Shown piece after piece: positions 1-64,000 of a stretch of 64,000 nucleotides of DNA. The stretch's first letter is position 1. Each line of letters begins with the position of its first letter. The notes beneath the pieces are model-generated. The model saw nothing but the letters and a program-made list of their open reading frames with translations, did not search any database and was not told the origin of the DNA. The translations under genes and the position numbers were made by a program. Location: the NCBI RefSeq assembly GCF_002549795.1, contig NZ_CP021435.1, forward strand, positions 1,860,001 through 1,924,000, in the 5' to 3' direction. This DNA comes from Halomonas beimenensis (lineage in GTDB: Bacteria; Pseudomonadota; Gammaproteobacteria; Pseudomonadales; Halomonadaceae).

Positions 1-110
1 CTGCGATCGTCCTTTTGTCGAAGATTAGCCGTTTGTCTGAGGTTTTGGTGGCGGGATTGTTCTAGAGTGTCAACAATCAAGCCAGCAACGACACAAGAGG
101 CAGGTTCTCC

Positions 111-2021
<1,911 letters not shown>

Positions 2022-2074
2022 GCGCCTGTCGGGCTTAACGCCGATCTACTGCGAATCCCGGGTTGTCGGCCAAC

Positions 2075-2124
2075 TTCATCGATCCATCTCGTTAAATATC
2101 GCGCTATTCGCCTCGATCGATGAA
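2075..2124. repeat. Perfect 10-bp inverted repeat downstream of prpE
   Basis: TTCATCGATC (2075-2084) and GATCGATGAA (2115-2124) are exact inverted copies separated by 30 AT-richer bases. The structure lies about 55 bases after the prpE stop and well before the yhhQ promoter. It could form a long hairpin that ends or stabilises the prpE transcript, or it could be a protein-binding site. There is no U-run, so it is not a typical intrinsic terminator. Confidence 0.5.
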
Positions 2125-2311
2125 TTTGACTCGAAATCCGTGACTCTCGTGACGATTGGTCAAACCCGACCGGCGCCTAGGCGCGGGCCGTCCGGGGCAG
2201 CGGGGCAGCGGGGCGGCGGTGGCGGGCGCCGCCCGGGGCGACGCCGTCGCCCTGTCACCTGAACTCTGTGCCTTGTTCCGCGGCGAGTGTCCTGGCAGCG
2301 AGCCCGGGCGG

Positions 2312-2340
2312 TTGGGTCCCGGCGGACGGCGGCGTATAAT
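2312..2340 (+). promoter_or_regulatory. Sigma-70 promoter for yhhQ
   Basis: TTGGGT at 2312-2317 and a perfect TATAAT at 2335-2340 are separated by 17 bases. Transcription would begin near 2347, so the putative preQ1 aptamer at 2378-2408 sits inside the leader. Confidence 0.65.
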
Positions 2341-2377
2341 GCGCGCCGCCGCGCCGGGTTCCCGGCATCCGTCCGAC

Positions 2378-2408
2378 GAGGGTTCCCTCACCCCTCCCGC
2401 GAAAAAGG
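2378..2408 (+). promoter_or_regulatory. Putative preQ1-I riboswitch, translational type
   Basis: A 5-bp P1 stem GAGGG (2378-2382) / CCCTC (2392-2396) encloses a 9-base loop, TTCCCTCAC, ending in the AC that precedes the 3' strand in known preQ1-I aptamers. A short linker and an A-rich tail, GAAAAAGG (2401-2408), follow. The final AAGG is the Shine-Dalgarno of yhhQ, whose ATG is at 2415. Loop C residues (2386-2387) could pair with G2407-G2408 to make the H-type pseudoknot and hide the ribosome site. preQ1-I elements are known upstream of COG1738/YhhQ transporters. The match was made by eye. Confidence 0.6.
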
Positions 2409-2414
2409 TGTTTC

Positions 2415-3098
2415 ATGTTCGTGCTGTCCGCCGCCCAGACCCGCCGCTGCCTGATGCTGCTGGTCGGCTTCCACATCCTGATCATCGCCGCCAGCAACTA
2501 CCTGGTCCAGCTGCCCTTCAGCCTCTTCGGGCTGCACACCACCTGGGGCGCGTTCAGCTTTCCCTTCATCTTCCTGGCCACCGACCTCACGGTGCGGCTG
2601 TTCGGCAAGGAACCGGCCCGGGCGATCATCCTGCGCGTGATGTTCCCCGCCCTGGTGATTTCCTACGCGGTCTCGGTGGTCTTCCCGCAGGGCGGCTTCG
2701 CCGGCCTGGCGGCGCTGGGCGAGTGGAACCTGTTCGTGGCCCGCATCGCCCTGGCGAGCTTCATGGCCTACGTGCTGGGCCAGCTGCTGGACGTCACCGT
2801 CTTCGACCGCCTGCGCCGGCTCCGTGCCTGGTGGGTGGCGCCGGCACTGTCCACCCTGCTCGGCAACCTCGCCGATACCTTCGCCTTCTTCTCCATCGCC
2901 TTCCACCGCAGCCCCGACGCCTTCATGGCCACCCATTGGCCGGAGATCGCCTGGGTGGACTACGGCATCAAGCTGGGCATCAGCCTGGCATTCTTCCTGC
3001 CGCTCTACGGCGTGCTGCTCGGCTGGCTGACCCGCCGGCTGGTGGCGGCCACCGGCGATGCCGACCTGGCCCCGGAACAGGCCCAGGCCCGCTACTGA
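2415..3098 (+). CDS. yhhQ: YhhQ/COG1738 queuosine-precursor transporter
   Basis: Inner-membrane protein of 227 residues with about six hydrophobic segments (near residues 12-30, 38-62, 75-95, 110-130, 150-175 and 190-215). It belongs to the YhhQ family (former DUF165), which imports preQ0/preQ1 for tRNA queuosine synthesis. Family features include the early SNYLVQ segment and the WGAFSFPFIFLATDL region. The start is fixed by AAGG six bases upstream, which is also the tail of the putative preQ1 riboswitch, so expression is probably repressed by the end product. The downstream hydrolase follows after 22 bases and may be cotranscribed. Confidence 0.9.
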   Translation: MFVLSAAQTRRCLMLLVGFHILIIAASNYLVQLPFSLFGLHTTWGAFSFPFIFLATDLTVRLFGKEPARAIILRVMFPALVISYAVSVVFPQGGFAGLAALGEWNLFVARIALASFMAYVLGQLLDVTVFDRLRRLRAWWVAPALSTLLGNLADTFAFFSIAFHRSPDAFMATHWPEIAWVDYGIKLGISLAFFLPLYGVLLGWLTRRLVAATGDADLAPEQAQARY

Positions 3099-3120
3099 TC
3101 CCGACGACGAGGAGGCCCCG

Positions 3121-3900
3121 ATGCCCATCGCCCTCAACTACCACGACACCGGCGGCGACGGCACGCCGCTGGTGGTGATCCATGGCCTGCTGGGCAGCGC
3201 CGACAACTGGCGCTCCCATGTCAAGCAGTGGCAGGCCGAGCGCAGGGTCATCGCCGTGGACCTGCGCAACCACGGGCGTTCGCCCCACGCGGCGGGCATG
3301 ACCTATGAGGCCCAGGCCGGAGATGTCCTGACCCTGCTGGACCGCCTGGACGTGCCGAGGGTCCACCTGCTGGGCCATTCCATGGGCGGCAAGGTGGCGA
3401 TCAGCATCGCCCGCCTGGCCTCGGAGCGGGTGGCCTCGCTGATCGTCGCCGATATCGCCCCCCAGGCCTACGGCCATGGCCATGACGCCGTCTTCGCCGC
3501 CCTGCGCCGGGTGGAGGCGGGGCGGCCGGCCAACCGTCGCGAAGCCGATGCCCTGCTGGCGGAGCACGTGGAAGACCGCGGGACTCGACTCTTCCTCGCC
3601 ACGAACCTGGAGCGGGGCGAGGAAGGGCGGCTGCGGCTGCGCATCGGCCTGGACGAGATCGAGGGGGACTACGAGGCGATCATGGCCGCCCCGGCCGGGG
3701 AAGGCGCCTTCGAGGGGCCGACCTTGGTGGTGCGTGGCGCCCGTTCCCGCTATGTGACCGATGCCATGCTGCCGGTGCTTCGCGAGGTGCTGCCCTCGGC
3801 CGAGATCGAGACCCTGGACGCCGGTCACTGGCTGCACGCCGAGAGCCCCGAGGCCTTCCAGGCCGTGATCAATGCCTTCCTGGCGCGTCAGCCGGAGTGA
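3121..3900 (+). CDS. Alpha/beta-hydrolase, YbfF-like esterase
   Basis: Cytoplasmic alpha/beta-fold hydrolase of 259 residues. The oxyanion-hole HG sits in VIHGLLGSADNW (residues 19-30), the nucleophile elbow is GHSMGG with Ser87, and the catalytic His is in DAGHWLHAE (about residue 236). This layout matches YbfF-type acyl-CoA/short-ester hydrolases. The ATG at 3121 is chosen over an upstream in-frame ATG at 3058, because GAGGAGG lies just upstream and the extra residues overlap the end of yhhQ. The natural substrate cannot be inferred. Confidence 0.85.
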   Translation: MPIALNYHDTGGDGTPLVVIHGLLGSADNWRSHVKQWQAERRVIAVDLRNHGRSPHAAGMTYEAQAGDVLTLLDRLDVPRVHLLGHSMGGKVAISIARLASERVASLIVADIAPQAYGHGHDAVFAALRRVEAGRPANRREADALLAEHVEDRGTRLFLATNLERGEEGRLRLRIGLDEIEGDYEAIMAAPAGEGAFEGPTLVVRGARSRYVTDAMLPVLREVLPSAEIETLDAGHWLHAESPEAFQAVINAFLARQPE

Positions 3901-3932
3901 TCCCTGCCCGTCCCGCGGTCCTGGGCCGGACA

Positions 3933-3949
3933 TGCCCGCGCCGCGGGCA
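3933..3949. terminator. GC-rich hairpin between convergent genes
   Basis: TGCCCGC / GCGGGCA with a 3-base loop lies between the stop of the plus-strand hydrolase and the stop of the minus-strand binding protein. There is no T-run on either side, so a terminator role is only plausible. Confidence 0.3.
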
Positions 3950-4023
3950 CTGCCGACCCAGCGATGCGGCGGCTGGGGGCCGGGGCGGAATCGGGGGAGG
4001 CGCCGGCGCTCATCCACCCTGCC

Positions 4024-5196
4024 TTAGCGGTTGGGATCGATCGCCAGCCGTTCCACGGGGGTGACCGCGGTCACGATGCCCTGTTGCACCAGGAAGCGCT
4101 CGAACTCGGCATAGCGTCGCGGGTGCAGGGCGGCAGGGGTCAGGCTCAGCCGGGCGCGGACTTCCGGCCAGGCCTCGCGGTTGGCCGGCGTGTCCAGGGC
4201 GGGTTCGGCGGTCGCCAGCAGCGGCCAGCTCTCCTCGGGATGTTCGAGGATCCAGGCGGTGGCTTCCTCGAGGGCATCGACCAAGCGGGCGATGGCCTCG
4301 CCCTGGCGGGCGAGGCGTTCGCGGTTGGCCACCAGGATCAAGCCATCGTGGCGGGGCACGCCGAAGCGCTCGGAGGGCACGCTGACGGTGGCCAGCCCTT
4401 CGTCGGCCAGGGCTCGAGGGAGGAGGTGACGCACGGCGCCGATGATGCCGTCCACGCGTCCCTCGCGCATCGCCTGCTCCAGGCGGAAATGCAGGTCGGG
4501 GCTGTCCAGCGCCTCCCGGGGAAGGTCGTGCCGGGCCAGCAGGCTGGCCAGCAGCACCGCCTCGCCATCGAGGTCGGCGTGGCCCACGCGGGTGCCGGCC
4601 AGGTTCGCCAGGTTCTCGACGCCGGCGTCCTCCCGCATCACCAGGGCCGTCATCGGCGTCCCCACCAGGGTGGCGACCCGAACCAGGGGCTGGCCCCGGT
4701 CGACGAGCAGGTGAAGCAGGGGCTGGCGGGTGAGGGCCAGGTCCACCCGGGAGGCAGCGAGCAGCTTGGTGGGGACGTCGGGATCGGCCGGGGTGCGAAG
4801 GTCGACCTCCAGGCCGCGGCTGGCGAAGAGGTCGCGTTCCCGGGCCACGATGAGGGCGGCATGGCGGGGGCTCGGATACCAGTCGAGCATCACCGTGAGC
4901 CGGTTCACCGGCGGTGGGGCGATGGGCTCCGCCGACCCCGCCGCCACGGCCGGGGCCGTGGGGCGGGTGGGCGTGTCCACGGCCGGGCCGCTGGGCAGTT
5001 CCCGGAAGAGGGCGAGCGGATCCTCGGCGGGGGGGAGCCCCATCTCGGGGACCATGACCTCGGTGCCCAGGGGAGGGTAGCCGGACGCCGGCGGCTCGGC
5101 CTGCTGGTCGCCCGCGGCCAGTGGCATCAGCAGCAGGCCCCCGGCGAGGACGAGCAGGGGGCGGAACCGACCCGGATGGCGGAACAATGACGGCAT
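4024..5196 (-). CDS. NMT1/THI5-like periplasmic substrate-binding protein
   Basis: Probable secreted binding protein of 390 residues. An N-terminal hydrophobic stretch (about residues 13-28) looks like a signal peptide or anchor. A proline-rich linker reaches about residue 100, and the NMT1/THI5 domain begins at LDWYPSPRHAAL. The family binds pyrimidine precursors of thiamine, as in ThiY, or related aromatic compounds, and feeds an ABC importer. Here no permease or ATPase genes are adjacent, so it is an orphan. I found no TPP riboswitch in its leader. A hairpin (GGCCGACA / TGTCGGCC, 5231-5251) lies 35-55 bases upstream of the start. The substrate is uncertain. Confidence 0.75.
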   Translation of the reverse strand: MPSLFRHPGRFRPLLVLAGGLLLMPLAAGDQQAEPPASGYPPLGTEVMVPEMGLPPAEDPLALFRELPSGPAVDTPTRPTAPAVAAGSAEPIAPPPVNRLTVMLDWYPSPRHAALIVARERDLFASRGLEVDLRTPADPDVPTKLLAASRVDLALTRQPLLHLLVDRGQPLVRVATLVGTPMTALVMREDAGVENLANLAGTRVGHADLDGEAVLLASLLARHDLPREALDSPDLHFRLEQAMREGRVDGIIGAVRHLLPRALADEGLATVSVPSERFGVPRHDGLILVANRERLARQGEAIARLVDALEEATAWILEHPEESWPLLATAEPALDTPANREAWPEVRARLSLTPAALHPRRYAEFERFLVQQGIVTAVTPVERLAIDPNR

Positions 5197-5393
5197 GACG
5201 GTAACTCCAGCGATGGCTCCCGGGAGCCGGGGCCGACAGGGCGTGTCGGCCTGGGGCTCGGTTCCGGGGAGGACGCGGCTAGTCTAGCGACGACAGGGCT
5301 CGCCTGGCCAGCGCGGGGCTCAACGCGCTCCCCCGCATCGCGAGCGGTCGCCCGGCATGCGATACTGCGGGGCATCTCCCGAGGCAGGACGCC

Positions 5394-7100
5394 ATGGACT
5401 CGATCAACACCCTTTTCCTGCTCAGCGGCTTCCTCATCGCCCTGAGCGTACTGGCCAGCCGGCTCTCCACCCTGGTGGGCGTGCCGCTGCTGCTCATCTT
5501 CCTGGGGCTGGGCATGCTGGCCGGCGAGGAAGGCCTGCTCGGCATCCAGTTCGATGATTATCCCCTGGCCTTCCTCATCGGTCACCTGGCCCTGGCGATG
5601 ATCCTGCTCGACGGTGGGCTGCGCACGCGCCTCAAGACCTTCCGGGTGGGCTTCAAGCCGGCGCTGTCGCTGGCCACCCTGGGGGTGTTCGTCACCAGCG
5701 CCCTGGTGGGCGCGATCGCCATGTGGGTCTTCGAGCTGAGCCCGGTGCAGGGCCTGCTGGTCGGGGCCATCGTCGGCTCTACCGATGCCGCCGCGGTGTT
5801 CTCCATGCTCGGGGGGCGGGGCATCAACCTCAACGAGCGCGTCGGGGCGACGCTGGAGATCGAGTCCGGCACCAACGACCCCATGGCCATCTTCCTGACC
5901 CTGATGCTGGTGGAAATGCTGGTGGGCGACATCGGCGGCTGGCTGGCCACCAGCCTGTTCTTCCTCCAGCAGTTCGGCCTGGGGATCGCCCTGGGGCTCG
6001 GGGCGGGCTGGCTGATCGCCCGCCTGCTCGCCTGGCTCGACCTGGCGGCGGGCCTCTACTCCCTGCTGGCCCTGGCACTGGGGTTCTGCGTCTTCGGCCT
6101 GACCAGCGCCCTCGGCGGCAGCGGCTTCCTGGCCATCTACCTCACCGGGCTGATGATCGGCAATCGGCCCGGGCGTCACCTGAACTTCATCCTGCCCGTC
6201 CACGACGGCTTGGCCTGGCTCAGCCAGATCGGCCTGTTCCTGGTGCTGGGGCTGCTGGTGAACCCCAGCGAGATGATGGTCTATGCCTTGCCGGCCCTGG
6301 AGGTCGCGCTCGCGCTGATCTTCGTGGCCCGGCCGCTGGCCGTGCTGGTCGCATTGCTGCCGTTCTTTCGCTTCCGCTGGCGGGAGGTGGCGTTCATCGC
6401 CTGGGTGGGCCTGCGGGGCGCCGTGCCCATCGTGCTGGCCATCTTTCCGGTGATCGGCGGGGTCGAGAACGCCTCGCTCTACTTCAATGTCGCCTTCGCG
6501 GTGGTGCTGCTGTCGCTGCTGATCCAGGGGGGCACGCTGCCCTGGATGGCTCGGCGCCTGCGGGTCGAGGTGCCGCCCGGCATCAGTCCCGTCCGGCGGG
6601 GGCCCCTGGGGATCAGGACCGACGACGACTACGAGATGTTCGTCTACAGGGTGGAGAGCGCCGACCTGGAGGACGTGCCGATTCGTCTGCTGCGCTTCCC
6701 GTCCGGGGCCATGATCGCCTCGTTGTTCCGCGACGGGGGCATGCTCCATCCCCAGGGCAGCACCCGGCTGTGCCGGGGCGACGTGCTCTGCGTGATCGGC
6801 CGAGCCGACGATCTTCCGGCCCTCAATCGGCTGTTCAACGGCGACGCCACCCTGAAGCGCCAGAGCGCCTTCTTCGGGGCGTTCAACTTCGATGGCGAGG
6901 CCCGGCTCGGCGACATCGCCGAGGCCTACGGCCTGACCCTGAGCCCCGGCGAGCAGGACATGACCCTGGCGGAGTTCATCTCGCTGCGCGTCGGCGGCCA
7001 CCCCGTGGTGGGCGACGATGTGGACTGGCATGGCATCCATTGGGTGGTGAGCGAGATGGACGGCAACCGCATCAGCCGCGTGGGTCTGCGCCTCTACTGA
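5394..7100 (+). CDS. cvrA: K+/H+ antiporter, CvrA/NhaP2 type
   Basis: CPA1-family cation/proton antiporter of 568 residues. About 12-13 membrane helices span residues 5-395, including the conserved GSTDAAAVFSML and ESGTNDPMAIFLTL segments that carry the ion-binding Asp residues. A soluble C-terminal part (about 400-568) has a TrkA-C-like region (VESADLEDVPI onward, with GDVLCVIGR) and a further regulatory domain. CvrA/NhaP2 proteins expel K+ and protect cells against low osmolarity, which fits a halophile beside an ectoine operon. It appears to be a single-gene unit. Confidence 0.88.
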   Translation: MDSINTLFLLSGFLIALSVLASRLSTLVGVPLLLIFLGLGMLAGEEGLLGIQFDDYPLAFLIGHLALAMILLDGGLRTRLKTFRVGFKPALSLATLGVFVTSALVGAIAMWVFELSPVQGLLVGAIVGSTDAAAVFSMLGGRGINLNERVGATLEIESGTNDPMAIFLTLMLVEMLVGDIGGWLATSLFFLQQFGLGIALGLGAGWLIARLLAWLDLAAGLYSLLALALGFCVFGLTSALGGSGFLAIYLTGLMIGNRPGRHLNFILPVHDGLAWLSQIGLFLVLGLLVNPSEMMVYALPALEVALALIFVARPLAVLVALLPFFRFRWREVAFIAWVGLRGAVPIVLAIFPVIGGVENASLYFNVAFAVVLLSLLIQGGTLPWMARRLRVEVPPGISPVRRGPLGIRTDDDYEMFVYRVESADLEDVPIRLLRFPSGAMIASLFRDGGMLHPQGSTRLCRGDVLCVIGRADDLPALNRLFNGDATLKRQSAFFGAFNFDGEARLGDIAEAYGLTLSPGEQDMTLAEFISLRVGGHPVVGDDVDWHGIHWVVSEMDGNRISRVGLRLY

Positions 7101-7168
7101 GGCGTCCGTGACAACCGTGCCGCGGTGGTCGACACTTCACGGGATGCGTCGCGCGAAGGTGCCGAATC

Positions 7169-7429
7169 ATGCAAGTCCTCGTCGTCAGCTATACCCCCGG
7201 GAGCTACCTGCTGGAGACCCTCGAGGTGTTGACCCCGCCGGGGGGCGGCGAGGTCCTCGTCCTGGCGGATGATCGTCGGGTTCGGGTACTGCACGCGGTG
7301 CCCCTGGAGGCCGTCCAGGGCGTGGCGTACACCCTGCTCGTCGACGAACTGTCCCGGGAGGCGCCTTCGACGGTCGCCGCCGGGGGGCGGCAAGTCCCGG
7401 CTCCTCCGACGGGGCCCAGGGTGGCCTGA
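7169..7429 (+). CDS. Small hypothetical protein
   Basis: An 86-codon reading frame with AAGG about 8 bases before the ATG, located 27 bases before the phosphatase gene on the same strand. The product has a beta-strand-like N-terminal half rich in Val, Leu and Gly and a Pro/Arg-rich tail. I recognise no family. Codon third positions are GC-rich like the neighbours. The placement suggests cotranscription with the phosphatase. Confidence 0.5.
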   Translation: MQVLVVSYTPGSYLLETLEVLTPPGGGEVLVLADDRRVRVLHAVPLEAVQGVAYTLLVDELSREAPSTVAAGGRQVPAPPTGPRVA

Positions 7430-7455
7430 GCCAACCGCCTAAGGGACCTGTCGTC

Positions 7456-8178
7456 ATGCTCGCGTCAACGAGGCCGGAGGGGGAGGAGAATGCCGTCGTG
7501 CGGCATCATCCGGCCAACCCGGACGGGCGGGACTTCTTCGTCGGCGACCTGCACGGGGAATACGACCTGCTGATGGAGGCCCTGGCCGGGGTCGACTTCG
7601 CCCCCGAACGCGACAGGCTGTTCTCGGTGGGGGATCTCATCGATCGGGGGCCGCGATCCCGCGACTGCCTGGCGCTGGCCCTGGCGCCCTGGTTCTTCGG
7701 CGTCCGCGGCAACCACGAGGCGATGGCGCAGGCGGCGCTGGCCGAGGGCGGGGACGCCATGGCCCTGTGGGTCATCAATGGCGGCGGCTGGGCCTGCCGG
7801 GAACCCCGGCAGGAGCTGCGTGGCCTGCTGTCGTCGGCGTTGCGGCGACTGCCTTATGCGCGGGAGATCGAGGCGGCAGGCCGTCTAATCGGCCTGGTGC
7901 ATGCCGAGCCGCCCGACGACTGGGGGGAGATCGGCGACTGTGATCGGCACACGCTGCTCTGGGGCCGGCGACGCATCCGACAGGGGGACGCCACGCCGGT
8001 TCGGGGCATCGATGCCGTGGTGGTGGGACACACCATCCTCGAGGCGCCGACCACCCTGGGCAACGTCCATTACCTGGATACCGGCGCCTTCGCCTCGGGC
8101 CGCCTGACGCTGGTCGAGGCGACCGAACTGCTGGCCGGAAACGACTCGCCCGCCGGGCGGGGCGGGCGAGGGGAGTGA
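7456..8178 (+). CDS. PrpA/PphA-type metallophosphoesterase
   Basis: Calcineurin-like phosphoesterase of 240 residues, resembling bacterial serine/threonine phosphoprotein phosphatases PrpA/PphA and lambda phosphatase. The three signature blocks are GDLHG (residues 30-34), GDLIDRG (59-65) and GNHE (85-88). Further metal-ligand histidines appear in GLVHAEPP and VVGHTI. AGGGA lies 10 bases upstream of the ATG. Likely cytoplasmic, acting on phosphoproteins or related phosphoesters. The substrate is unknown. Confidence 0.85.
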   Translation: MLASTRPEGEENAVVRHHPANPDGRDFFVGDLHGEYDLLMEALAGVDFAPERDRLFSVGDLIDRGPRSRDCLALALAPWFFGVRGNHEAMAQAALAEGGDAMALWVINGGGWACREPRQELRGLLSSALRRLPYAREIEAAGRLIGLVHAEPPDDWGEIGDCDRHTLLWGRRRIRQGDATPVRGIDAVVVGHTILEAPTTLGNVHYLDTGAFASGRLTLVEATELLAGNDSPAGRGGRGE

Positions 8179-8188
8179 GCGACCGGGG

Positions 8189-8281
8189 TCATTCCCGGGA
8201 CTCGGCCGCCTTCCAGAGCAGGCCGGCGCCGACCAGAGACGCGCCGCTGGCCATCCAGACCCCGAGTTCGATGATAGACAA
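8189..8281 (-). CDS. 30-residue membrane mini-protein, TTG start
   Basis: A short frame begins with TTG at 8281-8279, preceded by a strong GGAGG at the ideal 6-base spacing. The predicted product starts MSIIELGVWMASG, has one hydrophobic helix (about residues 3-23) and ends in a charged tail with Lys, Glu and Arg. It resembles the class of single-span small membrane proteins found in enteric bacteria, but I do not recognise a specific family. It converges on the phosphatase gene, with stops 11 bases apart. Confidence 0.45.
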   Translation of the reverse strand: MSIIELGVWMASGASLVGAGLLWKAAESRE

Positions 8282-8623
8282 GAGGTTCCTCCATTAGCGA
8301 TTCATGTGACATCGATCCTTCGCTATCGACCGGGGGGCGCGGGAGTTGAGGCCCGGTCTGTAAGGATTTGTGAGCGACCGTATCGCTCCGGCAGCGGTGC
8401 AGGACGACTGCCCCTGACAGGCGTCATTGGCTGAATCATCACTGTTCCCCGGAAGGCGCTCGACCGTCGGCCTCCGATCTTGACGATCAACGGCGGGTAG
8501 GCGAATGGGGTGGCCTCTTCCCAAGGGAGAATCGATCGCGGAGGGATCGACGCCAAAGAACGCATGGCTTCCTGGCGTGGTGATCCGTTTCAACAAAGCG
8601 GATGTCGATACGCCGAATGGAGA
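8282..8623. other. Intergenic stretch without recognisable genes
   Basis: About 340 bases between the mini-protein and the terminator of the DUF4242 gene. Base composition is less GC-rich than the surrounding genes. A plus-strand frame at 8505-8876 overlaps the DUF4242 gene antisense and has no family resemblance. I see no RNA gene or clear promoter apart from what the mini-protein would need. Confidence 0.5.
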
Positions 8624-8645
8624 AAGCAGGGCTAAGGCCCTGCTT
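8624..8645 (-). terminator. Intrinsic terminator of the DUF4242 gene
   Basis: A perfect 9-bp stem AAGCAGGGC / GCCCTGCTT with a 4-base loop, followed on the minus strand by TCTCC, so the stem ends in a short pyrimidine tract. It lies about 50 bases after the DUF4242 stop codon. Confidence 0.6.
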
Positions 8646-8696
8646 ATGTTGCTCCACGCTGAAATGAGCGTCAGCTCCAGGCCGGTCGGGCTTTCA

Positions 8697-8936
8697 TCAC
8701 CCGCGTGTAGATTCTACTTCCTGCACCCAGTCGCACCTGATACCGGCCTTCTCATGGTGCTTGTGAACCGCCTCGGCGTTCGGGGCGTCCAAAACACAAA
8801 AGATCTTGTCGCCCTTTTCGCTGAACAATATATCGTGATGTGTAACCCCGAATTCATCCGCTGGGGCATTCTGTAACTTGTTCAGCTCCTCGGCCGTGAA
8901 CGGTTTCATGGGATGTGAATCGATGAATTTTGGCAT
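8697..8936 (-). CDS. DUF4242 small ferredoxin-fold protein
   Basis: A 79-residue protein beginning MPKFIDSHPMKPF, preceded by a strong GGAGGAGG. It matches the DUF4242 family (small dimeric alpha/beta-barrel proteins, some reported to bind nickel), with the typical THHDILFSE and DAPNAEAVHKHHEKAG blocks. The histidine-rich segment (about residues 32-33 and 58-62) could be a metal site. The function in this family is poorly defined. An upstream in-frame ATG at 9056 would add about 40 low-quality residues and is not used. It is monocistronic with its own terminator. Confidence 0.75.
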   Translation of the reverse strand: MPKFIDSHPMKPFTAEELNKLQNAPADEFGVTHHDILFSEKGDKIFCVLDAPNAEAVHKHHEKAGIRCDWVQEVESTRG

Positions 8937-9889
8937 GATGGCCACCTCCTCCCGCCTCGATGGAGGGGCGGGTACCGCTCGAGCGCTTCGCGGCGGGAAA
9001 ATGAACAGCGTTCGATTCCGCCTGCCCCCCGAATTCGCGCACCTTTCCTTATTCAATCATAGTGCACCTCGGGTGCATGCGGGAACAATATGAGCCCGAG
9101 CATTGGGCCACTAACGTTCAGGGCAGGTTGAGCGGCGAAGGGAAACGACTTCTCGCGGCCTGGAGCTGGCGTAAACTCCGAATAATGGCAACGCTCCCAT
9201 CAGTCTAGCCACACCCTGGATTGGGTGGCTAACCCCCTGGTCCAGGCATGGTGTTCCCGTAGGTCATGCTAGACGGTCACAGGCCACGAGTAGCGACCCC
9301 GAGCATGCCTTCCCATAGCCGGCGGTCATCGGCCTCCTGGGGCTGTGCCTCTACGCGAGGGAGTCGATTCGGATCGGCAACCTGTCATTTATGCGGGACG
9401 ACGCAGTAGATCAAGATGGCGCCTGCGGGACGCACACGAGCTGCGCCCGACCAGGGACGACCCTCCTGGGTATGCGACATCCGGTGTAGCTGTCCGGACC
9501 GTGCCGAGGGATCTTGGGCTACCCCCGGCATCTCCCATCCGTGACCTAGATGCCGTACACGCGCAAATCGGCGGGGGGAGTCCTGGCTGCCACCAGGATT
9601 CGTCAGACAGGTCGGCCAGCCGCACGCGTCGGGATACCAGGTGACCGCGCCGCCCCAGGTGGTAGGCGATCGGTTGGCGCCGCAGAGGGGCTGCAGGGCG
9701 TAGGCCGCGCCCTGGGGGGATACGGAGGAAGGTGGCATTCATCGGCTCACCAGGCTCGATTCTGGTTGGCCTCAGAATGTGTCGACAGCAGACATACAAC
9801 CGTCTGGGCACCGGGCTATGCTGCTCCCTATGACGGCATGGGATGCAGGCGTCATAGAGAGCGGAGCCATCGACCGTCCAGAAACGAGA
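8937..9889. other. 950-base gene-poor region beside tRNA-Ser
   Basis: No convincing coding sequence. Frames on both strands (for example 9389-9811 minus and 9345-9644 plus) lack recognisable motifs. A short GCCACCC / GGGTGGC pair near 9208-9231 could form a hairpin. The region lies on the 3' side of tRNA-Ser, a common integration target, so it may be the scar of a lost element, but I found no duplicated tRNA 3' end. Confidence 0.4.
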
Positions 9890-9919
9890 AAGGGGATCAG
9901 CGTCGTCGCTGATCCCCTT
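9890..9919 (-). terminator. Intrinsic terminator of tRNA-Ser
   Basis: A perfect 13-bp stem AAGGGGATCAGCG / CGCTGATCCCCTT with a 4-base loop, followed on the minus strand by TCTCGTTTC. It begins 10 bases beyond the tRNA 3' end. Confidence 0.85.
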
Positions 9920-9928
9920 GGAAGAAGG

Positions 9929-10018
9929 TGGCGGAGGGACAGGGATTCGAACCCTGGGAAGGCGTTAACCTTCGCCGGTTTTCAAGACCGGTGCATTCAA
10001 CCGCTCTGCCATCCCTCC
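9929..10018 (-). tRNA. tRNA-Ser(TGA)
   Basis: A 90-base serine tRNA with encoded CCA. On the minus strand it starts GGAGGGATGGCAGAG, has the anticodon loop CTTGAAA (TGA anticodon opposite 9982-9984), a long class II variable arm, the T-loop GGTTCGAATCC and the acceptor 3' strand CCCTCCGCCA. It is flanked by its own promoter and terminator. Confidence 0.97.
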
Positions 10019-10033
10019 GGCTCACGGCGAGCT

Positions 10034-10061
10034 ATCCTACCAGCTTTTCCGGGGAGGTCAA
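10034..10061 (-). promoter_or_regulatory. Promoter of tRNA-Ser
   Basis: On the minus strand TTGACC (10061-10056) and TAGGAT (10039-10034) are spaced by 16 bases, placing the start about 10 bases before the mature tRNA 5' end. Confidence 0.7.
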
Positions 10062-10128
10062 GACCGTTTTGCGATCAAGGTGTTATCGTCCTGACTCGGT
10101 GGCTGTCGAGCCTTGCGGGAGATGGGGC

Positions 10129-10575
10129 ATGGGGCATGACATTCATCCGGTGGTGGCGGTCAGCGCCGCGGTCGTGCGCCAGGGGCACCTGCTGCTGGTC
10201 CGTCGGGCGCGGCCGCCGAAGGCGGGGCGGCTGGCGCTGCCCGGTGGCAAGGTGGAGCCGGGGGAGACCCTGGAGGCGGCGGTGCGCCGCGAACTGAGGG
10301 AGGAGACCGGGCTCGAGGGCGCCCCCCTGGCGTTGCTGGAAGCACTGGACCTGATGGATCGTGAAGGCCCGGATGGCCGGTTGCGATCCCACTACGTGCT
10401 GCTGGTGTATCGTGTCGCCGTCCAGGAGGGAGCGGCGCGGGCGGGGGACGATGCCGAGTCGCTGCACTGGCTGGACCTGGCGGGCCTGGAGGCCGCCGGA
10501 GAGGACGTGACCGACACCACCCTGGCCGTCGCGCGGCGACTGCTGGGGCCTTCGGTGGCGAAGAAAGGCCGTTGA
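10129..10575 (+). CDS. Nudix hydrolase
   Basis: A 148-residue Nudix-fold pyrophosphohydrolase. The Nudix box runs from Gly40 to about residue 63 (GGKVEPGETLEAA then RRELREETGL) and keeps the REUxEE metal-binding core. The N-terminus, HPVVAVSAAVVRQGHLLLVRR, is the usual first beta-strand. It would cleave a nucleoside diphosphate linked to some moiety, possibly a damaged or sugar nucleotide. The ATG at 10129 follows GGGAGA. A longer frame upstream would run through the tRNA and is rejected. The specificity is unknown. Confidence 0.85.
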   Translation: MGHDIHPVVAVSAAVVRQGHLLLVRRARPPKAGRLALPGGKVEPGETLEAAVRRELREETGLEGAPLALLEALDLMDREGPDGRLRSHYVLLVYRVAVQEGAARAGDDAESLHWLDLAGLEAAGEDVTDTTLAVARRLLGPSVAKKGR

Positions 10576-10663
10576 ACCCCGACAGGGCCGACACTTGCGT
10601 CGGGAACCACCAGACGGCATCCTGTGTCCATCGCCAGGATCAACCAAAGGGAGCTCTGGATCG

Positions 10664-11332
10664 ATGGCTTACCAAGACACTCGAGTGACGACGCAGCGGA
10701 CCGGTGCCGTCAGTACCAACAAGGTACTGCGTAATACCTACGGCCTGCTGGCCATGACCCTGCTGTTCTCCGCCGTCACGGCAGGCTCTGCCATGGCCCT
10801 GGGAATCCAGCAGATGAACATCCTGGTCTTCTTCATCGGCGCCTACGGCCTGATGTTCCTGGTGCACAAGACCGCCAACTCCGCCGCCGGCCTGCTGGCC
10901 ACCTTCGCCTTCACCGGCTTCATGGGCTTCACCCTGGGGCCCATCCTCAGCGCCTACCTCTCCCTGCCCAATGGCGCCCAGCTGATCATGACCGCCCTGG
11001 GGCTGACCGGGCTGACCTTCTTCGGCCTCTCCGCCGTGGCGCTGATCACCCGCAAGGACTTCAGCTTCCTCGCCAACTTCCTCATGGCCGGCGCGATCGT
11101 GCTGATCCTCGCCATGGTCGCCGCCCTGGTCTTCCAGATTCCGACCCTCTCGCTGATGGTGTCCGCCGGTTTCGTGCTCTTCGCCTCCGCGGCGATCCTC
11201 TACCAGACCAGCGAGATCGTGCATCGCGCGGGCGAGACCAACTACATCCTCGCCACCATCACCCTCTACGTGTCGATCTACAACCTCTTCGTCAGCCTGC
11301 TGTCCCTGCTTGGCATCATGAGCCAGGACTGA
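10664..11332 (+). CDS. yccA: Bax inhibitor-1 family membrane protein YccA
   Basis: A BI-1/UPF0005 inner-membrane protein of 222 residues with seven predicted helices from about residue 25 to 220. In E. coli YccA is a substrate and modulator of the FtsH protease, and other members are Ca2+-leak channels. The family C-terminal pattern is seen in ILATITLYVSIYNLFVSLL. The start at 10664 follows AAAGGGAG, and upstream in-frame codons lack a ribosome site. A terminator-like hairpin follows before tusD. Confidence 0.88.
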   Translation: MAYQDTRVTTQRTGAVSTNKVLRNTYGLLAMTLLFSAVTAGSAMALGIQQMNILVFFIGAYGLMFLVHKTANSAAGLLATFAFTGFMGFTLGPILSAYLSLPNGAQLIMTALGLTGLTFFGLSAVALITRKDFSFLANFLMAGAIVLILAMVAALVFQIPTLSLMVSAGFVLFASAAILYQTSEIVHRAGETNYILATITLYVSIYNLFVSLLSLLGIMSQD

Positions 11333-11359
11333 CGTCGACGCCGAGGCATGTCCAGCTTG

Positions 11360-11383
11360 CTGGCCCCGCTTCGGCGGGGCCAG
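11360..11383 (+). terminator. Terminator-like hairpin between yccA and tusD
   Basis: CTGGCCCCGC / GCGGGGCCAG with the stable TTCG tetraloop, followed by CCTGTTTCT. The stem is strong and the T-run short, so it may be partly effective. Confidence 0.6.
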
Positions 11384-11405
11384 CCTGTTTCTGCGAGGAC
11401 CTTTC

Positions 11406-11798
11406 ATGCGATACGGGATACTGCTGCTGGGGGCGCCCTACAGCGATCAGGCCAGCCACTCGGCGTTGCGCTTCGCGCGGGCGCTGCTGGCGCGGGGGCA
11501 CCGGCTGGAGGCGGTGTTCTTCTATCATGACGGCGTCTACAATGCCGCTCGCCTGGCCGCACCGCCGCAGGACGAGCCCCACCTGGTGGATGGCTGGGCG
11601 ACGCTGCATGCCGAGCATGGGGTGGCCCTGCAGGTCTGCATCGCCGCGGCCCTGCGCCGCGGCCTGCTCGATGAGCGCGAGGCCGCCCGACACGGCAAGG
11701 CGGGGCACAGTGTCGAAGCGCCCTTCGAGCTGACCGGCGTCGGCCAGCTGATCGATCTGGGCCAGCGCTGCGACCGGCTGGTCACCTTCGGGCCCTGA
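11406..11798 (+). CDS. tusD: Sulfurtransferase TusD
   Basis: A 130-residue DsrE-family protein and subunit of the TusBCD complex, which receives persulfide sulfur from TusA and passes it to TusE for 2-thiouridine synthesis at wobble U34 of tRNA. The active cysteine is Cys78 in LQVCIAAALRRG, the same position as in E. coli TusD. It is the first gene of a tight tusD-tusC-tusB-tusE-acpH operon, with an 11-base gap to tusC. Confidence 0.93.
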   Translation: MRYGILLLGAPYSDQASHSALRFARALLARGHRLEAVFFYHDGVYNAARLAAPPQDEPHLVDGWATLHAEHGVALQVCIAAALRRGLLDEREAARHGKAGHSVEAPFELTGVGQLIDLGQRCDRLVTFGP

Positions 11799-11808
11799 GG
11801 AGGACGCG

Positions 11809-12189
11809 ATGCACGACGTAACCGCCCCGACAGCCGGCGACCTGCTGGTGATCCTGCGCCATTCTCCCCATGGTTCGAGCTGGCTGCGGGAAGGCCTGGA
11901 CGCCGCCCTGGTGGGGGCCGCCTTCGGGCAGCGAGTCCACCTGTTGTTCATGGGAGAGGGCGTGACGGCCCTGGTCGAGGGCCAGCAGGCCGGGGCCCTG
12001 GGACAGAAGGGCACCGCCCCGACGCTGGAGATGCTCGAGATGTACGACATCGAGACGCTCTGGGTCGAGGCCCAGGCCCTGGCGCGCTTCGGCCTGTCGC
12101 CCGCCGACCTGATGCTCGATCCCGTTCCCCTGAGCGCCGATGCCCTCGCCCGGGCCGTCGCCACTCACCCGCTGGTGCTGACCTTCTAG
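11809..12189 (+). CDS. tusC: Sulfurtransferase complex subunit TusC
   Basis: A 126-residue DsrF-like protein of the TusBCD sulfur relay. The pattern LLVILRHSPHGSSWLREGLDAALVGAAF at residues 10-37 (shown here only by its ends, LLVIL to GAAF) is typical of the family's first beta-alpha unit. It has no catalytic cysteine, as expected for TusC, which has a structural role in the hexamer. GAGGACG precedes the ATG, and it sits between tusD and tusB with short gaps. Confidence 0.92.
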   Translation: MHDVTAPTAGDLLVILRHSPHGSSWLREGLDAALVGAAFGQRVHLLFMGEGVTALVEGQQAGALGQKGTAPTLEMLEMYDIETLWVEAQALARFGLSPADLMLDPVPLSADALARAVATHPLVLTF

Positions 12190-12206
12190 CCTGGAGCCCG
12201 CCGCCC

Positions 12207-12497
12207 ATGAAACTGCATATCCTGAACCGCTCGCCGGCCAGCAGCCAGGTGCCCGCCCAGGCGCTGAGCGCCATGGGGCCGGAGGATCGGCTGCTGTTGA
12301 TCGAGGATGGCGTCCAGGGGGCATTGCCGGCGCTCATCCATCATTACGCGGCCATCCCGGGGCGGCTCTACGCCTTGCGCGAGGACCTCGTCGCCAGGGG
12401 GTTGATCGGCCGCTGCGACGGGACCGTCCAGGTGGTGGACGTGGATGGCTTCGTGACGCTGACCGAGGAAGCCGAGCAGACGCTGAGTTGGTACTGA
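12207..12497 (+). CDS. tusB: Sulfurtransferase complex subunit TusB
   Basis: A 96-residue DsrH-family protein, third partner of the TusBCD hexamer. It shows the family start MKLHILNRSP, the LLLIEDGVQ strand and a C-terminal TEEAEQTLSWY close to E. coli TusB. It lies 17 bases after tusC and 3 bases before tusE, consistent with translational coupling. Confidence 0.92.
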   Translation: MKLHILNRSPASSQVPAQALSAMGPEDRLLLIEDGVQGALPALIHHYAAIPGRLYALREDLVARGLIGRCDGTVQVVDVDGFVTLTEEAEQTLSWY

Positions 12498-12500
12498 ACG

Positions 12501-12854
12501 ATGGCAAGCACGGAATTATACCGTTATCTTACCGTGGCCGGGGTCCGGATCGGGCTGGATCCGGAAGGCTATCTGGTCGATCTCGACCAGTGGTCCCCGG
12601 CCGTGGCCGAGGCCCTGGCCGAGGAGGAAGGGGTGACGCTGACGGCCGAACATTGGGAGGTGCTGGAGGTGTTGCGGGACTTCTATGCCCGCTATGAGAT
12701 GGCGCCGGCGATGCGTCCGCTGGTCAAGGCGGTCGGCCGGGCCCTTGGCCCGGACAAGGGGCGCTCGATTCATCTGATGCGCCTCTTCCCCGGCAGCCCG
12801 GCCAAGGTGGCGGCCCGCCTGGCCGGCCTGCCCAAGCCCGCGAATTGTCTCTGA
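12501..12854 (+). CDS. tusE: TusE/DsrC-family sulfur carrier
   Basis: A 117-residue DsrC-family protein that accepts sulfur from TusBCD and delivers it to the tRNA thiouridylase MnmA. The conserved penultimate cysteine is present (Cys116 in PANCL), after the typical IHLMRLFPGSPAKVAARLAG arm. The second cysteine of true DsrC proteins is absent, supporting a TusE role in tRNA thiolation rather than dissimilatory sulfite metabolism. It is followed at once by acpH. Confidence 0.92.
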   Translation: MASTELYRYLTVAGVRIGLDPEGYLVDLDQWSPAVAEALAEEEGVTLTAEHWEVLEVLRDFYARYEMAPAMRPLVKAVGRALGPDKGRSIHLMRLFPGSPAKVAARLAGLPKPANCL

Positions 12855-12855
12855 C

Positions 12856-13440
12856 ATGAACTTCCTGGCCCACGGCTGGCTGGCGCGGGGAGGTAGCGAC
12901 GACTTCCTCTACGGCAACCTCGTCGCCGACGGCGTCAAGGGCGGGGATCTCGGCGGCTGGCACGTCGCGGTCGCCGAGGGCATCCGCCACCACCGGCGGG
13001 TCGATGCCTTCGTCGATGCCCACCCCGCGGTGCGGCAGGCCCGAGCCCTGGCGCCGGATGGCCGGCGCCGCTATGCCGGCATCGCCCTCGACGTGCTCTG
13101 GGATCACTTCCTGGCCATCCGGCTGCCGCGCCAGGAGCGGGATGTCCTCGTCCAGCGCTGTTACCGGCTGCTGGAGGAGCGTCCGGCTCCCGCCCGCCTG
13201 GCGGCGATGATGCCGGTGCTGGTGCGCCAGGACTGGCTGCGGGGCTATGCCGACTTCCGCTTCACCTGCCGTGCCGTGGAAGGCATCGGTCGACGGCTGT
13301 CCGGTCCGAATCGCCTGGCCGAGCTGCTGCCCTGGCTGGAGCGCGACTACGACCGGCTGGAGGCGGTCTTCTGCCGGCTCTGGGACGACGTGGCCCCGGC
13401 CCTGGAGATCCCCCCGGGCCGCGACCTCAATCGCCCCTGA
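12856..13440 (+). CDS. acpH: Acyl carrier protein phosphodiesterase
   Basis: A 194-residue AcpH/DUF479 protein that removes the 4'-phosphopantetheine group from holo-ACP. Family marks are MNFLAHGWLA, YGNLVADGVKG, the histidine-rich GIRHHRRVDAFVDAHP block and YAGIALDVLWDHFLA, which carry the metal-binding His/Asp residues of this HD-like fold. It starts one base after the tusE stop, so it is probably the last gene of the tus operon. It converges on moeA with a 14-base overlap. Confidence 0.9.
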   Translation: MNFLAHGWLARGGSDDFLYGNLVADGVKGGDLGGWHVAVAEGIRHHRRVDAFVDAHPAVRQARALAPDGRRRYAGIALDVLWDHFLAIRLPRQERDVLVQRCYRLLEERPAPARLAAMMPVLVRQDWLRGYADFRFTCRAVEGIGRRLSGPNRLAELLPWLERDYDRLEAVFCRLWDDVAPALEIPPGRDLNRP

Positions 13441-14641
13441 GCCACAGGCACTCGACGGCCGCGCCCGGGGCGATGCTGGTGTTCGGCGGGATGACCGCCA
13501 GGCCGTCGGCGCCGATGCAGGACGACAGCACTCCCGAGTTCTGGTCCCTGAAGGCCCGGGCCACTATGCCCTCGGCGGCGAAGTCCAGGGCGACCCGCAT
13601 GTAGTGCTGCCGCGGCCCGGTGCGGGTCTCGAAGTCGGCGCGTGCCACCAGCTTGGGCAGCGCCGACAGGGCCGGACAGGCGAGCATCGCCCCGATCAGC
13701 GGCCGCAGGAACAGCCAGGCGCCGACGAAGCCGGAGACCGGGTTGCCGGGCAGCCCGACGAAGCGGGCCTCGCCACCGGGCGCCGCACGACGGGACAGGC
13801 GCCCCAGGGCCAGCGGCTTGCCGGGGCGGATGGCCAGCCGCCACAGGTCGAGCCGGCCGAGGGCCTCCAGGGCGGCCTTGACGTGATCCTCCTCGCCGAC
13901 GCTGACGCCGCCGGTGGATACCACCACATCGGCGTCCTCGGCGGCCTCCTTCAGGACCCGACGGGTGCCCGCGGCGTCGTCCGGTACCGTCGCGAGGTGC
14001 ACCACCTCGGCCCCGAAGCGGGTCAGTAGCGTCCGCAGCATCGGCCGGTTGGAATTGTAGATCTGGCCGGGGCCCAGCGGACGGCCGGGCTCGACGATCT
14101 CGTCGCCGGTGGAGAGCAGGGCGACGCGCGGGTGGCGACGGACCTTCACCTCGGTGATGCCCTGGCCGGCGAGGTGGCCCAGCGCCGCCGCATCGAGGCG
14201 CGTGCCGGCGCTGAGCAGCCGGCCGCCCGCGGTCACGTCGCGGCCGCGTCGGCGCAGGTTGTCGCCGGCGGGGGTGTCCGCGGGGATCCAGGCCCGGTCG
14301 CCCTCGACCTCGACCCGCTCCTGCATCACCACGCAGTCGGCCCCGGCGGGCAGCTCGCCGCCGGTGAAGATCCGCGCGCAGCTGCCCGGGGCGAGGGGCT
14401 CGGCCGGCCGGCCCGCCGCGATGCGCTGGCTCACCGGCAACCAGCGACCGGCGTCCCGGTGATGGAGGGCATAGCCGTCCATGGCGCTGTTGTCGAACGG
14501 CGGTACGTCGAGCCGGGCGGTGACGTCCTCGGCCAGTACCCGGCCGCCGGCTTCCGCGGCCGGCACGGTCTCGCCGGGCAGGGCCTCGACATCCTTGAGC
14601 AGGGCGGCGAGTGCCGCCTCGACGGGCTGAAGCTCAGCCAT
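13427..14641 (-). CDS. moeA: Molybdopterin molybdenumtransferase MoeA
   Basis: A 404-residue MoeA that inserts molybdate into adenylylated molybdopterin to give the cofactor needed by the neighbouring formate dehydrogenase. Characteristic blocks are NSAMDGYAL near residue 50, IFTGGELPAGADCVVMQE, LSTGDEIVEPG, the STGGVSVGEEDHV active-site loop and GLPGNPVSGFVGAWLFL. The ATG at 14641 is preferred because AGG sits 5 bases upstream, and a GTG two codons earlier is an alternative. Its 5' end overlaps by 8 bases a small frame derived from a duplication of the moaB tail. Confidence 0.93.
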   Translation of the reverse strand: MAELQPVEAALAALLKDVEALPGETVPAAEAGGRVLAEDVTARLDVPPFDNSAMDGYALHHRDAGRWLPVSQRIAAGRPAEPLAPGSCARIFTGGELPAGADCVVMQERVEVEGDRAWIPADTPAGDNLRRRGRDVTAGGRLLSAGTRLDAAALGHLAGQGITEVKVRRHPRVALLSTGDEIVEPGRPLGPGQIYNSNRPMLRTLLTRFGAEVVHLATVPDDAAGTRRVLKEAAEDADVVVSTGGVSVGEEDHVKAALEALGRLDLWRLAIRPGKPLALGRLSRRAAPGGEARFVGLPGNPVSGFVGAWLFLRPLIGAMLACPALSALPKLVARADFETRTGPRQHYMRVALDFAAEGIVARAFRDQNSGVLSSCIGADGLAVIPPNTSIAPGAAVECLWLRGD

Positions 14642-14735
14642 GGGCACCTCGCTCGGGGATGACCCGATTGGCGAGAAGTGACAGAGAGCGGCATGGCTTG
14701 AGTCGGCCGGCTGCCTTCATGCAACGTTCACCCAT
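14634..14735 (-). CDS. 33-codon bridging ORF from a moaB-tail duplication
   Basis: A small frame starts at an ATG overlapping the moaB stop (8 bases) and ends in a TGA overlapping the moeA ATG (8 bases). Its last residues, KPCRSLSLLANRVIPERGAHG when read with one break after KPC, repeat the MoaB C-terminus [17 protein letters not shown]. At DNA level 14641-14703 and 14734-14786 are clearly related copies about 93 bases apart. I infer a tandem duplication of the moaB-moeA junction. Translation is possible through coupling, but function is doubtful. Confidence 0.4.
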   Translation of the reverse strand: MGERCMKAAGRLKPCRSLSLLANRVIPERGAHG

Positions 14736-15249
14736 GCTGACCCCGCTCGGGGATGACCAGGTTAGCGAAGTTGCACGGCTTGTGCCGACTGTCGAGCTGC
14801 TCGGCCAGGATCCCGTCCCAGCCGGTGCGGCAGGCCCCGGTAGAGCCGGGCAGGCAGAACACCACGGTGGCGTTCGCCAGGCCGCCCAGGCAGCGGCTCT
14901 GCACGGTGGAGCTGCCCACCTCGTGCCAGGACAGCTGGCGGAACAGCTCGCCGAAGCCCTCGATGCGCTTGTCGAGCAGCACCGACACGGCCTCGGGGGT
15001 GGAGTCGCGACCGGTGAAGCCCGTCCCACCGGTGGTGAGCACGACCTGGATCGCCGGGTCGGCGATCCAGGCCGCCACCACCGCACGGATGCGGTAGACG
15101 TCGTCGGGGACGATGCGCTTCTCGGCGAGGCGATGGCCCGCCGCGGTGAGTCGCTCCACCAGGGCCTGGCCGCTGCGGTCGGTCTCCTCGGTGCGGGTGT
15201 CGGAGACGGTGAGTACCGCCACCGACAAGGGAATCATCGGCTCGCTCAT
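14728..15249 (-). CDS. moaB: Molybdenum cofactor biosynthesis protein MoaB
   Basis: A 173-residue MoaB/MogA-fold protein that adenylylates molybdopterin or otherwise supports its metal insertion together with MoeA. Motifs are the [12 protein letters not shown] start, [18 protein letters not shown] (the molybdopterin-binding loop) and [15 protein letters not shown]. It lies between a DUF1244 gene upstream and moeA downstream, all reading leftward. Its C-terminal [14 protein letters not shown] tail is duplicated immediately downstream. Confidence 0.92.
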
Positions 15250-15250
15250 C

Positions 15251-15568
15251 TCAGCCCCGCCCCTGCTTGGCAGCCTGGCGGGCCTCGAAGGCGGCCTGCT
15301 GTTCCGGGGTGGCCTCGGCCTGGTACTTCGCCTTCCATTCGGCGTAGGGCATGCCGTAGACGTATTCCCGGGCGGCCTCGTAGTCCAGGGATTCGCCGCG
15401 CTCCTCGGCGGCGGCCACCAGCCACTTGGACAGGCAGTTGCGGCAGAAGTCGGCGAGGATCATCAGCTCGATGTTCTGCACCTCCTTGTGCTCGTCCAGG
15501 TGGCGCAGCAGTCGCCGGAAGGCGGCGGCCTCGAGTTCGGTGCGGGTGCTGTCGTCCAGGTGTTGCAT
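15251..15568 (-). CDS. DUF1244 family protein
   Basis: A 105-residue protein of the DUF1244 family (SMc04008-like), which is widespread in proteobacteria with unknown function. The family core FRRLLRHLDEHKEVQNIELM and FCRNCLSKWLVAAA, with two cysteines (CRNC, about residues 42-45), is present. The remainder is helical and acidic with a Gln/Ala-rich tail. The start follows GGAGCC by 7 bases. It ends 2 bases before moaB begins, so it likely heads a DUF1244-moaB-moeA transcript. Confidence 0.85.
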   Translation of the reverse strand: MQHLDDSTRTELEAAAFRRLLRHLDEHKEVQNIELMILADFCRNCLSKWLVAAAEERGESLDYEAAREYVYGMPYAEWKAKYQAEATPEQQAAFEARQAAKQGRG

Positions 15569-15626
15569 CGCATTGGCTCCATGCTGGTGTCGGGCCCCTC
15601 GGGGGCGATTCCCCAGCTTATCAAAA

Positions 15627-15648
15627 GACACCGCCCGTGGGCGGTGTC
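15627..15648 (-). terminator. Intrinsic terminator of the formate dehydrogenase operon
   Basis: A perfect 10-bp stem GACACCGCCC / GGGCGGTGTC with a 2-base loop. On the minus strand it is followed by TTTTGATAAG. It lies about 20 bases past the stop of the gamma-subunit gene. Confidence 0.85.
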
Positions 15649-15669
15649 GTGAGGGGATGGTGGAGGCGA

Positions 15670-16734
15670 TCAGCCGGGGGGGCGGGAGGCGGAGGGGGCA
15701 TCGTGCTTCGTCTCTTCCGGGGGAGCCTCGTCGGTCCTGCCCCTGACCTCCTCGTACCAGAGGTTGTGGTGCTGCTTGGCCCAGCTCTCGTCCACATAGC
15801 CGTGGGTCATGCCCTCCAGCACGCCCTCCGTGCCGATGGTGCCGATATAGATGTGACCCAGCGCCACCGCCGTCAGGCCCAGGGCACCGAGGGCATGAAT
15901 GACGTTCGCCCACTGCATGGTGTCGCGGGCCTGGTTGAAGTTGGGGAAGTCCAGCACCAGGCCGCTGATGACCACCACCAGGCCGACGCTGGCCAGCAGC
16001 CAGTACCAGATCTTCTCGCCGGCATTGGCGAAGCCGGCATCCGGGTGCCCCTTGCCGACCATGCCTCCGCCCTGGCGGAGCCACGTCAGGTCGTGGCGCC
16101 TGGGCAGGTTGTGACGCAGGAAGCGGGCCAGTACCAGCAGCAGCATGATGGCGAACAGTGGGCCCAGGTAGTTGTGAAGGGTCTTGGTGCCGGTCATCAG
16201 GCCGGCCCAGGCGCCGTCACCGAACACCGGTCGCAGCAGGGCCTTGCCGTAGAGCAGCATGAGGCCGGTCAGGCCGAGCAGGATGAACAGGCTGGCCACG
16301 CTCCAGTGCAGGGCGCGGTCCAGCACCGGCCAGCGCAGCAGCTTGCGCCCGGTGCGGGGCTCGTCGAGCCGCTGGCGGCCGACGACGAGATAGAACACCA
16401 GGATCACGCCCAGCATGCCGAGGATGGCGATGGCGCCGAAGGGCGAGACCCAGCGGTCGCGGATCTGCCGCCAGCCCTCGCCACTGGCATTGATCAGGTT
16501 GTAGGTGCTGTCCGCCCGGCTGTCGCGGAAGTTGGCGTCGATCTCGCCGCTGCGGATCTGCCGCCAGGTGTCGGCATCCACCGCGGGGACGGCGAAGGCG
16601 GCCTCCTGCCCGGGGGTCGCCTCGCCGGTCGTGGCGTCCTGAGCCCGGGCCTGCTGGCCCAGGGTGACCAGCAACAGGGTCAGCAGCAGGGCTGGCAGCA
16701 CCAGCCACCGGAGGTCCCGCATCGCGATGCTCAT
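15670..16734 (-). CDS. fdoI: Formate dehydrogenase gamma subunit, cytochrome b556
   Basis: A membrane subunit of 354 residues. A signal-like hydrophobic start (residues 9-30) is followed by a periplasmic segment of about 80 residues and then four transmembrane helices with haem-ligand histidines (LDRALHWSVASLFILLG, TKTLHNYLGPLFAI, VIHALGALGLTAVALGHIYIGTIG). It takes electrons from the Fe-S beta subunit to quinone. The long N-terminal extension before the first haem helix is typical of the FDH-N/O-like enzymes of this group. It is the last gene of the fdh operon and is followed by a terminator. Confidence 0.9.
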   Translation of the reverse strand: MSIAMRDLRWLVLPALLLTLLLVTLGQQARAQDATTGEATPGQEAAFAVPAVDADTWRQIRSGEIDANFRDSRADSTYNLINASGEGWRQIRDRWVSPFGAIAILGMLGVILVFYLVVGRQRLDEPRTGRKLLRWPVLDRALHWSVASLFILLGLTGLMLLYGKALLRPVFGDGAWAGLMTGTKTLHNYLGPLFAIMLLLVLARFLRHNLPRRHDLTWLRQGGGMVGKGHPDAGFANAGEKIWYWLLASVGLVVVISGLVLDFPNFNQARDTMQWANVIHALGALGLTAVALGHIYIGTIGTEGVLEGMTHGYVDESWAKQHHNLWYEEVRGRTDEAPPEETKHDAPSASRPPG

Positions 16735-16745
16735 GGTCTGCCTCC

Positions 16746-17360
16746 TTAGCCCCGCCGGGTGGCGTCATGGGCCAGCGAATCGGCCGCGGCCCGGGGATTG
16801 CCGGACCAGCCGCCATCCTCGTGTCCCCGCCGCACCACCCGCTGGCGGAAGATATCCGCGATCTCCTGGGCATCACCGGCGAGCAGCGCCTTGGTGGAGC
16901 ACATCTCGGCACACAGCGGCAGCTTGCCCTCGTCGATGCGGTTGGCGCCGTACTTGGCGTACTCCTCCTCCTTGCTGTCGGCCGGGCCGCCCGCGCAGAA
17001 GGTGCACTTGTCCATCTTGCCGCGCTCGCCGAAGGCGCTCTGCTGGGGAAACTGCGGCGCGCCGAAGGGGCAAGCATAGAGGCAGTAGCCACAGCCGATA
17101 CACAGGTCCTTGTCGTGGAGCACGATGCCGTCGTCGCGCTGGTAGAGGGTCTCGGTGGGGCAGACGGCGATGCAGGGGGCGTCGTCGCAGTGCATGCAGG
17201 CCACCGAGATGGACACTTCGCCGGGCTCGCCGTCGTCCAGGGTCACCACGCGGCGTCGCTGGATGCCCCATTCCACCTCGTTGGCGTTCTTGCAGGCGGT
17301 GACGCAGCCATTGCACTCGATGCAGCGCTCGGCGTCACACATGAACTTCATCGTTGCCAT
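16746..17360 (-). CDS. fdoH: Formate dehydrogenase beta subunit, Fe-S protein
   Basis: A 204-residue electron-transfer subunit with four [4Fe-4S] ferredoxin motifs. Visible cysteine clusters are CDAERCIECNGCVTAC, SVACMHCDDAPCIAVCPTE, DLCIGCGYCLYACPFG and DKCTFCAG followed later by CAEMC. It carries electrons from the molybdenum-bearing alpha subunit to the cytochrome b subunit. It lacks the C-terminal membrane helix of E. coli FdnH, which is usual for the shorter FDH3-type beta subunits. It is 11 bases from the gamma gene and 19 from alpha. Confidence 0.92.
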   Translation of the reverse strand: MATMKFMCDAERCIECNGCVTACKNANEVEWGIQRRRVVTLDDGEPGEVSISVACMHCDDAPCIAVCPTETLYQRDDGIVLHDKDLCIGCGYCLYACPFGAPQFPQQSAFGERGKMDKCTFCAGGPADSKEEEYAKYGANRIDEGKLPLCAEMCSTKALLAGDAQEIADIFRQRVVRRGHEDGGWSGNPRAAADSLAHDATRRG

Positions 17361-17379
17361 GATGTTCTCCCGTGGGCCG

Positions 17380-20235
17380 TCAGCCGGCCTTCTCGATGCG
17401 ACAGAGCGTGCACTTGGTTTCCTGCATCTGGGTCACGGAGTCGTAGCCGTAGGTGGTGGCCGTGTTCGCGGCCTCGCCCAGCACATAGGGGGCCGACCCC
17501 TCGGGGTAGCGGTCGTGGAGGTTCTCGCCCTGGAACATGCCGCCGAAGTGGAAGGGCATGAAGACCACCTCGCGGGCGACCCGCGGAGTGACCAGGGCCT
17601 GCACCCGCACGCGGCCGCCTTCGGCGCCCTCGACCCAGACCATCTCGCCGTCGGCGACGCCGAGGTCGTTGGCGAGTGCCGGATTGATCTCGACGAACAT
17701 CTGCTGTTGCAGCTCGGCGAGCCAGGACATGGAGCGTGTCTCCTCGCCGCCGCCCTCATACTCGACCAGCCGCCCGGAGGTGAGGATGATCGGGTAGGTG
17801 CCGGTCACGTCCTTCTGCTGGATGGACCGATAGAGGGTGGGCAGGCGGTAGTGGGAGGCCACGTCGTCCCAGGTGGGATAGTCGTTCACCAGATCGCGGC
17901 GGCTGGTGTAGAGCGGCTCGCGGTGCTTGGGGATCGGGTCCGGAAAGGTCCAGACATTGCAGCGGGCCTTGGCATTGCCGAAGGGCGCGCACTCATGGGC
18001 GATGGCCACCCGCTGGATGCCGCCGGACAGGTCGGTCTTCCAGTTCTGGCCCTCGGCGGCCTGCTGCTCCTGCGCCGTGAGGTCGCCCCACCAACCCAGG
18101 TCCTTGAGCATGGCCGCGGTGAATTCCGGGTAGCCGTCGTCCAGTTCCGAGCCGCGGCTGAAGGAACCGTCGGCGAGCAGGGACACGCCATCGCGCTCGA
18201 TGCCGAAGCGGGCCCGGAAGGTCAGGCCGCCTTCGGACACCTTCTTGCTGGTGTCGTAGAGGATGGGGGTGCCGGGGTGGCCCAGCTCGGCGGTGCCCCA
18301 GCAGGGCCAGGGCAGGCCGTAGTAGTCGCCGTCGGCGGGCCCGCCCTGGGCCTGCAGGGTCTCGAAGTTGAAGGTATGCCAGTTCTGCTGGTGAGCCTTG
18401 AGGCGTTCCGGGCTCTGGCCGGTGTAGCCCACGGTCCACATGCCGCGGTTGAATTCTCGGGTGATGTCCTCGATCAGCGGCTCGTTGCCCTCGACACGGA
18501 TGTGCTTGAACAGCTGCTCGGCGAACCCCAGCTTGCGGGCCAGCAGGTACATGATCTCGTGGTCGGGCTTGGACTCGAACAGCGGCTCGATGACCCGGTC
18601 ACGCCACTGCAGGGAGCGGTTGGTGGCCGTGACGCTGCCGGTGGTCTCGAACTGGGTGCAGGCGGGCAGCAGGTAGACGCCGTCGCTGCGATCGTGCATG
18701 ACCGCGGCCACGGTGGGATAGGGGTCGACGACGACCATCATCTCCAGCTGCTGCATCGCCCGGCGCATCTCGGGACCGCGGGTCTGGGAGTTGACCGCGT
18801 GTCCCCAGTAGAACATCGCCTTGAGGCGGGTGCGCTGGGCGATGGCCTCCTCCTCCTCGAGGACGCCGTCGACCCATCGGGAGACGGTGATCCCGCTGGC
18901 GTTCATCGGCTTGCCGTCCGCGTATTCGGCGGGGTCGAAGCGGCCGACGAGCCAGTCGTAGTCGAGGTCCCAGACCCGAGCCCAGTGCCGCCAGGCGCCC
19001 TCGGAGAGCCCGTAGTAGCCGGGCAGGGAGTGCGACATCAGGCCCAGGTCGGTGGCGCCCTGGACATTGTCATGCCCGCGGAAGATATTGGCGCCGCCGC
19101 CGGAGACGCCGATGTTGCCGAGGGCGAGCTCCAGGATGCAGTAGGCCCGGGTGTTGTTGTTGCCGGTGGTGTGCTGGGTGCCGCCCATGCACCAGACGAT
19201 GCAGCCGGGGCGGTTCTCGGCCAGCCGACGGGCCGTGTCGCGCATGGTCGCCTCGGGCACGCCGGTGATGTTCTCCACCACCTCCGGCGGGAAGGCCGCC
19301 ACCTCGCTGCGCACGTCGTCCATGCCGTAGACCCGCTGGGCGATGTAGTCGCGATCCTCCCAGCCGTTCTCGAAGATGTGCCACAAGAGCCCCCAGATGA
19401 AGGCCACGTCGCTGCCCGGACGCAGCCGCACGTAGTGATCGGCCTTGGCGGCGGTGCGGGTAAAGCGGGGGTCGACGACGATGATCTCGGCCTGGTTGCG
19501 CTCCTTGGCCAGCAGGATGTGCTGCAGGGCCACGGGGTGGGCCTCGCAGGGGTTGGAGCCGATGAACATGATCGCCCGACTGTGCTGGATGTCGTTGAGC
19601 GAGTTGGTCATCGCCCCGTAGCCCCAGGTATTGGCCACCCCGGCCACCGTGGTGGAGTGGCAGATGCGTGCCTGGTGGTCGGTGTTGTTGGTGCCCGCCA
19701 GGGCGGCGAACTTGCGCAGCAGGTAGGCCTGCTCGTTGTTGAACTTGGCCGAGCCCAACCAGTAGACGCTGTCCGGGCCGTGCTGCTCGGTGAGCTCGAG
19801 GACCCGGTTGCCGATCTCCTCGATGGCCTGGTCCCAGCTCAGCCGCTGCCACTCGCCGTCGACCAGCTTCATCGGGTACTTCAGCCGACGGGTGGAGTGG
19901 CCGTGCTGGCGCAGGGACGCGCCCTTGGCGCAGTGCGCCCCGCGATTGATGGGATGGTCGAAGGCCGGCTCCTGGCCGGTCCACACGCCCTCCTGCACCT
20001 CCGCATAGACCCCGCAACCCACCGAGCAGTGCGAACAGACGGTGCGCTTGGTCTCGATGGGGGCGTCGGAGTAGGGCGTCTTCTCCGCGGCGTCCACCCG
20101 GCGCATCATCGGCGTGCCCATGAAGCCTGCGGCGGCCAGCCCGCCGGTGGTGGCGCCGCTGCGCTTGAGGAACTGGCGGCGGGAGATGCCGAGGCCGCCG
20201 GCCCTGGGAGTGGAGGAGCTTCGCGTCAGTCGCAT
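17380..20235 (-). CDS. fdoG: Formate dehydrogenase alpha subunit, Cys-type, Tat-exported
   Basis: A 951-residue bis-MGD molybdoenzyme oxidising formate to CO2. The Tat motif SRRQFLKR lies at residues 18-25. A [4Fe-4S] site uses Cys67, Cys70, Cys74 and Cys102 (CSHCSVGC then GAHCAKG). The metal ligand is Cys192 in RICHSTTVAG, so this is a cysteine enzyme with no selenocysteine, and His193 follows as in all FDHs. The structure predicts a periplasmic respiratory FDH anchored by the b-type gamma subunit. Nearby moeA, moaB, fdhD and the chaperone supply cofactor and maturation. Confidence 0.95.
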   Translation of the reverse strand: MRLTRSSSTPRAGGLGISRRQFLKRSGATTGGLAAAGFMGTPMMRRVDAAEKTPYSDAPIETKRTVCSHCSVGCGVYAEVQEGVWTGQEPAFDHPINRGAHCAKGASLRQHGHSTRRLKYPMKLVDGEWQRLSWDQAIEEIGNRVLELTEQHGPDSVYWLGSAKFNNEQAYLLRKFAALAGTNNTDHQARICHSTTVAGVANTWGYGAMTNSLNDIQHSRAIMFIGSNPCEAHPVALQHILLAKERNQAEIIVVDPRFTRTAAKADHYVRLRPGSDVAFIWGLLWHIFENGWEDRDYIAQRVYGMDDVRSEVAAFPPEVVENITGVPEATMRDTARRLAENRPGCIVWCMGGTQHTTGNNNTRAYCILELALGNIGVSGGGANIFRGHDNVQGATDLGLMSHSLPGYYGLSEGAWRHWARVWDLDYDWLVGRFDPAEYADGKPMNASGITVSRWVDGVLEEEEAIAQRTRLKAMFYWGHAVNSQTRGPEMRRAMQQLEMMVVVDPYPTVAAVMHDRSDGVYLLPACTQFETTGSVTATNRSLQWRDRVIEPLFESKPDHEIMYLLARKLGFAEQLFKHIRVEGNEPLIEDITREFNRGMWTVGYTGQSPERLKAHQQNWHTFNFETLQAQGGPADGDYYGLPWPCWGTAELGHPGTPILYDTSKKVSEGGLTFRARFGIERDGVSLLADGSFSRGSELDDGYPEFTAAMLKDLGWWGDLTAQEQQAAEGQNWKTDLSGGIQRVAIAHECAPFGNAKARCNVWTFPDPIPKHREPLYTSRRDLVNDYPTWDDVASHYRLPTLYRSIQQKDVTGTYPIILTSGRLVEYEGGGEETRSMSWLAELQQQMFVEINPALANDLGVADGEMVWVEGAEGGRVRVQALVTPRVAREVVFMPFHFGGMFQGENLHDRYPEGSAPYVLGEAANTATTYGYDSVTQMQETKCTLCRIEKAG

Positions 20236-20262
20236 GGTATCGGTCTCCTGGCGGGCGCGGAC

Positions 20263-20469
20263 TCAGTCGCGCAGGGTGGCGTAGTAGGCGCGGACATGGG
20301 CGGTCTCGCGGTAGCCCCGCGGGGTGTCTCGCCGTGGAGCGTCCTGCGGCGTGGGCTCGGCCTGCACCAGGGGCACCTGGCCGAGGCCGGCGGCCGTCCC
20401 CGCCGCCACGGTGCCGAGACCGAGAGTCTTGAGAAAGCGGCGGCGCTGGGGATTGCGTTCGGTGGACAT
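20263..20469 (-). CDS. Tat-signal mini-protein of the formate dehydrogenase cluster
   Basis: A 68-residue protein with a twin-arginine signal, QRRRFLKTLGLGT (residues 8-20), a hydrophobic stretch to about 36 with a cleavage-like VQA-EP, and a short mature part ending HVRAYYATLRD. This is the small FdhX-like Tat protein regularly found just before fdh alpha genes, and it may help assemble or escort the enzyme. The ATG at 20469 follows GAGGAG by 6 bases. An ATG two codons upstream lacks space for a ribosome site. Confidence 0.85.
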   Translation of the reverse strand: MSTERNPQRRRFLKTLGLGTVAAGTAAGLGQVPLVQAEPTPQDAPRRDTPRGYRETAHVRAYYATLRD

Positions 20470-20483
20470 CGGCATCTCCTCGT

Positions 20484-21119
20484 TCAGGGCGCAGGCGGGG
20501 TGACGAAGCGCACGGGGGTTTCGCCGTCGGTCGGCGCCAGGCGACGCGACTCCTCGGCGAGAAAGGCTCGGCCGAGCGCACCGAGCCGGGCATAGAAGGG
20601 GGTGTCGACGGCGGCCAGGTCCGCCAGGCAGGCATCCGCCCAGGGGGCCAGGTGATGCCGGTAGAAACTGGCCGCGTCCTGGGGGCCGGCCTCCACCAGC
20701 AAGGCCATGACCTCCAGTTCCGCCGCCAGGTGGTCCTCGGGGTCGCGGCTGTGGTCGGCGCGGGCGATGCCCAGGCACCGCAGGTCGCGGCGCAGGGCGA
20801 CCAGGGCGTCGTCCATCAGGGCGCCATTGCGGTACCAGGACGCATAGGGGGTGATGTCGCCCTCGATGACCCCGACCAGGTGGCGGAAATGCGCGCGCGC
20901 CAGGGGTGCCGGCGAGGCCTCGCCGGCGGCCCTGGCCAGGGCCTGCCAGGCCCTGGCCAGCTCGCCGCCACCTTCGGGCTCGAGGCTCGCCAGCCAGGCG
21001 AGCATCTTGCCATCGGGGGGCTCCCGCAGCAGGCGGCCCAGCAAGCGGTAGATATCGGCGCGCAGGGCTCGCGTCTCGTCGCGGGGCTCGGCCGGTGTCG
21101 GTGTCTGGAGCATGCTCAT
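20484..21119 (-). CDS. TorD/DmsD-like molybdoenzyme chaperone
   Basis: A 211-residue all-helical cytoplasmic chaperone of the TorD/DmsD/NarJ superfamily. Marks are ALRADIYRLLGRLLREPPDG near the start, the DITPYASWYRNGALMDD block and the EDHLAAELEVMALLVEAG helix that resembles the family's EPxDH motif. It probably binds the Tat signal of the formate dehydrogenase alpha subunit and holds it for cofactor loading. It overlaps the upstream ferredoxin gene by 4 bases (ATGA), implying translational coupling. Confidence 0.88.
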   Translation of the reverse strand: MSMLQTPTPAEPRDETRALRADIYRLLGRLLREPPDGKMLAWLASLEPEGGGELARAWQALARAAGEASPAPLARAHFRHLVGVIEGDITPYASWYRNGALMDDALVALRRDLRCLGIARADHSRDPEDHLAAELEVMALLVEAGPQDAASFYRHHLAPWADACLADLAAVDTPFYARLGALGRAFLAEESRRLAPTDGETPVRFVTPPAP

Positions 21120-22834
21120 ACCCTCGATTGCGCCTCGGGATCGCGGGCCAGGGCTCGCCAGGCATCGCGAACGCGGCAGTCCTCGCACATCTCCAGCCGC
21201 CGGGCGGCGTCGCCGGCAAAGTGGGGATGATCGGCCAGCTTGGCCTTGATGGCGGCAACGGTGCCGGCACTGGCGAAAGCCTTGCCGCAATGGATACAGG
21301 CGAAGGCCGCCTCCTCGTGCAGCACGCGACGCTCGCCGCGGGCCGGGGCGGCCATCAGTCCCGGCACCAGCCGGATGGCATCCTCCGGACAGGCCGCCTC
21401 GCACAGGCCGCACTGCACACAGTCGGCCTCGCGGAAGTCGAGGCGCGGCGCATCCTGGCCGGCGCCCAGGGCCGGGGTGGGGCAGGTTGCCACGCAGGCC
21501 ATGCACAGGGTGCAGGCCGCCTCGCGGACCGCGACCGCGCCATAGGGCGCCCCCGCCGGCAGGGCATGGCGCCGGCCATCCGGCGTGCCGAGCTCGGCGA
21601 GGCGGTCGAGCACCTGGTCGAGGCGGCCTCGCTTGTCGCCACCCGGCGGGGCGAGCGGCGAGGTGGTCAGCGGCGGCAGGGCGGGCAAGGCGTCGCGGCC
21701 GGCGTCGTCGCCGGGTGCCAGGCGCCGCAGGCGCTCGGGGGCATGGCCGAGGGCCACGAGCAGGGCCCGGCCCAGCGCCAGTTGGTCGTCGAGAAAGGCG
21801 GCCAGTCGCTGGGGCATGTCGGCGCGGAACTGAACGCGCACCTCGGCGGCGCCACCGGCCAGGGCGGCGAGCCACTGGTCGTGGCCGGCGGCACCGAGCT
21901 CCTCGAGGGGGACGTCGATCACGTGGCCGGCGGCGGTGTCCTCCTCGGCCGACGCGCCGGCCTCGACGAAGCGCACGACCGGCGTGCGGCCGCCGGCCGC
22001 CAGGTAGGCCGCCAGCCAGCCGAGCAGGGTATCCAGCTGGCGCGAGGCGCTGGGCTGGCGGTAGCTGATGGCGCCGGTGGGGCAGGCGCTGGCGCAGCTG
22101 CCCACGCCGTGGCAGCGGTAGGAGTCGATCTCGATCCAGGCCGTAATGCGCCCCTGGCGACTGGCGATGGCATCGGCGGGGCACACCTCGAGGCAGCGCG
22201 TGCAGCCGGGCTGGCCGTTGGCGGCATGGGCACAGCGCTGGCTGTCGACCTGGACGTAGCGGGGCTTGTCGAACTCGCCGACCAGGGCCGCCGCTTCGCC
22301 GAGGCGTGCGTCGCGGTCCGGGTCCTCCCAGTGGAAGGCGAGGTAGCCGGGGGGGGGAAGCTCCAGGCCCAGGCAGGGCGTCTCGCCCAGGTCGATGACC
22401 AGGTCGAAATGCGGGCGGTCGGCCAGCGCCTTCGCCAGGTCCAGGGACCCCTGGGGGGGAGCCAGGGACGCGGTGAAGCACCCCAGGTAGCCCGACAGGC
22501 GAAGATGGCGGCGCTGTTCCCGGCTCAGGGAGTGCTGGCGGAGATGCCGAGTGGCGGTCAGCAGGGCCTCGTCCTCGCCGTTCGCGCTGGCGCTAACGGG
22601 CTCGGTGACCAGCAGGCTCAGCGAGCCCAGCCCCTTGTCGGCGAGGGCCCTGGCGGCGCGCCGGACATCGCGCTCGTTGCCGATCAGCAGGGCATGCCCG
22701 TCACTGACATAGCTCAGGGTCTCCGGGGCCAGGTTGACGGGCCAGGAGAGCTGGCGACGGGCATGGTCCCGTGCCTGGCGATTACGGGGCTCGTCCGCCT
22801 CGTCCACCGGCAGCAGGTCGATTCGCTGGTTCAT
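21116..22834 (-). CDS. Multi-cluster 4Fe-4S protein of the fdh operon
   Basis: A 572-residue polyferredoxin-like protein. Cysteine-rich blocks include CAHAANGQPGCTRCLEVCPAD (mid-protein), CHGVGSCASACPTG, CTLCMACVATCPTP, CVQCGLCEAACPED and a C-terminal CIHC/CEDC pair, suggesting four or more [4Fe-4S] clusters. The N-terminal third has no obvious clusters and may be a binding domain. Such genes accompany formate dehydrogenases with DUF3305/DUF3306 in many proteobacteria, and a role in electron transfer or enzyme assembly is inferred. A MNQRIDLLP start is used, and no signal peptide is seen. Confidence 0.85.
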   Translation of the reverse strand: MNQRIDLLPVDEADEPRNRQARDHARRQLSWPVNLAPETLSYVSDGHALLIGNERDVRRAARALADKGLGSLSLLVTEPVSASANGEDEALLTATRHLRQHSLSREQRRHLRLSGYLGCFTASLAPPQGSLDLAKALADRPHFDLVIDLGETPCLGLELPPPGYLAFHWEDPDRDARLGEAAALVGEFDKPRYVQVDSQRCAHAANGQPGCTRCLEVCPADAIASRQGRITAWIEIDSYRCHGVGSCASACPTGAISYRQPSASRQLDTLLGWLAAYLAAGGRTPVVRFVEAGASAEEDTAAGHVIDVPLEELGAAGHDQWLAALAGGAAEVRVQFRADMPQRLAAFLDDQLALGRALLVALGHAPERLRRLAPGDDAGRDALPALPPLTTSPLAPPGGDKRGRLDQVLDRLAELGTPDGRRHALPAGAPYGAVAVREAACTLCMACVATCPTPALGAGQDAPRLDFREADCVQCGLCEAACPEDAIRLVPGLMAAPARGERRVLHEEAAFACIHCGKAFASAGTVAAIKAKLADHPHFAGDAARRLEMCEDCRVRDAWRALARDPEAQSRV

Positions 22835-22877
22835 GCAGCCTCACGGTCGAAGTCCGTTATTATTATGTAATTCTCAT

Positions 22878-23453
22878 TCATGAAGTCTTGGTGCCATTTT
22901 CATTCCGCGCCAATGGTCCTTGGTCTAATGGGGCGGCACCGGGACCTGGCGATGGCGTGTCCTCCTCGTCGGCGGGGCTTTCGCTCTCGGCGGATACCAC
23001 GTCCCGGGAGGCGTCGCCGGGAGAGGGGAGGGCGTCATCGGCGAGCTCGGGAGGTTCGCCCACCGTCCCCTCGCCAGGCTCGTCGAGCCAGCGCCGCAGG
23101 CGCTCCGCGGCCTGGCCCGCCAGCGGGGCCAGGGTCCGGCGGAAATCCTGGTCGTAGTCGTCGAGGCCATCGCGAATGGCGTAATGGTCGGCGGCGAAGA
23201 GGCGTTTCAGGGCGCGGCGGCGCAGGCCGGCGCTGATGCCCGGGGCCATGAAGGCGGTGATATCGCTGCCCGGCGGCAGGCTGTCGGGGTCGGGCAGGTG
23301 CGCCTCGGCCGCTGCCTCCGGGGCGGCGACGGCGTCGGGTGCGGTGATGTCCTCGGCTGCCAGGCCCTCTCCCTGCGCGGGGGGCGCCGTGTTGTCGACC
23401 TCTTCGCCGGCGATGCCCCGCTTGCGCCGGGACCAACGTTGCCAATGGCTCAT
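22878..23453 (-). CDS. DUF3306 protein of the fdh cluster
   Basis: A 191-residue protein matching DUF3306. The conserved start SHWQRWSRRKRG and the central block AGLRRRALKRLFAADHY with DGLDDYDQDFR are the family hallmarks. The rest is acidic, low-complexity and Pro/Glu-rich. The function is unknown, but the gene is confined to formate-dehydrogenase neighbourhoods. Its ATG overlaps the stop of the DUF3305 gene by 4 bases. A weak possibility is a role in assembly or regulation of the enzyme. Confidence 0.83.
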   Translation of the reverse strand: MSHWQRWSRRKRGIAGEEVDNTAPPAQGEGLAAEDITAPDAVAAPEAAAEAHLPDPDSLPPGSDITAFMAPGISAGLRRRALKRLFAADHYAIRDGLDDYDQDFRRTLAPLAGQAAERLRRWLDEPGEGTVGEPPELADDALPSPGDASRDVVSAESESPADEEDTPSPGPGAAPLDQGPLARNENGTKTS

Positions 23454-23878
23454 GGGGTGTGCTCCCGGGCGCGGCCGGCGCCCTTGCGCTTCTTCTTGCG
23501 CCCCTCGTCGGGGGCCTCGCCATGGCGGGCCAGGTAGGCCTCGAGCCAGGCCTGGATCGCCAGGGGCATGGCGACCTCCAGCACGCGCTGCTCGCCGTCC
23601 AGCCAGGCCGCGGCGACCTCCTGGCTGGCGGTGATGGACGCCGGGCATGGTTCCCCGTCGGCGTCGCCGGCGTTGACGAACAGCCGCGGGGCGTCCGAGG
23701 TCAGGTTGAAGCGGTAGGCGGCGCGCTCGGTCAGGGTAAGCTGCAGGTCCAGGGGGTGGGGCCCGCCATCACCGGACCGGAGGTCGGCGACCCGCCAGCG
23801 GGTCGCGGCGAAGCCCTTGCTGGTGACGTGGTCGGCCTGCAGGGAGACGCTGAGTCGTCGGGTCGTGCCGGAGGTCAT
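23450..23878 (-). CDS. DUF3305 protein of the fdh cluster
   Basis: A 142-residue protein of DUF3305. It begins with SVSLQADHVTSKGFAATRW, whose SKGF-TRW pattern is typical, and contains the LTLTERAAYRFNLTSDAPRLFV and AMPLAIQAWLEAYLARHGE blocks. The end is very basic (RKKKRKGAG). The function is unknown. It is the first gene of the leftward fdh transcript (DUF3305, DUF3306, polyferredoxin, chaperone, Tat mini-protein, alpha, beta, gamma) and is divergent from fdhD. Confidence 0.83.
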   Translation of the reverse strand: MTSGTTRRLSVSLQADHVTSKGFAATRWRVADLRSGDGGPHPLDLQLTLTERAAYRFNLTSDAPRLFVNAGDADGEPCPASITASQEVAAAWLDGEQRVLEVAMPLAIQAWLEAYLARHGEAPDEGRKKKRKGAGRAREHTP

Positions 23879-23888
23879 GCCGTGACTC

Positions 23889-23906
23889 CTGAGGGTTTAT
23901 CCTCAG
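23889..23906. promoter_or_regulatory. Palindrome between DUF3305 and fdhD
   Basis: CTGAGG (23889-23894) and CCTCAG (23901-23906) are perfect inverted arms around GTTTAT. The site is just upstream of the DUF3305 ATG and in the divergent promoter region, so it is a candidate operator for a regulator of the fdh genes. Confidence 0.4.
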
Positions 23907-23969
23907 TAAAGACACGGCGGACGGGGAATGCCATCATCGGCATCAACGCAATCGCTGGAGTCCGCCCGC

Positions 23970-24827
23970 ATGCACGACATCAGCCTGAGCCGCGCCCGGC
24001 TGCCGGCCACCCTCGAGATCACCGTCGTCGACGAATTCGGCGAGCGGCGTCCCCAGGCGATCGCCGCGGAACGTGCCCTGACGGTGTATCTCAACAAGCG
24101 CGAGATCGTCACCCTGATGACCCTGGGGGCGGATCCCGAGGCCCTGGTGGTGGGTTACCTGCGCAATCAGGGCCTGCTCGGCCGCCTCGAGGATCTCCAG
24201 GCGGTGCAGGTGGACTGGGAGGTGGAGGCCGCCGCGGTGGTGACTCGCCACCTGCCCGAAGACCTGGAGGAGCGGCTCGGCCAGCGCACGGTGACCACCG
24301 GCTGCGGGCAGGGCACCGTCTTCGGGCGCCTGCTGGAGGCCACCTCCCTGTCGCCGCTGCCCCGTACCCGGCTGCGTCAGTCGGTACTCTACGCGCTGCT
24401 GGAGAACCTCGGCGCCTACAACGAGACCTATCGCAGCGCGGGCGCGGTGCACGGCTGCGCCCTGTGTCGCCAGGCCACGGTGCTGGATTTCGTCGAGGAC
24501 GTGGGGCGGCACAATGCCGTGGATACCCTGGCGGGGCGCCAGTGGCTGGGGCGCGGGGAGGCGCCGATGGCGCCGGACATCTTCTACACCACCGGCCGGT
24601 TGACCTCGGAGATGGTGCTCAAGGTGGCCCAGATGGGCATCGGCGTGCTGGTGTCACGCTCCGGCGTGACCCAGAAGGGGGTCGAGCTCGCCGAGCGTTT
24701 CGGCGTGCTGCTGGTGGCGCGGGCCAAGGGCCGTCACTTCCAGGCCAGCGGCGGCGAGGGGCGCCTCGAGCTCGATGCGATGCCCGCGCGCCGCCCCGGC
24801 GACCGTCCGCGCACGGGCAAGCCGTGA
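23970..24827 (+). CDS. fdhD: Formate dehydrogenase accessory sulfurtransferase FdhD
   Basis: A 285-residue FdhD that transfers sulfur from the IscS cysteine desulfurase to the bis-MGD cofactor, needed for active formate dehydrogenase. The conserved loop cysteines are in HGCALCRQA (Cys163 and Cys166). Other blocks are VTTGCGQGTVF, VEDVGRHNAVD and TGRLTSEMVLK. The start at 23970 keeps normal family length and has GGAG upstream. An ATG at 23928 would add 14 residues and cannot be excluded. It is divergent from the fdh operon it serves. Confidence 0.92.
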   Translation: MHDISLSRARLPATLEITVVDEFGERRPQAIAAERALTVYLNKREIVTLMTLGADPEALVVGYLRNQGLLGRLEDLQAVQVDWEVEAAAVVTRHLPEDLEERLGQRTVTTGCGQGTVFGRLLEATSLSPLPRTRLRQSVLYALLENLGAYNETYRSAGAVHGCALCRQATVLDFVEDVGRHNAVDTLAGRQWLGRGEAPMAPDIFYTTGRLTSEMVLKVAQMGIGVLVSRSGVTQKGVELAERFGVLLVARAKGRHFQASGGEGRLELDAMPARRPGDRPRTGKP

Positions 24828-24836
24828 GCGTCGCCG

Positions 24837-25469
24837 CTACTGACCATCCCGGGGAGTGCAGACCGACAGCACCACCGCATCGTCCTCGCTCACCGAGACC
24901 AGGGCGTGGCCCATGTCGCTGTCGAAGTAGATGCTGTCCCCCTTGGCCAGGTGCAGCGGCTCGTAGAATTCCGAGAACAGCTGGATCTCGCCTTCCAGCA
25001 CCATCAGAAACTCCTCGCCGTCGTGGCGCACCCATTCGCTGAACTCCTCGAAGCGGCGTGCCCGCACGATGGTCTTGAAGGGGATCATGCGTTTCTGGGC
25101 CAGCTCGCAGCTGAGCAGCTCGTGCTCGTAGGTGGGCGTGGGATGCTGCTGTCCCTCGCCGCGTCGCGTCAGGTCCCGGCGCCCCATGGTGCGGGACTTG
25201 GTGCGGGGCTGGGAGAGCAGCTGGGGCAGGTCGATGTCCAGCCCGCTGATCAGCTTCTGCACGGCGCTGAAGGTCGGCGAGATCTGGTCGTTCTCGATCT
25301 TCGACAGGGTGGAGCGGGCCAGGCCGGTTCGTTCGCTGACGTCGCCCAGAGTCCACTGGTTGGCCAGGCGAATCTCCTTGAGGCGCTCGCCGAGGCGCAG
25401 GGGTTCGACGAAGGGCTTGCGGCCGGAGGCGATGCGCAGCGCGGCCTCCTGGTCGTTGGTGGCGGTCAT
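24837..25469 (-). CDS. XRE-family regulator with C-terminal cupin
   Basis: A 210-residue transcription factor. A helix-turn-helix occupies residues 26-80 (LGERLKEIRLANQWTLGDVS then LARSTLSKIENDQISPTF), and a cupin sensor fills 120-205 (WVRHDGEEFLMVLEGEIQLF then LAKGDSIYFDSDMGHALVS). Members such as PuuR respond to small metabolites or amino acids. The gene converges on fdhD and reads away from a cluster of GGAAAC repeats that is a likely operator. The regulon could include itself and the deacetylase gene next door, but no ligand can be named. Confidence 0.85.
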   Translation of the reverse strand: MTATNDQEAALRIASGRKPFVEPLRLGERLKEIRLANQWTLGDVSERTGLARSTLSKIENDQISPTFSAVQKLISGLDIDLPQLLSQPRTKSRTMGRRDLTRRGEGQQHPTPTYEHELLSCELAQKRMIPFKTIVRARRFEEFSEWVRHDGEEFLMVLEGEIQLFSEFYEPLHLAKGDSIYFDSDMGHALVSVSEDDAVVLSVCTPRDGQ

Positions 25470-25483
25470 GCGGGTTCACTATC

Positions 25484-25614
25484 GGAAACGGGGTTTCCCC
25501 CAGACTACCACAACCGCGACCGCCTTCGGGCCCGGCGGCGACCGGAAACAGGCTGGCTGCGACATCCCGGGCGCGTCATCCCCGTCCCGGCGGCGTTTCC
25601 CGCTACCGCGAAAC
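25484..25614. promoter_or_regulatory. Cluster of GGAAAC/GTTTCC half-sites, candidate XRE operator
   Basis: GGAAAC-GGG-GTTTCC is a perfect inverted repeat at 25484-25498, 15 bases upstream of the XRE-cupin start. A further GGAAAC is at 25544-25549, GTTTCC at 25595-25600 and a partial GAAAC at 25610-25614. The whole 158-base intergenic region lies between this regulator and the 3' end of the deacetylase gene. Confidence 0.45.
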
Positions 25615-25627
25615 CCTGACGGCTCGG

Positions 25628-26560
25628 TCAGTCGAAAGGCAGGCCCAGCAGCGCCTTGACGTGAGCCTCCACGCCCCGGCCGAGGGCATCCGGGTCATAG
25701 CCGCCCTCCAGCACCGAGACCAGGCGGTTGTCGGCATAGAGGGCGGCGATCTCCATGGCCAGGTGGGTCACCCAGTGGAAGTCGGCGTCCTCCAGGCAGA
25801 GCTCGGCCAGGGGGTCCTCCCGGTGGGCATCGAAGCCCGCCGAGACCAGTACCAGCTCCGGCTTGAAGGCGTGCAGGGCGGGCAGCCAGTCGTCCTCGAT
25901 GGCGCGTCGGAAGCCGGGGCCGTCGGTGCCCGCGGCCAGCGGGGTGTTGACGACGTTGCGGGATTCGGTACGCAGGTAGCGCCAGGGGTAGAACGGATAC
26001 TGGAAGCTGGTGCACACCAGCACCTCGGGATCGTCCTTGAAGATGTCGATGGTGCCGTTGCACTGGTGGACGTCGAAGTCGAGGATGGCGATGCGTCGCG
26101 CACCGTACCGGGCCTTGGCATGGGCCGCGCCGACCGCCACGTTGTTGAAGAAGCAGAAGCCCATGGCATCGGTGGCCTCGGCGTGGTGTCCGGGAGGGCG
26201 TACCGCACAGAAGACGTTGTCGGCCTGGTGGCGGAACACCTGGTCGACGCCGCGCACCACGGCCCCGGCGGCATGGCGGGCCGCCAGCAGGCTGTCCGGG
26301 TTCATCAGGGTGTCGCCGTCGAGGGGCACGATGCCGTGATCGGGGAGGCATTTCTCCAGGGCCTGCAGGTGACGCCGGGGATGCACCCGGGCCAGCTGGT
26401 CATCGGTGGCCAGGGGGGCGTCGGCCTGCATCGTCTGCTGGAGGATGCCGGTGAGCATCAGTCGGGTACGGATGGCGTCGAGCCGCAACGGGCTCTCCGG
26501 ATGCTCCGGCCCCATATGGTGGCGTTGGCAGTCGGGGTGGGTCAGGTAGGCCGTGATCAT
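25628..26560 (-). CDS. Histone-deacetylase-family (class II, AcuC/HDAH-like) hydrolase
   Basis: A 310-residue zinc amidohydrolase of the HDAC superfamily. Catalytic His125-His126 are in RPPGHHAE, and the zinc ligands are Asp163 and His165 in DFDVHQCNGT and Asp244 in AGFDAHREDP. The usual HHGNGT is HQCNGT here, a local variation next to the metal site. Substrates could be acetyl-lysine proteins, acetylpolyamines or other amides. The start MITAYLTHPDC is preceded by GGAG, and earlier in-frame codons are unlikely. It is divergent from the Pat acetyltransferase gene 107 bases away. Confidence 0.88.
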   Translation of the reverse strand: MITAYLTHPDCQRHHMGPEHPESPLRLDAIRTRLMLTGILQQTMQADAPLATDDQLARVHPRRHLQALEKCLPDHGIVPLDGDTLMNPDSLLAARHAAGAVVRGVDQVFRHQADNVFCAVRPPGHHAEATDAMGFCFFNNVAVGAAHAKARYGARRIAILDFDVHQCNGTIDIFKDDPEVLVCTSFQYPFYPWRYLRTESRNVVNTPLAAGTDGPGFRRAIEDDWLPALHAFKPELVLVSAGFDAHREDPLAELCLEDADFHWVTHLAMEIAALYADNRLVSVLEGGYDPDALGRGVEAHVKALLGLPFD

Positions 26561-26638
26561 GGGGCTCTCCGAAAGGCGTTGTCTCACCCTAAGGTCGACG
26601 AGTCCTTGCAGGACAGTGTCAATAAGTCGTACACAGGG

Positions 26639-26654
26639 GGCTGTCGACACAGCC
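26639..26654. promoter_or_regulatory. Inverted repeat in the deacetylase-Pat intergenic region
   Basis: GGCTGT and ACAGCC flank CGAC immediately before the ribosome site of the Pat gene. It may be an operator or leader hairpin in this 107-base divergent promoter region. Confidence 0.3.
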
Positions 26655-26667
26655 ACGGAGTCGCCCG

Positions 26668-29415
26668 ATGAGCACCCGCTTCCTGCATCACTTCTTCGAG
26701 CCGCGCACCATCGCCGTGGTCGGCGCCTCGGAAAAGCCGCATTCCATGGGGGGGCTGGTGATCCGCAACCTGCGCGAAGGCGGCTTCCCCGGCGCCATCT
26801 GGGCGGTGAATCCCAAGGGCTACGAGCGCGTCCATGACGTGCCCTGCGTGTCCCGGGTGTCTCGCCTGCCCGAGGTGCCGGACCTGGCGGTGATCTGCAC
26901 CCCCGTGGCCAGGGTCCCCCGATTGATCGAGCAACTCGGCCGCTTCGGCGTGCGGGCCGCCCTGGTGCTGTCCGGCGGGGCCCATCTCGACGACGAGGGG
27001 GAGGCTCACGGGTCGATCCGCACCCGCATGCTGGCGGCGGCGCGGGAGTCCGGGATGCGGGTGCTGGGGCCGGAATGCATGGGGCTGATCGTGCCGGGAC
27101 GCCGGCTGAACGCCTCCTACGCCAGCCAGCCGGTGAAGAAGGGGCGGGTGGCGTACCTCGGCCAGTCGGGCATGCTGGGCAATGCCATGATCGACTGGGC
27201 CGCGGGGCGCGGCATCGGCTTCTCCCACCTGGTGACCCTGGGGGACAGCGTGGACGTGCTGCTGCCCGACCTGATCGACTACATCAACCAGTATGCGCCG
27301 ACCCAGGCGTTGCTGCTGCACCTGGAACGCATCCTGGATGCCCAGCATTTCATGACCGCCCTGCGCGAGGCGTCCCGCAACCGGCTGGTGCTGGCCATCA
27401 AGAGCGGACGGACCGCCGCCTCGGACATCTCGGGGCTGCCGCCCACGCCGGGCATCGCCAACCGCGACCAGGTCTTCGACGCGGCCTTCGCCCGGGCCGG
27501 GGTGGTGCGGGTCGACGATTCCGACGAGCTGTTCGATGCCCTGGAAACGCTGTCGCGGATGAGGCCGCTGAAGCGCGATCGCCTGGCGGTGGTGTCCAAC
27601 GGCCTGGGGCCCGCGATGCTGGCGATCGACAAGCTGATCAGTGCCGGCGGCCGGCTGGCCGAGTTCTCCGAGCCCACCCGGGAGGCGTTGCGTCGCGACG
27701 AGGTGGACGTCAGCAAGCCCGGCGAGAACCCTGTCGACCTGGGGGGCAATGCCACCCCCGAACGCTTCGTCGAGACCCTGGAGCTGGTCGCCGCCGATCC
27801 CGGCGTGGATGCGGTGCTGGTGGTCCATGCCCCGACCCGGCTGGCGCCCTCCCGGGACACCGCCGAGGCCCTGATCGCGGCCCGCAAGCGCTTCCGCCGC
27901 AACCTGCTGACCAGCTGGATGGGCCTCGAGGAGGCCCTCTCGGCCCGACACGCCTGCAACGAGGCGGGTATCCCCACCTATATCTCGCCGGAGAAGGCGG
28001 TCAAGGCCTTCATGCACATGGTCGACTACCAGCGGGTCCAGGCCTTGCTCCAGGAGACTCCGCCGAGCCTGCCCTTCGCCACGACCCGGGAGAGTCGCGC
28101 GGCCTGTCGCGCCCTGATCGAGGAGGTCCGGGGGGAGGGCCGCGAGTGCCTGCTCCATTCCGAGGCGGCCCGGGTCCTCGAGGCCTACGGCATCCCGGTG
28201 GCGCCGAGCCGCTACGTGACCAGCCCCGAGGCGGCGGCCGAGGCCGCCCGGGAATGGCGCGCGCCGCTGGCGCTGAAGGTGGTCCACGACGGCAACTGCC
28301 GGCCTTTCCGCTATCGCCAGCATCCGCACAAGCTGTCCTCGGGCTTGCTCCAGGACCTCGATGGGCCCGAGCAGGTCGCCGAGGGCGTCATCCGCCTCGG
28401 CGACAAGGTGGCCGAGAAGTTCCCCGAGTTCACCGTGCGCGAGTACTGCCTGCAGCCCATGCAGCGTGGCAAGCATTCCATGCAGCTGTGTGCCGGCATC
28501 ACCCGGGATCCGGTGTTCGGCCCGGTGATCGTCTTCGGTATCGGCGGCTACAAGGTCAACATCCTCGCCGATCGCCAGGTGGCCCTGCCGCCGCTGAACA
28601 TGAGGCTGGCGGCGGACCTCGTGGACCGGACCCATGCCGCCCGCCTGATCCGCGAGCACTCGCGAGACCCGGAACGCGACCTGGCCCGCATCGGCGAGCT
28701 GCTGGTGACGCTCTCGCAGATGGCCACCGATCTCACCGCCTTGCGGGGGCTGGAACTCAACCCGCTGCTGCTCAACCGTGACGGGATGCTGGCCGTGGAC
28801 TTCGCCCTGGACCTGGGGACGCCGGCGCGCTTCGCGATCATGCCCTACCCGGAGGAGCTGCGGGAGTGGGTGACCCTCAAGAATGGCTGGGAGGTGGAGG
28901 TCCGGCCGATCCGCGCCGAGGACGCGCCCTTGCTCACCGGCTTCCACGAGCGCTTGTCCGAGGAGAGCATCCGCTTTCGCTACTTCCATCACAAGGCGGA
29001 TCTGACCCAGCGCGACCTGGCCCTGCTCTCCCACATCAACTACGACCGCCAGATGGCCTTCATCGCCGAGCATCCGCTCGAGGACGGGCGCAAGGAGATG
29101 CTCGGCGTGGTACGGGTATGGAACGACCCGGACAACATCCGCACCGAGTTCTCGATCATCGTCCGAGACGACCTCCAGGGGCTGGGGATCGGCAGCCTGC
29201 TGATGAACAAGATGATCCGCTACTGCAAGAGCGTGGGCACCCTGGAGATGATCGGCAAGATCATGGTGGACAACCACCCGATGCGGGCGCTGATGAAGCA
29301 TCTGGGGTTCACCCAGCGCTTCAACATGGAGGAGCAGGTGGTCGATGCGGTGCTCCGGCTCAACGAGCCGGAGAGCGAGTGGCAGCGGCACCGCCTGGAG
29401 AGCCTGGCGGACTGA
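26668..29415 (+). CDS. pat: Pat/YfiQ-type protein lysine acetyltransferase
   Basis: A 915-residue fusion with an acyl-CoA synthetase (ADP-forming)-like body and a C-terminal GNAT domain. A CoA-binding Rossmann part (residues about 5-140, IAVVGASEKPHSMG), succinyl-CoA-ligase-like parts (about 150-460), an ATP-grasp part (about 485-700) and the GNAT domain (about 735-905, with FRYFHHKADL and DDLQGLGIGSLLMNKM acetyl-CoA loop) follow in order. It acetylates lysines of central metabolic enzymes such as Acs and PrpE. The synthetase body is normally inactive and regulatory in this family. It is monocistronic and divergent from the deacetylase. Confidence 0.92.
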   Translation: MSTRFLHHFFEPRTIAVVGASEKPHSMGGLVIRNLREGGFPGAIWAVNPKGYERVHDVPCVSRVSRLPEVPDLAVICTPVARVPRLIEQLGRFGVRAALVLSGGAHLDDEGEAHGSIRTRMLAAARESGMRVLGPECMGLIVPGRRLNASYASQPVKKGRVAYLGQSGMLGNAMIDWAAGRGIGFSHLVTLGDSVDVLLPDLIDYINQYAPTQALLLHLERILDAQHFMTALREASRNRLVLAIKSGRTAASDISGLPPTPGIANRDQVFDAAFARAGVVRVDDSDELFDALETLSRMRPLKRDRLAVVSNGLGPAMLAIDKLISAGGRLAEFSEPTREALRRDEVDVSKPGENPVDLGGNATPERFVETLELVAADPGVDAVLVVHAPTRLAPSRDTAEALIAARKRFRRNLLTSWMGLEEALSARHACNEAGIPTYISPEKAVKAFMHMVDYQRVQALLQETPPSLPFATTRESRAACRALIEEVRGEGRECLLHSEAARVLEAYGIPVAPSRYVTSPEAAAEAAREWRAPLALKVVHDGNCRPFRYRQHPHKLSSGLLQDLDGPEQVAEGVIRLGDKVAEKFPEFTVREYCLQPMQRGKHSMQLCAGITRDPVFGPVIVFGIGGYKVNILADRQVALPPLNMRLAADLVDRTHAARLIREHSRDPERDLARIGELLVTLSQMATDLTALRGLELNPLLLNRDGMLAVDFALDLGTPARFAIMPYPEELREWVTLKNGWEVEVRPIRAEDAPLLTGFHERLSEESIRFRYFHHKADLTQRDLALLSHINYDRQMAFIAEHPLEDGRKEMLGVVRVWNDPDNIRTEFSIIVRDDLQGLGIGSLLMNKMIRYCKSVGTLEMIGKIMVDNHPMRALMKHLGFTQRFNMEEQVVDAVLRLNEPESEWQRHRLESLAD

Positions 29416-29505
29416 CCGCTCCCCGATTCCCGACGGCGCTCGGGCGTCCGGCCGCCGGCGGCGACAAGACGCCCTTGGCTCGCGCCATCGATCGGCGAGC
29501 GGGCC

Positions 29506-30147
29506 TCAGGGGGCCAGGCGAAAGCGCTGCCAGTGGTCGTCGCGCCGCTCGTAGCGGATCCGGTCATGGAGTCGGCTCGGCTGGCCCTGCCAGAACTCGA
29601 CCATCTCCGGGACGACCCGATAGCCGCCCCAGTGGATGGGGCGGGGAATCTCCTGGCCCTCGTAGGCCTGCTCGAACCGGGCCTCTCGCTCTTCCAGCCA
29701 GTTGCGGTCGGGGATCACCACGCTCTGGGTGGCCACCCAGGCGCCCAGCTGACTGGCACGTGGCCGGCTGGCGAAGTAGGCGTCGGACTCCGCGGCGCTG
29801 ACCTGTTCCACCGTGCCCTCGACGCGTACCTGGCGGGAGAGCGAGGGCCACCAGAAGACCAGGGCGGCCTGAGGCACATTGGCCAGCTCGCTGCCCTTGT
29901 GGCTGTGGTAGTTGCTGTAGAAGATCAGGCCCCGCTCGTCGCTGCCCTTGAGCAGCACCACGCGGGCATGGGGCAGCCCCTGGCTGTCCACGGTGGCCAG
30001 GGTCATGGTGTTGCCGTCCTCCCCTTCGCTGTCCAGCGCCAGGGCCAGCCAGTCGTCGAACAGGGGCATGGGCCGGTCGGGCAAGCGGGATTCCTCCAGG
30101 CGCCCGCCCTCGTAGTCGCGACGGATGTCGGCGATGTTGCGTGTCAT
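29506..30147 (-). CDS. pdxH: Pyridoxamine 5'-phosphate oxidase
   Basis: A 213-residue FMN-dependent oxidase that makes pyridoxal 5'-phosphate from PNP or PMP. Marks are MTLATVDSQGLPHARVVLLKG and FYSNYHSHKGSELANVPQAALVFWW (FMN site, seen in pieces), RQVRVEGTVEQVSA and the C-terminal IHWGGYRVVPEMVEFWQGQPSRLHDRIRY substrate site. It ends exactly in the expected RLAP. It stands alone in its strand block. PLP is the cofactor of EctB, encoded further along. Confidence 0.95.
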   Translation of the reverse strand: MTRNIADIRRDYEGGRLEESRLPDRPMPLFDDWLALALDSEGEDGNTMTLATVDSQGLPHARVVLLKGSDERGLIFYSNYHSHKGSELANVPQAALVFWWPSLSRQVRVEGTVEQVSAAESDAYFASRPRASQLGAWVATQSVVIPDRNWLEEREARFEQAYEGQEIPRPIHWGGYRVVPEMVEFWQGQPSRLHDRIRYERRDDHWQRFRLAP

Positions 30148-30243
30148 GGCGTTCTCCTCGAATGGTCTGTCATGGTCGTCGGTTGTCGATGTGAGCTCAA
30201 CCGGCGTGTCGGGTCGTCCAGGGGAAAGGGCGCTTCCCTAAGC

Positions 30244-30591
30244 TTACGGCATCCAGCCGAGCTGGATCATCGCCATGTAGGTCGCGGTGCCGCCGAGGAT
30301 CGAGACCAGGGCATGGCGCCGCCAGAGGTGCAGTCCCACCACCAGGGCCGAGGCGATGACCAGGGGCCAGCCCTGGGGACCGGCGTTCAGCCGGCCCTCG
30401 ATCAGCGGGCGGAAGTCGCGGAGGGCATAGATCACCAGGATCAGCATCACCGCGGGCGGCAGGTAGCGGCCCAGGTGGAGGATCAGGGGATGCTCGGCCT
30501 GGCGCGCCAGGGCCACGAAGGGCAGCACCCGGGCGGCGAAGGTCGCCAGGGCGCAGACCGCGATGAAGGTCAGCAGCGCAGTGAGGGTCAT
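30244..30591 (-). CDS. azlD: AzlD-family branched-chain amino acid export subunit
   Basis: A small four-helix membrane protein of 115 residues. It forms with AzlC a two-component exporter of branched-chain amino acids in this family. The start RAVLPF-like ARVLPFVALARQ and the YLPPAVMLILVIYAL segment are typical. The start codon overlaps the azlC stop by 4 bases, showing a coupled azlC-azlD pair. Confidence 0.88.
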   Translation of the reverse strand: MTLTALLTFIAVCALATFAARVLPFVALARQAEHPLILHLGRYLPPAVMLILVIYALRDFRPLIEGRLNAGPQGWPLVIASALVVGLHLWRRHALVSILGGTATYMAMIQLGWMP

Positions 30592-31286
30592 GCCGAGGTC
30601 TCCGTCCGGGGGGTGGTGGACCAGCGGTAATGGGCGAGCAGGATCAGGCTTGCCGAGCCGATGGCCCCCAGCAGCAGGTGGCGCTCGGGCAGAAGGAGCA
30701 GGGCGCCCAGGCCGCAGATCAGGGCGATGCCGAAGGGCAGGCCGCGACGCAGGCGGCGAGCCTGTTCCAGGGTGAGCACGATGAACAGCGCGGTCAGGAC
30801 GAACTCGATGCCCCGGCTGTCGAACGTCAGGGCCGCCCCGGCCAGCGCCCCGGCCAGGGACCCCAGCACCCACCAGCCCTGGTTGAGCAGGCTGATGCGG
30901 AAGGCCTGGGCGGGATCCGCGGTGTGTCGGGGCTGGCTGGTGAGCAGCGAATAGGTCTCGTCGGTGAGGGCGAAGATCAGGTAGGGCTTGCGCCAGCCGG
31001 CCCCCTCGAAGCGGCCCAGCAGCGAGAGCCCATAGAAGAGGTGGCGGGAATTGAGCATCAGGGTCGCCACGGCGACCTCGGTCAGGCCGGCCCCGGCGCC
31101 CACCCCGGCCAGCGCCAGGAACTGGCCGGCGCCGGCATAGATCGTCAGCGACATCAGCGCCGCCCCCCAGACCGGGACCCCGACCTCGCCCGCCAGGATG
31201 CCGAAGGCGGCGCCCAGGGGCAGGTAGCCGAACATCACCGGCAGGGTCGCGACCAGGGCCTCGTGCCAGGCCCGGCGGCTGTTCAT
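30588..31286 (-). CDS. azlC: AzlC-family branched-chain amino acid permease
   Basis: A 232-residue inner-membrane protein with about six to seven helices. Family blocks are PLGAAFGILAGEVGVP, YAGAGQFLALA and LNSRHLFYGLSLL, then ALTDETYSLL. With AzlD it exports leucine, isoleucine or valine. The ATG at 31286 is fixed by AGGAGG 6-7 bases upstream, and a longer upstream extension lacks a ribosome site. The azlCD pair is preceded on the same strand by the DUF2069-wrbA block. Confidence 0.9.
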   Translation of the reverse strand: MNSRRAWHEALVATLPVMFGYLPLGAAFGILAGEVGVPVWGAALMSLTIYAGAGQFLALAGVGAGAGLTEVAVATLMLNSRHLFYGLSLLGRFEGAGWRKPYLIFALTDETYSLLTSQPRHTADPAQAFRISLLNQGWWVLGSLAGALAGAALTFDSRGIEFVLTALFIVLTLEQARRLRRGLPFGIALICGLGALLLLPERHLLLGAIGSASLILLAHYRWSTTPRTETSA

Positions 31287-31404
31287 CGGCAACCTCCTTG
31301 TGATCCGATGGGCGAAATCACCAGCAGCCCCCGAGTATAAGGAAATGTCAGCGTGGTTGTCCCGCCTCCTGCGGTGGAATCCCCCGACTGGGCGGGACCG
31401 GCTC

Positions 31405-32784
<1,380 letters not shown>

Positions 32785-32880
32785 GGGGCGAGAATCCTTG
32801 TGTCGCGCGAATGAACGCGGCTTATTGTAGGCCGCGAGCGAAGAGCGCCACAACCGCGGCCCCGGGCGCCCGACAGGGGC

Positions 32881-33342
32881 TCAGTCGCTGCGCCGATGGC
32901 GGGGCAGGGCGCGCTCGATGGCCCCGAGCACCGACATGATGACCAGGGCCAGGCCCGTGACCATGGCGGCGAGCGGGTAGTTGCTGACGCCCGCGGCGAT
33001 GCCGATGGCCCCGGCGAGCCAGATGGAGGCCCCGGTGGTGATGCCATGGACGCTGGTGCCGCTGCGGATGATGCTCCCGGCGCCCAGGAAGCCGATGCCG
33101 CCGATCACCCCTTCGACGATGCGGGTGGGATCGATGCGCGCGGAGGGATCGCCCTCGGCGGTGGCGTAGAGGATCTCCAGGCCCACGATCAGGAAGGCCG
33201 CGGCCCCCAGGGCGACCAGCATGTGCGAGCGCAGCCCGGCGGGCTTGCCGCGGAGTTCTCGCTCCAGGCCCAGGATCAGGGCGAGGCCGGCGGCCGCCCC
33301 CAGGCGGGTGAACATGTCCAGCAGCGAGATCTCGGCGTCCAT
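32881..33342 (-). CDS. MgtC/SapB-family membrane protein
   Basis: A 153-residue inner-membrane protein with four helices. Family motifs are GLERELRGKPAGLRSHMLVALGAA (in parts), RIVEGVIGGIGFLGAGSI and GASIWLAGAIGIAAG. It lacks the C-terminal ACT-like domain of Salmonella MgtC, as in the short SapB group. MgtC relatives modulate Mg2+ homeostasis and F1Fo-ATPase, but the short group is poorly defined. A TATAAT promoter lies about 75 bases upstream. Confidence 0.85.
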   Translation of the reverse strand: MDAEISLLDMFTRLGAAAGLALILGLERELRGKPAGLRSHMLVALGAAAFLIVGLEILYATAEGDPSARIDPTRIVEGVIGGIGFLGAGSIIRSGTSVHGITTGASIWLAGAIGIAAGVSNYPLAAMVTGLALVIMSVLGAIERALPRHRRSD

Positions 33343-33417
33343 GGGCCCCTCCGTTCCCGATCCGAAGCGCTCTCCCAGTGTGACAGAGCCGGAAGACGGC
33401 GACAGCGGGTCGGATAA

Positions 33418-33423
33418 ATTATA
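33418..33423 (-). promoter_or_regulatory. -10 box upstream of the mgtC-like gene
   Basis: A perfect minus-strand TATAAT in an AT-rich island (about 33413-33430) that stands out from the GC-rich surroundings. I cannot find a convincing -35 box at 16-18 bases. Confidence 0.4.
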
Positions 33424-33467
33424 CCGTTATCACTCTGATCACCACTCGTATCGGCCTGACCCGGAAA

Positions 33468-33887
33468 CTAGTCCAGTCGGCGGTACGTCCAGGCGTTTCG
33501 CCCATCCGCCAGGGTCACTCGCACCCGTTCATAACGGATCCCCAGGCGTTCGTAGCGGTCGAGCCGGGTCAGTTCCCCGGCATCGACGCGCAGCAGCAGG
33601 CCCTCGACGCGTCCGTCGGGATCCGGCTCGAGGTCGAGCTCCTCGCGACGATAGCCGGGGAGCACCGCCTCCTCGGGATCCCCGGTGCGGCCGTAGACCA
33701 GCCAGCGCACTGGCGCGTGACGCAGGGTTCCGTAGACGAAGAGGGCGTGCGACCCCGGGGCCACCGGGGCGAGATGCTCGGGCCGATCGTAGGTCCAGGG
33801 ACTGAGCAGCACCAGCCATAGCCAGGCGCCCACCGCGAGGGGGGTGGCCGCCAGCGGCAGGGCGATCATCAGGCGAGCCGAGGGCAT
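33468..33887 (-). CDS. Gamma-glutamylcyclotransferase-like (AIG2) protein with N-terminal anchor
   Basis: A 139-residue protein. An N-terminal transmembrane segment (about residues 6-28) precedes an AIG2/GGCT domain beginning LFVYGTLRHAPVRW, the substrate-binding YGTLR motif. A glutamate after DAGELTRLDRYER resembles the acid position in the family. It may process gamma-glutamyl compounds or be a lipid- or membrane-attached relative. The ATG at 33887 is supported by GGAGG at 6 bases. The membrane anchor is unusual for the family. Confidence 0.75.
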   Translation of the reverse strand: MPSARLMIALPLAATPLAVGAWLWLVLLSPWTYDRPEHLAPVAPGSHALFVYGTLRHAPVRWLVYGRTGDPEEAVLPGYRREELDLEPDPDGRVEGLLLRVDAGELTRLDRYERLGIRYERVRVTLADGRNAWTYRRLD

Positions 33888-34006
33888 GACGGCCTCCGTG
33901 CAGGGGGAAAAGGCCCATGCTGCCATGGTCCGTCGCCGGACTTAAGGCCGCCATCGTGCTTTGCTAGGATGGGAGATCCCGCCCCACCGGTCAGGAGGCA
34001 CACGCC

Positions 34007-34597
34007 ATGACGACCCCTCACGACGATGCGGATTTCCGGGCCCTGATGGGCGATGTGAGGCCCTTGACCCGTGGCCATGACCGGGCCCATCCCGGCCGCC
34101 GGCGGCAGGGCCCCAGCGAGGCCCAGCTCGCCCGGCGCGAGAGTGCCGCCGGCGGCGGCGAGGCCGACGACATCCTCTCGGACGACTTCGTCGACCTGGT
34201 GCCGCCCTTCGATCCCCTGGACTTCCGCCGTGACGGCATCCAGCAGGGGGTGGTGGATCGCCTGCGGCACGGCGGCTACCCGGTCCAGGCCAGCCTGCAC
34301 CTGCTGCGCCGTCCGCTGGAGGAGTGTCGGCGCTCCCTGCCGGTCTTCCTGCGCGACGCCGTGGAGCACGACCTGCGCTCGGTGCTGATCGTCCATGGCC
34401 GCGGCCGCGAGATCGACAGCCCCCCGAACGTCCTGCGCTCCTACCTGGCCAAGTGGCTGGCCGCCTTCGACGAGGTCCAGGCCTTCGTGTCGGCGAGCCA
34501 GGCCGACGGCGGCCTCGGCGCCACCTGGGTCATGTTGCGCAAGAGCGAGCGGGCGCGGGCGGCGAACCGGGAGCGACAGCAGAAGCGCCGCGGCTGA
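34007..34597 (+). CDS. smrA: Smr-domain endonuclease-like protein
   Basis: A 196-residue protein. An unstructured basic and acidic N-terminal half is followed by an Smr domain (about residues 98-185), with LHLLRRPLEECR and the VLIVHGRGRE motif that define SmrA/SmrB (MutS2-related) proteins. E. coli SmrB cleaves mRNA at collided ribosomes. The LDLHG-like motif is degenerate here (SLHLLRR), so the catalytic mechanism may differ and SmrA is more likely than SmrB. It is a single-gene unit followed by a strong bidirectional terminator. Confidence 0.85.
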   Translation: MTTPHDDADFRALMGDVRPLTRGHDRAHPGRRRQGPSEAQLARRESAAGGGEADDILSDDFVDLVPPFDPLDFRRDGIQQGVVDRLRHGGYPVQASLHLLRRPLEECRRSLPVFLRDAVEHDLRSVLIVHGRGREIDSPPNVLRSYLAKWLAAFDEVQAFVSASQADGGLGATWVMLRKSERARAANRERQQKRRG

Positions 34598-34700
34598 ATG
34601 CCGGACTCGCGGGGTCGATCGGGCGGGTTTCGCGCGCGGCGACACGCCGGGTGGCTCAGCCCCCGACCCGGGCTGCCCCACATGGACTCGGGTGACAAGA

Positions 34701-34737
34701 AACGACGACGCCGGCCTCGAGGGCCGGCGTCGTCGTT
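34701..34737. terminator. Bidirectional terminator between smrA and DUF934
   Basis: A perfect 16-bp stem AACGACGACGCCGGCC / GGCCGGCGTCGTCGTT with a TCGAG loop between convergent genes. The minus-strand exit is followed by TCTTGTC. Confidence 0.85.
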
Positions 34738-34750
34738 CCGCCGCCGTTGA

Positions 34751-35278
34751 TCAGGCGGCGGCGGTCTTGTGCGCCTCGCGCAGGCGGCGGCGGAAGAGGG
34801 GCTCCGGGTCGTCCGTGCCGGGCTGGTAGCTGCGGCTGAAGGTATCCAGCGCCTGGAGGGCATCCTCGACGAGCTGGTCCTCGCGCAGCAGGAAGGCGTC
34901 GAAGCCGCAGCGGGACATGTAGAACAGCTGGTCGATGAGGACATCGCCCACGGCGCGGATCTGGCCCCGGTACCCGTGACGCTCGCGCAGCAGGCGCGCG
35001 ATGCTGTAGCCGCGGCCATCGGTGAACTTGGGGAAGTCGATGGCCACCAGAGGGGCGGCCTCGAGCTCCCGGGCCAGTTCGGCGGTCATCTCGGTATCGC
35101 TCGGCAGCCAGGGGGCGAGGTCCTCGCCCTTGGACGAGGCCTGCCAGTCGGCGAGCGGGATGATGGCCGGCCGGCCCTCGGGGCGCTGCTCGGCCGCCTC
35201 GCAGAGGGCCCAGGCGTCGGTGACGACGCGACGGTCGGCGATCAGGGGACGCTGGCTGGTCGGCTCAGGCATAGACAC
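34751..35278 (-). CDS. DUF934 protein, sulfite reductase partner
   Basis: A 175-residue protein of DUF934, found next to CysI-like sulfite reductases across proteobacteria. Family blocks are VAIDFPKFTDGRGYSIARLL and GYRGQIRAVGDVLIDQLFYM with CGFDAFLL. Its role is unproven, though association with a one-subunit reductase suggests it helps electron delivery or assembly. The start (MSM at 35278 or 35272) overlaps cysI by 14 or 8 bases, so the pair is coupled. Confidence 0.87.
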   Translation of the reverse strand: MSMPEPTSQRPLIADRRVVTDAWALCEAAEQRPEGRPAIIPLADWQASSKGEDLAPWLPSDTEMTAELARELEAAPLVAIDFPKFTDGRGYSIARLLRERHGYRGQIRAVGDVLIDQLFYMSRCGFDAFLLREDQLVEDALQALDTFSRSYQPGTDDPEPLFRRRLREAHKTAAA

Positions 35279-36917
35279 GCTCCTTGAAGGGTTTCAGGCC
35301 GATGCGGCGGTAGGTGTCGACGAAGGTCTCGTCGGGGGTGCGTTCGCCGACGTAGACCTGCAGCAGCTTATCGATCACCGACGGTACGTCCTCGCGGTAG
35401 AAGGAGGGGCCGAGGATCTTGCCCAGGGAGGCGCCATTGCCCTGGCTGCCGCCCAGCGAGATCTGGTAGTACTCCTCGCCCTTCTTGTCGACGCCCAGGA
35501 TGCCGATGTGGCCCACGTGGTGGTGGCCGCAGGCGTTCATGCAGCCGGAGATGTTGAGCTCCAGCGGCCCCAGGTCATAGAGGAAGTCCAGGTCCTCGAA
35601 GCGCTCCTGGATGGCATGGGCGACCGGGATCGACTTGGCGTTGGCCAGGCCGCAGTAGTCGCCGCCGGGGCAGCAGATGAGGTCGGCCAGGGTGCCCACG
35701 GTGGGGTTGGCGAGGCCCAGCGACTCGAGGCGCTGCCAGAGCTCCTCCAGGCGATCCACCGGCACGTCGGTGAGCACCAGGTTCTGTTCGTGGGTCACCC
35801 GCAGCTCGCCGTAACTGTACTCGTCGGCCAGGTCGGCGATGGCAGCCATCTGCTCGGAGGTGACGTCGCCCGGGGAGTGCTCGCGGCGCTTGAGCGACAG
35901 GGTCACGGCCTTGTAGCCGGGGACCTTGTGATCGGTGACGTTGTTGGTCACGAAGCGGGCGAAGGCACGGTTCTCGGCACGCAGCGCCTCGAAGGCCTCG
36001 AGGGCTTCCGGGGCCACCTCGCGGCGCTCGGGGTCGACGAAGTGGTCGGCCACGGCCGCCACGGCCTCCTCGGTGAGGGTCTGGGGACCGTCCTTGAGGT
36101 GGGCCCACTCGGCCTCGACCCGGCGGCGGAACTCCTCGACGCCCAGTGCCTTGACCAGGATCTTGATCCGCGCCTTGAACTTGTTGTCCCGGCGACCGAA
36201 CTGGTTGTAGACGCGCAGGATGGCCTCGAGATAGGTCAGCAGGTGCTGCCAGGGCAGGTCCTCGCACACCGTCTCGCCGATCATCGGCGTGCGGCCCAGC
36301 CCGCCGCCGGCCAGCACCCGGACCCGCACCTCGCCGGCATCGTCGCGCCACAGGCGCAGGCCCACGTCGTGCACCTGGATGGCCGCGCGATCCTCTTCGG
36401 CGCCGGTGACGGCGATCTTGAACTTGCGCGGCAGGTAGGCGAACTCCGGGTGGAAGGTGGACCATTGGCGGACCAGCTCGCACCACGGGCGCGGATCGAC
36501 CTCCTCGTCGGCGGCGATGCCGGAGAACTGGTCGGTGGTGGTGTTGCGGATGTCGTTGCCGCTGGTCTGGATGGCGTGCATCTGGACGCTGGCCAGCTCG
36601 GCCAGGATGTCCGGCACGTCCTCGAGCGCGGGCCAGTTGAGCTGCAGGTTGGTGCGGGTGGTGAAGTGTCCGTAGCCACGATCGTAGCGCGCGGCGATCT
36701 CACCGAGCTTGCGCAGCTGGTAGGAAGCCAGCATGCCGTAGGGGATGGCGATACGCAGCATGGGCGCATAGCGCTGGATATAGAGACCGTTCTGCACGCG
36801 CAGCGGCAGAAACTCCTCGTCGCTGATCTTGCCCTCGAGGTAGCGACGCATCTGGTCGCGGAACTGGGCGACGCGCTCGTCGACCAGGGTCTGGTCATGG
36901 GTGTCGTAACGGTACAT
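35265..36917 (-). CDS. cysI: Sulfite reductase, siroheme/[4Fe-4S] hemoprotein
   Basis: A 550-residue siroheme enzyme reducing sulfite to sulfide for cysteine synthesis. The [4Fe-4S]-siroheme cysteines are in CCPGGDYCGLANA and SGCMNACGHHHVGH. Duplicated ferredoxin-like and active-site halves are visible (FTTRTNLQLNW; LRVTHEQNLVLTD). No CysJ flavoprotein is next to it. With DUF934 it resembles the ferredoxin- or unknown-donor one-subunit type. A nitrite reductase role is a formal alternative. An AT-rich CysB-like region lies directly upstream. Confidence 0.88.
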   Translation of the reverse strand: MYRYDTHDQTLVDERVAQFRDQMRRYLEGKISDEEFLPLRVQNGLYIQRYAPMLRIAIPYGMLASYQLRKLGEIAARYDRGYGHFTTRTNLQLNWPALEDVPDILAELASVQMHAIQTSGNDIRNTTTDQFSGIAADEEVDPRPWCELVRQWSTFHPEFAYLPRKFKIAVTGAEEDRAAIQVHDVGLRLWRDDAGEVRVRVLAGGGLGRTPMIGETVCEDLPWQHLLTYLEAILRVYNQFGRRDNKFKARIKILVKALGVEEFRRRVEAEWAHLKDGPQTLTEEAVAAVADHFVDPERREVAPEALEAFEALRAENRAFARFVTNNVTDHKVPGYKAVTLSLKRREHSPGDVTSEQMAAIADLADEYSYGELRVTHEQNLVLTDVPVDRLEELWQRLESLGLANPTVGTLADLICCPGGDYCGLANAKSIPVAHAIQERFEDLDFLYDLGPLELNISGCMNACGHHHVGHIGILGVDKKGEEYYQISLGGSQGNGASLGKILGPSFYREDVPSVIDKLLQVYVGERTPDETFVDTYRRIGLKPFKERVYA

Positions 36918-36976
36918 TCAGCGCTTACCTGCAACTGGGAAGTGGTGAAGCTTGGCGACTACCTTAACGGGCCGCG

Positions 36977-36997
36977 TTTATTCTATAAAAGAATAAA
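36977..36997. promoter_or_regulatory. AT-rich inverted repeat upstream of cysI
   Basis: TTTATTC / GAATAAA inverted arms flank TATAAAA in a strongly AT-rich segment that extends to about 37025 (TTATATTCGAAATGGAATG). It sits about 60-80 bases upstream of the cysI ATG and is a plausible promoter with a CysB activator site. Confidence 0.5.
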
Positions 36998-37037
36998 TCT
37001 TCATAGTTTATATTCGAAATGGAATGAGGCAACCGCC

Positions 37038-38366
37038 TCAGATGGCCAGCCGCTGCCAGCGGCGGCGCTGCCAGATCAGCACGAAACCGGCGGAATTGAG
37101 ACACCGGTAGACGAGCTGGACCCACCAGATGCCGACCAGCCCTTCTCCCTGCTGGACGCCGACCCACCAGGCCAGGGGCAGGAAGACCAGCCACTGCAGG
37201 GTCAGGGTCATGGTCATCACGGTGCGGTTGGCGCCGGCACCCAGCAGGGCCTGGGCGAAGACCACGGCGGCGGCGTCCAGCACGATCATCACCGCGGTGA
37301 GCTGTAGCGGCAACCGCCCCATGGCGATCAACGCCTCGTCGTGCAGGAAGAGGGACAGCACCGCCTCGGGCAGTACCGCCATGGGCAGGGCGATCACCGC
37401 CAGGCAGGGCCAGGCCAGCCGGACCACGTCCCAGCCCCAGCGGTGGGCGTCGCGGTGATCCTGACGTCCCAGCGACTGGCCGACCAGGCTCATCGCCGCC
37501 ATGCCGAGCCCCACGCCGGGCAGGATCAGCAGCAACGAGAGGTTCACCAGCACGTGGCCCACCGCCACGCTGGCGGTGCCGATCTGGGCGAGGATCCAGA
37601 ACAGCACCGCGTAGCCGGCGGCGAACCAGATCTGCTGGAAGGAATGCGGGGCGGCCAGCCGCAGGGTGGTGAGGTAGGTCCGGGCCCGGGGGCGGCACGC
37701 CAGGAAGCCGCTGGGCCTGGCGTGGCGCAGGCTCAGGACCGACCAGATGGCCAGGCCGGCGTAGAGCGAGAGGGTGGTGCCGGCGCCGGCGCCGGCGGCC
37801 CCCATGGCGGGCAGGCCGGCGAGCCCGAAGATCAGCCCCACGCTGGCCACCACATTGATCAGGTGCATCAGCAGGATGATGCGCAGGTAGACGCCGGTCT
37901 CCTGGATGCCGTTCCAGTAGCCGCGGTAGCAGAAGATCATCGCCACGGGCAGCAGCGACACGACCCGCCAGCGAAAGTAGCCGACCGCCTCGGCGTTCAC
38001 CGCCGGGTCCTGCTGGATCAGCGCGAGCAGCGTCGGCGCCTGCCACAGGCACAGCAGGGTCAGGGGGACCGCCACGACCAGCGCGATGGCGAGGCCGGCA
38101 TTGAGCGCCAGGGCCCGGCGTCCCCAGTCCTGCTCGCCGTGGCGGCGGGCGGTCTGGGCCTGTACCCCGGAGGACAGGCCGAACACCACGGCGCTGACCA
38201 GGAAGATGGCGTAGCCCCCGATGCCGACCGCCGCCAGGGGGACCTCGCCGAGCGAGCCCACCAGGGCGGCATCGACCAGGTTGAGCAGGCTCTGGGTGAG
38301 CATGCCGCCGATGATCGGCAGGGCGAGACGCAGGATGGTCTGGCGGCGCGAGGCGTCAGGCAGCAT
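37038..38366 (-). CDS. MATE-family efflux transporter
   Basis: A 442-residue inner-membrane multidrug/cation-coupled exporter of the MATE family (NorM/DinF-like) with twelve predicted helices. The first helix has LPIIGGMLTQSLLNLVDAALVGSLGEVPLAAVG, the family's signature region (given here by its ends), and the second half repeats it as ALFW-ILAQIGTASVAVGHVL. The substrate is unknown. It reads toward cysI, and a gap of about 60 bases separates it from metH upstream. Confidence 0.88.
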   Translation of the reverse strand: MLPDASRRQTILRLALPIIGGMLTQSLLNLVDAALVGSLGEVPLAAVGIGGYAIFLVSAVVFGLSSGVQAQTARRHGEQDWGRRALALNAGLAIALVVAVPLTLLCLWQAPTLLALIQQDPAVNAEAVGYFRWRVVSLLPVAMIFCYRGYWNGIQETGVYLRIILLMHLINVVASVGLIFGLAGLPAMGAAGAGAGTTLSLYAGLAIWSVLSLRHARPSGFLACRPRARTYLTTLRLAAPHSFQQIWFAAGYAVLFWILAQIGTASVAVGHVLVNLSLLLILPGVGLGMAAMSLVGQSLGRQDHRDAHRWGWDVVRLAWPCLAVIALPMAVLPEAVLSLFLHDEALIAMGRLPLQLTAVMIVLDAAAVVFAQALLGAGANRTVMTMTLTLQWLVFLPLAWWVGVQQGEGLVGIWWVQLVYRCLNSAGFVLIWQRRRWQRLAI

Positions 38367-38429
38367 GCCGGTGACCCTGGGTGTCGATGCCGGGCCCGAG
38401 CTGCGGGCCCGGTGCGGGGCGGTTGGACA

Positions 38430-42131
<3,702 letters not shown>

Positions 42132-42238
42132 GGGTCGAGTCTATCTCCAGCGTAGGGGCGTCGGGGCGCGGCGACGGCGCTTTCTCTTTGTGGCGTGGGG
42201 CGTCCGTCGGGGCCGGCACGGGGCCGGACAAGCCCACT

Positions 42239-42244
42239 ATCCTA
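42239..42244 (-). promoter_or_regulatory. Possible extended -10 upstream of metH
   Basis: On the minus strand TGCTAGGAT is an extended -10 (TGnTAGGAT) about 110 bases before the metH ATG. No good -35 box is visible. Confidence 0.3.
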
Positions 42245-42388
42245 GCAAAACCCGCGGCACCGGGGCAGGGGCCGCCCCTGTCGCGTCCTTCATCCTTCCG
42301 TTGAGCGATTTTCATGGGGCGAGGGCAAGGGCTGGCGAGCGAGGAGCGAGGCGAGCAGGAGGGCTAAAACCCAGCGTCACGGTCGGGA

Positions 42389-42417
42389 TTGTCAGGGGGC
42401 GGGCAGTCGCTTACCAT
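42389..42417 (+). promoter_or_regulatory. Promoter of nfuA
   Basis: TTGTCA (42389-42394), 17-base spacer and TACCAT (42412-42417), giving a leader of about 50 bases. The 343-base metH-nfuA intergenic region holds these two divergent promoters and no gene. Confidence 0.5.
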
Positions 42418-42474
42418 GACCCCAAATCCTCATTCCCGGCCCGCGCCCAGGCGCGGCTCGACAGCGAGAGCACC

Positions 42475-43065
42475 ATGAGCGACACCATCCAGATCACCGA
42501 CAGCGCCCAGGATTACCTTGCCGAGCTGCTGGCCAAGCAGAACGTCGAGGGGATCGCCGTGCGCATCTTCATCACCCAGCCGGGCACCCCCTACGCCGAG
42601 ACCTGCCTGGCGTACTGCCGGCCCGGGGAGGAAGAGCCCAGCGATGAGCGCCTGGAGCTCGAGAAGATCGTCGTCTACCTGGACAAGAACAGCCTGCCCT
42701 TCCTCGAGGAGGCGGTGGTGGATTTCAACGCCGATCGCATGGGCGGCCAGCTGACCATCAAGGCGCCCAACGCCAAGATGCCCAAGGTCAACGCGGACAG
42801 CCCGCTGGAAGATCGCGTCAACTATGTCCTCTACAGCGAGATCAATCCCGGGCTCGCGGCCCATGGCGGCGAGATCAAGCTGGTCGAGCTGACCGAGGAC
42901 CAGGTCGCCGTGCTGGCCTTCGGCGGCGGCTGCCAGGGTTGCGCCGCGGTGGACCTGACCCTCAAGGAAGGCGTCGAGAAGACCCTGATGGAGCGCATCC
43001 CGGAGCTCGCCGGCATCCGGGACGTGACCGATCATACGGACACCACCAACGCCTACTACCGCTAG
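42475..43065 (+). CDS. nfuA: Fe-S biogenesis protein NfuA
   Basis: A 196-residue Fe-S carrier. An A-type-like N-terminal domain (about 1-100, with the usual cysteines lost) is fused to an Nfu domain whose CxxC ligands are Cys153 and Cys156 in [11 protein letters not shown]. It delivers [4Fe-4S] clusters under stress. It matches E. coli NfuA in length (191) and domain order. The ATG at 42475 follows GCGAGAG. A longer frame upstream is non-conserved. A large inverted repeat begins 7 bases after its stop. Confidence 0.93.
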
Positions 43066-43071
43066 GAAACC

Positions 43072-43213
43072 CTGATTTGCTGCTGCGCTCGATAGGCCGG
43101 CCGCCGGCGGTGCCGAGGCGTCGGACCGTCGCGATCCTCATTTAGCAGCACGTAAACTCCGGTCGCTCCGCGCCGGCGGCAACCGGCCTATCTTCGCTCG
43201 CGACGCAAATCAG
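43072..43213. repeat. 140-base imperfect inverted repeat (REP/BIME-like)
   Basis: The outer arms CTGATTTGC (43072-43080) and GCAAATCAG (43205-43213) are exact inverted copies. Inside them GATAGGCCGG (43091-43100) pairs with CCGGCCTATC (43183-43192), CGCCGGCGG occurs in both arms and an inner GGACCG / CGGTC pair flanks a TTTAGCAGCACGTAAA core. It lies between nfuA and the KfrA-like gene and could be a transcription end, a REP-type element or a small mobile remnant. The KfrA-like stop codon is inside the right arm. Confidence 0.65.
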
Positions 43214-44283
43214 CGCTTCCTTGCTTGGTTCTCGGCATTGTCTGCCTTCTCGGGCCCCGCACTAGCGGGGCCCGCGTCGTTTTCGGCCGTCTCGTCGAGC
43301 CGCTCCCGGGTCTCGCGGAGGCTCTCCAGCGACGACCAGAGGCGATCCTCGAGGCGCCGCTCCAGTGCCTCGATGCGGGCCTGGCGTGAGGCCAGGGCCT
43401 TCGCGCCGTCCTCCACCTGCGCCGCGAGGCGCGCCTTCTCCTCCTGCAGCGCCGTTCGGGCGGCCTCGGCGTCGCGGCGGGCCTGTTCCTCGGTGCGCCG
43501 CCGGCGCTGTTCCTCGGCAAGCTCCTCGCGCAGCGATTGCTGTTCCGCCTGGCTCGCCTCGAGGCGCTTCTCCAGACGATCCTGACGCGTGGCCTGGGCC
43601 TTCTCCGCGGCCTGGCGCTCCTGGCGAGCCTCGTCGAGCAGGCTCATCAGGCGGGCCTCGGCGGTCTCGTGCCGTTGTTCCTCCTGGGCGAGACGCTGTT
43701 GATGGACCGCCTCCTGATCGGCGAGGGCCTGGCGGTGCGCCTGGGCCTGGCGCTCGAGCTCGCCCTGCAGTTCGTCCAGGCGCGTCTCCAGTCGCTGGAG
43801 GGTCTCGCGCTGCCGGGCCTCGCGGCTTGCCAGGGCGTCATGGTCGGCCTGCAGGCGGGCGAATTCGGCGGTCCGTTCGGTGAGGCGCTCCTCGGTGCGG
43901 GCCAGGTGCGCGGACAGGGCCGATTCCCGCTGCTGGGCATCCTCGGCCTGGCGCTCGGCCTCGGCGGTCGCCTCCCGGGCGTCGGCCACCTTGTCGTCGG
44001 CTTCCCGGCGATAGTGGGCGAGCGCCTCGTTGGCCGACTCCTGGGCCTGTTGCCAGAGGGATTCGGCGAGCTCCTGCAAGGCGGCGGGCATGCCTCGCGG
44101 CGGCGGCACGTCGCGATTCTCCTCGCGGCGCTTTCGCCATTCCCGGAGGTGCTCGCTGATGGTGGTGAAGCTCCCCGTCCCCAGGGTCTCGCGTATCTTC
44201 TGCACGCTGGGCGCCTCGCCCCTGGCCATCAGGCCATCGATCGCCCGCTGGACATCCTCGTACTGCACCCCGCTGCGCGCCAT
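43210..44283 (-). CDS. KfrA-like DNA-binding coiled-coil protein
   Basis: A 357-residue protein. An N-terminal KfrA-type DNA-binding domain (about 1-65, YEDVQRAIDGLMARGEAPSV with TTISEHLREWRKRRE) precedes a continuous alpha-helical coiled coil (about 70-335) rich in Glu, Arg, Gln and Ala. Plasmid KfrA proteins form filaments, bind operators at their own promoter and support partitioning. This copy is on a chromosome, divergent from a tyrosine recombinase. Its role could be DNA organisation or regulation of the recombinase. The stop codon lies within an inverted repeat. Confidence 0.82.
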   Translation of the reverse strand: MARSGVQYEDVQRAIDGLMARGEAPSVQKIRETLGTGSFTTISEHLREWRKRREENRDVPPPRGMPAALQELAESLWQQAQESANEALAHYRREADDKVADAREATAEAERQAEDAQQRESALSAHLARTEERLTERTAEFARLQADHDALASREARQRETLQRLETRLDELQGELERQAQAHRQALADQEAVHQQRLAQEEQRHETAEARLMSLLDEARQERQAAEKAQATRQDRLEKRLEASQAEQQSLREELAEEQRRRRTEEQARRDAEAARTALQEEKARLAAQVEDGAKALASRQARIEALERRLEDRLWSSLESLRETRERLDETAENDAGPASAGPEKADNAENQARKR

Positions 44284-44363
44284 GCCGGTCTCCTTGGATT
44301 CGAAGGCCCCTCCGGGCCCGTGATGGCGTCACTATACCTCGGGCAGGGGGCGGGATAAAGCTT

Positions 44364-44394
44364 ATTACGTAATACGTAAAACGTAATCTACGTT
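44364..44394. promoter_or_regulatory. ACGTAA operator cluster between KfrA-like gene and recombinase
   Basis: An AT-rich island with ATTACGTAAT (44364-44373, palindrome), TACGTAA (44373-44379) and the inverted repeat AACGTA-ATC-TACGTT (44380-44394). Three to four copies of a TACGTAA-like unit lie about 80 bases upstream of the KfrA-like ATG. KfrA proteins autoregulate from such repeats, so this is the likely operator. Confidence 0.6.
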
Positions 44395-44576
44395 ATTCCC
44401 CAGGGCATAGGAGCAAGATTACGCGGCTTATCTTGATCATGAAGGCTTACGCGGGCGACACTGAGTCGCCAGGAGCCCATCGACAGGAGCAGGGAGGCAC
44501 GGGAATGACGGAGGCAGGCATCGGGCAGGCGCTGGCGGCGGTGCTGGAGCGGCCCGAGGTGGCGGCGGGGTAGGCG

Positions 44577-45710
44577 GTGCCCGCCGGGACGGGCCGGGCG
44601 CATATCCCGGCCCGGAGCGACGCCGAGGCGGTGGCGCTGTGGCTGGTCGAGTACCGCGGCAGCCCGCACACCCAGCGGGCCTATCGCCGCGAGGCGGAGC
44701 GATTGCTGCTCTGGCTGGCCGATCGGGGGATGGCCCTGGCCGAGATGCGCCGGGAGCACCTGGACGCCTTCGAGGCCTTCCTCGGCGATCCCCGTCCCCG
44801 CGAACGCTGGGTGGGGCCCACGCGCCCGCGCCGGGATCCGCGCTGGCGACCCTTCCGCGGGCCCTTGTCCCCGGCCAGTCGTCGCCAGAGCCTGGTGATC
44901 CTGCAGGGGCTCTTCGCCTGGCCGCGGGAGGCGGGCTGGCTCGATCACAACCCCTTTCGGCTGATGCGCGACAAGCGTCGGCGGCTGGACAACCGTCAGG
45001 GGAGGGTGGAGCGCTACCTGGAGCGGCCGCTGTGGGACTGGCTATGGGGCTGGCTGGATCACCAGCCGGCGCCGGAGACATCGCCCCGGGCGCGCTTCGA
45101 GCGCGAGCGGCGGCGCCTGGCCTTCGGGTTCGCCTACCTGCTCGCCCCGCGGATCGGCGAGATGGCCGCGGCCAGGATGAACGACTTCCGCCCTCGCGAG
45201 GGCCGGTGGTGGTGGCACACGGTGGGGAAGGGCGGCAAGGCGGCCAGCATCCCGGTGCCCCCCGACATGCGGCGACTGCTCGGCGAGTGGCGGGGGGCCC
45301 TGGGATTGCCCCCGGAACCGCGGCCCGACGAGGCCACGCCGGTGCTGCGCGGGCTGGACGGACATCGCGGTCTCGGCGAGAACCGTCTCTATCGATTGAT
45401 CCGCCAGACCTTCCGGGAGGCCGCCGAGGCGCCCGAGGACCGGCTCGGTGCCGAGGCGGCCCGGGAGGCGGCGCTGCTGCGACGGGCCACGCCGCACTGG
45501 CTGCGACACACGGCGCTCACCCACCAGGCCCAGGCCGGCGTCGAGCTGCGCTATCTGGCCGAGACGGCGCGCCATTCACGGCTCGATACCACGGCCCGCT
45601 ACCTCCATGCCGAGGAGGCGGAGTGGCACCGCCAGCAGTCGCGCCATGGCCTGTCGGCCACCCCGGCTCGGGCGGTACAATGGCCCCAACACAGTGAGGA
45701 GGCGCCATGA
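44577..45710 (+). CDS. Tyrosine recombinase, with an in-frame amber near its 5' end
   Basis: A 377-residue (GTG start) site-specific recombinase. Catalytic residues are seen at Arg192 (APRIGEM), Lys218/221 (GKGGKAAS), His307 and Arg310 (HWLRHTAL), His333 (ARHSRLDTT) and Tyr342 (ARYLH). An N-terminal SAM-like arm-binding domain covers about 15-140. A better ATG with GGGAGG lies at 44505, but codon 23 of that frame is TAG (44571). The first 22 codons look coding, so the gene may be a recent nonsense mutant, use the GTG, or rely on read-through. Its substrate site is unknown. sufE follows with a 4-base overlap. Confidence 0.8.
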   Translation: MPAGTGRAHIPARSDAEAVALWLVEYRGSPHTQRAYRREAERLLLWLADRGMALAEMRREHLDAFEAFLGDPRPRERWVGPTRPRRDPRWRPFRGPLSPASRRQSLVILQGLFAWPREAGWLDHNPFRLMRDKRRRLDNRQGRVERYLERPLWDWLWGWLDHQPAPETSPRARFERERRRLAFGFAYLLAPRIGEMAAARMNDFRPREGRWWWHTVGKGGKAASIPVPPDMRRLLGEWRGALGLPPEPRPDEATPVLRGLDGHRGLGENRLYRLIRQTFREAAEAPEDRLGAEAAREAALLRRATPHWLRHTALTHQAQAGVELRYLAETARHSRLDTTARYLHAEEAEWHRQQSRHGLSATPARAVQWPQHSEEAP

Positions 45711-46132
45711 GCAACGAGATCACCGCCGAGCAGGCCCAGCAGGAACTCCTGGAGGAGTTCGAGATGTTCGACAACTGGATGGATCGCTACCAGTACATCA
45801 TCGATCTGGGCAAGCAGCTGCCTGCCTTCCCCGAGGAGTGGAAGACCGAGGAGCGCAAGATCCAGGGCTGCCAGTCCAACGTCTGGATGCACCATCGGCG
45901 CGAGGGGGAGCGCCTGCAGTTCCAGGCCATCTCCGATGCCGCCATCGTCTCGGGGCTGATCGCCGTGCTGATGCGCATCTACAACGATCGCCGCCCCGAG
46001 GACATTCGCGGCACCAGTCCGCACTTCCTCAAGGACCTCGGGCTCGACAAGCATCTCTCCCCGACCCGCAGCAACGGGCTGAATGCCATGCTGGAGCGCA
46101 TCTATCGGGTCGCCGAGCAGGAAGTCGCCTGA
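45707..46132 (+). CDS. sufE: SufE-family cysteine desulfurase activator
   Basis: A 141-residue SufE/CsdE-like sulfur acceptor that takes persulfide from a SufS or CsdA desulfurase. The active cysteine is Cys55 in KIQGCQSNVWM, in the family context. The fold ends with the GLDKHLSPTRSNGLNAMLERI helix. There is no suf operon here. The gene overlaps the end of the recombinase gene by 4 bases, an odd functional pairing that suggests translational coupling by chance of arrangement. Confidence 0.9.
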   Translation: MSNEITAEQAQQELLEEFEMFDNWMDRYQYIIDLGKQLPAFPEEWKTEERKIQGCQSNVWMHHRREGERLQFQAISDAAIVSGLIAVLMRIYNDRRPEDIRGTSPHFLKDLGLDKHLSPTRSNGLNAMLERIYRVAEQEVA

Positions 46133-46250
46133 ACGGGGCCGTCCCCGCCGACCTGCGGATGGCCAAGGCGCTCGCAGGCGACCGTGATATCGGCGGCGGG
46201 CGGGGTCGTGACTGGAACGGCGAGATGCCGAGCGGCCGAGGAGGCCGGCG

Positions 46251-46598
46251 CTAGCGGGATGACGCGTCCGGGGACGAGGTGTCGGGATCGCGGTGGTGGT
46301 AATGCTCGTCGAGCTCCGGATCCTCCCGGCACAGCCGCTCGCTGGGGCCGCCGGGCACCGGGTCGATCCCGCCGTCGGCCCCGGGGTGGCAGCGCAGGAT
46401 CCGCTTCGCTCCCAGCCAGCCGCCCCGCAGCGGGCCATGCACCCTCAGGGCCTCCGCCGTGTAGTGCGAACAGCTCGGCCAGTAGCGGCAGCGCGGGCCG
46501 AGCAGCGGACTGATGGTCAGCTGGTAGAGCCGGACCAGGCCGATCAGCACGCCGGCCAGCCCACGGCTCATCCCCCGTCCCCACCGCGACGAGCGCAT
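46251..46598 (-). CDS. yidD: Membrane protein insertion efficiency factor YidD
   Basis: A 115-residue YidD. The family core [35 protein letters not shown] (shown in part) carries the three cysteines and the RxxPSCS motif, followed by [17 protein letters not shown]. It assists YidC-dependent insertion of inner-membrane proteins. It is remote from rnpA/yidC here, unlike the usual arrangement, so this may be a second copy. The C-terminal His/Asp-rich tail is extra. Confidence 0.88.
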
Positions 46599-46602
46599 GG
46601 CC

Positions 46603-47052
46603 TCAGCGCGGAGCCTTGGCGCCGTAGAGCGCCTCGGGGGCGATCAGCGGCGCGGAGGTGATCCGCGCCCGATCGCCTTCCAGGGCCACGTAGAAGCAGC
46701 TGCGCCGGCCGCTGTGACAGGCGGGGCCGGTCTGATCCACCTGCAGCAGCAGGGTGTCGCCGTCGCGGTCCAGGGCGGCGCCCCGCAGTCGCTGCTGCTG
46801 GCCGGACGACTCGCCCTTGCGCCACAGCTTGCCGCGGGAGCGCGACCAGTAACAGACCCGCCCGGTGGCCAGGGTCTCCTCCAGCGCCTCGCGGTTCATC
46901 CACGCCATCATCAACACCTCGCCACTGTCGTGCTGCTGGGCGATGGCGGGGATCAGGCCCTCGGCGTTGAAGCGAATGGCGTCGAGAACCTCGGACAGCG
47001 GGCGACGACTGTCGCGCTCGGCGCCTTCCAGCGCCTTGAAGGTGTCGGTCAT
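46603..47052 (-). CDS. hisI: HisI-like phosphoribosyl-AMP cyclohydrolase, Zur-linked
   Basis: A 149-residue PRA-CH enzyme (third step of histidine synthesis). Core motifs are [32 protein letters not shown] and [11 protein letters not shown] with Cys112 and Cys119. The usual DCDxD zinc/Mg block is DRDGD at residues 95-99, so the third conserved cysteine is replaced by Arg96, and SGHxQ reads SGQQQ. It overlaps the zur gene by 4 bases. Zur-regulated, zinc-sparing HisI paralogues are described, and this fits that group better than the main his operon enzyme. Confidence 0.85.
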
Positions 47053-47525
47053 GCGGGCTCCTCGGGGGTCATGGCCTCGGCCCGGCGACAGGGCTCGCAC
47101 TGGCCGAGCAGCTCGATGGTCTGGCGCTGGACCGCGAAGCCCTGCTCCCGGGCCCGGCGATTCAGCTGCTCGTTGATCTCGTCGAGATGCAGCTCCTCCA
47201 CCCGGCCGCAATCGCGGCAGATCAGCAGCTGGAAGCCGTGGGCATGTTCCGGGCAGGGGCAGGCCACATAGGCATTCAGCGATTCGATGCGGTGCACCAG
47301 GCCCTGGTCGATGAGGAATTCCAGGGCGCGGTACACCGTGGGAGGGCGCGCCGACGCATGCTCGGCGGCGAGCCGATCCAGCAGGTCATAGGCCTTCAGA
47401 CCGCCCCGGGTGTCGGCGATCATCTGCAGCACCCGTTGACGGATCGGGGTGAAGCGCACGCCTCGGCGGCGGCACTGTCGCTCGGCCTGGTGCATCAGGG
47501 CGCGGGAATCGGTCATGCGGGCCAT
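47049..47525 (-). CDS. zur: Zur-like Fur-family regulator
   Basis: A 158-residue Fur-family repressor. The winged helix is at about 25-80 (RFTPIRQRVLQMIADTRG, then RPPTVYRALEFLIDQGLVH). The structural zinc cysteine pairs are CRDCG and CEPCR, and the sensor histidines are in CPEHAHG and ELHLDE. The sequence resembles Zur more than Fur or PerR. It is coupled to a hisI variant downstream. No Zur box was recognised in the short upstream region. The start at MARMTDS or the second Met is open. Confidence 0.88.
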   Translation of the reverse strand: MARMTDSRALMHQAERQCRRRGVRFTPIRQRVLQMIADTRGGLKAYDLLDRLAAEHASARPPTVYRALEFLIDQGLVHRIESLNAYVACPCPEHAHGFQLLICRDCGRVEELHLDEINEQLNRRAREQGFAVQRQTIELLGQCEPCRRAEAMTPEEPA

Positions 47526-47583
47526 GCAGTCGTCGGAATGAACCCGATATTCTACGCGCCCCCGGAGTCCGGAGCCAGCCGCC

Positions 47584-48129
47584 TCATGGGGCCAGCGGGC
47601 GCCCCGCGGCGGACCAGGCGCGGCGAGGCCGGACGGACGTGGCCGGGGGGAGGGGTGAGGTGCCGGCGTAGGCCGCCATCAGCTCATCGAGGAGCCGGCA
47701 CTCCGCCGCCTTCTGTGACGCCAGGTCCCGCCAGAGGGGCGACAGGGCCGGCAGCAGCCGGCTGTCGAGGCAATAGCGCGAGAAGCGCCGCGACTGCTCC
47801 GCCGCGGCCCGGGTCCGCTTGAGCACCGCCAGGGCGTGGCCCTGACCTAGGATCAGGCAGCCGGAGGCGACCCCGGGCAGGGTGGCCACCTGGCGCGCCC
47901 GCTCGGCCTCGAGGGGCAGGGACAGGCCGAGCCGGCCGCCCGCGGCCTCGCAGGCCTGGCGACGGTGCTCGCAGGCGATACCGAGACTCGCCATCAGGCG
48001 GCTGAGTCCCTGACCGAAGGGCAGGAAGCGGAAGGCCAGGCGGCGATAGCGGCGCATCTCCTGAGCCTCGTGGTCGCGAGCCAGGCGGAGCACCTCCCGG
48101 GGCTGGGGATCCTCGGCGAGTGGGGTCAT
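47584..48129 (-). CDS. Ferritin-like hypothetical protein
   Basis: A 181-residue helical protein. Its N-terminal half has EAQEMRRYRRLAFRFL and a later CEHRRQACEAAGG, spaced like the helices of rubrerythrin/ferritin-like domains, and Glu/His residues that could bind metal. The C-terminus is basic and unstructured. I cannot assign a family with confidence. It lies between zur and the RimK-like operon, reading leftward, with GGAGA about 9 bases before the ATG. Confidence 0.6.
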   Translation of the reverse strand: MTPLAEDPQPREVLRLARDHEAQEMRRYRRLAFRFLPFGQGLSRLMASLGIACEHRRQACEAAGGRLGLSLPLEAERARQVATLPGVASGCLILGQGHALAVLKRTRAAAEQSRRFSRYCLDSRLLPALSPLWRDLASQKAAECRLLDELMAAYAGTSPLPPATSVRPRRAWSAAGRPLAP

Positions 48130-48302
48130 GATCGAGCGTCTCCCTGTTGTCATCGTTGTGGGAAGAAGGCGCGCGAATGCCCAGAATAGATGCCTCTTCG
48201 CCGGGGCGCGATCGCCTCGATCCGCGCTCAACCAACGGTGCCCGACTCACGCCGAGTGCCATGCGCAGACGAGCGATCGCGCCCGACGGCCGCCTCTCGG
48301 CC

Positions 48303-49292
48303 TCAGGCACTGGGGACCGCCGCCCGATCCGGCTGCGGGGTGGCGAGCTCGCTGCGACGGGCGAAGTGGTGCTGGGCGAAGGCCACGCGCTCCTCGACGG
48401 GCACGCCATCCGCCTGGCGTTCGACGAGATCGAGGCGCGGGCGCAGGCCCTCGCCGTTGGCCATCTGGATGGCCAGGCCGGGACGGGCATTGAGCTCCAG
48501 CAGCATGGGCCCGTGATCGCGGTCGAGCACCATGTCGGTGCCCAGGTAGCCCAGGGCGGTCATCTCGTAGCAGCCCGCGGCCAGCCGCAGGAGGGTCTCC
48601 CAGCCGGGGATCGAGAGGCTGGCGAGCTCGTGGCCGGTGTCCGGATGATCGTGGCGGGAGCGGTCGAACTGGACGCCGCGGATCGCGGTCCCGCTGGCGA
48701 TGTCGATGCCCACCCCCACGGCGCCCTGGTGCAGGTTGGCCTTGCCGTCCGAGGCGGCGGTGGACACCCGCATCATGGCCATGACCGGGTAGCCCTTGAA
48801 GACGATGACGCGGATGTCCGGCACGCCCTCGTAGGTGTATTCGGAGAGGCTCTCGTCGAAGTTGATCAGCGCCTCGATCACGGCCACGTCGGGGGAGCCA
48901 CCGAGGGAGTACAGGCCCGAGAGGATGTTGGAGACGTGGCGCTCCACGTCGCCGAGCGCGAGATGGGCGCCGCTCGGCTTGACGAAGTGCGCGCCGTCCC
49001 GGTACTCGATGACCAGGATGCCCTTGCCGCCGCTGCCCTTGGCCGGCTTGATCACGAAGCCGTGATGGCCCTCGAGCATCTCGCGGATGTGCTTGACGCC
49101 GAACTGGGTCGTCACCGTGCCGATCAGCGCCGGCGTGGTGATGGCATGCTGCTGGGCCAGCAGCTTGGTCTTGAGCTTGTCGTCGACCAGCGGGTAGAGC
49201 CGCCGATCGTTGTACCGGCCGATGTAGCGAATGTTGCGCCGGTTCATGCCGATGATGCCCTTGGCACGGAGGCGGCCGGGAGAGGTCCACAT
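48303..49292 (-). CDS. RimK-like ATP-grasp alpha-L-glutamate ligase
   Basis: A 329-residue ATP-grasp protein. Typical blocks are HGFVIKPAKGSGGKGILVI (nucleotide loop), VIEALINFDE, VFKGYPVMAMMRVST, the NLHQGAVGVGID loop and LLELNARPGLAIQMANGEG with metal-binding Glu/Asn. RimK relatives add glutamate to proteins or make gamma- or alpha-glutamyl peptides. It is the last gene of a three-gene unit with a 7TM transglutaminase-like protein and a retropepsin-like lipoprotein, a set linked to osmotic tolerance in related gammaproteobacteria. The acceptor is unknown. Confidence 0.85.
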   Translation of the reverse strand: MWTSPGRLRAKGIIGMNRRNIRYIGRYNDRRLYPLVDDKLKTKLLAQQHAITTPALIGTVTTQFGVKHIREMLEGHHGFVIKPAKGSGGKGILVIEYRDGAHFVKPSGAHLALGDVERHVSNILSGLYSLGGSPDVAVIEALINFDESLSEYTYEGVPDIRVIVFKGYPVMAMMRVSTAASDGKANLHQGAVGVGIDIASGTAIRGVQFDRSRHDHPDTGHELASLSIPGWETLLRLAAGCYEMTALGYLGTDMVLDRDHGPMLLELNARPGLAIQMANGEGLRPRLDLVERQADGVPVEERVAFAQHHFARRSELATPQPDRAAVPSA

Positions 49293-49296
49293 GGGC

Positions 49297-50808
49297 TCAG
49301 TCCTCCGTCACCGGCTTGAAGCGCCGCAGTTCCAGCAGCCGATACCCGGTGTAGTTGCCGAGCATCAGGATCAGGGCCATCAGGATCAGCTGGACGCCGA
49401 GGAAGTTGAAGGTGATGTGGCGCACCCAGGGGTTGTTCATCGCCAGGTAGGCGAGTACCGCGGTGAGCAGGCTGCCGCCGCCCTGGATCAGCACCTCCTT
49501 GGGCCCTTCCTCCTCCCACAGGATCGACATGCGCTCGATGGTCCAGGACAGGATGATCATCGGGAAGAAGGTGATCTGCAGCCCGGCGTTGAGGCCGAAG
49601 CGAAAGGCCAGCACCGAGAACAGCGAGATGATGGCGATGACCGTGATGATCACCGCCGTGACCCGGGCCACCAGCAACAGGTTGAGGTAGGACAGGTAAT
49701 TGCGGATCACCAGCCCCACGGCGACCACCAGCAGGAAGCCGACCAGACCGGTGACCAGGGTGGTCTGGATGAACGCCAGCGCGATCAACACGGGCATGAA
49801 GGTGCCCGAGGTCTTGATGCCCACCAGGACGCGCAGGATCACCACCACCAGCGCGCCGATGGGGATCAGCAGGATGGTCTGGAAGAGCGCCTGCTCCTCC
49901 AGGGGCAGGCTGTGAATGGAGAAGTTGAGCAGGGTCCCCGCATCCTCGGCCAGCTGGCTGCGCACCGCGGCGGCGGCGGGCTGGTTGCGCGACAGCATGG
50001 AGAAGGTCACCCGGGAGTTGGTCCCGCCCTCCACCTCGAGCACGGCCTGGCCGGCGGCCTCCCAGAGGAGCAGGTTGTCGGGACGCCCCTGGGTGCCGGT
50101 GGACGGGTCGAAGAGGGCGCTCTGGTCACCGTCATGCACCTGTATCCAGGACGTCAGGGTCTGGCGGCGACGGCCGTGCTCGAGCAGCAGGCCGCTGACT
50201 TCCCGGGCCGGCACGTCCGCCTGGTTGAGCAGGCGCACCAGCAGCGGCACGCGATCGAACTGCGTCAGCAGCAGGCGGGCATTCTCGCCTTGGCGTTCGT
50301 CGCCGAAGTCGCGGATCAGCTCCCTGGCGAAGGTGAAGGCATCGGCGCTGCGCGACCAGGCCCGCTCGATGACCTCACTCGCCGCGGTGTCGTAGGGCGG
50401 CTCCCAGGCCACCGAGGGATCCGGGCGCGGGGCCGGCACCTCGTTGCCGCGGGCCTGGGGCGCCGCGAGGATCTGGGCGCTGTAGTAGAGCTGCTGGCTG
50501 CCGGCCGCCTCGCGGGTCGACCACAGGGCCCGACGGACGCCGTCCTCCTCCAGGTAGCTCAGCCCGTACCCGGGCGAGGCGGTGTGTTCGGTGAGCAGCC
50601 GGAAGCCGCGCTGGGTGGAGGGCAGTGCCATGTTCACCTTGACCGGGCCGCCCTCGGCGCGGAAATTCACCTGCGCCTCGATCTCCCAGACCTGGCGGAG
50701 TTCGCCCGGCGTCCAGGGGACCTCGAACTGGACGTGACGGTGCACGCTCAGGCCGATACCAGCGGCCAGCAACAGGGCGACGATCAGATAGAAGGGCAGT
50801 CGGGACAT
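49297..50808 (-). CDS. 7TM protein with inactive transglutaminase-like domain
   Basis: A 503-residue inner-membrane protein. An N-terminal helix (about 6-22) is followed by a periplasmic inactive transglutaminase-like domain (about 30-265) and about seven helices (about 280-495). It has no catalytic Cys-His-Asp triad that I can find, matching the UUP1/7TM_transglut_inh families. Start MSRLPFYLIVAL. It sits between the retropepsin-like lipoprotein and the RimK-like ligase with short gaps (4 and 24 bases), suggesting one membrane complex, perhaps like RloB described for osmotic stress tolerance. Confidence 0.83.
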   Translation of the reverse strand: MSRLPFYLIVALLLAAGIGLSVHRHVQFEVPWTPGELRQVWEIEAQVNFRAEGGPVKVNMALPSTQRGFRLLTEHTASPGYGLSYLEEDGVRRALWSTREAAGSQQLYYSAQILAAPQARGNEVPAPRPDPSVAWEPPYDTAASEVIERAWSRSADAFTFARELIRDFGDERQGENARLLLTQFDRVPLLVRLLNQADVPAREVSGLLLEHGRRRQTLTSWIQVHDGDQSALFDPSTGTQGRPDNLLLWEAAGQAVLEVEGGTNSRVTFSMLSRNQPAAAAVRSQLAEDAGTLLNFSIHSLPLEEQALFQTILLIPIGALVVVILRVLVGIKTSGTFMPVLIALAFIQTTLVTGLVGFLLVVAVGLVIRNYLSYLNLLLVARVTAVIITVIAIISLFSVLAFRFGLNAGLQITFFPMIILSWTIERMSILWEEEGPKEVLIQGGGSLLTAVLAYLAMNNPWVRHITFNFLGVQLILMALILMLGNYTGYRLLELRRFKPVTED

Positions 50809-50832
50809 CTTGGCTTCCTGGAAGGAGGGCGT

Positions 50833-51699
50833 CTATCCGGCGGATCGGGGCGAGGCCGCCTCGTCGGTCGTCTCGGGCTCCCCCTCGGCGTCCGCGTCCG
50901 GCGGCGTGGGGAAGGAGGGACGTGGATGCACATGCCGACGGGCCACGTCGATGATGGCGATGTCCATCAGGAAGCGACGGCCCAGCAGCACCGGGAAATC
51001 CAGGTGGGTGCGATCACTGAGGGTGAACTCGACGTTTTCCCGGATCGGCCCCAGGCTCATCAGCAACCGGATCACCGGGCGGGATTCCTCGCCCGTGGCC
51101 TGGACGATCCGGACCCGGCGCTCCACCGGTGCCTCGATCCATCGGCCGCGGATGGCCTCGATCACGGCGTCGTCCTCGTTCAGCCCCAGCTTGAAGCGCA
51201 CCCAGTCCTCGCCATCGCGCTCGAAGGCGGTGATCTCGGTAGCCGACAGCGAGGAGGTGTTGGCCCCGGAATCGATCCGGGCCTCCAGGAAGGTGCCCAC
51301 GTCAGGCAGGCCCACCCATTCGTTGCGGCCGACCAGGGTCTTGTTGGCCAGCCGCTCGTCCTCGGCCGGGCAGTCGGCGACCGTGGCGGGACGCTGGGGC
51401 TCGTCGCTCAGGCGATCCAGGTCGTCCTCGAGGCCTCGCAACAGGTAGCCGACCTCCCGGACGTCGGCGGTCAGGGCCAGCTGCTCCTCCCGGTGCCGGG
51501 CCAGGGCCTCGCGCTGGTCCGCGCAATGGGCCGCCAACCGGGCTTCCAGGCCTTCCATGCGCGCCTCGAAGGCCGACGGCGTCAGCGGATCGGGCGGGGA
51601 CGGGCGCTCGAGCGGGGCCAGGGCGCAGCCGCCGAGCAACAGGCCACCGGCGATCGGCAGAAGGAGAGCGACGGATCGAATCGGCATGGAGGAGGACAT
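50833..51699 (-). CDS. Retropepsin-like aspartic protease lipoprotein
   Basis: A 288-residue (or 284 if Met5 is used) putative lipoprotein. The lipobox is LLGGC with Cys25, then a helical coiled-coil-like segment (about 45-105) and an aspartic protease-like domain whose DSG motif is Asp143-Ser-Gly (RIDSGANTSS). The family is also called ATP-dependent zinc protease and is linked to RimK-like ligases. A GRRFLMDIAIIDV block follows. The C-terminal tail is acidic and low-complexity. Either start is possible, because neither has a strong ribosome site. Confidence 0.82.
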   Translation of the reverse strand: MSSSMPIRSVALLLPIAGGLLLGGCALAPLERPSPPDPLTPSAFEARMEGLEARLAAHCADQREALARHREEQLALTADVREVGYLLRGLEDDLDRLSDEPQRPATVADCPAEDERLANKTLVGRNEWVGLPDVGTFLEARIDSGANTSSLSATEITAFERDGEDWVRFKLGLNEDDAVIEAIRGRWIEAPVERRVRIVQATGEESRPVIRLLMSLGPIRENVEFTLSDRTHLDFPVLLGRRFLMDIAIIDVARRHVHPRPSFPTPPDADAEGEPETTDEAASPRSAG

Positions 51700-51965
51700 C
51701 CTTGGCTCGGGCGGTCGGGAACACGGACGGCCGCGCCGGGACGACGCGGAATGTCGCGATGATAAGGAGCAGGGGCCGGGCTGTCCACGGCGGGCCCCGT
51801 CCCGGAGGGCGGGATGCCGGGGTTGCACGGTATCTCCATGGTAAGGATTTAACATAATATACATTATGCGAAGTTACGGGGCGGGCACCCGAGGGGCCGT
51901 ACCATGGCGTGTCCGGGGTCTTTGGGCTAGGATCTTTATCCAAGCCCTCTACAGATCGAAACCCT

Positions 51966-52514
51966 ATGTACAGATTATGCCGCCTGTTGCTGCCGCCCTG
52001 GCTCCTGTTGCTGCTCGCCGGCTGCGGCAGCGTCGACCTCTCGCGCTACGCCGGCACGACGCCGGCACTCGACATCGGCGATTATTTCGCCGGGCAGACA
52101 CGGGCCTGGGGCATGGTCCAGGACTATTCCGGAGCCGTCCAGCGGCGGTTCACGGTCGACATCCAGGGCCGGCTCGACGGCGATACCCTGACCCTGGACG
52201 AGCGTTTCGCCTATGCCGACGGTGAAACGGATCGGCGGGTCTGGACCTTCCGGCGTCTCGACGACACGCGCTGGATCGGCCAGGCCGACGATGTCGAGGG
52301 GCCCGTCGAGGCTCGCCAGGTCGGCCACGTCTTCCACATGCGCTATCCCCTCGAGGTCGTGGTCGACGAGCGTGCCATCACCTTCACCATGGACGACTGG
52401 ATGTACCTCCAGCCGGACGGGCGACTGATCAATCGCACGGCCATGCGCAAGTTCGGCCTGACGCTGGCCGAGATCACGCTGGTGTTCGAGCGTCGAGGGT
52501 TCGGCGCGAACTAG
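51966..52514 (+). CDS. DUF3833 lipoprotein
   Basis: A 182-residue lipoprotein of the DUF3833 family. The lipobox LLAGC is at residues about 17-21, and the mature part has a beta-rich fold with WGMVQDYSGAVQRRF and the repeated TWF-like strands (VWTFRR, RTAMRKFGLTLAEITLVFER). The function is unknown; the family sits near fatty acid metabolism genes in some genomes. The ATG at 51966 follows a non-ideal site, and an earlier ATG at 51909 would add a non-signal extension. A gap of 100 bases separates it from the KaiC-like gene. Confidence 0.78.
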   Translation: MYRLCRLLLPPWLLLLLAGCGSVDLSRYAGTTPALDIGDYFAGQTRAWGMVQDYSGAVQRRFTVDIQGRLDGDTLTLDERFAYADGETDRRVWTFRRLDDTRWIGQADDVEGPVEARQVGHVFHMRYPLEVVVDERAITFTMDDWMYLQPDGRLINRTAMRKFGLTLAEITLVFERRGFGAN

Positions 52515-52614
52515 ATGACCTAGTACCACAGTAGGACAACAGCCGTACTACACTGGAACTACGCCCACTCCCATGACGGGTCCGCCATCCGGGCCCGGTC
52601 TCAAGGACAGTGAC

Positions 52615-54036
52615 ATGGAAGACTCACGGATCAGCACGGGCTGCGAGGGACTCGACCATATCCTGGGGGGCGGCCTTCCGCCCCACAAGGCCTACATGGT
52701 GCGAGGCGGCCCGGGGCATGGCAAGACGTCGCTCGGCCTGCAGTTCCTCTCCGCCGCGCGGTCCCTGGGGCCCGCCCTCTACATCGGCTTCCAGGAAACG
52801 GAGGAACAGCTCAGGGAGAATGCCGGGCGCCAGGCCCTGGACATCGACGGCCTCCACCTGCTCAGCCTGGTCCCCGACGAGAGCCTCTTCGCCCACAACC
52901 AGAGCTACGATCTTTTCCATCCCGTCGAGGTCGAGTTCGACCCCCTGGTGAAGCGGATCCTCGACGCCGTGGAGTCCTGTCGGCCGGCCACCGTGTTCAT
53001 CGACTCGGTCAGCCATCTGCACCTGCTGTTCTCCGACGCCTATCAGTTCCGGGCCCAGGTGCTGTCCTTCCTGCGCTATCTGCGCCAGCAGGGCTGCACG
53101 GTGCTGTTCTCCTCCGAGATCGGGGAACGGGCCTCGGACGTCGACCTGCAGTTTCTCGCCGATGGCGTGATCGAGCTCGGCGCCGAGCGTCACCATGGCT
53201 ACCTCCAGGTCCGCAAGCTGCGCGGCGCCCGCTTCATGCCGGGCCGGCATCAATGCCGGGTCGGCGCCCGGGGCGTCCAGGCCTTTCCTCACCATGTCCC
53301 GCCCGTGGCCCGCACCGAGGCGCCGGACAGCGAGCGCCTCTCCTCGGGCAACGATCGTCTGGATCGCCTGCTCGGCGGAGGGCTCGAGCCCGGCAGCGTG
53401 ACCCTGATCACCGGCCCCTCGGGCGTGGGCAAGTCCACCCTGGCGGCCTGCTACGCCCGCCAGGCCATCCGTCGGGGTAGCGTGCTGATCTACCTGTTCG
53501 AGGAGGAACTCCCCTTCTACCTGAAGCGCGCCGCCGATCTGGGCCTGTCCCTGGCTCCCTTCCAGCGCGACGGCCTGCTGGAGATCGAGCAGGTCGAGCC
53601 GATGCGCTACCTGGTGGACGAGTTCCTGGAGCGCGTGCGGTGCCGGGTCGAGGCCCTCGACACCCGGCTGGTCATCCTCGACAGCGTGTCGGGCTTCGAG
53701 CTGTCGTTGAACGGCGAGCATCTCAAGGATCGGATCCATGCGTTCGCCAAGGGCCTGGCGCGACGCGGCATCTCGGTGATCCTGATCAACGAGATCCAGG
53801 CCATGAGCGGTCCCCTGGCGTTGACCGAGCGCGGCATCAGCTATCTCGCCGACAACGTCCTGTTGCTCAACTATCGTGAAGACGGCGAACGCATGGGCAA
53901 GATGCTGGGCGTCCTGAAGAAGCGGGTGGGGAGCTTCGACAACCGCATCTGCGCCTACCGGATCGGCCAGGGGGGGCTGCAGCTCTCGGATGACGAGGTC
54001 GACACCAGCCTGCTCAACCGCGGCCCGGGGGCCTGA
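52615..54036 (+). CDS. KaiC-like two-domain RecA-fold ATPase
   Basis: A 473-residue KaiC-superfamily ATPase with two tandem RecA domains. Walker A boxes are GGPGHGKT (31-38) and GPSGVGKS (267-274), each followed by Walker B-like VFID and LVILDS. In the first domain the catalytic pair reads QE (FQETEEQL); in the second EEE is kept (LFEEELPF). Aligning by eye to cyanobacterial KaiC, the phosphosite S-T becomes S409-Y410. No KaiA or KaiB is near. The ATG at 52615 has AAGGA upstream. It is coupled to the EAL protein. Confidence 0.88.
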   Translation: MEDSRISTGCEGLDHILGGGLPPHKAYMVRGGPGHGKTSLGLQFLSAARSLGPALYIGFQETEEQLRENAGRQALDIDGLHLLSLVPDESLFAHNQSYDLFHPVEVEFDPLVKRILDAVESCRPATVFIDSVSHLHLLFSDAYQFRAQVLSFLRYLRQQGCTVLFSSEIGERASDVDLQFLADGVIELGAERHHGYLQVRKLRGARFMPGRHQCRVGARGVQAFPHHVPPVARTEAPDSERLSSGNDRLDRLLGGGLEPGSVTLITGPSGVGKSTLAACYARQAIRRGSVLIYLFEEELPFYLKRAADLGLSLAPFQRDGLLEIEQVEPMRYLVDEFLERVRCRVEALDTRLVILDSVSGFELSLNGEHLKDRIHAFAKGLARRGISVILINEIQAMSGPLALTERGISYLADNVLLLNYREDGERMGKMLGVLKKRVGSFDNRICAYRIGQGGLQLSDDEVDTSLLNRGPGA

Positions 54037-55748
54037 TGTCGGCGATGAGCGCTTCCCGCGACAAGGGACGATTGCTGCTGCTGGTGGCGTCAGCCGCCAA
54101 TCGACGCCTGCTGACCGAGGCCTTCGATGGCGATTACGAGTGGCTCGCGCCCTCCGCGGATACCCTGCGTCCCCGGTCCTTCGACCTGGTCATCGCCGAC
54201 CCCCGTGGCCTCGCGCGCCACCGGGAGGCCTTGCGACGGATACGTGAGCAGGAGGCGCCGACGCTGCTGCCCGTGCTGCTGTTGATCGGGCGTGTCGAGA
54301 TGCGGAGCTCGCTGGCCGACTTCCGGGATCTGGTGGACGAGTTCGCCGTGCTTCCCGCCGATCGCGTCGAACTGACCACCCGCCTCCACCTCTGGATGCG
54401 TGCCCGGCGCCTGTCGCTACGACAGCGCGATCATCTGGCCCACCTGGTCCATCACGATCGGCTGACGGGCCTGCCGGTCCATCCCCTGCTGCTGGATCGC
54501 CTGCGGCAGGCCCTGGCCTACTCGGAGCAGCCCGGCGAACGGGTCTTCCTGCAGGTCGTCGAGGTGCCCGCCGTGACCCTGGTGAACGCCCTGGGGCAAC
54601 AGGGACGAGACCTGGCCGTCTGCCGGCTGAGCGAGCGACTGAGCCGACGGATCGACGAGCGGGCCACCCTGGCCAGGATCGGCGACACCCAATGGGGGCT
54701 CCTGCATCCCCCCGGCGAGTCCCTCGAGGACGTCCTCGACCTCAGCCGTGCGCTGTGCCAGGCGATGCTCGAGCCCCTCGACATCGGGGGCGAACGGGTC
54801 CATGTCTCCCCTCGCGTGGGGATCGCCGCGGCGCCCGACGATGCCCGGGACGCCGAGGCCCTCCTGGACCGTGCCCTGCAGGCGTTGTGTACCGCGAAGG
54901 CCGATTCTCCCGCCTTCTTCTCCGCCCGGACGCGGCGGGAAGCGACGGATTTCCTCAGGATCGAGGCCAGCCTGAGGCATGCCCTGTCCCACGGCGGGCT
55001 GGAACTCTGGCTGCAGCCCAAGCTGCGGCTGGGAGACGGTCGCGTCGAGGCCGCCGAAGCCTTGATTCGCCTGCGCCGCCCGGACGGTTCCCTGTTGCCC
55101 CCGGGCGCCTTCATCGCGGTGGCCGAGACCAGCGGCCTGATCCGGGCGCTGACGCACTGGGTGATACAGGAAGCCTGCCGCCGGCTCGCGACCTGGCGCC
55201 AAGCCGGCAAGGGCATGGCGCGCCTGGCGATCAACGTGTCGGCGCATGACCTGGAGGAGGAAGGCTTCGCGGCCTTCCTGCTGGATGCCCTGCAGCGACA
55301 GGGATTGCCGAGCTCGGCCCTGGAGCTGGAACTGACCGAGACGACCCTGTTCGCCATGACCGACCGCAGCCTCGCCGCCCTGGGGCGGCTGCGCGAGGCC
55401 GGGATGCGCATCGCCATGGACGACTTCGGCACCGGCTACTCGACCTTGAGCTATCTGCACCGGCTGCCGATCGATGTGCTGAAGATCGATCGGGCCTTCG
55501 TCGAGGAGGTCCACCTGCACCCCGTGCGGGCCGGGATCATCCGCGCGATCCTGTCCCTGGCCGAGAGCCTGCGGCTCGACACCGTGGCGGAAGGCATCGA
55601 ATCCGAGGCCGAGGCGGCCTTCCTCGCCGAGCTGGGCGTCGAAGTCGGACAAGGCTACCTGTATGCCCGCCCCATGCCCGAGGCCGAGCTGATGGCCTGG
55701 CTGGACACGCCGAGGCCCCGGTCCGCGGGCGGTACCGGGGCCTCGTAG
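54036..55748 (+). CDS. Pseudo-receiver, degenerate GGDEF, EAL phosphodiesterase
   Basis: A 570-residue signalling protein. Residues 10-118 resemble a receiver (Asp55 present, but the usual Lys is lost in LPADRVEL), 130-300 is a GGDEF domain whose signature is the inactive RIGDTQW (214-220), and 310-560 is an EAL c-di-GMP phosphodiesterase with EAL (341-343), Asn400, Glu435, Asp462-463, Lys483, Glu519 and Gln539 in place. It is likely active. Its ATG overlaps the KaiC-like stop by one base (TGATG), so the two proteins are coupled. Confidence 0.9.
   Translation: MSAMSASRDKGRLLLLVASAANRRLLTEAFDGDYEWLAPSADTLRPRSFDLVIADPRGLARHREALRRIREQEAPTLLPVLLLIGRVEMRSSLADFRDLVDEFAVLPADRVELTTRLHLWMRARRLSLRQRDHLAHLVHHDRLTGLPVHPLLLDRLRQALAYSEQPGERVFLQVVEVPAVTLVNALGQQGRDLAVCRLSERLSRRIDERATLARIGDTQWGLLHPPGESLEDVLDLSRALCQAMLEPLDIGGERVHVSPRVGIAAAPDDARDAEALLDRALQALCTAKADSPAFFSARTRREATDFLRIEASLRHALSHGGLELWLQPKLRLGDGRVEAAEALIRLRRPDGSLLPPGAFIAVAETSGLIRALTHWVIQEACRRLATWRQAGKGMARLAINVSAHDLEEEGFAAFLLDALQRQGLPSSALELELTETTLFAMTDRSLAALGRLREAGMRIAMDDFGTGYSTLSYLHRLPIDVLKIDRAFVEEVHLHPVRAGIIRAILSLAESLRLDTVAEGIESEAEAAFLAELGVEVGQGYLYARPMPEAELMAWLDTPRPRSAGGTGAS
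55713..55743. terminator. Terminator hairpin of the EAL gene and ectC
   Basis: AGGCCCCGGT / ACCGGGGCCT, a perfect 10-bp stem with an 11-base loop, overlaps the last codons of the EAL gene and lies 27 bases past the ectC stop on the other strand. It probably acts for both. Confidence 0.6.
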
Positions 55749-55769
55749 GGCCGGTGGTACGGCGACGCC

Positions 55770-56186
55770 TCAGAGCGGCTTGCTGTCGTCGGCTTCCTCG
55801 TCGGCGGGCGCGTAGGAGCCGTCGGCACGATGCACTTCCTTGCCGGTCAGGCCGGGGGTGAAGACGCATGCCAGGTGCATGGTCTTGTGGGCCCGCAGCA
55901 GGTGCTCGTCGTGCTGGTCCAGGATGTAGATGTCGCCCGGCTTGATCGGCCAGATCTTGCCATCGGCCAGGGTCTCGACCTCCCCTTCCCCTTCCATGCA
56001 GAACACCGCCTCGAAGTGGTGCTTGTAATGGATATGGGTCTCGGTCCCCTCGTAGATACGCGTGACGTGGAAGGAGCAGTTGCCGCCGTCGTCGGCCAGC
56101 GACAGGCGGGTGCTGTCCCAGTTGCCGTTCTCGGCCTTGACCAGGCGCTCGGTCTGGCGCGCTTCCTCGAGATTGCGAACGATCAT
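55770..56186 (-). CDS. ectC: Ectoine synthase EctC
   Basis: A 138-residue cupin that cyclises N-gamma-acetyl-2,4-diaminobutyrate to ectoine. The start [15 protein letters not shown], the [20 protein letters not shown] block and [20 protein letters not shown] are typical, with metal ligands Glu and His in the cupin core. It agrees very closely with Halomonas elongata EctC as I remember it. The ATG at 56186 has no strong upstream alternative. It is the third gene of ectABC. Confidence 0.97.
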
Positions 56187-56285
56187 GACGCTCTCCGTGA
56201 TGTCAGATGAAGCCGGCCCGGCAGACCGACACGAGGCACCGGCCATCCCCCGTGCGGCGGATGGCCGGCCTTGCCGTTCAGCCTA

Positions 56286-57638
<1,353 letters not shown>

Positions 57639-58217
57639 TCAGATGTCGGCGGTCTGGAAGGGGCCGATGCGCACGAGGTTCTCGGGGTCGTGCTCGCCGC
57701 CGAGCTGATCGGTGGAGAAGTATTCGCGACTGTTCAGGGGAGCCTGCCAGCGATCCGCCAGCCTGCGGAACAGCCCCCAGGACGCCTGGTTGTCGGGGGT
57801 GATGGTGGTCTCGAGGTGGTGCACCTCGGCGAGCTCCGGACGGGTCATCACGGCCTCGACCAGGCGGCGGGCCAGGCCGGTGCCGCGCGCCTTCTCACCC
57901 ACCGCGACCTGCCAGAGGAAGTAGGTGTCGGGCGCGTTGCTCTTCACGTAGCCGGACACGAAGCCGACGATCTCGCCCTCCTCGTTGGTGGCCACCGCAC
58001 AGGTATCGCGGAACTGGGTCGCCAGCAGCAGGTAGGCATAGGCGGAATTGACGTCCAGCGGGGGGCAGGACTTGACCAGCTCGTAGACGCCCCAGCCATC
58101 GTCGGGATTGGGCTTGCGAATGAACAGCGGGGTGGCCTGGTGGCCGACCACGGCATCGGCCACGCTCGGCCGGGCCAGGTCGGCGGAAGGAATGAAGGGC
58201 TCTGTGGTTGCGTTCAT
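57639..58217 (-). CDS. ectA: L-2,4-diaminobutyrate acetyltransferase EctA
   Basis: A 192-residue GNAT-fold enzyme, second step of ectoine synthesis. The acetyl-CoA loop is VAVGEKARGTGLARRLVEA, and DTYFLWQVAVG and LETTITPDNQASWGLFRRLA match Halomonas EctA. MNATTEPF agrees with the known protein, although AGGAGGGG lies 12-15 bases upstream of in-frame ATGs at 58253/58250 (MMPSKFATANTT), so a 12-residue longer form is possible. It heads ectABC and is preceded by a promoter and a leader hairpin. Confidence 0.96.
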   Translation of the reverse strand: MNATTEPFIPSADLARPSVADAVVGHQATPLFIRKPNPDDGWGVYELVKSCPPLDVNSAYAYLLLATQFRDTCAVATNEEGEIVGFVSGYVKSNAPDTYFLWQVAVGEKARGTGLARRLVEAVMTRPELAEVHHLETTITPDNQASWGLFRRLADRWQAPLNSREYFSTDQLGGEHDPENLVRIGPFQTADI

Positions 58218-58279
58218 TGTCGTGTTCGCTGTAGCGAATTTGGAAGGCATCATAACAGCCGCACCCCTCCTTTTCAAAA

Positions 58280-58295
58280 AGCAGGTTATCCTGCT
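58280..58295 (-). promoter_or_regulatory. Terminator-like hairpin in the ectA leader
   Basis: AGCAGG / CCTGCT with a 4-base loop, followed on the minus strand by TTTTTG. It lies between the -10 box (58317-58322) and the ectA start, so it could stop transcription early and act as an attenuator, or be a stabilising 5' hairpin. Confidence 0.5.
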
Positions 58296-58316
58296 GCCGA
58301 AAAACCATAATGCGGA

Positions 58317-58344
58317 ATTATAGTATGCGCCACGGCACACGGAA
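58317..58344 (-). promoter_or_regulatory. Promoter of ectABC
   Basis: Minus-strand TATAAT (58322-58317), preceded by TACTATAAT context, with a TTCCGT-like -35 at 58344-58339 and a 16-base spacer. The ectA start lies 100 bases downstream. Osmotic control via sigma-70 and sigma-38 promoters is known for ect operons in Halomonas, but I cannot distinguish them here. Confidence 0.5.
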
Positions 58345-58396
58345 GGCGCGGCCTCTTTGCAGAATAGTCCAGCCGTGAACGACGTTCCCCAACGCA

Positions 58397-58426
58397 AGCG
58401 GGCCACCCTGTCCAGGGTGGCCCGCT
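58397..58426. terminator. Strong hairpin downstream of gor
   Basis: A perfect 14-bp stem AGCGGGCCACCCTG / CAGGGTGGCCCGCT with a 2-base loop lies 37 bases past the stop codon of the glutathione reductase gene (minus strand) and upstream of the ectA promoter. The following TTGCGTT is only weakly T-rich. Confidence 0.7.
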
Positions 58427-58462
58427 GACGTTACGTCGAGGTGACGGCGACGACGACCGCTA

Positions 58463-59824
58463 CTACCGTCGCGCCGGCGTCCGCATGGTCACGAACTCCT
58501 CGGCGCCGGTCGGATGGATGCCCACCGTCTGGTCGAACTGGGCCTTGGTCAGGCCGGCACGCACGGCGATGGCGATCCCCTGGATCACCTCGCCGGCCTC
58601 CTCGCCGACCATGTGGGCCCCGACCACCACGTCGCTTTCGTCATCGACGATCAGCTTCATCAGGCAGCGCTCGCTGCTGCCGGACAGGGTGTGCTTCATG
58701 GGGCGGAAGTCCTCGGTATAGACCCGGATCGCGCCGTAGCGCTCCCGGGCCTGCTCCTCCGAGAGCCCCACGGTGCCGATGTTGGGGTGGCAGAACACGG
58801 CGGTGGCGATGCGCGAGTAGTCCAGCGGCTCGGGGGTGGTGTCGCCGAAGTGGTGCGCGACCATCTGCATGGCCTCGGCCAGCGCCACCGGGGTCAGCTC
58901 CGGGCCGCCGGTCACGTCGCCGAGCGCCAGGAGGGACGGTATCGAGGTCTCGAAGCGCTCGTTCACGGCCAGGCTGCCATCGGGGTTGGTGGCCAGGTCG
59001 AACTGGTCGAGCCCCAGCCCCTCCAGGTGCGGGCGTCGGCCCGTGGCCGCCAGCACCGCGTCCACCTCGAGGGTCTCGCCGTTGGTCAGGGTGACCTTCA
59101 GGCCGCCCTCGACCTTTTCGATGGCCTCGATGTTGGTCTCGAAGTGGAGATTGACCCCCTTCTTGGCCATCTCGTCCCGGGTGAACTCGCGCACCTCCCG
59201 ATCGAAGCCGCGCAGGAAGAGCTCGCCCCGGTAGACCAGGTGGGTGTCGCTGCCCAGGCCGTTGAAGATGCTGGCGAACTCCACGGCGATGTAGCCGCCG
59301 CCCAGCACCAGGAAGCGCTCGGGGAAGGCGTCGAGGTCGAAGACCCGGTTGGAATCGACGGTCAGCTCCTTGCCGGGGAAGTCGGGGACCCAGGGCCAGC
59401 CGCCGACGGCCACCAGGATCTTCTCGGCGCTCACGGTCTCCCCGGCCACGCTGACATGGTGCGGATCCAGCACCTTGGCGCGGCCGTTGATCAGGCGCAC
59501 GCCGGCGTTGTCCAGCAGTCGCCCGTAGATGCCGTTCAGGCGCTTGATCTCGCCGATCTTGTTGTCGCGCAGGGTGGCCCAGTCGAACTCGGGGGCCGCC
59601 GGCAGCCGCCAGCCGAAGCCCCCGGCGTCCTCGAAGGCCTCGTGGAAGTGGGCGGCGTAGGAATACAGCTTCTTGGGCACGCAGCCCACGTTGACGCAAG
59701 TGCCGCCCAGGTAGCGGTCCTCGGCCACGGCGACGCGGGCGCCGGTGGCGGCCGCGTTCCGGGCGGCGCGAACACCGCCGGAGCCGGCGCCGATCACGAA
59801 GAGGTCGTAGTCGAACTCGGACAC
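58463..59824 (-). CDS. gor: Glutathione reductase
   Basis: A 453-residue FAD/NADPH disulfide reductase. The redox pair is Cys43 and Cys48 in [28 protein letters not shown] is the FAD loop, [12 protein letters not shown] the NADPH loop, and [12 protein letters not shown] the C-terminal active site. The start is a GTG at 59824, with AGGAG 6 bases upstream, which gives the expected length and N-terminus. The longer frame upstream is rejected. It recycles glutathione under salt and oxidative stress. Confidence 0.95.
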
Positions 59825-59903
59825 AGTCTTCTCCTGATGGTCGTATCGTCCAGAATCGGCGTGATCATACCAGTCGCGGTGTGTGCCAGGGAGGCCCGCT
59901 CCA

Positions 59904-59931
59904 TTGACCCTGGCTATCCGGGTAATAAAGA
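59904..59931 (+). promoter_or_regulatory. Promoter of the carbonic anhydrase gene
   Basis: TTGACC (59904-59909) with a 16-base spacer to TAAAGA (59926-59931). The match at -10 is moderate. The gene begins about 40 bases later. Confidence 0.4.
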
Positions 59932-59972
59932 ATGCTTGGCGTCCCATGGCCCGACCATCAGAGATCCCTTCC

Positions 59973-60626
59973 ATGAAAACCGAAATGCAACGGCTGCTCG
60001 AGCGCAACCGCGACTGGGCGGAGAGCGTCCGCCGCCAGGATCCCGACTTCTTCGCCCGGCTGTCGCAGCAGCAGAATCCCGACTACCTGTGGATCGGCTG
60101 CTCCGATTCCCGGGTGCCCGCCAACCAGATCATCGACCTGCCGCCGGGCGAGGTCTTCGTCCACCGCAACGTCGCCAACCTGCTGCACCACAACGACATG
60201 AACGCCCTCTCGGTGGTGCAGTTCGCCGTCGACGTGCTGAAGGTGAAGCACATCATGGTGGTCGGCCATTACGGCTGCGGCGGCGTCAAGGCCGCGGTGA
60301 CCGGCGGCGAGTGCGGCATCGTCGACTACTGGCTGCACTCGGTCCGCGAGCTCTACAGCCGCCACCGCGAGGATCTCGAGCACCTGCCCCTGGACCAGCA
60401 GGTGGATCGCATGTGCGAGCTCAACGTCCAGGCCCAGGTCAACAACCTGTCGCGCACCAAGATCCTCCAGCGTGCCTGGCAGCGCGGCCAGCCGCTGGCG
60501 GTGCACGGTTGGGTCTATGGCCTGAGCGACGGTCGCGTGACCGACCTGGACTGCAGCGTCGAGGGGCTGGACCAGGTCGCGACCCTCTACCGGATCGATC
60601 GCCTGAGCCCCGCGCGCGACGACTGA
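59973..60626 (+). CDS. can: Beta-carbonic anhydrase Can
   Basis: A 217-residue zinc enzyme that hydrates CO2. The zinc ligands are Cys43 (GCSDSRVPA), His99 and Cys102 ([10 protein letters not shown]), and Asp45-Arg47 form the catalytic dyad. It follows the E. coli Can pattern throughout. The ATG at 59973 is supported by the close agreement with the family start [12 protein letters not shown]. It is a single-gene unit between divergent gor and the peptide transporter. Confidence 0.94.
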
Positions 60627-60634
60627 GCCACCGC

Positions 60635-60661
60635 CGCCCGGCCCCCCTCATTCGCCGGGCG
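60635..60661 (+). terminator. Hairpin after the carbonic anhydrase gene
   Basis: CGCCCGGC (60635-60642) and GCCGGGCG (60654-60661) form an 8-bp stem. The T-run (CACTTTTT) is 13-20 bases later, so it is only a possible terminator. Confidence 0.4.
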
Positions 60662-60684
60662 CATGAGCCCTGTCACTTTTTCGA

Positions 60685-60714
60685 TTGTCTTCTTCCCGCC
60701 GGACTCTCTATGTT
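60685..60714 (+). promoter_or_regulatory. Promoter of the peptide ABC transporter operon
   Basis: TTGTCT (60685-60690), 18-base spacer and TATGTT (60709-60714). The operon start codon is about 88 bases downstream. Confidence 0.45.
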
Positions 60715-60801
60715 GAGGGCTGGACCGAAACGAACGGTCGTTCGCCTCCCCGCCCTCGCCGGGAGGCGGAGAACAACAATCCATCCGGCATGGAACGACT
60801 C

Positions 60802-62376
60802 ATGACAATCAAGAAGACTCTGCTGGCCAGCGTCATCGGCGCCGCCATGACGACTGCTGCCCTCGCCCCGGCCGCCCAGGCCGAGACCACCCTGCGCATG
60901 GCCTACGATGCCGACCCGGTCTCGCTCGACATCCACGAGCAGCTGTCCGGCGGCATCCTGCAGCTGTCCCACATGACCTTCGACCCGCTGGTGCGCTGGA
61001 CCCAGGACCTCGAGTTCGAGCCTCGCCTGGCCACCGCCTGGGAGCAGGTCGACGACACCACCATGCGCATGACCCTGCGCGAGGGCGTCGAGTTCCACAG
61101 CGGCAATCTCTTCACCGCCGAGGACGTGGTGTGGACCGTGGAGCGTCTCAAGCGCAGCCCCGACTTCAAGGCGATCTTCGAGCCCATCGCCTCGGTCACC
61201 GCGGTCGACGAGCACACGGTGGAGTTCACCACCGAGAAGCCCTACCCGCTGCTGCTGAACCTGGCCACCTACATCTTCCCGATGGACAGCCAGTTCTACA
61301 GCGGCACCGACGCCGACGGCGACCCCAAGGACGAGATCGTCAAGAACGGCAACTCCTACGCCTCGCGTCACCTGTCCGGCACCGGTCCCTTCGAGGTCAC
61401 CGCCCGCCAGCAGGGCGTGCGCATCGCCTTCGAGCGTAACGAGGACTACTGGGACGAGGCCTCCCCGGGCAACGTCGACGAGATCGTCATGACCCCGATC
61501 AGCGAGAACGCCACCCGCGTGGCCGCCCTGCTGTCCGGCGACGTCGACTTCATCGCCCCGGTGCCGCCCAACGACCTGGAGCGTATCCGCGAGGACGAGG
61601 ACACCCAGCTGGTCACCATGTCCGGCACCCGGATCATCCTCTTCCACATGAACCAGGAGCGCGTCGAGGCCTTCCAGGATCCCCGCGTGCGCCAGGCCTT
61701 CGCCTACGCCATCAACCAGGAAGGCATCGCCGACCGCCTGATGAAGGGCTTCGCCACCCCCGCCGCCCAGTTCTCCCCGGAAGGCTATGCGGGCCACGTG
61801 GACAGCCTCGAGCCGCGCTACGACATCGAGCGAGCCAAGCAGCTGATGGCCGAGGCCGGTTACGAGGATGGCTTCTCGATCACCATGATGGCGCCCAACA
61901 ACCGCTACGTGAACGATGCCAAGATCGCCCAGGCGGTGGCCGCCATGCTGGCGCGCATCAACGTGACCGTGGATCTCAAGACCCTGCCCAAGGCCCAGTA
62001 CTGGGGCGAGTACGACGACCGCGTCGCGGACATGATGATGATCGGCTGGCACGCCGACACCGAGGACTCCGCCAACTTCCACGAGTACCTCACCCAGTGC
62101 CCGGACCCCGAGACCGGCGCCGGCCAGTACAACGCCGGCAACTACTGCAACCCGGAGCTCGATGCCCTGGTGGCCGAGGCCAACCTGGAGGTCGACCGCG
62201 AGGCGCGGGCCGAGATGCTCCAGCAGGTCGAGCAGACCCTCTACGACGAGGCCGCCTTCATTCCGCTGCACTGGCAGGACCTGGCCTGGGCCTCCGCCGA
62301 CCACGTCAATATCGAACCGGTCCTCAACGTGATGAACTTCCCCTACCTCGGGGACCTGGTCATCGAGGAAGAGTGA
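60802..62376 (+). CDS. Peptide ABC transporter substrate-binding protein
   Basis: A 524-residue periplasmic binding protein of the SBP_bac_5 (DppA/OppA-like) family. A signal peptide (residues 1-26, ending AQA-ET) precedes the mature ETTLRMAYDADPVSLDIHEQ. Family signs are LRMAYDADPVSLD, the DPLVRWTQDLEFEPRLATAW region, TAEDVVWTVERLKR and ENATRVAALLSGDVDFIAP. The start at 60802 is chosen over 60790, because the signal peptide begins there. It is likely for di- or oligopeptides or opine-like ligands, and heads an operon with two permeases. Confidence 0.9.
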   Translation: MTIKKTLLASVIGAAMTTAALAPAAQAETTLRMAYDADPVSLDIHEQLSGGILQLSHMTFDPLVRWTQDLEFEPRLATAWEQVDDTTMRMTLREGVEFHSGNLFTAEDVVWTVERLKRSPDFKAIFEPIASVTAVDEHTVEFTTEKPYPLLLNLATYIFPMDSQFYSGTDADGDPKDEIVKNGNSYASRHLSGTGPFEVTARQQGVRIAFERNEDYWDEASPGNVDEIVMTPISENATRVAALLSGDVDFIAPVPPNDLERIREDEDTQLVTMSGTRIILFHMNQERVEAFQDPRVRQAFAYAINQEGIADRLMKGFATPAAQFSPEGYAGHVDSLEPRYDIERAKQLMAEAGYEDGFSITMMAPNNRYVNDAKIAQAVAAMLARINVTVDLKTLPKAQYWGEYDDRVADMMMIGWHADTEDSANFHEYLTQCPDPETGAGQYNAGNYCNPELDALVAEANLEVDREARAEMLQQVEQTLYDEAAFIPLHWQDLAWASADHVNIEPVLNVMNFPYLGDLVIEEE

Positions 62377-62382
62377 CCCTCT

Positions 62383-62450
62383 CTCGCCGACCCGCCGGTC
62401 GGCGAGTCCTCCAACCCTGACCCGGCGGCACGCTCGGGACGAGCGTGTCG
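62383..62450 (+). promoter_or_regulatory. Tandem hairpins between the binding protein and permease genes
   Basis: CTCGCCGACC / GGTCGGCGAG is a perfect 10-bp stem at 62383-62406. A second, imperfect one (CGGCACGCTC / GAGCGTGTCG, about 62425-62450) follows. Such hairpins after a binding-protein gene usually stabilise its mRNA so that it is made in excess over the permeases. Confidence 0.5.
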
Positions 62451-62477
62451 CCCTGTGTTGCACACGGGACGCCACCC

Positions 62478-63524
62478 ATGATCGCCTTCCTGATCAAGCG
62501 CCTCTTCCATGCGCTGCTGGTGATGTTCGTCATCAGCGTGATCGCCTTCGCCATCCAGGACAACCTGGGCGACCCCATCCAGCAGATGGTCGGCCAGTCC
62601 GTCCCGGAGAGCGAGCGCGAGGCCCTGCGCGAAGAGCTCGGCCTCAACGACCCCTTCGCGGTCCAGTACCTGCGCTTCGCCGCCAACGCGGTGCAGTTCG
62701 ACTTCGGCTATTCCTATGTCTTCAACGAGCCGACCACCGACGTCATCCTGCGCCACCTGCCGGCCACCCTGGAGCTGGTGGCGGCCGCCACCTTCCTGAT
62801 CATCGCCCTGTCGATTCCCATCGGGGTCTACAGCGCCATCAAGCCGCGCGCCTGGTTGTCGCGGTTCTTCATGGGGGTGTCGATCATCGGCATCTCCATC
62901 CCGGTCTTCCTGACCGCCATCGTGCTGATCCAGCTGTTCGCCATCGGCGTGTCCTGGAGCCCCTTCCCCGCCGACACCGGCTGGGGCGCCTGGCTCAATG
63001 ACCTGATCTCCACCGAGGGCGGCATGCCGGCCTATGGCCGCGGCGAGCCGGTGCCCGTCTTCGGCACCTGGGAGACCAACTTCGCCTCCCTGGAGGGGCT
63101 GACCTACCTGGTGCTGCCGGCCATCTCGCTGGCCTCGATCATGCTGCCGCTGTTCATTCGCCTGATCCGCGCCGAGATGCTCGAGGTGCTGCAGTCCGAC
63201 TACGTCAAGTTCGCCCGGGCCAAGGGGATCTCGCCGCGACGGATCTACTTCCTGCACGCCCTGAAGAACACCATGCTGCCGGTGATCACCGTGGGCGGGG
63301 TGCAGATCGGCACCCTGGTGGCCTACACCATCCTCACCGAGACGGTGTTCCAGTGGCCCGGCATGGGACTGATGTTCCTCGACGCCATCGAACGCTCCGA
63401 CATTCCGCTGATCGTCACCTACCTGATGATCGTGGGGCTGATCTTCGTGATCACCAACACCCTGGTCGACCTGATCTACGGCCTGGTGAACCCCACCGTC
63501 AAGCTGACAGGAAAGCCCGCATGA
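62478..63524 (+). CDS. Peptide ABC transporter permease, DppB-like
   Basis: A 348-residue inner-membrane permease with six helices and the EAA-loop-like segment KFARAKGISPRRIYFLHALKN. The N-terminus MIAFLIKRLFHALLVMFVIS is typical of DppB/OppB. A periplasmic insert of about 60 residues (about 160-220, rich in Asp and Gly) is longer than in E. coli DppB. It couples by ATGA overlap to the next permease gene. Confidence 0.9.
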   Translation: MIAFLIKRLFHALLVMFVISVIAFAIQDNLGDPIQQMVGQSVPESEREALREELGLNDPFAVQYLRFAANAVQFDFGYSYVFNEPTTDVILRHLPATLELVAAATFLIIALSIPIGVYSAIKPRAWLSRFFMGVSIIGISIPVFLTAIVLIQLFAIGVSWSPFPADTGWGAWLNDLISTEGGMPAYGRGEPVPVFGTWETNFASLEGLTYLVLPAISLASIMLPLFIRLIRAEMLEVLQSDYVKFARAKGISPRRIYFLHALKNTMLPVITVGGVQIGTLVAYTILTETVFQWPGMGLMFLDAIERSDIPLIVTYLMIVGLIFVITNTLVDLIYGLVNPTVKLTGKPA

Positions 63525-64000
63525 CCACCCCGACCTCCCCCACGGCGAGCCGCTGGGAGCGCCTGCGCGACTCCTACCTGCTCTACAGCTTCAAGCGCGA
63601 CCTGATCGCCCAGGCCAGCCTGCTGGTGTTCATCGTCCTGGTGGCGGGTGCCGTCCTGGCCCCCTGGCTGGCGCCGATGAACCCCTACGACCTGGCCCAG
63701 ATCGACATCCTGGCCTCGGAGCTGCCGCCCTTCTGGGTCGACGGCAGCGACCCGGCCTACGTGATGGGCACCGACGCCCAGGGCCGCGACCTGCTCTCCA
63801 CCATCCTCTACGGCGCCCGCGTGTCGCTGATCATCGGCTTCGGCGCGGTGGCCCTGCAGGCGGCGCTGGGCGTGTGCTTCGGCCTGCTGGCCGGCTACCT
63901 GGGCGGGCGCGTCGACGCCTTCCTGATGCGCCTGGCCGACATCCAGCTGTCCTTCTCCACCCTGATGGTGGCCATCGTGGTCGGCGCCCTGTTCAAGGCC
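63521..64000 (+). CDS. Peptide ABC transporter permease, DppC-like, cut by the window end
   Basis: The first 160 codons of a DppC/OppC-like permease. A short cytoplasmic leader (MTTPTSPTASRWERLRDS) precedes the first helix (about residues 30-50, LVFIVLVAGAVLAPWLAP) and the family's periplasmic GTDAQGRDLLSTILYGARVSL segment. The frame is open to the last base, so the C-terminal half and any ATPase genes are outside the window. Confidence 0.9.
   Translation, partial: MTTPTSPTASRWERLRDSYLLYSFKRDLIAQASLLVFIVLVAGAVLAPWLAPMNPYDLAQIDILASELPPFWVDGSDPAYVMGTDAQGRDLLSTILYGARVSLIIGFGAVALQAALGVCFGLLAGYLGGRVDAFLMRLADIQLSFSTLMVAIVVGALFKA

Follow-up and report, generated by a model that had tools for sequence, protein, structure and literature searches.

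A dedicated two-gene module, in which the state of a KaiC-like ring would be read by docking of a pseudo-receiver and would switch c-di-GMP hydrolysis by the protein that carries it, is in our judgement the best explanation of a pair of coupled genes from Halomonas beimenensis, and one that we think somewhat likelier to be right than wrong. The genes lie within the 64,000 nucleotides analysed here (the window) and encode a KaiC-like double-domain ATPase and a partner with a pseudo-receiver, a degenerate GGDEF domain and an EAL domain. Since the two genes accompany each other in all the related genomes that we examined, the KaiC-like ATPase probably controls its partner, a probable phosphodiesterase, and both this direction and the partnership are supported by the strict pairing of the genes, the complete EAL site and a parallel clade in which the partners are kinases. 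An earlier, sequence-only reading of the window had picked out the pair and proposed that it senses ATP state or time and controls c-di-GMP. The observation is confirmed and the interpretation partly supported: ATP sensing and c-di-GMP control by the pair are plausible, and a cyanobacterial-type clock is not supported.

The coordinates of the two genes and their domains are collected in Table 1. The start of the KaiC-like ORF is backed by an AAGGA sequence at 52603-52607, 7 nt upstream, and its stop overlaps the partner start by one base, with the TGATG coupling lying exactly where the sequence-only reading had placed it. When partner starts are chosen nearest to a 4-base overlap, 25 of the 34 loci compared allow an overlap of 1 to 17 bases (4 bases in 15, 8 to 17 in nine, and 1 in the window). 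Six of these loci, all with the short type of partner described below, have a gene for a receiver-like product of about 120 aa between kaiC and the partner. This is in line with a remark in De Luca 2011 (PMC3164672) that a receiver gene frequently comes after kaiC. Apart from this small gene, no neighbour common to more than four of the 34 loci was seen in the largest clusters inspected; most of the other large clusters consist of ORFs that overlie the kaiC or EAL reading frame, and none of the remainder extends to more than four loci. Ectoine genes were considered as functional partners and rejected, since ectC is near the pair only in the window locus and one other (L006, about 1.7 kb from the pair) of 49 loci.

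Table 1. Features of the KaiC-like gene and its partner gene, in positions of the window.
Feature	Position	Strand	Remarks
KaiC-like double-domain ATPase gene (P0001)	52615..54036	+	473 aa
CI domain	52630..53292	+	PF06745 match; Walker A G31-T38, Q60-E61, D130-S131
CII domain	53347..53988	+	PF06745; Walker A G267-S274, E296-E297, D356-S357, T404, S409-Y410
S409-Y410 codons	53839..53844	+	Tyr invariant in SY/TY/NY KaiC clade, 57/57 rows
Stop/start overlap TGATG	54034..54038	+	joins KaiC-like ORF and partner ORF
Partner gene (P0002)	54036..55748	+	570 aa; pseudo-receiver + degenerate GGDEF + EAL
Pseudo-receiver domain	54069..54425	+	residues 12-130; D55 kept, Lys + acidic pair absent
Degenerate GGDEF domain	54450..54905	+	GDTQW replaces GGDEF
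EAL domain	54966..55673	+	E341, N400, E432, E435, D462, D463, K483, E519, Q539

The first gene product was correctly described as a double-domain KaiC homologue. PF06745 matches it in two stretches (190 bits) corresponding to the two KaiC domains, both of which have Walker motifs, and solved KaiC chains align with almost all of it (best 2.1e-41). In this alignment S409 and Y410 fall at the positions of S431 and T432, which we take to be the numbering of the two phosphosites in S. elongatus, and there are hydroxyl residues at 404, 409 and 410. The Q60-E61 pair of CI occupies the place of the paired catalytic glutamates, which in KaiC are E-E. The protein stays far below the NCBI cut-offs for clock KaiC (137 versus 546 bits for TIGR02655 and 218 versus 408 bits for PRK09302.1) and has Ser-Tyr instead of the Ser-Thr or Ser-Ser phosphosite pair of clock KaiC. 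Structure predictions from two-row alignments (pLDDT 43 and 52) were too poor for use.

In the partner, Pfam recognizes a strong EAL domain (3.8e-68) and a weak GGDEF domain (1.9e-13), with no match to a receiver up to E = 1. A profile of the partner-family N-terminus, compared with the PDB, nonetheless finds PleD first (1.1e-12, over residues 160-266, presumably its second, adaptor receiver) and then many other receivers. The receiver had been called inactive, and this is borne out: D55 is invariant, none of the 24 rows of the alignment has the lysine expected before P107, and reading them by eye showed no acidic pair at the first strand, so that the domain is, by its residues, a receiver without those for ordinary phosphorylation. 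The GGDEF domain was likewise rightly described as inactive, with GDTQW in place of the GG(D/E)EF motif of active diguanylate cyclases. The EAL domain keeps nine of the nine catalytic residues checked, which were chosen from the motifs of such domains, and is apparently competent as a c-di-GMP phosphodiesterase, as had been proposed. A KaiB-like N-terminus was also considered and rejected, because comparison of the two partner profiles gives 0.7-1.9% probability against KaiB (7 rows) and 67-78% against receivers (20 rows). Regulators of the PleD and REC-GGDEF/EAL type similarly have a receiver-like domain directly before GGDEF/EAL; the window partner differs in that its receiver lacks the lysine and acidic pair, its GGDEF domain is dead, and it is paired with a KaiC-like ATPase.

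The survey of the family that had been suggested for the gene pair bears out its conservation. It comprised 201 genomes drawn from a larger group, and each family-wide search scored only the leading candidates from an initial pass over every genome. The KaiC-like search gave 35 matches in 26 genomes: 27 of the close kind (at least 39% identity) in 20 genomes, seven that belong to a distant clade of KaiC (25-28%), and a single decayed fragment (in G184, 33% over 199 residues with three stops). Of the 27 close-kind loci, 26 have sequence coding for an EAL domain downstream, preceded by a small inserted gene in three cases and frameshifted in two; the remaining locus (G195) is cut off by the contig end within the partner. 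A search of the same genomes with a 24-row profile of the partner N-terminus (A4) yielded 27 strong matches of 113.5-150.9 bits, the next scoring 42.8 bits, and these correspond one to one to the 27 kaiC loci with no orphan of either; as 17 of the 27 matched loci had built the profile, the test lies in the lack of orphans and not in the scores. Seven further loci of the clade were found beyond the family, two in G455 and one each in G857, G726, G836, G772 and G931, and all are paired. The N-terminal domain is therefore downstream of kaiC in all 34 clade loci, with the EAL part in 33 and a contig ending inside the partner in the other. The window's genome has 19 EAL matches, yet 34 of 34 loci are paired, which places the adjacency beyond chance. 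Among 360 genomes of the class, strong A4 matches (at least 123 bits) occur only beside such a kaiC, in five genomes including that of the window; G931 is absent from this result and was presumably not drawn. The class also has four weaker relatives of the pseudo-receiver (46-73 bits, the best in G901), and the 10-12 kb retrieved around each of these contain no KaiC.

The module is accessory, strict in its pairing yet patchy in its distribution: 20 of the 201 genomes have it, and several of the copies are decayed. Four kaiC copies in the family look damaged (L042, L043, L044b and L061), as do two partners (L037 and L055, the latter frameshifted behind an intact kaiC very like that of L056), and L038 has no complete partner; such damage fits an accessory role. 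For the 27 of 32 pairs kept in a distance test (L037, L042, L043, L044b and L061 were left out), KaiC distances correlate with those of the partner N-terminus (Mantel r 0.92) and EAL domain (0.97), with 0 of 2000 shuffles as high, and the nearest neighbours of KaiC and partner agree in only 19 and 17 of the 27 pairs, respectively. Such a correlation can also come from shared descent or linkage, and linkage by itself could produce it.

The KaiC tree comprises 68 rows, three damaged kaiC copies (L042, L043 and L044b) and L055 having been omitted. In it the 30 rows with pseudo-receiver/EAL partners group together (98/93), and their sister is a group of 27 rows (100/99) whose kaiC genes precede other signalling genes. 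The residue at the T432 position is Tyr in all 57 rows of both clades, preceded by Ser or Thr except in two of the 21 long-type rows, which have Asn-Tyr. The first CI glutamate is replaced in all 56 readable rows: the eight readable short-type rows have Gln, all 21 long-type rows Gly and the 27 sister rows Ser. The second is retained in all 56. The CII domain retains Glu-Glu or Asp-Glu in 57 of 57 rows, and 30 of 30 EAL-clade rows have Thr or Ser at 404. Ser409-Tyr410 and the Gln in CI, both of which the sequence-only reading had singled out as unusual, are thus present but are features of the clade, and neither is peculiar to the window gene.

The partners of the EAL clade are of two types. 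The ten short partners examined, the type to which the window partner belongs, consist of a pseudo-receiver, a dead GGDEF domain (intact in 0 of 10) and an EAL domain, whereas the 22 long partners have a pseudo-receiver, a GAF domain (in 5 of 5 scanned), a GGDEF domain that is intact with its RxxD site in all 22, and an EAL domain. All ten short partners retain the nine EAL residues, and so do 21-22 of the 22 long ones, where the shortfall comes from a single frameshifted copy. Long partners occupy one side of a branch in the KaiC tree, and the short type needs two changes, owing to one long, damaged row (L061). The two types share a single pseudo-receiver family (99% probability across 119 columns); a joint profile of both types holds GAF columns, and separate profiles were used for comparisons.

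In the sister clade, 27 of the 41 kaiC matches listed were fetched, and all 27 have directly behind kaiC a protein with a receiver-like N-terminus of a second family, which is found behind kaiC in none of six outgroup loci; its profile was built from 20 of the 27 loci, leaving seven independent of it. The ten sister partners scanned are all HisKA-HATPase-REC kinases. At one sister locus (L085) the second-family N-terminus stands on a PAS-GGDEF-EAL protein, and because this row nests among kinase rows the kinase output was probably swapped there independently for a c-di-GMP output. A single specific docking domain common to EAL and kinase partners is not supported, as the two N-terminal families compare with only 1-19% probability and each is closer to canonical receivers (67-96%). 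By their profiles, then, the partner in each clade begins with a degenerate receiver, and it is the combination of KaiC with a receiver-like input that appears constant across both clades, the output being what varies.

By features, although not by sequence comparison, the sister clade matches the Nt_HK group of De Luca 2011, described there (PMC3164672) as SY/TY KaiC proteins with a dedicated histidine kinase, the kaiC-Nt_HK pair of Ramlibacter and others, for whose N-terminal domain a likeness to KaiB was suggested. That pair resembles ours in joining an SY/TY KaiC without KaiB to a dedicated signalling protein encoded downstream whose N-terminal domain is special, and the window pair shares with it both an SY/TY/SF-type KaiC and a genome without kaiB. 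However, the downstream protein in the window is an EAL protein and not a histidine kinase with the Nt domain, and the N-terminal domain of the kinases and the pseudo-receiver of the EAL clade come from different branches of the receiver superfamily. The same paper places some SY/NY KaiC genes near GGDEF/EAL genes. KaiC beside a signalling enzyme, SY sites, lack of KaiB and occasional GGDEF/EAL neighbours have thus been known since 2011, and the novelty claimed for the system is restricted accordingly: a paralogous arrangement was already in print, but the partner family is not described in the text that we could consult (section 17 and legends), and among the matches listed from the openly licensed literature we found neither a description of this pair beyond that paper nor one of the partner family, its strict pairing and its two outputs.

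In the mechanism that we favour, the KaiC-like protein would form a hexameric ring of two tiers, and ATP/ADP in CII would most likely set the nucleotide or autophosphorylation state of this ring. The pseudo-receiver would read this state by direct docking, and docking may alter partner dimerisation and so turn c-di-GMP hydrolysis on or off. In the short version found in the window the output would be hydrolysis only; in the long version it would be synthesis and hydrolysis, with an extra GAF input.

Information may instead flow in reverse, with the partner sensing c-di-GMP or a ligand at its degenerate GGDEF domain and the pseudo-receiver regulating the ATPase, whose target would be elsewhere. 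A degenerate GGDEF domain could be a sensor, and the pseudo-receivers of CikA and KaiA act on the cyanobacterial Kai system (PMC12632262). We nevertheless regard this as doubtful, since the partners have a complete EAL active site that would be superfluous in a pure sensor, and the sister-clade partners scanned are kinases, which are output enzymes. Mere co-expression, in which the proteins have an operon and a stimulus in common and never touch, is unlikely: translational coupling alone would yield equal dosage, but neither gene occurs as an orphan in 201 genomes, and the pair is held together in six loci despite an inserted receiver gene.

A third possibility, a reduced timer of the hourglass or oscillator kind, by which c-di-GMP would be gated according to the time of day, bears on the earlier suggestion of time sensing. 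Neither KaiA nor KaiB was found in the window's genome (4.05 Mb in one contig); the sequence-only reading had already noted the lack of both. KaiB is present in five of the 26 pair-bearing genomes searched (G169, G039, G726, G836 and G772), and in all but G836 it adjoins not the pair but a different kaiC, a distant one in G169 and G039; the pair is thus independent of KaiB, though some host genomes have it. The distant KaiC clade (at four of its loci an ST KaiC adjoins an EAL gene, whose product Pfam reads as HAMP-PAS-GGDEF-EAL in both cases scanned) resembles operons of kaiBC with GGDEF/EAL genes, of which we take the Legionella case to be an example. These operons also set a KaiC-type ATPase beside a GGDEF/EAL protein, and differ from the window pair in having kaiB and an ST/SS KaiC; they are the first group of De Luca (PMC3164672). 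The cyanobacterial KaiC system with SasA/CikA shares with our pair the two RecA-like domains and, in CikA, a pseudo-receiver, which there binds KaiB (PMC12632262), but the window pair has no KaiA or KaiB, an SY rather than ST site, and a replaced first CI glutamate.

A cyanobacterial-type clock is disfavoured on these grounds: the Ser-Thr pair has been lost, one CI glutamate is altered, and KaiA and KaiB are missing. A reduced timer would draw on the hydroxyl residues at 404, 409 and 410 and on the hourglass proposed for the related KaiC/Nt_HK pair (PMC3164672), but Ser-Tyr for Ser-Thr, Asn-Tyr in two of 21 long-type rows and the same losses of the CI glutamate, KaiA and KaiB make it very improbable. 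A long shot of similar standing is a KaiA- and KaiB-free ring in which Y410 replaces the phospho-Thr and a slow or energy-dependent state gates the c-di-GMP phosphodiesterase through the pseudo-receiver; if true, the Y410 ring, pseudo-receiver and phosphodiesterase would together be an ATP-clocked second-messenger switch. RadA/RecA and ArlH models also match the KaiC-like fold, far under their cut-offs, and a RecA-like DNA or scaffold protein beside a partner that merely degrades c-di-GMP locally is just as improbable, given that the best matches are full-length two-domain KaiC chains and that no neighbour family other than the small receiver gene recurs in more than four loci.

To our knowledge, few KaiC relatives outside the cyanobacteria have a known output. 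Here all the loci examined in one KaiC clade link it to an enzyme whose activity, c-di-GMP hydrolysis, is easy to read out, and there is a natural series of partners: one with hydrolysis only, one with synthesis and hydrolysis, and a sister clade with kinases. The role of KaiC rings without KaiA and KaiB thereby becomes directly testable with two purified proteins.

The ectC, ectB and ectA-like genes, recognised by eye, are convergent with the KaiC-like/EAL pair and lie 21 bases from it. Among the 49 loci compared, ectC near the pair is absent from all except the window's own and L006, a comparison locus in which approximately 1.7 kb separates ectC from the pair.

In six short-type loci, those with a pseudo-receiver, a dead GGDEF and an EAL domain in the partner, a receiver-like single-domain protein of about 120 aa is encoded within the pair, and by eye it has kept both the Asp and the Lys. 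Two further loci carry shortened kaiC copies, and the one in L042 looks as if an internal segment had been deleted between its CI and CII repeats. A weaker relative of the pseudo-receiver in L133 has no KaiC nearby in the 12 kb fetched, and is possibly an ancestor or an orphan.

Features of the window and of comparison loci (L-handles)
Feature	Location	Strand	Remark
ectC, ectB, ectA-like genes (ectoine synthesis)	window 55770-58406	minus	recognised by eye
Inserted receiver-like gene	L047, L048, L049, L079, L083, L084		between kaiC and EAL gene
Shortened kaiC	L042:5923-6714		about one domain
Shortened kaiC	L043:4406-5116		about one domain
Weaker pseudo-receiver relative	L133:3430-6066		73 bits
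Kinase-type N-terminal domain + PAS-GGDEF-EAL fusion	L085:2408-4552		adjoins SY KaiC

The same family also has a second, distant KaiC clade (loci L045, L046, L063 and L064, and G169:C32 and G039:C56 in two genomes). The four loci have Ser-Thr sites and an adjoining EAL gene, which in two of them encodes HAMP-PAS-GGDEF-EAL according to Pfam, and KaiB is encoded right beside a distant KaiC in both G169 and G039. The fusion in L085, a member of the sister KaiC clade, in which ten scanned partners are kinases, probably represents an independent switch of output from kinase to c-di-GMP.
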